A stretch of DNA of 21,530 nucleotides from Candidatus Undinarchaeales archaeon (GTDB taxonomy: Archaea; SpSt-1190; JASMDC01): positions 1-21,530 of the forward strand of contig JASMDC010000052.1 of the NCBI GenBank assembly GCA_030753015.1, written 5' to 3'. Within the stretch, counting starts at the first letter, position 1; the number at the start of each line of letters is the position of its first letter. This document shows positions 1-21,530 of this stretch, in pieces. The notes under the pieces were generated by a model. That model was not told the origin of the DNA and ran no database searches. It saw only the letters and a list, made by a program, of their open reading frames with translations. A program made the translations under genes and the position numbers.

Positions 1-2
1 TA

Positions 3-12
3 TGCCCGGGCA
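3..12. promoter_or_regulatory. 10-base palindrome TGCCCGGGCA, copy 1
   Basis: A perfect palindrome about 65 bases before the TATA box of the repeat-protein gene. The same ten bases recur at 1708-1717, upstream of the thermosome promoter. It could be an operator for a dimeric regulator; this is inferred only from symmetry and recurrence. Confidence 0.2.
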
Positions 13-76
13 GGGGCGGGAGCGTAGTGATGGGGTAGGGAGAGGGGGCAAACGTCGAGGTTATGCAACAAAGCAG

Positions 77-84
77 TTATAAAC
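77..84 (+). promoter_or_regulatory. TATA box of the repeat-protein gene
   Basis: TTATAAAC centred near 80, about 24 bases before the ATG at 102. This spacing puts transcription start at or next to the ATG, so the mRNA is probably leaderless. It also argues against the in-frame TTG at 90 as the start. Confidence 0.6.
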
Positions 85-101
85 ACTAGTTGTTTCACCG
101 A

Positions 102-1556
102 ATGTCCCAGCAAATGCCCCGATATACTGAGAATGAACTGCTTGATGCGCTTCGTCGCGTCGCTGAGCTGCTCGGTAGGGCGCCTAAGGTGGAGGACCTG
201 CAGAGTAAGAAAGGTCTCCCCCACTCAGCGACCTATCGGTTGCGCTTCGGCTCGTGGAAAAAGGCGCTATCGAGGGCCGGACTTCTTGGGGAAGGAAAGA
301 AGAGTCAGGAGTATAACGACGACGAGCTCCTCACTCATCTCAAGCGTGCCGCCACGATCCTCGGCAGGGCACCGAAGTCGGACGAGCTGCTGACCGTCGA
401 GGGCTTCCCGAACGCACTGACATATCAGAATCGGTTCGGCTCCTGGAACAAAGCGCTCGGGCAGGCCGGTCTCGGTAGACGTGGGCGGAAGCCAAAGTAC
501 ACCGATGATGGGCTTCTCGACATCCTCCGACGGGTGGGTAAAGAGCTGGGTCGCGCCCCGACCACCACCGAGCTCGGGGAAAGGGATGACAGCCCCTCAC
601 CCGCCACGTTCATCAATCGTTTTGGTTCATGGAAGGAGGCGCTCGGACGAGCAGCGCTCCAACCCGGTAAGCGTGGTAGAAGACGGTACACCGACGACGA
701 TCTTCTCAAGCTGCTCAAAGAAGCGGCGGAACGCCTGGGCAGGGCCCCGAAGTCCAGCGAGGCCGCAGGGATCAAGGGACTTCCCTCACCCCTCACCTAC
801 CAGAAGCGGTTCGGCTCATGGAAAGATTCGCTACGCAAGGCCGGCCTCACGTCGACCCGGAGGGCTCGCTATTCCGATAAGGAGCTGCTCGAAGCGCTCC
901 ATCGGGCTGCAGAACAGCTCGGCCGCACTCCCCGGATCGAGGACATGGTCGGGATGAAGGACTTCCCCCATCCAGCGACCTACCGATTGCGGTTCGGTTC
1001 ATGGCGCAACGCACTGAAAAAGGCCGGGCTCCAGCGATCGCGTAAAGATCTGCCTTCCGACGATGAGTTCATCAAAGGACTGGTCCGTCTCGCCAAGGAC
1101 CTTGGAAGGACACCTGGTGTAGAGGACGTACGTGGAGCGAAGGGTATTCCAAGGTACGAGGACTACATCGAACGCTTCGGTACATGGCAGAACGCCCAGT
1201 TCGCAGCGGGCCTCATCGAGGAGAAACAAGGGATGACGCTCCTCACACCAGAACAGCAGCGTGTCATCACCGCTCTAGATGAAGGACCGAAAGAGCTGGA
1301 CGCCATCTGTCGTGACGTCCGTCTGGAGAAGGCCGACGCGAAGAAGGCCATCAAAGCGCTGCTTAAACGCAGCATCCTTGAAAAGGTCAGTCCTAGCAAG
1401 GGATCTCGCATCTCACGATACACGACGGTCGACGAGCGCCTTAACGAGGTCCTCGACCGTGAGGCCAAGGTGCTCAAGAAGAGCCCTGTAAAGGATGATG
1501 ATAGCTCTGCACCGAAGAACCATCTAGAGCGCCTTTTGGACAAGCGTAGGGGCTGA
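102..1556 (+). CDS. Six-repeat homing-endonuclease-associated repeat protein with C-terminal winged helix
   Basis: A 484-residue protein made of six tandem units of about 62 residues, at roughly 8-61, 71-124, 133-186, 196-249, 257-310 and 318-371. Each has an acidic start (YTDDELL-like), a GRxP turn, and a Y-x-x-RFGSW-x-x-AL-x-x-AGL end. This matches the homing endonuclease-associated repeat (HNH_repeat family), small helical modules thought to bind DNA next to HNH or LAGLIDADG nucleases. No nuclease motif is visible. Residues about 381-446 look like a winged helix (LLTPEQQRVITAL, then KKAIKALLKRSILEKV). The tail is basic. The ATG at 102 is preferred over TTG 90 because the TATA box at 77-84 places transcription start at the ATG. 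The family call is firm from the repeats. The role, a sequence-specific DNA-binding or regulatory protein, is inferred. Confidence 0.85.
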   Translation: MSQQMPRYTENELLDALRRVAELLGRAPKVEDLQSKKGLPHSATYRLRFGSWKKALSRAGLLGEGKKSQEYNDDELLTHLKRAATILGRAPKSDELLTVEGFPNALTYQNRFGSWNKALGQAGLGRRGRKPKYTDDGLLDILRRVGKELGRAPTTTELGERDDSPSPATFINRFGSWKEALGRAALQPGKRGRRRYTDDDLLKLLKEAAERLGRAPKSSEAAGIKGLPSPLTYQKRFGSWKDSLRKAGLTSTRRARYSDKELLEALHRAAEQLGRTPRIEDMVGMKDFPHPATYRLRFGSWRNALKKAGLQRSRKDLPSDDEFIKGLVRLAKDLGRTPGVEDVRGAKGIPRYEDYIERFGTWQNAQFAAGLIEEKQGMTLLTPEQQRVITALDEGPKELDAICRDVRLEKADAKKAIKALLKRSILEKVSPSKGSRISRYTTVDERLNEVLDREAKVLKKSPVKDDDSSAPKNHLERLLDKRRG

Positions 1557-1604
1557 TACGTACCCCGGATCATCGCTCCTAATCCTCTTTGAGTTGAGAT
1601 AGCT

Positions 1605-1628
1605 CCAGGAACGGAATCTTGTTCCTGG
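1605..1628 (+). terminator. Hairpin downstream of the repeat-protein gene
   Basis: Arms CCAGGAAC (1605-1612) and GTTCCTGG (1621-1628) form a perfect 8-pair stem with an 8-base loop, about 50 bases after the stop codon. A T-containing stretch follows. A transcription terminator is plausible, but there is no long T-run. Confidence 0.4.
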
Positions 1629-1706
1629 TCTTACTGTTAGAAAAGAATGGAAACGCTAGACTGGAAGGCAACGGCTCGTTTACTGTGTGGGTACACCAGA
1701 GGATCA

Positions 1707-1718
1707 GTGCCCGGGCAC
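1707..1718. promoter_or_regulatory. 12-base palindrome upstream of the thermosome promoter
   Basis: GTGCCCGGGCAC is perfectly symmetrical and lies about 60 bases before the thermosome TATA box. Its inner ten bases are identical to 3-12. It is a candidate operator; no known archaeal heat-shock regulator site is matched with certainty. Confidence 0.25.
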
Positions 1719-1775
1719 GTGAGCGTCGATAACGTGCTGCTGAGGGCTGCCAAGGACCCCGTCCCAAAGCAATAG

Positions 1776-1784
1776 GATTATATC
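1776..1784 (+). promoter_or_regulatory. Probable TATA box of the thermosome gene
   Basis: GATTATATC places transcription start near 1805-1810, giving a leader of about 105 bases with a small GC-rich hairpin. A second TATA-like sequence near 1893-1900 is too close to the start codon for a leadered message. The strong Shine-Dalgarno site favours the leadered mRNA. Confidence 0.4.
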
Positions 1785-1900
1785 TCTGTTGCATGAATCG
1801 CTCGCATAGCGACGGTAGGTTCGTGAGGACGGCCGGGGATCGGCCGGACCCGGAGCTGCACGCCAGACACCATAAGTTCACACGAGCAACAAGTATACAA

Positions 1901-1906
1901 GGTGAT
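1901..1906 (+). promoter_or_regulatory. Shine-Dalgarno site of the thermosome gene
   Basis: GGTGAT complements the ATCACC of the 16S rRNA 3' end and lies 5 bases before the ATG at 1912. It fixes this start. Similar GGTG cores precede clpB and the genes starting at 8295, 17079 and 19214. Confidence 0.7.
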
Positions 1907-1911
1907 ACACC

Positions 1912-3579
1912 ATGACTCAACAACCTATGCAGGTCATGCTCCTCCCCGAGGGAGCACTGAGGACCAAGGGACGCGACGCTCAGCGGATGAACATCCTCGC
2001 CGCGCGCACCGTGGCGGAGGTCGTGCGCACCACGCTCGGCCCCAAGGGCATGGACAAGATGCTCGTGGACACCCTCGGCGATGTGATCGTCACCAACGAC
2101 GGTGTGACCATCCTGGGCGAGATGGAGATCGAGCACCCCACCGCCAAGATGATGATCGAGGTCGCCAAGGTGCAGGGCGAGGAGATCGGCGACGGTACCA
2201 CCACCGCTGTTATGGTGGCCGGCGAGCTCCTCAAGAACGCCGAGGGGCTCCTCGACCAGCACATCCACCCCACCATCATCGTCAAGGGGTACCGCCTTGC
2301 CGCGTCCAAGTCGCAAGAGATCCTCGAAAAGATCTCCAAGAAGGTCACCACCAAGGACAGGACAGTCCTGCTCAATGTGGCCAAGACCGCTATGACCGGC
2401 AAGAACGCCGAGGGCGGTAAGGAATTCCTTGCCGAGCTCGTCGTAAAATCCGTGCTCCAGGTCGTGGAGAAGGACGGCAAGAACGTCACCGTCGACAAGG
2501 ACAACGTCAAGATCGATAAGAAGCAGGGCGGGTCCCTTGATGACACCGAGCTCATCGAGGGCATTATCATAGACAAGGAGCGCGTGCACTCCGGCATGCC
2601 CCGGAGCATTAAGAAGTCCAAGATCGCCCTCATCAACTCGGCCATCGAGATCAAGAAGACCGAGACCGATGCCAAGATCAACATCAACGATCCCAACCAG
2701 CTGGACGCCTTCCTCCTCCAGGAGGAGAAGATCCTCAAGGGAATGGTCGGCAAGATCAAGAAGGTCGGAGCAAACGTCCTCATGTGCCAGAAGGGCATCG
2801 ACGACCTCGCCCAGCACTACCTTGCCAAGGAGGGCATCTTCGCCGTCCGCCGGGTCAAGAAGTCCGACATGGACAAGCTGGCCAAGGCCACCGGCGCTCG
2901 CTTGGTGACCAACCTCGACGATCTCGATAAGAAGGACCTGGGTCACTCCGACCTCGTCGAGCAGCAGAAGATCGCCGGGGACGACATGACCTTCGTCCGT
3001 GGGTGCAAGGGCGCCAAGGCAGTCACCCTCCTCGTGCGGGGCGGCACCGAGCACGTGGTCAACGAGCTCAAACGCGCTGTCGAGGACGCCCTCGACGACG
3101 TCATCGCCACCATCAAGGACGGCAAGGTCGTGGGTGGCGGCGGTGCCGTCGAGGTGGAGATCGCCAGGGCCCTGCGCAACTTCGCCGATACCATCGGCGG
3201 GAAGGAGCAGCTGGCCATCAACGCCTTCGCTGACGCCATAGAGGTGTGCCCCAGGGCGCTTGCCGAGAACGCGGGAATCGACTCCATCGACAATCTTGTG
3301 GCACTACGTGCGGCCCACGAAAAGGGCGGCAAGTGGTATGGCCTCGAGATCCTCCAGGGCAAGGTCATGGACATGTACGAGGCTGGCGTCATCGAGCCCA
3401 CGCTTCTCAAGTCCCAGGCCATCAAGTGCGCCTCGGAGGTCGCCGAAATGATCCTGCGCATCGACGACATTGTGAACGCCAAGGAGCTCTCCAAAGGAGG
3501 GGGCGGCGGCATGCCCGGCGGTATGCCTCCAGGTATGGGCGGTATGCCTCCGGGTATGGGGGGCATGGGAGGCTTCTAG
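1912..3579 (+). CDS. thsA: Thermosome subunit (group II chaperonin)
   Basis: A subunit of the archaeal cytosolic double-ring chaperonin (CCT/TRiC relative), which folds proteins in an ATP-driven cage with a built-in lid. At 555 residues it has the normal family length. Visible signatures are [15 protein letters not shown] (residues 39-53), TNDGVTIL (61-68), GDGTTTAVM (93-101) with the ATP-binding and catalytic region, and [11 protein letters not shown] in the second equatorial part. The C-terminus is the usual Gly/Met tail with [11 protein letters not shown]-type repeats, which projects into the cavity. It starts at an ATG behind a GGTGAT Shine-Dalgarno site. It faces the TBP gene tail to tail. 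It appears to be a single-gene transcript with its own promoter. Which paralogue (alpha, beta or gamma) it is cannot be told from one sequence, so the symbol is generic. Confidence 0.97.
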
Positions 3580-3581
3580 TA

Positions 3582-3706
3582 CTCCTACCTTTCATTCCCT
3601 TGATCCCAGAGAAATATCCCACCCTTCACGATAGGTCGGCGGCGTTAGACAGGGGATTTGGGGGAGAGATAAGCTATATCTCCCCCATTTCTTTCAGCTT
3701 CTCAAG
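3582..3706. repeat. 125-base tandem repeat, copy 1 (decayed TBP 3' end)
   Basis: Aligns without gaps to 3707-3831 with about 14 mismatches by my hand count. Read on the minus strand, its right-hand end still encodes LEKLKEMGEI followed by a stop, against LEKLKEVGEI and a stop in the real TBP gene. It therefore includes an untranslated second copy of the last ten TBP codons plus the flanking 3' region. Confidence 0.9.
3658..3686. terminator. Hairpin in the thermosome/TBP convergent region
   Basis: A GGGGGAGAGATA arm pairs with TATATCTCCCCC around a 3-base loop, with one mismatch. It sits between the converging thermosome and TBP genes and could end either transcript. The corresponding hairpin in the second repeat copy, overlapping the TBP stop codon, is weaker. 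Confidence 0.4.
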
Positions 3707-3831
3707 CTCCTACCTTTCATTCCCTTGATTCCAGAGAAAGATCGCACTCTTCAGGATAGGTCGGCGATGTTAGACAGGGGATTTGGAGGAGAGTTGAGCT
3801 ATATCTCCCCTACTTCCTTCAGCTTCTCGAG
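3707..3831. repeat. 125-base tandem repeat, copy 2 (contains the real TBP 3' end)
   Basis: The second unit of the direct tandem repeat. It runs into the TBP coding sequence, whose stop codon is at 3799-3801, so the last 33 bases are functional gene. The two copies are adjacent, with no spacer. Confidence 0.9.
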
Positions 3832-4344
3832 CACCTGCCCGAACACCTCACGCGCCTCTTCCAGGGCCCTTACGCCCGCCACCACGAAGTTGCCCGTGCT
3901 GAAGATCAGGACCGCCGCCTTGGGCCTCACCGTCCGGTAGACCATCCCCGGGAACTGCTCTGGCTCGTACTCCATACCTTCCAATCGGTAGGCGAGCCTA
4001 TCCAGGTTGAGCTCAAGGTCGGTCTTCACGGACGTCACCAGGTTCACCACCTTTACGTCGGGCTCACCCTGGAACTCCACGCCGAAATCCGCAAGCGTCT
4101 CCTTCACCTTCTTTACCGACGCTTCAACGACATCGATGCTGTTCCCTCCCGTACACACCATCTTTCCCGTGCCGAAAAGCAGGTTCACCGACTTCGGTTT
4201 TATCAGGCGCAAAACAAGACCAGGGAAGCTCTCGGGATTGAACTCCGCGTTGTCGAGCCCTGCTGCCACCCTCTCAAGGGGGATCTTACAGTGGAGGTCG
4301 ACGGACGCGACGATGTTCTGCACGGTCATCTCGATCTTTGTCAT
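3799..4344 (-). CDS. tbp: TATA-box-binding protein (TBP)
   Basis: The archaeal general transcription factor that binds and bends the TATA box and recruits TFB and RNA polymerase. Its 181 residues form the usual two-fold repeat. NIVASVDL begins repeat 1, and the paired motifs ESFPGLVLRLIKPK and EQFPGMVYRTVRPK mark the symmetric halves, each followed by a beta-strand motif (NLLFGTGKMVCTGG and VLIFSTGNFVVAGVR). The acidic C-terminal tail is short. The start at 4344 (MTKIEM) gives the standard length; an ATG at 4389 in the same frame would add 15 atypical residues. It lies 56 bases downstream of TFB on the same strand, so co-transcription is likely. I see only a poor TATA-like sequence between them. 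Its 3' end is part of a tandem duplication. Confidence 0.96.
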   Translation of the reverse strand: MTKIEMTVQNIVASVDLHCKIPLERVAAGLDNAEFNPESFPGLVLRLIKPKSVNLLFGTGKMVCTGGNSIDVVEASVKKVKETLADFGVEFQGEPDVKVVNLVTSVKTDLELNLDRLAYRLEGMEYEPEQFPGMVYRTVRPKAAVLIFSTGNFVVAGVRALEEAREVFGQVLEKLKEVGEI

Positions 4345-4400
4345 TTTCTTCGCCGTTGTATCAGGATTTGAGATGAGAGGCAGATGCAAACTTCAAAAGC

Positions 4401-5438
4401 TTACCTGTTCCTGACGGGTTTCTCGAGCGACTCCACGATGAAGCCCGATTCCATCCCGTCACCGTTCGGGAGCGTTCGGGGGGGAACCGATGTCCTCTTG
4501 GCCCGTGCCAGGATTCTACCCTTACGGGTGCACCGTTCACCGGCCGGTTCCACTCCGAGGAACTCCCTGAGCTCGTGGTAGCGGACACGCAGGGTGATCT
4601 CCGTGATACCGGCCACGAAGGCCGCATACTTCTGGGTGAATCCCCTCCCGTTATTTCTCGCTGCGAGGTAGAGCGACGCCAGAGCGATGCCCTTCGGATC
4701 CTTACCATTCGTGATGTCGGTATTCTCGACCGCACGAACGATGCGCAAGGACTCCATCTCCACCTCTCGGGGGAGCTCCAGGTCCGATGCGAACTTGGGT
4801 ATGAAGTCCTCGGGGCTCGCCGGCGCGATCCTGATGCCGAGCGCGCGGGATACGAGGCGGTGGGCCTTGCCGATGTCCCTTTTGGGTCTACGGAACACCA
4901 GGGAGAGGTCCTTGAGGGTCACAGGGCACCCGTTCTGCTTACACACGGCATAGAGTACCCCTGCGAGAACGCACTCAGACGAGCGTCCGCGGATGCGGGA
5001 CTTCCTGAGGAACTGGCGGTAGAGGTAGGCTGTCTGTTCCTCCACGATACGGGGGAGGTTGAGGAAAGAGACCGCGCGGGTGAGCTCGGTGAGACCGTCC
5101 CTGAGGGCGATGTCCTTGGAGGGAGTGGCGAAACGGCTTTGCCACTTGCTGAGGCGCTTGTACTGATGCCTCATCTGGCCGCGGGGGAGTTTATTGAGAT
5201 CAGCCGAGGTCCCGATCTTCGTTGACAGCCCTCCATCATGCTTCGTCAAGGACAATGGAGCGCCGACACGCTCCTTGTCGTTGCTGGAGTCGTCACCGAA
5301 CGAGCGCCATTCCCTGCCTGTGTCCACCATGGACTCGCTGATGACGAGGCCGCACGTGGAGCAGACGAGCTCGGCACGGATTGAATCGTTCTGCAAATCG
5401 TTCGATCCGCATTCAGGACAGTCAGTGATAAAATCCAT
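4401..5438 (-). CDS. tfb: Transcription initiation factor B (TFB)
   Basis: The archaeal homologue of TFIIB, which bridges the TBP-TATA complex and RNA polymerase and reads the BRE element. The N-terminal zinc ribbon has Cys7, Cys10, Cys26 and Cys29 (CPEC and CSTC). A B-reader/linker follows (EWRSFGDD, then RVGAPLSL and GGLSTKIG). Two cyclin-like repeats span about 105-190 and 200-295; the second ends in ITLRVRYHELREFLG. At 345 residues it is longer than the usual 300-310. The extra C-terminal stretch of about 45 residues is basic, then Gly/Glu-rich, and is unfamiliar to me. The start is supported by a TATA box 30 bases upstream. It is divergent from the ATPase gene and followed by TBP. Other TFB genes may exist elsewhere in the genome. 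Confidence 0.96.
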   Translation of the reverse strand: MDFITDCPECGSNDLQNDSIRAELVCSTCGLVISESMVDTGREWRSFGDDSSNDKERVGAPLSLTKHDGGLSTKIGTSADLNKLPRGQMRHQYKRLSKWQSRFATPSKDIALRDGLTELTRAVSFLNLPRIVEEQTAYLYRQFLRKSRIRGRSSECVLAGVLYAVCKQNGCPVTLKDLSLVFRRPKRDIGKAHRLVSRALGIRIAPASPEDFIPKFASDLELPREVEMESLRIVRAVENTDITNGKDPKGIALASLYLAARNNGRGFTQKYAAFVAGITEITLRVRYHELREFLGVEPAGERCTRKGRILARAKRTSVPPRTLPNGDGMESGFIVESLEKPVRNR

Positions 5439-5464
5439 TCAGGGTCTTGGACGATCTCCCGGCC

Positions 5465-5471
5465 TTATATA
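5465..5471 (-). promoter_or_regulatory. TATA box of the TFB gene
   Basis: TATATAA on the minus strand, centred 30 bases before the ATG at 5438. It predicts a leader of only a few bases, consistent with the absence of a Shine-Dalgarno site. Confidence 0.65.
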
Positions 5472-5543
5472 CGTTTTCATTCTGTCACGATAATTCTACC
5501 GATATGGACCGGTACTATGGCCTCCGTGACGGAGAGACTAGGG

Positions 5544-5566
5544 GGCGCCCGTTCAAGGCGGGCGCC
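5544..5566. other. GC-rich hairpin between TFB and the integrated element
   Basis: Arms GGCGCCCG (5544-5551) and CGGGCGCC (5559-5566) pair perfectly around a 7-base loop, TTCAAGG. The inner five pairs and loop mimic a tRNA T-arm, but no matching acceptor, D or anticodon arms could be found. It may be a terminator or structured upstream element. Confidence 0.4.
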
Positions 5567-5606
5567 TGTATCGTCCCAGCTATACAAATTGTACGCGTAA
5601 ATAAAA

Positions 5607-5626
5607 AGCGCCGGGAACGGGATTTG
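5607..5626. repeat. Partial tRNA-Ser copy, distal attachment-site repeat
   Basis: Twenty bases identical to 7259-7278, which are the last 18 bases of tRNA-Ser(GCU) plus two flanking bases. This is the pattern left when an integrase inserts DNA at a tRNA 3' end: one intact tRNA and a distal copy of its 3' segment. The two copies are 1652 bases apart and enclose the ATPase gene. The T-rich run next to it on the minus strand (5600-5606) may be the tRNA's former terminator. Confidence 0.75.
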
Positions 5627-5708
5627 GGATCGGGATTTACCAATAAAAAACGAAAAAACGCTAGATGAAACGGTAAAAACCAAATTGTATAAACCTGAAG
5701 AGAACATA

Positions 5709-5715
5709 TTTATAG
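5709..5715 (+). promoter_or_regulatory. TATA box of the ATPase gene
   Basis: TTTATAG centred at 5712, exactly 26 bases before the ATG at 5738, so the message is predicted to be leaderless. No Shine-Dalgarno site is seen. Confidence 0.6.
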
Positions 5716-5737
5716 TATTTGTTCTATTATAGTTAGT

Positions 5738-7060
5738 ATGTTAGCTTCACTCAATGATTGGAATCCTTGGTGGAGTGATAGGGATGCCATACGGGTTCTG
5801 ATGGGCAAGGAAGCTGAGGTGCTTCACGAGCTTGTCCGATTCCTCGAGGTCCGGGAGATCAAGGTTCTTACAGGGGTGAGAAGAAGCGGCAAGTCGACCC
5901 TTTTCTATCAACTTATAGATCACCTCATCAAGACAGGCGTTCCCCCAGAGAATATTCTACTCATCAACTTCGACGATGATGTTCTAAGTAAGGCCACGCT
6001 CCGGGAGCTCTTCGATACCTATCAAGCGAATATCTTCTGCGGAAAAGGTACCTATTTCTTCATAGATGAAGCCCACCGTTGTCGCGAATGGGCTCTCTTC
6101 GTTCGAAAGCTGTATGAGACCAAGCAGGTGAAACAGGTATTCATAACTGATTCCTCATCATCGTTCATCCCGAAGGAATATGCTCAAGTGTTCACGGGAA
6201 GGAACGTGAAGTACGTACACCACCCCCTCAGCTTCCGGGCCTATGTGGAATGGAACGGTGCGCCCAAGAATCCCGATATTATGTCGAGCTTCGAGGAGAA
6301 CAGACTACAAGGCCTCCTCAAGGACTATATGGAATACGGGGGTTTTCCCGAGGTCTTCTTCAAGGAACCGAGCTGGAAGAAGATCATACTCAAGGAGTAC
6401 TTCGATGACATCCTCTACAAGGACATCATAGATCGATTTGGGATCGACCTTAACAAGGCTCGGGATTTTGCATTGTTCCTGATGTCGAATAATACAAACC
6501 CCTTCAGCGTGAGGCGGTACTCGCGCGAACACGGACTGTCCCTGCAGTCGGTAGAGAAATACCTCGCCCTGTTCGAAGAAGTGTTCCTGTTCTTTCCCGT
6601 TCCACGGTTCGACTACTCCCTTAGATCACAGCAGCTCAGCCAGAAGAAGGTGTATGCGATCGATCACGGTCTCGCCAACGTTTCAGGATTCCGCTTCAGC
6701 GAGAACAAGGGGAAGGTCGCTGAGAACATCGTCTTCATCGAGTTGATGAGGCGTCTGTCGAGCCTCGAGAAGGTCTTCTATTGGCAGGATCCGAAGCGAC
6801 AGCATGAGATCGACTTCCTCGTTCAGCAGGGCCTTAGACCAGCAGAGCTCATCCAGGTCTGCTGGGATCCCTCCGAACCTTCGACTAGAGTCCGGGAGAC
6901 AGAAGCGCTGTCCTTGGGCCTGGAGACGTTCGACCTCAAGGAAGGTGTCGTGATCACACAGAAGTACGAGGGTGAAGAGGCCATTGATGGCAGGAAGATC
7001 AGATACGTCCCGCTGTGGAAGTGGTTGCTCTCGACAAAGCAAAGTGCATCCGAGGAATGA
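5738..7060 (+). CDS. AAA-family ATPase with DUF4143-type C-terminal domain
   Basis: 440 residues with the layout of the AAA_14/DUF4143 family, common and often multi-copy in archaea and in bacterial accessory DNA. The Walker A motif is GVRRSGKST (46-54) and Walker B is FFIDEAHRC (about 107-115). The C-terminal half has the winged-helix region (FSVRRYSREHGLSLQSVEKYL) and a PD-(D/E)XK-like core: AENIVFIELMRR, then HEIDFLV, then LIQVCWD. The last motif has Gln-Val-Cys where an active nuclease would have Glu-x-Lys, so cleavage activity is doubtful. The ATG at 5738 fits the TATA spacing. Base composition looks less GC-rich than its neighbours. It is the only gene between the two tRNA-Ser-derived repeats. 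The cellular role of the family is not well established; defence or toxin-antitoxin links are speculation here. Confidence 0.9.
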   Translation: MLASLNDWNPWWSDRDAIRVLMGKEAEVLHELVRFLEVREIKVLTGVRRSGKSTLFYQLIDHLIKTGVPPENILLINFDDDVLSKATLRELFDTYQANIFCGKGTYFFIDEAHRCREWALFVRKLYETKQVKQVFITDSSSSFIPKEYAQVFTGRNVKYVHHPLSFRAYVEWNGAPKNPDIMSSFEENRLQGLLKDYMEYGGFPEVFFKEPSWKKIILKEYFDDILYKDIIDRFGIDLNKARDFALFLMSNNTNPFSVRRYSREHGLSLQSVEKYLALFEEVFLFFPVPRFDYSLRSQQLSQKKVYAIDHGLANVSGFRFSENKGKVAENIVFIELMRRLSSLEKVFYWQDPKRQHEIDFLVQQGLRPAELIQVCWDPSEPSTRVRETEALSLGLETFDLKEGVVITQKYEGEEAIDGRKIRYVPLWKWLLSTKQSASEE

Positions 7061-7179
7061 CACGACCCCTTTTTCGTCAAGTAAAGAGCTACGGGATCGG
7101 TGGTCAGGATCCACCGGCAATAATACGGTCGACATCCCCCCAGTAAGCCGTTTCTTCATAATCTGTGCAGGCATACCTA

Positions 7180-7211
7180 TGGAATCGTCAACCTAGCGCT
7201 TGACGATTCCA
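7180..7211. repeat. Perfect 12-base inverted repeat near the right end of the island
   Basis: TGGAATCGTCAA (7180-7191) and TTGACGATTCCA (7200-7211) are exact reverse complements around an 8-base spacer. It lies about 120 bases after the ATPase stop and 48 bases from the tRNA-Ser repeat. It could be a terminator or a recombinase/accessory protein site. No T-run follows. Confidence 0.75.
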
Positions 7212-7260
7212 CCAAGAGGTGCTGTGTCGCACGACCCCTCCCTGTCTTGATAATAATGAG

Positions 7261-7344
7261 CGCCGGGAACGGGATTTGAACCCGTGTGGGGTCTCCCCCA
7301 CAAGCTTAGCAGGCTTGCGCCATACCAGACTTGGCTATCCCGGC
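7261..7344 (-). tRNA. tRNA-Ser(GCU)
   Basis: Reads on the minus strand as an 84-base class II tRNA. The acceptor stem GCCGGGA/TCCCGGC is perfect, with discriminator G. The anticodon arm is CAAGC-CTGCTAA-GCTTG, so the anticodon is GCT (reads AGC/AGU serine codons). The long variable arm GTGGGG-GAGA-CCCCAC is diagnostic of Ser. The T-arm is ACGGG-TTCAAAT-CCCGT. No CCA is encoded and no intron is seen. A TTTTAAA promoter box lies at 7378-7384. Its 3' end is duplicated at 5607-5626. Confidence 0.97.
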
Positions 7345-7377
7345 ATAAGAGGGACTGACCGCCAATCCCTCTCGCTC

Positions 7378-7384
7378 TTTAAAA
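7378..7384 (-). promoter_or_regulatory. TATA box of tRNA-Ser
   Basis: TTTTAAA on the minus strand, about 37 bases before the mature 5' end. This leaves a short 5' leader for RNase P to remove. Confidence 0.5.
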
Positions 7385-7443
7385 CCTTTTCTCTGGCTCT
7401 CGAGGTCCGCCAGGGATCGCTCTTTCTACAGTCGAAAGATGTC

Positions 7444-8295
7444 TTAATGCACCTTCATGGACCACTTGTCCCCGATGAGCGCTTTGCGTTCGGTGAACTC
7501 TGCAACCATGTCGTTGACCTCCTGCCTGGAAAGCGATGAGCCATCCTCGTTCTGTCTGGTCAGGTGGAGCTCTTCCTTGGAGAACTGACCGGGCTGATCG
7601 AAGTACGAGAGCAGGACGGACGTCTGTGGAGCATTTTCATTGTCAACGCTAGACATCAGGACCGAGTCCATCTCCGTCCTCCGTCCCTTGAGCTCCCGGA
7701 CCGTCGCCTCATAGAGGATCCCTATCTGGTCTGCCGTGACGTTCGAATCAAGAGTGTACGTACCGTCGGAGATGTCCGCCATATCGAAGTCGATCCCTGC
7801 TTCCTCGAATGACTTGGCCATCACGTCCTTCATTATACTGAAAGCGCGCTGGTCCTCTGCCTTGATACCGACCTTTGGTGCATTTGAATAGAACCAGTCC
7901 TTCACCCGTGACATGGTACCGGTCTTCTCTCCGAACACACGCAGGGTGAGCGAGTCGCCCTTCCGCTCGATCTTATAGAGGCTGCTCGCGTAGTCGTCGC
8001 CGTGCACCTCCATCTTGAGCGAGAAGTTCCCATCGGACCCGTACAACTCCATAAGCTGATCGGTGTCCTTGGCCTCCCCTACACGACCATTGATTCCTAG
8101 CCTGTGCATCGAAGGGTCCGCTGTAGCACCATCGAGGTACGACAGGTTCGCCCATGCAGAGATCCCTCCGCTCAATGAATACCCGCTCTGCTCGAAACTG
8201 ACCGTATGATGACCGAGCTTCTCTGCGGGCAAGGTGCTCTCCAAATAGGCAGCAGCCCCGCCGATCTGCTCGTATAATCCTCCTTCAATGACCAT
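7444..8295 (-). CDS. Hypothetical protein, 283 residues
   Basis: I do not recognise this family. The predicted protein is soluble, with no signal peptide or membrane segment. It opens with a small-residue-rich stretch (GGLYEQIGGAAAYLES), followed by alternating beta-like segments (YSLSGGISAWANLSYL, FSLKMEVHGDDYASSLYKIE, SLTLRVFGEKTG). A more helical, acidic middle and C-terminal half contains no obvious catalytic motif. The start at 8295 is chosen because AGGTGAT (8302-8308) lies 6 bases upstream; the longer frame starting at 8346 would add 17 residues with no ribosome site. TATA-like sequences at about 8338-8359 could drive it. It sits alone, downstream of the deoxynucleoside kinase on the same strand. 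The stop falls just 99 bases from the tRNA-Ser 5' end. Confidence 0.75.
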   Translation of the reverse strand: MVIEGGLYEQIGGAAAYLESTLPAEKLGHHTVSFEQSGYSLSGGISAWANLSYLDGATADPSMHRLGINGRVGEAKDTDQLMELYGSDGNFSLKMEVHGDDYASSLYKIERKGDSLTLRVFGEKTGTMSRVKDWFYSNAPKVGIKAEDQRAFSIMKDVMAKSFEEAGIDFDMADISDGTYTLDSNVTADQIGILYEATVRELKGRRTEMDSVLMSSVDNENAPQTSVLLSYFDQPGQFSKEELHLTRQNEDGSSLSRQEVNDMVAEFTERKALIGDKWSMKVH

Positions 8296-8301
8296 ATCGT
8301 T

Positions 8302-8308
8302 ATCACCT
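8302..8308 (-). promoter_or_regulatory. Shine-Dalgarno site deciding the start at 8295
   Basis: AGGTGAT on the minus strand, 6 bases before the ATG, a near-full complement of the 16S 3' end. An imperfect hairpin (arms near 8309-8337) lies directly upstream in the leader. Confidence 0.6.
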
Positions 8309-8395
8309 AACAGTGGTGACGGCCACCACCTGCTGTTAATAAACATTCCCTTTTATTTCGCACTCCGCTTCAGAACGACTCCCGGATGTTGTGGA

Positions 8396-9118
8396 CTAGT
8401 CGTCCTTTTCCCCTGAGAATTCCTGTTCTCTAAGGAAGTCGAACACCTGTTCGATCATCCGGTCCTTGGCCCCCGGGTCCGCCACTACATCGGGGTTGCC
8501 ATCTACCACGAGGACGGGGATACGCCCTTGGGCGGTGGACGCCTCGCCCCCGGCGAACAGGACTTCGTACCTGCGGTTGAGGGCTTGGAGGTACTCGAGC
8601 TCGATGTCCACCTCCTCGCTGCGCGCCCGCTTCTTGATGCGCTCAAGTGCGATCTCGGCATCGACAGCCAGATACACGAATGCACCTACAGGCTTGATCT
8701 TCGTGTTGATATGGTCGTACCAACGAGTGTACCAGTACCACTCCAGGGCCGACATCTTCCCCGAGTCGAAGTAGAGGCGTGCGAAACATTCCCGGTCCGA
8801 GAGGAGGGACCGCTCCATCACAAGATGACGGCCGCGGGAGAGCCTGCTCTCCTCCTCTATGGCCTGGGCGCGGGTGAGCACCGAGTTCACCTGGAACGTA
8901 TAGCTCCATCGGTGGAAATCCGTGTAGAGGTTACCCAGCAGGGACCTCGAATCGATCTGACGCTGCCATTGGAGCACGGGTTCTGTGACGAAGTAGAAGT
9001 CCAGGGTACGTCTGAGCTCATTGATGAGCGTTGTCTTTCCAGCACCGATGAGGCCCTCAAGACAGAGGAGCTTCTGATCCTCGTGCTCCTCGCCCAGGGC
9101 GCGTGTCACCCTCCCCAT
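8396..9118 (-). CDS. Deoxynucleoside kinase family protein
   Basis: 240 residues with the full motif set of the dNK family (deoxyadenosine/deoxyguanosine/deoxycytidine kinases), which phosphorylates deoxynucleosides to dNMPs in the salvage pathway. P-loop GLIGAGKTT is at 22-30; EPVLQW (46-51) and YTFQ (73-76) are substrate-site motifs; ERS (102-104) is the base-catalysis motif; and KKRARSEE (162-169) is the LID arginine region, followed by the family-typical IELEYLQALNRRYEVLF. Specificity cannot be read from the sequence. This family is typical of eukaryotes, their viruses and some bacteria; archaeal members seem uncommon, so lateral origin is possible. A TTTAAA box 29 bases before the ATG supports this start and an almost leaderless mRNA. 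It lies downstream of ftsZ but behind its own promoter and the ftsZ terminator. Confidence 0.9.
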   Translation of the reverse strand: MGRVTRALGEEHEDQKLLCLEGLIGAGKTTLINELRRTLDFYFVTEPVLQWQRQIDSRSLLGNLYTDFHRWSYTFQVNSVLTRAQAIEEESRLSRGRHLVMERSLLSDRECFARLYFDSGKMSALEWYWYTRWYDHINTKIKPVGAFVYLAVDAEIALERIKKRARSEEVDIELEYLQALNRRYEVLFAGGEASTAQGRIPVLVVDGNPDVVADPGAKDRMIEQVFDFLREQEFSGEKDD

Positions 9119-9143
9119 TACGAGTTGGGATGACTATGTCAGG

Positions 9144-9149
9144 TTTAAA
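9144..9149 (-). promoter_or_regulatory. TATA box of the deoxynucleoside kinase gene
   Basis: TTTAAA on the minus strand, centred about 29 bases before the ATG at 9118, predicting a leader of only a few bases. Confidence 0.5.
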
Positions 9150-9219
9150 TGGCTATTGCCGGGCTGGCCGCGAACGATACCGATAGCTATGCATCATGCG
9201 ATAGAATATGAAGAAAGGG

Positions 9220-9247
9220 AGGGCCCCCAAGGGGGAACGGGGGCCCT
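9220..9247 (-). terminator. Terminator-like hairpin after ftsZ
   Basis: AGGGCCCCC (9220-9228) pairs perfectly with GGGGGCCCT (9239-9247) around a 10-base loop. On the minus strand it is followed by a pyrimidine-rich CCCTTTCTTC stretch. It lies about 100 bases past the ftsZ stop and before the kinase promoter. Confidence 0.6.
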
Positions 9248-9343
9248 GTGTTTTAAGGCTGCAAGAGGGAGGGGATCTGGAGAGTCGGGGGGGGTGACTC
9301 GACCATGGGTGGGGGGAATCCCCGATCCCATCCCTCCTGCTAC

Positions 9344-10417
9344 CTATCGGATGATCTCGATACCGAGCTCGGCCCTGACCTTCTCGGCTTCGTTCGCCTT
9401 CGCCTGCTGCTCATCGATGCGACCCAGGATGAAGGGTGAGTTGACACCGGTGATGATGGTCATCACGCGGACCCGTCCCTCCATGTGGCCGTCGACTCGA
9501 GCGCCCCAGATGACATTCGCGTTGTCATCGAGCTTGGCGGTGACGAGGTCGCCGATCTTGTTGGCCTCGTCAAGGGTCATGTCGGGCCCGCCCACGATGT
9601 GGATGAGGGCTCCAGTGGCACCAGCGTAGTCCACGTCCAGGAGGGGCGTGTTGAGTGCTTTCTTGACGGCCTCTTCGGCCTTGTGCTCGGAGGTTGACTC
9701 GCCGACACCGATCATGGCAACGCCGCCATCCTTCATGATGGCCTTGACGTCGGCGTAGTCGAGGTTGACAAGGGAGTTGACCGCGATGGTCTCCACGATA
9801 CCCTTGATCATTGTGGCGATGAGCTCATCGGCAACTGAGAAAGCGGCACCAATGGGTAGGTTACCGGCGATCTCTACGAGTCGGTTGTTGTCAATGACAA
9901 TGACCGTATCGGAGTTCTTCCGCAGCTCCATGAGGCCCGTCTCAGCCTTGAATATGCGTGCCTTCTCCAGCTTGAACGGCATCGTGACGACACCGATGAC
10001 GATCGCGCCGGCGTTGCGGGCAATCTCGGCAACAACGGATGCGGAGCCTGTCCCGGTCCCGCCACCCATACCAGCAGTGATGAACACGAGGTCCGCTTCG
10101 CGGAGCCACTCCTTTATCTCCTGCTTTGATTCTTCTGCGGCTGCTTTGCCTACCTGCGGGTAGCCGCCAGCACCCAGGCCCTTTGTGAGCTCTGCACCGA
10201 TGAGGAGCTTCTTGTCGGCCTCACGACAGTCAAGATGCTGCTTGTCGGTGTTGATCGAAATGATCTCGGCCCCACTGATGCCCATAGAATATAGGCGGTC
10301 AGCAGTGTTGTTCCCGGCCCCACCGCAACCCACGATAAATATCCTGGGCTGTCCGGCCTGAACCTGTTCGTCCTCTTCTCTGATGTTCTGTAAGGCGTTT
10401 TGTATGATCGACTCCAT
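9344..10417 (-). CDS. ftsZ: Cell division protein FtsZ
   Basis: Tubulin-family GTPase that polymerises into the cytokinetic ring. In 357 residues: the N-terminal nucleotide-binding loop [10 protein letters not shown] (29-38), the tubulin signature GGGTGTG (118-124), the synergy loop [11 protein letters not shown] (218-228) with its catalytic aspartates, and the C-terminal domain ([15 protein letters not shown]). The C-terminus ends in LGIEIIR, like archaeal FtsZ1/FtsZ2 proteins, with a short helical linker after about residue 330. The ATG at 10417 follows an AGGGG-type ribosome site (about 10 bases upstream). A TATA-like sequence lies near 10450, and a second, better T-rich box near 10612-10622 would give a leader of about 170 bases. 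A gene-free region lies upstream. Whether it is FtsZ1 or FtsZ2 needs a tree. Confidence 0.97.
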
Positions 10418-11470
10418 TTATCCCAACCCCTTCTTGTTCATTACTTGTTCAATTATGTCCGCTTTCGCCGTATGGGTCGATCTAGTTTGGACTCACGACC
10501 CGCACGGCCACCGTCGTGCGCTGCCCAGGGAGTGGACTTTGATCCTTTGGGCGTAGCAAGGAAGTGGGGTACACAACCCTTGCAACGGGTGATTTTTTCT
10601 ATGTCGACTAATCACTTAAAAAGATTTCGTTGGATGTCGTAATTATCAAGATTTCTTACCGATATTATCAGGATTGTACCTGAGAAAACTATGTTATTTA
10701 GTCCATGTGCGGTCAGAAACAACACCAACAAGCGTCATTATTCCACTAATATATGTTAGTATTGGCTATTATCCGTTTATACGTCTTTATTAGCAATTTT
10801 TACTATATATTTATTCCATTACTTATTATATGCCTTTTATTCTTTGTATTATTGATTTATCCCTAGTTATATTACTTATTGTAGGCGATTTACCAGTAAT
10901 ACTATTGGTACGCCATTAAAATTAAGTATTGTTTACTACTCTTTAATTATTCTCCATAATAGCTCTATATTCTATATTTTCTGGCGTCTCTAAGTATAAA
11001 CCTGTAATATTTTTTCATATGTATTATTATGATGATTCTTCATGTTATTTCATGTTTTATTAGTTTTTTGACGCTGATACATCACCCCCACAAATATTAT
11101 TCACTAAAATATTTATTGTAGGTATTATTACTGATATTTTCCAGATATACACGATAAGGCCACGCCATATTACATAATATCGATTATTATTAGCTAATTC
11201 TTTACATCACCTAAATTTATCACCCCGGGGTTGACTTAATAGAGTATTAGGCCTCCATTTAGAATTTATACGCCATTACACCCTCTATAGACCATAATTA
11301 CACCCCGTGAAAGACGCACAATTATAATACATGAGAACATTACACCACCAAGCACTAAGGATCCGCCCGACAGGAGCACTTATAGAGAATTGAAGCCAAT
11401 AACGGAAGAAACGCTGTAAGTGAAGCTAAACGTTAAATCCTGTCGATCCGTATTCACGGGGAGTACGTCA

Positions 11471-11534
11471 ATTGCCGAAAATTATTCGTATCGATAAACA
11501 TCGTCGATTGCCGATGAATTCGTCATTGGTCGAT
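11471..11534 (+). repeat. Two imperfect direct repeats beginning ATTGCCGA
   Basis: Units at 11471-11495 and 11507-11534 share ATTGCCGA, an AATT core, TTCGT and a final TCGAT, with small gaps. The period is 36 bases. They lie upstream of the tRNA-Pro promoter. Function unknown; chance similarity is possible. Confidence 0.35.
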
Positions 11535-11543
11535 ATCGCTTCC

Positions 11544-11553
11544 TTTTTAAAAC
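11544..11553 (+). promoter_or_regulatory. TATA box of tRNA-Pro
   Basis: TTTTTAAAAC centred near 11548, about 44 bases before the mature tRNA 5' end. This leaves a 5' leader of roughly 18 bases. Confidence 0.5.
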
Positions 11554-11574
11554 TTGCAGAAACTCCACGTGAAC

Positions 11575-11595
11575 GTTCCATTGGAAATTGAGGGG
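11575..11595 (+). other. Origin-recognition-box-like motif
   Basis: TTCCATTGGAAA followed four bases later by GGGG, resembling the archaeal ORB/mini-ORB pattern (TTCCA-N-TGGAAA, then a G-run) bound by Orc1/Cdc6. The G-run overlaps the first bases of tRNA-Pro. Only one clear copy is visible and no cdc6 gene is in the window, so this is suggestive only. Confidence 0.25.
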
Positions 11596-11666
11596 CCGTA
11601 GGGTAGCTTGGTCCATCCTTCCGGGTTCGGGATCCGGCGACATGAGTTCAAATCTCGTCGGCCCCA
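11592..11666 (+). tRNA. tRNA-Pro(CGG)
   Basis: A 75-base cloverleaf. Acceptor GGGGCCG/CGGCCCC is perfect, with discriminator A. The D-arm is GGGT/ATCC. The anticodon arm is CCGGG-TTCGGGA-TCCGG, giving anticodon CGG followed by the G37 typical of proline tRNAs. The T-arm is ATGAG-TTCAAAT-CTCGT. Two bases lie between the D and anticodon stems, as I recall for some archaeal tRNA-Pro genes. No CCA is encoded and there is no intron. Confidence 0.93.
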
Positions 11667-11669
11667 CTG

Positions 11670-11692
11670 CGGGAGGGGGTATTCCCCTCCCG
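11670..11692 (+). terminator. Hairpin directly after tRNA-Pro
   Basis: CGGGAGGGG (11670-11678) pairs perfectly with CCCCTCCCG (11684-11692) around a 5-base loop, starting four bases past the tRNA. It could terminate the tRNA transcript, or the converging winged-helix gene. No T-run follows. Confidence 0.45.
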
Positions 11693-11799
11693 ATAATCCC
11701 CCCCAACGACTGTCTAAGTTCTCGAATCAAACCCCCAGACATACCCCTGTCTCTTGGAAGGAGGCGCAAGGCACACTCATCCTTGGACCCGATCGCGAC

Positions 11800-12156
11800 C
11801 TAATCATCCCTTAGGAGCGTAGTGGACGACACAGTGCGGCGGCGCTGATCGAAGGGGGCCTCCTTCCAGCCGTTCTTGGTGACGAGCCCCCGGGTTTCAA
11901 GGCCACGGCACACCTTACGTACACGACTGACCTTCATCCCGACTTTGCGTGACAGCTCCACATAGGTCATCGGTCTCTTGCTCTGAAGGACGATGGCCGC
12001 CACTTTTGCCTCGATCTCGCATAGGTTCGAGTCCGGACGAGCGGTTCCAGTACCCTCGTATATCTCGTCCCCCAGTTCCTCGTTGAGGGATTCCCCCCAT
12101 TCCTCCACAGGCCCTTCGGCCGTGAAGAACAATAGTTCTCGCAATTTACTGAACAT
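11800..12156 (-). CDS. Small winged-helix DNA-binding protein
   Basis: 118 residues from the ATG at 12156. The N-terminal part (MFSKLRELLFF, then an acidic stretch EEWGESLNEELGDEIYE) is unfamiliar. Residues about 48-95 resemble a winged helix: AKVAAIVLQSKRPMTYVELSRKVGMKVSRVRKVCRGLETRGLV-type sequence with a TYVELSRKVG helix, a VSRVRKVCRGL recognition helix and a wing (VTKNGWK). The tail is basic and Ser/Thr-rich. A regulator role is inferred. A GTG at 12216 in frame would add 20 basic residues; the ATG start is preferred because FSKLREL begins a clean helix, but the TATA-like box at 12261-12270 leaves either possible. It follows clpB on the same strand with its own promoter, and converges on tRNA-Pro. 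Confidence 0.75.
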   Translation of the reverse strand: MFSKLRELLFFTAEGPVEEWGESLNEELGDEIYEGTGTARPDSNLCEIEAKVAAIVLQSKRPMTYVELSRKVGMKVSRVRKVCRGLETRGLVTKNGWKEAPFDQRRRTVSSTTLLRDD

Positions 12157-12260
12157 TCTCTCGTACCCTCTTCTCGCTTGGCCGGCGTTCCGGGACCGAC
12201 CGTTCTGAACACCCACTCGAAAGAGGTGTTCCGTACCCCAGTGACTTGTGTAGATTCCGA

Positions 12261-12270
12261 ACTTAATAAA
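12261..12270 (-). promoter_or_regulatory. TATA-like box before the winged-helix gene
   Basis: TTTATTAAGT on the minus strand in an AT-rich patch between clpB and the winged-helix gene. It predicts transcription start near 12240, giving a leader of about 25 or 85 bases depending on the start codon used. Confidence 0.4.
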
Positions 12271-12343
12271 TGTTATTAATTTTGTGTAACCCCTCGGAAG
12301 TGGAGCGTCCCTTTCCGCGATTCGTAGACCGCGCAGTCAAACG

Positions 12344-14974
12344 CTACGAAACGTTCGGTTCTACGTCGGAGGATATATGACGGACAGTGAGCGCCCCCCC
12401 GTCCACATCCACGACCACACGCGAGCCGTCAGGGACAGCTTCTGCGAGGATGACCCGCGCGATGAGCGTCTCGACCTCCCGCTGGAGATACCGCTTGAGC
12501 GGGCGTGCTCCGAATACGGCATCATAGCCAGCATCTGCGACAAAGTCGCGGGCAGCGTCGGTCACCTCAAGGACCAGTCGCCTCTCGGCCAATCGGTCCG
12601 AGAGATCCTCGACCTGAAGGTCCACGATGCGCCGGATCTCGTCCCGTGTCAGTGATTTGAAGAGCACCGTCTCATCCACGCGGTTCAGGAACTCGGGGGG
12701 GAAGTGACTTCTGAGCATGCCCATCACGTTCGTACGGACCTCATCAGGGATCACACCCTCCGCAGTAATGCCCTCTAGGAGATACTGGGAGCCGATGTTG
12801 GAGGTCATGATGATTATTGTGTTCTTGAAGTCCACCGTTCGCCCATGCGAGTCTGTGAGCCTGCCATCGTCAAGGATCTGGAGGAGAACGTTGAAGACGT
12901 CACGATGGGCCTTTTCGACCTCGTCGAATAGAATGACTGCGTACGGCTTGCGTCGTACTGCTTCTGTGAGCTGGCCACCCTCATCATATCCGATGTAGCC
13001 CGGAGGTGCACCGATGAGGCGGGAGACCGCATGACGCTCCATGTATTCGCTCATGTCGATACGGACCATGTTGTCTTCCGAGTCGAACAGTGATTCGGCC
13101 AAGCGTCGGCTCAGTTCGGTCTTACCCACCCCCGTCGGCCCCAGGAAGATGAAGGAGCCGATGGGTCGACGCGGATCCTTGATACCCGACCGGGCACGGA
13201 TGACGGCGTCCGCCACGCGCTGGACGGCCTCGTCCTGGCCGATGACGCGCTGGTGGAGCACCTCGTCGAGCTTCAGCAGCTTCTCCCGCTCCCCTTCCAT
13301 GAGCCGCGTCACGGGAACCCCCGTCCACTTCGAGACGATCTGAGCGATCTCCTCCTCGGTGACGACCTCACGCAGGAGCTTGCCACCATTTCCTTGAGCA
13401 AGTCGTTCTTCCTCCTCGATCAGCTGTTCTTGGAGCTTGGGAAGGCTCCCATACTTGAGCTCCGCGGCCTTCTGGAGGTCGTAATCGCGCTCTGCTTGTT
13501 CGATCCCACGCTTCGTTCGCTCGATCTCGGAGCGTAGCGACTGGCTGACATGGATGGCATCCTTCTCGGACTCCAGCTGAGTGCGCATCGTCGCCTCGCG
13601 GTCCTTAAGATCGGCAAGCTCCTTCCTGAGCGTCTCCAGACGCTCTTTGCTCGCCGCGTCCTTCTCTTTGGCCAGAGCCGTCTCCTCGATCTCCAGTTGG
13701 GTCCTGCGACGCGCCACCTCGTCCAGCTCGGCAGGATCGCTATCGATCTCCGTGCGAATCATGGCACAGGCCTCGTCCACGAGGTCGATGGCCTTGTCAG
13801 GCAGGAACCGATCAGATATGTACCGGTTGGATAGCACTGCCGCCGCAACCAGGGAGTTGTCCAGTATCTTGACACCATGATGCTCCTCGAACCGCCCTTT
13901 AAGTCCCCGGAGGATGGATACAGAGTCCTCAACTGAGGGCTGGTCCACCAAGACCGTCTGGAAACGCCGCTCGAGGGCCTTGTCCTTCTCGACGTACTTG
14001 CGATACTCGTCGAGGGTCGTGGCGCCGATGCAGTGGAGCTCGCCTCGGGCCAGCATGGGCTTGAGCATGTTCCCGGCATCGATGGCACCTTCGGCCTTCC
14101 CGGTGCCTACGATGGTATGGAGTTCGTCGATGAAGAGTAGGATCTGACCCTTGCTCTCCTTGACCTCGTTGAGCACGGCCTTCAGCCGTTCCTCGAACTC
14201 GCCCCGATACTTGGCGCCGGCGATGAGTGCGCCCATGTCGAGCGCGAATACGCTCTTGTCCTTGAGCCCCTCTGGCACGTCGCCGCGCACGATGCGCTGC
14301 GCCAAACCCTCCACGATGGCGGTCTTGCCCGTCCCGGGCTCACCGATGAGGACCGGATTGTTCTTGGTACGGCGTGAGAGAATGAGGATCACCCGACGGA
14401 TCTCGGCGTCGCGACCGATAACGGGATCCAGTCGGTTGAGCCTTGCTTCGGCCACCAGGTCATGCCCATACCGCACCAGGGCCTCATAGGTCCCCTCCGG
14501 GTCCGCCGATGTCACCCGCTGGCACCCTCGTACAGCAGTAAGGGTGTCGAGGAACCGTTCCCGAGTGATGCCGAACCGGTCGAAGAGCTTGCCGACCGGT
14601 GTGCTGGTATCCTCATCAAGGAGAGCCAGTACGAGGTGCTCCACGGAGACGTACTCGTCGTTCATGCTCTTGGCCCTGTCCTGGGCCTTCACAAGGACCT
14701 GGCTCAAGCGAGTAGTGATGTATACCTTACCGGCCTCGCCCCCGGTCCCCGTCACCTTCGGACGATGGTCAAGCTCACCCTCGAGCTCGTTACGGAAGGC
14801 AGGCACGTCCACCTGCATCCGTTCGAACAGACGTGGGATGAGCCCATCATCCTGGGAGAGCAGTGCTAGGAGCAGGTGCTCCCCGTCCACCTCCACGTGA
14901 CCAAGGCGAACTGCGATAGTGTTGGCGGCCTGTAGCGCCTCCTGTGATCGTTGGGTCATTCGGTTAAGGTCCAT
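12344..14974 (-). CDS. clpB: ATP-dependent disaggregase ClpB
   Basis: Hsp100 hexameric unfoldase that extracts polypeptides from aggregates, normally with Hsp70 and a J-protein. The 876 residues are the bacterial ClpB length. In order: N-terminal Clp repeats (starting [17 protein letters not shown]), AAA1 with Walker A GEPGTGKT (about 211-218) and Walker [13 protein letters not shown], a coiled-coil middle domain of about 120 residues rich in Glu/Lys/Arg, which separates ClpB from ClpA/ClpC, then AAA2 with Walker A GPTGVGKT (about 612-619), Walker [16 protein letters not shown] and the C-terminal Clp domain ([15 protein letters not shown]). The start at 14974 is fixed by a GGGTGAT ribosome site; the frame is open 63 codons further upstream, but that overlaps cbpA. 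It lies 22 bases behind cbpA, so the two form an operon. A bacterial origin of this pair is likely. Confidence 0.97.
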
Positions 14975-14982
14975 TGTCCCAT

Positions 14983-14989
14983 CACCCTG
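14983..14989 (-). promoter_or_regulatory. Shine-Dalgarno site of clpB
   Basis: GGGTGAT on the minus strand in the 22-base gap between cbpA and clpB, about 8 bases before the ATG at 14974. It decides against the much longer upstream frame and supports translation from a shared mRNA. Confidence 0.6.
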
Positions 14990-14996
14990 TAAGCTA

Positions 14997-15992
14997 TCAT
15001 GATGTACTTGATCCCACTCCGTTCCGTGGATCGAAGGAAGATGTCTCTGCGAGCTCCTCGAATAGTTCGCGCTCCCGGTCCGTGACCGTCCGAGGCACCT
15101 CGATACGGATACGTGCGTAGAGGTCACCACGGCCACCTTTTCTATCATGGAGCCCCTGTCCACGCAGGCGCAACCGCTGGCCGTTCCTCGAACCTTTCGG
15201 TACGGTCACTGTCGCGTGCCCATCAAGTGTTCCGATGCGGACCTTCCCACCCAGGACGGCTTCCCAAGGCGCTACAGGGAGCTCCATCGAGAGGTCGTGG
15301 CCATCCACTTCGAACACGGGGTGTTTCGAGATGTGCACGCGAAGATAGATATCGCCTTCGGTAGGGCAGGACGATCCGTTCTTCTCGCACAATCGGATGC
15401 GCGTGCCCTTCTTTACACCCTGAGGGATTGAGACGTCCAGTGTGTTGACCCTGCGCTGGGGACGACCATCAGGTCCGTACTCGATCGACTCGAGAGCGAC
15501 GCGCTTCTTCGTTCCCAGGAATGCCTCTTCGAGCGTAATTGTGATGTCCGTCTCACGTGGACGAGGTCGAGCGCCGCCCATGCCACCGCGAGGTTCGAAA
15601 CCCATACTGTTGAATCCTCTGAATCCACTGCCACCGAAGAGCATGTCGAAGAAATCACTGGTATCCGAACCACCGAGGTCGAACTCCATACCACCCATCC
15701 CGCTCGGCCCACCACCGAAGTGCATACGGATGTTCTCCCAGCCAGGCGGGGGCGTGAAGTTCTGCCCGTTCTTCCAGTTCGCACCGAGCGCATCATACCT
15801 CTTCCGTTTCTCCGGATTATGGAGGACCTCGTGCGCTTCGTTGATCTCCTTGAAGCGCCCCTCGGCGTCCGGCGACTTGTTTGCATCGGGATGATACTTC
15901 CTTGCGAGCTTCCGGAAGGCTTTGTGGATGTCCTTGCGTGATGCTTTCCGGTCCACACCCAGGATCGTGTAGTAGTCCTTGTACGCGACCAT
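14997..15992 (-). CDS. cbpA: CbpA-type J-domain co-chaperone
   Basis: A 331-residue class B (type II) J-protein, which would stimulate Hsp70 ATPase and deliver clients. The J-domain (about 4-70) has the HPD motif at 34-36 (KYHPD). A Gly/Phe-rich linker follows ([22 protein letters not shown]), then two C-terminal client-binding beta domains ([21 protein letters not shown]-like [23 protein letters not shown]). There is no CxxCxGxG zinc finger, so it is not classical DnaJ. Its end ([10 protein letters not shown]) closely resembles bacterial CbpA. The ATG at 15992 overlaps the stop of a small upstream ORF as TGATG, suggesting coupled translation. It is followed 22 bases later by clpB. No dnaK or grpE is in the window, so the Hsp70 partner must be elsewhere if it exists. 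Confidence 0.93.
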
Positions 15993-16171
15993 CACTCGAT
16001 ACCCCCGTCACTCATGCTCGATAAGGGACGCTCACACCAGCAAATGTCAGTAGCGACCGTCGCTCCGGTGCAGGAGCCGATGCATGAGGGCCATAACGCA
16101 CCACCAAGAGTGCAATCCAGTTTATCGCCCACGCCCATAGCCTCCTGAACTCGTAGTCTGTGAACATCCAT
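15992..16171 (-). CDS. Possible 59-residue cysteine-containing protein coupled to cbpA
   Basis: A short frame beginning ATG at 16171 whose TGA shares one base with the cbpA ATG (TGATG). Cysteines lie at 20, 30, 34, 44 and 46 (PSCIGSC and ICWCE), a spacing that could bind metal or form disulphides. The start fits a TATA-like box at about 16194-16205 with leaderless spacing. Codon use looks plausible but not compelling, and I know no homologue. It could instead be a 5' untranslated leader of the cbpA-clpB operon. Tight coupling and promoter spacing are the only positive evidence. Confidence 0.4.
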   Translation of the reverse strand: MDVHRLRVQEAMGVGDKLDCTLGGALWPSCIGSCTGATVATDICWCERPLSSMSDGGIE

Positions 16172-16193
16172 TGTAAACAATCTTTGTTGTCGT

Positions 16194-16228
16194 ATTATAA
16201 TATTATATTGACGAAGCAATATATAAAA
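16194..16228 (-). promoter_or_regulatory. Promoter region of the cbpA-clpB operon
   Basis: Two minus-strand TATA candidates: TTTTATATA at 16220-16228, predicting a start near 16198, and a TATAATATTATAATA-type stretch at about 16194-16208, predicting a start at the 16171 ATG. The region is shared with the divergent methyltransferase gene. I see no known heat-shock inverted repeat. Confidence 0.5.
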
Positions 16229-16264
16229 CTTTCTTTTCCTGCACAGACCGATCATCGGGAAAAG

Positions 16265-16272
16265 TTATAAAA
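16265..16272 (+). promoter_or_regulatory. TATA box of the methyltransferase gene
   Basis: TTATAAAA centred near 16268. It is only about 13 bases before the ATG at 16282 but 26 bases before the in-frame GTG at 16294. If this is the promoter, translation probably starts leaderless at the GTG. Confidence 0.5.
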
Positions 16273-16281
16273 CCGCTGTCG

Positions 16282-17013
16282 ATGGCTACTAGGGTGGACG
16301 ATCCCAAGGTCACCGGTCTACGCCGTAACCTCCCCGCTCGCCTCGTCTTCGCGATCCTGCTGCTCTGGCCTCTCACGCGCCCGGACGAGCTTGTTCGTCA
16401 TATCCATGACCACTTCACCGGAAACGTGTACAAGGTCGCGGTGACAGGGGAATGGCACTTCGTGTTGCTCAACATCATCCTCTTCGTTGCGTTCCTCATC
16501 CCTCTCTCTTACCGCCGGAAGGCCGACTGGGGCGAGTACGGCCTGGTCACCGCATTCTTCGTGTCCCTCTTCATCGAGATGTACGGCATCCCCCTCACTC
16601 TCCTTCTCGCCGTCCAGCTCTTCCAGGCGAACCAGCTCGAGCATGCCACCATGGTGGTCGAAATGACACCGGTGGGCGTCAATATCGGCATGTCACATGC
16701 CATGGCGCACGGCGCGTTCCTCATGGTCGTCGGCGCCATCCTCATCATCGTCGGATGGGTCACACTCTACACTAACGGACGCGACGGACGGCTCGTCACC
16801 GGCGGCATCTATCGCTACTCCCGCAATCCCCAGTACCTCGGCTTCATCCTCGTGCTGTTCGGATGGATCCTCGGGTGGCCCACGACCCTCACCGTCACTC
16901 TGGCCCCCATCCTCATCTACCGGTACATCCGGGTATGCCGGACGGAGGAAGAGGAGCTGATGGAGATCGAAGGGTATCCGGAGTACCGTGAGCAGGTGCC
17001 CCTCCTCATCTGA
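16282..17013 (+). CDS. Integral membrane methyltransferase, ICMT/PEMT-like
   Basis: 243 residues with several hydrophobic segments (about 20-35, 58-76, 86-112, 140-163, 184-215). The C-terminal part carries the family signature: LVTGGIYRYSRNPQYLGF (171-188), which forms the SAM/lipid-site region, and EEEELMEIEGYPEYREQVP (222-240), the conserved acidic GYxxY tail. This is the fold of isoprenylcysteine carboxyl methyltransferase and phospholipid methyltransferases, which methylate lipid-linked substrates at the membrane using S-adenosylmethionine. The substrate is unknown; archaea lack classical CaaX proteins of the eukaryotic sort. The true start may be the GTG at 16294 (239 residues), given the TATA position. 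It is divergent from cbpA and is followed by the proline-rich gene, which has its own promoter. Confidence 0.85.
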   Translation: MATRVDDPKVTGLRRNLPARLVFAILLLWPLTRPDELVRHIHDHFTGNVYKVAVTGEWHFVLLNIILFVAFLIPLSYRRKADWGEYGLVTAFFVSLFIEMYGIPLTLLLAVQLFQANQLEHATMVVEMTPVGVNIGMSHAMAHGAFLMVVGAILIIVGWVTLYTNGRDGRLVTGGIYRYSRNPQYLGFILVLFGWILGWPTTLTVTLAPILIYRYIRVCRTEEEELMEIEGYPEYREQVPLLI

Positions 17014-17032
17014 AGGGTCGTCGGAGCGCATG

Positions 17033-17042
17033 CATTTTTATC
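17033..17042 (+). promoter_or_regulatory. TATA-like box of the proline-rich gene
   Basis: CATTTTTATC predicts transcription start near 17063, just before the AGGTGG ribosome site at 17066-17071, which is 7 bases from the ATG at 17079. Together they support that start over the ATG at 17046. Confidence 0.5.
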
Positions 17043-17078
17043 ATCTTGCCTCTATTATCGGATATAGGTGGAACGATC

Positions 17079-18536
17079 ATGGTTGAACCCGAGGTCACGA
17101 AGGACGGCATCCCGGCGCCAGAGAAGGTACCGGCTTATGCGGAGAAGAAGGACATCACCCCCCCCCTCAGCGGGACCCCTACGCCCGTGAAGGGCGAGGT
17201 CGTTCCTGAAAAGGAACCCTCGGACGCACCGTCAGATAATGAGCCGACAGACGCGCCCACTGTAGTAATCGAGGAGGAGGAAGCACCGAAGGGTGGATTC
17301 TTCGCAAAGATCAAGGGCGCGCTCGGTCTCGATAAGAAGAAGGATGAGGAAGGCCCTGTGGAGGAAGAGAAGATCGAGGAAGGGCCTGCCGAGGAGAAGA
17401 AGGATGAGGACAAGGAATCGATCCCATCAACTCCAGGAGCGTTACCTCCCGCACCACCACCCCCGCCCCGCGCGGGTCTGAAGGAGACCGGTGCACCTGA
17501 GAAGGATGTGCTGAAACCCACGATGCCTTCGGCCTTCCCACCACCGACACCAGGCACGGGCCTCACCGGTGCACCCATACCACCGTTCGCCATCAAGAAG
17601 GGAGAAGAGAAGAAGGACGAGGCAAAGCCGTCAGGTTTCCCTCCGCCACCACCAAGCATCAAGAAGGAGGAACCGCTGAAGCCAACCGTGTTCCCGCCAC
17701 CACCGCCCGTCTCGGCCCCTGCGCCGAAGCCGCCCGAGCCGATGGTGGACTTCACGAAGCCGGCCGCTCCGTTCACAGCATCGGCACCACCTCCCGCGTT
17801 CGCACCCTCTGCGACGCCAACTGCCCCGAAGCCAGCGGCTGCACCGGCACCCTCGCCCCCGATCGCACCGCCAGTAGCGGTTCCTGCCCCGATGGCGCCC
17901 GCTAAGCCGGCAGTCATCTCGGACCCGGTCGCGTTCCACGGCAAGAGCATGAAGATCGAAGGTCTGGACTTTCCTGTCGTGACCGACCTCGCGTCGTTCG
18001 CTGGGAAGACGCTCATGCTCGTCAAGCCGACCACGCCTCTCACTCCCGAGGAGGTCGAGGCCATTGTCAGCAAGGTCCAGGGGGGGATGGGACTGCTCGT
18101 CGTCGGTGACGGCGGCTTCGACAACACCCATCTCAATCCGCTGGCCAAGAAGTTCAGCGTCGAGTTCAACAACGACATCATATCGACGGTCGACCAGACA
18201 GGATCGACCAGCTACACACCGTACATGTACGCCATGCCGCACCCAATCACGAGCCAGATACAGTACTTCCAAGTGGACAAGAGCTGCTCTCTCAAGCTCG
18301 GCGACTGGCACAAGCAGGTGCTGCTCTTCTCGGCCAAGGAGAGCTTCTCCGACGCGGACTGGGACGGCAGCTGGGAGCAGGGCGAGTACGTCGGTTCCTG
18401 CTCGGTCATGGCCCGATACGATGCAGCGAACTGCCGGGTCGTGTTCATCGGGGATGGCATCATGTTCGAGCGGGGCTCGGAGCAGGACCTTAAGCTCCTG
18501 GACGCAGTGCACAAGTGGCTGAACCGGGAGATCTAG
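17079..18536 (+). CDS. Proline-rich protein with C-terminal GATase-like domain
   Basis: 485 residues from the ATG with the AGGTGG site. Residues 1 to about 280 are low complexity: an acidic/Lys-rich part (FFAKIKGALGLDKKKDEE, then EEEKIEEGPAEEKK), followed by Pro/Ala-rich sequence with poly-proline clusters of 3-5 (APPPPPRAG, GFPPPPPSIKKEE, VFPPPPPVSAP) that alternate with Lys-rich spacers. From about 285 there is a compact domain: GKTLMLVKPTTPLTPEEVEA, then MGLLVVGDGGFDN, and near the end CRVVFIGDGIMFERG. This resembles the class I glutamine-amidotransferase-like fold of DUF4350/GldG/IFT52-type proteins; I see no clear catalytic Cys-His-Glu triad. It is cytoplasmic by sequence, with no signal peptide. 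A scaffold or partner for the membrane proteins downstream is a guess. It ends at a terminator-like hairpin. Confidence 0.85.
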   Translation: MVEPEVTKDGIPAPEKVPAYAEKKDITPPLSGTPTPVKGEVVPEKEPSDAPSDNEPTDAPTVVIEEEEAPKGGFFAKIKGALGLDKKKDEEGPVEEEKIEEGPAEEKKDEDKESIPSTPGALPPAPPPPPRAGLKETGAPEKDVLKPTMPSAFPPPTPGTGLTGAPIPPFAIKKGEEKKDEAKPSGFPPPPPSIKKEEPLKPTVFPPPPPVSAPAPKPPEPMVDFTKPAAPFTASAPPPAFAPSATPTAPKPAAAPAPSPPIAPPVAVPAPMAPAKPAVISDPVAFHGKSMKIEGLDFPVVTDLASFAGKTLMLVKPTTPLTPEEVEAIVSKVQGGMGLLVVGDGGFDNTHLNPLAKKFSVEFNNDIISTVDQTGSTSYTPYMYAMPHPITSQIQYFQVDKSCSLKLGDWHKQVLLFSAKESFSDADWDGSWEQGEYVGSCSVMARYDAANCRVVFIGDGIMFERGSEQDLKLLDAVHKWLNREI

Positions 18537-18548
18537 GGACGCTACTGA

Positions 18549-18573
18549 GGCGGGGGACGACGCGCTCCCCGCC
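18549..18573 (+). terminator. Terminator-like hairpin after the proline-rich gene
   Basis: GGCGGGG (18549-18555) pairs with CCCCGCC (18567-18573) around an 11-base loop, 12 bases past the stop codon. The next gene's TATA box follows within 11 bases, so the two are separate transcription units or only partly coupled. Confidence 0.45.
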
Positions 18574-18583
18574 CAACCATAGG

Positions 18584-18592
18584 GATAAAAAG
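18584..18592 (+). promoter_or_regulatory. TATA box of the membrane-protein operon
   Basis: GATAAAAAG centred at 18588 predicts transcription start near 18613. An AAGGGGG ribosome site (18613-18619) lies 7 bases before the ATG at 18627. Confidence 0.5.
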
Positions 18593-18626
18593 CTGAGCCC
18601 AGAGTAGGCCGCAAGGGGGTTATTCA

Positions 18627-19166
18627 ATGCCGTCCAAGAAGGCCACTATGTTCCGCGAGGCCATGCGTGAGTTCTGGGACTCGATTCCCAAGCTAGTGGT
18701 CAACCTCGGGACCGCTTACCTGATCTACCTGTTCGGGATGAACGCGTTCATCCCGCTGGCCGATTCCCTCGGACTGACCATCGGCGGCCTTGCCGTCTCA
18801 CAGGTCACCAGTGTCGTGGTGCTGTGCGCCATGGCCCTTCTGGTATACAGGTCCTTGAGCGAGCTTCGCGACATCGCCGAGGCGCTGGCGAAGTTCCTTG
18901 CGGTCCAGGTGGGCGAGGATGTCACTGACGAGGAGGTCGAGGACTACCGGACAGCCATCCGCGGCCTCATTACTGTGGGCGCTATCGTTATCGCCCTGTA
19001 CTTCTTCCTGGGGATGCTCAGGGGGATCAACGTGGTCGTTGCCGGCGTAGTCTACATCATCGCCGTCCTCTACTGCATCATGCTGCTCCTGCGGACAGGT
19101 TCTGCTCTGGAGCGCGAGATTGGCGCGTGGGCCGAGGAGAAGGCCCGTCGCCTTGATAGCAAGTAA
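18627..19166 (+). CDS. Four-helix membrane protein, paralogue A
   Basis: 179 residues of unknown function. Predicted membrane helices lie at about 22-44, 55-74, 112-131 and 135-155. Between helices 2 and 3 is an amphipathic, charged loop (SELRDIAEALAKF, then EDVTDEEVEDYRTAIRG). The N-terminal motif AMREFWDSIPKLVVNL recurs almost unchanged in the next gene (AMREIFDSVPKLVVNL), as do YLIYLFG, ELRDIAE/EIRDIAE and the EVxDYxxAxRG loop. The two are therefore tandem paralogues. The C-terminus is charged and probably cytoplasmic, like the N-terminus. The start is supported by AAGGGGG at 7 bases. It probably forms an operon with the two following membrane genes. No transporter or enzyme motif was recognised. 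Confidence 0.85.
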   Translation: MPSKKATMFREAMREFWDSIPKLVVNLGTAYLIYLFGMNAFIPLADSLGLTIGGLAVSQVTSVVVLCAMALLVYRSLSELRDIAEALAKFLAVQVGEDVTDEEVEDYRTAIRGLITVGAIVIALYFFLGMLRGINVVVAGVVYIIAVLYCIMLLLRTGSALEREIGAWAEEKARRLDSK

Positions 19167-19213
19167 ACAGAATCATGATCACATCTGATACTGATGTGGA
19201 GGTGCTTTGAGAA

Positions 19214-19777
19214 ATGGCAGACCTGACAGCTAAGACATATGCTGAGGCCATGCGGGAGATCTTTGACAGCGTCCCGAAATTGGTGGTCAATCTACTGACC
19301 GCCTTTCTGATCTACATCTTCGGGAACAAGGTCTTCACCACGATCTCAGCCAGGCTCGGACTGACCATCGCAGGGATCCAAGTGGTTCCCCTCATCAACG
19401 CGGTGGTTCTCCTGTCCATGATATACTTCGTGTACAAGTGCTTCGGAGAGATCCGCGACATCGCCGAGTCCTTCGGTAAGCTAATCGCCGTGAACATCGG
19501 CGGAGGCGTGATGGACGAGAGCGAGGTCAAGGATTACTCGTCCGCGATGCGCGGGATCCTGTACGCTATCGCCCTGACGGCGCTGTCCTACTTCTTCATG
19601 GACGTGCTCAACGGGGTGCACGGTATGCTCGCCGGCTTAGCCATGGTGCTTATCGTCATCATGGTCATCCTGCTGCTGTTCCAGTCCGTGAACGCGCTCA
19701 ACAGGCAGTTCACTGCGCTGGGCAAGCAGGCGGCCGACCAGATACTCGCTGAGGCCGAAAAGTCCGCGAAGAAGTAA
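19214..19777 (+). CDS. Four-helix membrane protein, paralogue B
   Basis: 187 residues, homologous along its whole length to the preceding gene. Both have the AMRExxDSxPKLVVNL start, four predicted helices, the xIRDIAExxxK amphipathic segment and the acidic DExEVxDYxxAMRG loop. The C-terminal tail (GKQAADQILAEAEKSAKK) is longer and lysine-rich. It lies 47 bases after paralogue A, behind GGAGGTG (19198-19204), the strongest ribosome site in the cluster, with a small hairpin (CACATC at 19180-19185 with GATGTG at 19193-19198) touching its edge. No family is recognised. Divergence between A and B suggests an old duplication; hetero-oligomer formation is an inference. Confidence 0.85.
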   Translation: MADLTAKTYAEAMREIFDSVPKLVVNLLTAFLIYIFGNKVFTTISARLGLTIAGIQVVPLINAVVLLSMIYFVYKCFGEIRDIAESFGKLIAVNIGGGVMDESEVKDYSSAMRGILYAIALTALSYFFMDVLNGVHGMLAGLAMVLIVIMVILLLFQSVNALNRQFTALGKQAADQILAEAEKSAKK

Positions 19778-19801
19778 AGAACACACCTGAGGGCGATGAC
19801 G

Positions 19802-20152
19802 ATGACGTTGGAGGACCATGCGCAGAGGATATTGACCCCGCTGGCCATCATCGCGCTCGTCATCGCCCTAATCTCCTTTTTCGGGATGGTGGCCGCTGGC
19901 AACGTCCCGCCAAAGGTCAAGGAGTTACCTGCCTTGGCGAACGCGGTAGGCACCCTCAACGCCACCCTGACGGCTCCCATAGGCGAGACGAACATGCTCG
20001 CAGTCCTTGTCATAGCCGGTCTCCTGATCATGATCCTTTCGTGCTATATGATGAGCCAAAGATTCTACAGGATGGTCGAGGAAGGCGTCGCCGCCATGGA
20101 CATCGAATATGATGGAAACGTCGTGGATGATGAAGAGGCGTCCGAAGAGTAG
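19802..20152 (+). CDS. Two-helix membrane protein with acidic tail
   Basis: 116 residues from the ATG at 19802. Two hydrophobic segments (about 11-31 and 63-83) enclose an extracytoplasmic loop of about 30 residues (NVPPKVKELPALANAVGTLN). The C-terminus is strongly acidic (DIEYDGNVVDDEEASEE). An ATG two codons upstream at 19796 is only 3 bases from the GAGGG ribosome site, so 19802 has the better spacing. It starts 24 bases after paralogue B and is probably in the same operon. I do not recognise it. Opposite charge of its tail and the Lys-rich tail of paralogue B could allow contact, which is speculation. Confidence 0.75.
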   Translation: MTLEDHAQRILTPLAIIALVIALISFFGMVAAGNVPPKVKELPALANAVGTLNATLTAPIGETNMLAVLVIAGLLIMILSCYMMSQRFYRMVEEGVAAMDIEYDGNVVDDEEASEE

Positions 20153-20188
20153 CCAGTTCCAGAATCCGTCCTCGTTCCCCTCAGGTAA

Positions 20189-20197
20189 CTATATAAT
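20189..20197 (+). promoter_or_regulatory. TATA box of the HExxGH-protein gene
   Basis: CTATATAAT predicts transcription start near 20219, leaving about 17 bases of leader with a GAGG ribosome site (20225-20228) 7 bases before the ATG at 20236. Confidence 0.6.
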
Positions 20198-20235
20198 CTG
20201 AAGACCGTGCCGGACCTTCTCAACGAGGCACTGGT

Positions 20236-21039
20236 ATGTACGACGTCGAGCATCAGTTGGAGTGTGACGATCCCGCTCTGAGAGAGCGCATCTGTGAGGC
20301 GTACGACTTCTGTTCCACTCTCACTGGCGGACTTGAGGGCGAGTACAACCTCCGGGTGCTACCCAAGGAGGAGTTCCTCCAGGCACAGAAAGAGGATCAC
20401 GGCATCAGTGATGGCGAGCTCCGTCGCATGGGATACTTCATCGACCGCGGCAATCATGTGGGTAATGCCTACAGAGACGAGGCTCTCCTGTGCGGGAGGG
20501 GGCGCTCCGCCTCCGTCCGGTGGGCGGTCCACGAGGTCCAGGGGCACGGCTACATGTTCCAGAATACGAGTGTGGGGCATGCCATGAAGGAGGCGTGGGA
20601 CGATGACGACCGCTACAACGCCATATTCCACTCGTGCAATGTCTCCGGCGAGGGTTTCGCCACATGGATCGATCACAAGTACGTAGCCAGCCGCGGATTC
20701 CTCGGCAAGGTAGGCGAGCTCTTTGAGCGGTACGAGGAATGGCTTGGTGCTCTTTTTGGCGAGAACAGGGAGTATTGGCGCGGTTCTAAGCAATGCCGGA
20801 AGATAGAGAAGGAGTTCGGTGAGAAGAACGTCGCTGTGGCCTACCGTGTCGCCCTTGATGTAGACATGGACCTCGAGGCACCCAGTGATGAGCTTTCCTC
20901 ACAACTCACCCACCCTGAGAACAATGCTGACAAGCGATTCGCCTTCTTCGCGTCCCTCAAGAATCCCGGTATCGATGAGGACGACACTGAGGGCTTCGAG
21001 GCCTATGTCAGGGATAAGCTGTCATCTCTCGTACGATGA
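20236..21039 (+). CDS. Putative zinc-dependent hydrolase with HExxGH motif
   Basis: 267 residues, soluble, without signal peptide. Residues 99-104 are HEVQGH, in a helix-like VRWAVHEVQGHGYMFQ context, and GEGFATWID follows at 138-146. A His-Glu pair plus a downstream GEGxA-like Glu is the ligand arrangement of gluzincin metallopeptidases. Here the second His is five, not four, residues after the first, so it is not the standard HExxH. I cannot assign a named family. The C-terminal third is acidic and helical. Cysteines (10, 20, 26, 86, 134, 187) are unusually many for a cytosolic archaeal protein. It has its own TATA box and GAGG ribosome site, and it ends 6 bases before the convergent rhomboid gene. 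Function: metal-dependent peptidase or other hydrolase is possible, unproven. Confidence 0.75.
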   Translation: MYDVEHQLECDDPALRERICEAYDFCSTLTGGLEGEYNLRVLPKEEFLQAQKEDHGISDGELRRMGYFIDRGNHVGNAYRDEALLCGRGRSASVRWAVHEVQGHGYMFQNTSVGHAMKEAWDDDDRYNAIFHSCNVSGEGFATWIDHKYVASRGFLGKVGELFERYEEWLGALFGENREYWRGSKQCRKIEKEFGEKNVAVAYRVALDVDMDLEAPSDELSSQLTHPENNADKRFAFFASLKNPGIDEDDTEGFEAYVRDKLSSLVR

Positions 21040-21045
21040 GCTTCC

Positions 21046-21530
21046 TCATCTCTCTCTGTCGTGTTCACTGAGGATGTATTTGTCTTCCCATTTCTCCGCT
21101 GTCTTTTCGTCCACTTCTGGGATAGGCCCATCCTCCTCACGTCCGAACGGTCTGACATGCTTTCTCCAGGCAAGCCCTAGGAAGAAGCCAGCGAGAAGCC
21201 CCCCAAGATGCCCTTCGTACGCTATGTTCTCTGCATGTCCGTACACACCGGCGGTGTCCAGGGCCAGCCATATGCCACCCAGAACGATGACCGGGAGCGG
21301 TGCTCCCCAGTAAACGATGAGCGTCGGCCTCATGGCCGCTATCGCTCCCACAACTCCTCTGGCTGCCCCGGATGCACCCAACACCCTGACATGTGGGTAG
21401 GCCTGCATGACGGCTATGCTAGATGCCAGTTCTGCGATAAGCAAGATCGTTATGAAACGGCGGGTCCCCGCAATACGCTCGAGAATGAATCCGAAAAGAA
21501 TAAGCGGAAAGAGGTTGTGCAGGAGGTGTT
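21046..21530 (-). CDS. Rhomboid-family intramembrane serine protease, C-terminal part
   Basis: The gene runs off the right edge, so its start is not in view; at least 161 codons are present. Rhomboids cleave transmembrane segments inside the bilayer. From the edge, HLLHNLFPLILFGFILER matches the helix-2 motif H-x-x-x-N that forms the oxyanion hole. GASGAARG carries the GxSG catalytic serine. GHLGGLLAGFFLGL carries the catalytic histidine with the GxxxG-type helix. All active-site residues are therefore present. A cytoplasmic tail of about 45 residues follows (RKHVRPFGREEDG and onward), highly charged. The TTG that opens the longest complete frame at 21444 is not a real start, because coding continues upstream of it. 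Confidence 0.88.
   Translation of the reverse strand, partial: HLLHNLFPLILFGFILERIAGTRRFITILLIAELASSIAVMQAYPHVRVLGASGAARGVVGAIAAMRPTLIVYWGAPLPVIVLGGIWLALDTAGVYGHAENIAYEGHLGGLLAGFFLGLAWRKHVRPFGREEDGPIPEVDEKTAEKWEDKYILSEHDRER

Follow-up and report, generated by a model that had tools for sequence, protein, structure and literature searches.

A single ATPase gene between copies of a tRNA-Ser 3' end: a probable one-gene cassette without an integrase in an archaeal genome

The window, by which we mean the whole 21,530-nucleotide stretch analyzed here, is one complete contig of a metagenome-assembled archaeal genome (3.85 Mb, 117 contigs). It holds the following features, given with coordinates, strand and the basis of each call:

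4401..5438, minus strand: gene for transcription factor TFB, beyond the distal repeat copy (Pfam TFIIB/Zn ribbon; sequence)
5600..5626, minus strand: distal copy of the tRNA-Ser 3' end (repeat finder, genome-wide uniqueness, alignment)
5627..7251, no strand: unit between the repeats (composition; ORF list)
5702..5724, no strand: inverted repeat GAACA-N13-TGTTC, just 5' of the start codon (sequence; family-wide scan)
5738..7060, plus strand: AAA_14/DUF4143 ATPase, 440 aa (Pfam; PADLOC; AlphaFold2)
7252..7278, minus strand: tRNA-proximal repeat copy, comprising the tRNA 3' end from the T-loop and the 3' flank (repeat finder, alignment)
7260..7344, minus strand: tRNA-Ser(GCU), the probable integration target (ARAGORN; Rfam tRNA match of 64 bits in a search of the source genome)

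Because tRNA-Ser(GCU) is called on the minus strand, its 3' end lies at 7260, and it points towards the ATPase gene. The repeat finder aligned 5600–5626 with 7252–7278 over 27 nt with 2 mismatches (25/27 identical), and within this alignment 5607–5626 and 7259–7278 agree at 20 of 20 nt, as the first-pass annotation of this DNA had claimed for the tRNA-Ser 3' end and its flanking bases. The repeat begins in the T-loop, near tRNA position 56, ends roughly 2 nt beyond the discriminator and recurs in the window with a period of 1,652 bp. Its 19-mer was matched twice in the window compared to 0.01 times expected in shuffles, and in the whole 3.85-Mb genome it occurs at these two places only when 0–1 mismatch is allowed, the next-best match being tRNA-Ser(CGA) with 2 mismatches; the objection that the match is a common dispersed sequence is thereby excluded. 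The 20-nt length of the repeat is short and counts against reading the locus as a cassette. After the distal copy the minus strand reads TTTTTATT, which may be the original trailer of tRNA-Ser.

The order of intact tRNA-Ser, cargo and distal tRNA end is the pattern of integration at a tRNA 3' end, orientation included. An intact tRNA with a 3'-end duplication flanking a unit is also the mark of tRNA-targeting integrative elements of the tyrosine-integrase type, and both are present here; an integrase, which such elements carry themselves, was found in the unit neither in the ORF list nor with Pfam. The GC content of the unit is 0.498 compared to 0.573 for the remaining window. The TATA-like promoter region of the TFB gene (about 5461–5470) lies outside the unit, and a search of genome contigs with TFB as anchor found no relatives. 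Two other structures were seen in the window. A GC-rich hairpin (GGCGCCCG-TTCAAGG-CGGGCGCC) lies at 5540–5570, with the distal tRNA copy on one side and the promoter of TFB on the other, and at 3572–3821 there are two adjoining 125-nt direct repeats, 86% identical, whose start is close to where the thermosome gene ends.

The only long ORF between the repeats, 5738–7060, matched the Pfam profiles AAA_14 (1e-29) and DUF4143 (6e-23), which upholds the earlier claim that a DUF4143 ATPase is the one gene in the unit. The best PADLOC match was PDC-S01 (PDLC04787, 3.7e-98), covering nearly the whole protein and placing it in that group. In PDC-S01 as described, an ATPase is joined to a PD-(D/E)XK-type domain (PMC12988326); in the C-terminal DUF4143 part of the window protein the corresponding motif appears degenerate (HEIDF...LIQVC). 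An AlphaFold2 model based on 74 homologues in the alignment reached a pLDDT of 92.6, and in this model residues about 1–320 are predicted to adopt a STAND/AAA+ fold with an ATPase and a winged-helix part. The closest fold matches were 2fna and 2qen (Z 16.3 over about 270 residues), followed by NLR and CED-4 chains. From the upstream sequence it is plausible that the gene has a leaderless promoter of its own. The inverted repeat at 5702..5724 is possibly an operator: its position resembles that of the paired palindromes of relatives, but it is not itself significant, and the window locus was not among the high scorers in a family-wide palindrome scan. By its PDC-S01 assignment the ATPase is a candidate antiviral defense gene, a role that agrees with the location of DUF4143 genes beside BREX genes at some Acinetobacter plasmid loci among the stretches examined and of a plasmid occurrence near a viperin gene.

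We scanned the same genome for further duplications of this kind, using the last 16 nt of each of 41 tRNA genes (0–1 mismatch) and up to about 10 kb on either side. Copies were found for 5 of the 41 tRNAs, every one downstream and on the same strand, compared to about 0.004 expected per class; the control classes, upstream or on the other strand, yielded 0/41 in the same scan. Each of the five cassettes so bounded contains 0.85–4.1 kb of unrelated cargo, and none of them encodes an integrase. The four cassettes other than that at tRNA-Ser are:

tRNA-Gly(TCC), copy at +853 bp (L070:8754-9684): HicB-HicA toxin-antitoxin pair
tRNA-Gly(GCC), copy at +2,373 (L077): IS1634-family transposase
tRNA-His, copy at +4,119: glutamate dehydrogenase and three further genes
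tRNA-Leu(TAG), copy at +2,744: CPA2-type antiporter

IS1634 transposases make long direct repeats, and the tRNA-Gly(GCC) cassette may therefore differ in origin. The two tRNA-Gly cassettes (L070 and L077) also resemble each other at their distal (right) ends, where the similarity continues for about 20 nt past the tRNA copy into the cassette, and no third copy of this shared sequence was found in 0.74 Mb of the genome. XerA-like tyrosine recombinases and fragments of them (PF00589) are present on other contigs and are candidates that could supply integration in trans; no recombinase gene stands beside a tRNA in the stretches examined. Two of the recombinase loci share an extra N-terminal region (IRLQKTDDDRISLALPYD...): L108:2-2571, at a contig end, encodes two XerA-like proteins in tandem, and at L109:915-1991 a stop codon interrupts the gene.

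For comparison we used nine genomes of the same class, all distant and outside the family and order of the source genome. Their 127 further tRNAs have many downstream copies, mostly 78–181 bp from the tRNA, and the inserts so delimited are short, non-coding and rich in hairpins. Homologous inserts of 100–180 bp stand behind different tRNAs, and the copy is in each case specific to its tRNA. Eleven such loci in four of the genomes (L146, L148, L149, L150, L106, L107, L115, L116, L119, L120 and L122; G002, G003, G004 and G008) consist of a tRNA and, 78–181 bp downstream, a second occurrence of its own 3' end, exact or nearly so, the insert containing 2–4 hairpins and recurring linkers such as TTGACCAAAA, GGGGTTTGGAAAGG and CACCCCAAGAAAA; some form tandem arrays. 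In the full set of 168 tRNAs, the length of the longest exact match downstream was bimodal, with a background of up to 11 nt; at least 12 nt was reached for 29 of 168, including two tandem duplications or arrays, whereas the upstream control reached 12 nt only once. Cas1 (PF01867), the hallmark enzyme of casposons, had no match in the source genome (G000) or the nine relatives, and PF00589 recombinases are absent from all class genomes except G000 and G007; G002, G003, G004 and G008 have neither. Several relatives whose tRNA ends are duplicated lack PF00589 recombinases altogether, so a different type of enzyme may be at work.

A search with an alignment of four homologues collected 80 loci of the ATPase family, mostly from DPANN archaea, with some from bacteria and methanogens. 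The loci contain 18 tRNA calls, of which 8 are no more than 500 bp away from the ATPase gene compared to 1.6 expected, and in 7 of the 8 the 3' end faces that gene; the tRNA-adjacent calls include some doubtful intron models, one inherited locus counted as two (L194/L197) and one locus, L211, that holds two. At L211 (Woesearchaeota), a DUF4143 gene stands alone between 115-nt, 99% identical copies of an intron-containing tRNA. This repeat starts at the D-arm, continues for 7 nt beyond the tRNA 3' end and has a period of 1,671 bp compared to 1,652 bp in the window; one tRNA copy begins at the first base of the contig, so its outer flank lies beyond the contig. Exact tRNA-end copies were found at no other tRNA-adjacent DUF4143 gene, including two in G002.

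Flanking direct repeats of any kind were present at 15 of 74 DUF4143 loci compared to 3 of 161 control genes taken from these loci (p=3e-6), leaving about 80% of the DUF4143 loci with none. After removal of repeats that recur more than twice or are formed by operators, 10 of 74 remained (p=7e-4). Those set aside as insertion evidence were a dispersed repeat at L225 (Methanosarcina), repeats with more than two copies at L162, L200 and L230, and an operator palindrome at L161. Four loci, L180, L187, L188 and L191, have the 3' end of a protein-coding gene as their repeat (at L187, judging from its C-terminus, an ftsZ-like gene). Frame and stop codon are intact in both copies, and most of the differences between the copies are synonymous or conservative, in keeping with an element that carries a gene end of its own. 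The case of L235 is ambiguous, a third repeat copy belonging to a neighboring paralogue, and without it the synonymous excess is weak (6/10 codons, p=0.02). In a relative, the target gene of L191 has no DUF4143 gene after it, but the contig stops about 170 bp further on. At L162:7685-12409, three different ATPase genes lie in a row with similar 43-nt repeats between them, like an array of single-gene cassettes. No DUF4143 relatives were found in viral contigs.

Units of the family are also shared between genomes, with 95% identity over 1,356 bp for L193/L195, 92% over 1,487 bp for L214/L225, 81–86% over about 1,370 bp for L202/L205/L208/L213 and, across phyla (Diapherotrites and Woesearchaeota), 83% over 1,313 bp for L163/L217. 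In near-identical pairs from different genomes the ATPase gene and its upstream palindromes are common to both and the available flanks show no similarity. For L163/L217 and L173/L182 two palindromes lie upstream, and the first of them marks the exact start of the similarity. The motif GTTAC-N8-GTAAC occurs 63 times within 320 bp upstream of DUF4143 genes compared to twice elsewhere in 0.91 Mb; it is paired at L157-L190 and L217, usually near positions -58 and -25, and its conservation extends over several archaeal phyla. Other branches of the family commonly have paired palindromes 32–34 bp apart with different sequences. Such pairs could be operators or element ends. Together, the loci of the DUF4143/AAA_14 family show that it moves elsewhere as a single-gene unit.

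Based on these results, we consider the locus to be probably (about 0.7) a minimal one-gene cassette without an integrase, inserted at the 3' end of tRNA-Ser(GCU) by a recombinase acting in trans. The cassette (5627–7259) would comprise a single DUF4143/AAA_14 ATPase gene of the PDC-S01 type with its own promoter. An intermediate, circular or linear, would carry a copy of the 3' end of its target gene and recombine with the chromosomal tRNA in a Campbell-type event, which would restore the tRNA and leave behind the distal copy of its end. The unit encodes no recombinase, so the enzyme would have to act in trans, and the XerA-like tyrosine recombinases of the genome may be the source. That a single gene had integrated as a unit at a tRNA 3' end without an integrase was already proposed in the first-pass annotation, and five lines of evidence now favor it: the uniqueness of the repeat, the four further tRNA-bounded cassettes with zero control matches, the DUF4143-only unit of L211 in another phylum, the duplicated gene 3' ends and the near-identical units with unrelated flanks. 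The GC content of the unit, below that of its surroundings, and the tyrosine recombinases elsewhere in the genome also speak for it. On the other side stand the absence of an empty tRNA-Ser to TFB junction from the genomes compared, the roughly 80% of DUF4143 loci free of flanking repeats and the derivation of all data from a metagenome-assembled genome.

The main competitor is a relic, in which a larger virus or plasmid element with an integrase had inserted at tRNA-Ser and eroded to the ATPase gene and the att copies. The tyrosine recombinases and recombinase fragments of the genome, the frequent decay of tRNA islands and the GC content of the unit, below that of its surroundings, are all in keeping with such a history. 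It would, however, require that decay in five independent cassettes spared one or a few intact genes along with intact ends, and it must contend with a unit of almost equal size and content in another phylum and with near-identical single-gene units in unrelated flanks; we regard it as unlikely. Still less probable is a target-site duplication of about 20 nt produced by a staggered cut after tRNA-Ser, whether by a transposase or a Cas1-like enzyme. Casposons are found in tRNA genes (PMC6563490), and the homologous inserts of class relatives, each with a copy specific to its tRNA, are what such an enzyme might leave. Against this, none of the ten class genomes has a Cas1 match, a transposase and clear terminal inverted repeats are both absent from the unit, and the mostly synonymous or conservative differences between protein-gene copies are those of a gene end borne by an element. 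Least probable is a tandem duplication of tRNA-Ser whose second copy decayed, with the ATPase gene as a chance neighbor: duplicated tRNA tails can persist, and tandem repeats follow tRNAs in some relatives, yet identity here ends sharply at the T-loop with no 5' tRNA remnant beside the distal copy, the same boundaries recur at several tRNAs and the ATPase family is mobile elsewhere.

Mobility as a single-gene unit may explain the wide scatter of this ATPase gene. With 9,986 archaeal and 29,494 bacterial occurrences, PDC-S01 is reported to be the fourth commonest defense candidate in prokaryotes (PMC12988326), yet its spread lacks an explanation. A bolder proposal, which we think doubtful, is that DUF4143/PDC-S01 genes are a new kind of mobile element of 1.3–1.7 kb with one gene, whose ATPase takes part in its own mobilization; as part of the same proposal, and just as doubtfully, the element would extend from the paired upstream palindromes to the stop codon and insert at the 3' ends of tRNA and protein-coding genes in archaea and bacteria. 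Should single-gene cassettes be moved in trans to gene ends, a large share of the genes that appear scattered among small archaeal genomes could have a traceable transfer route, and their boundaries could be read from sequence.

Several known systems resemble the unit in part. The window ATPase belongs by profile to PDC-S01 (PADLOC; PMC12988326), a defense-gene candidate of a type mostly awaiting experimental validation; the available text of that source describes no tRNA sites, target duplication or single-gene mobility. COG1373 is listed in a study of transferred genes (PMC10782964), and among open-access papers naming DUF4143 or COG1373 no title concerned how the family moves. Acinetobacter plasmid dif modules are likewise small and free of integrases, some carry toxin-antitoxin genes, and they are thought to be moved in trans by host Xer recombinases (PMC13141974, PMC6449649); they use pdif sites on plasmids, whereas the window unit lies at a tRNA 3' end in the chromosome. 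Casposons share insertion at tRNA genes and short duplications but encode Cas1, which the ten class genomes lack. Archaeal integration at the 3' ends of tRNA and protein-coding genes with short repeats is well known (PMC6563490). The cryptic integrated elements of Thaumarchaeota use both kinds of target and have short direct repeats, the majority under 26 bp with a median of 17 bp (PMC6563490). These elements are defined by their integrase, the smallest having 2.6 kb and four genes including that integrase, compared to 1.65 kb, one gene and no integrase for the window unit. A one-gene unit of this kind would be overlooked by surveys in which the integrase gene defines an integrated element.
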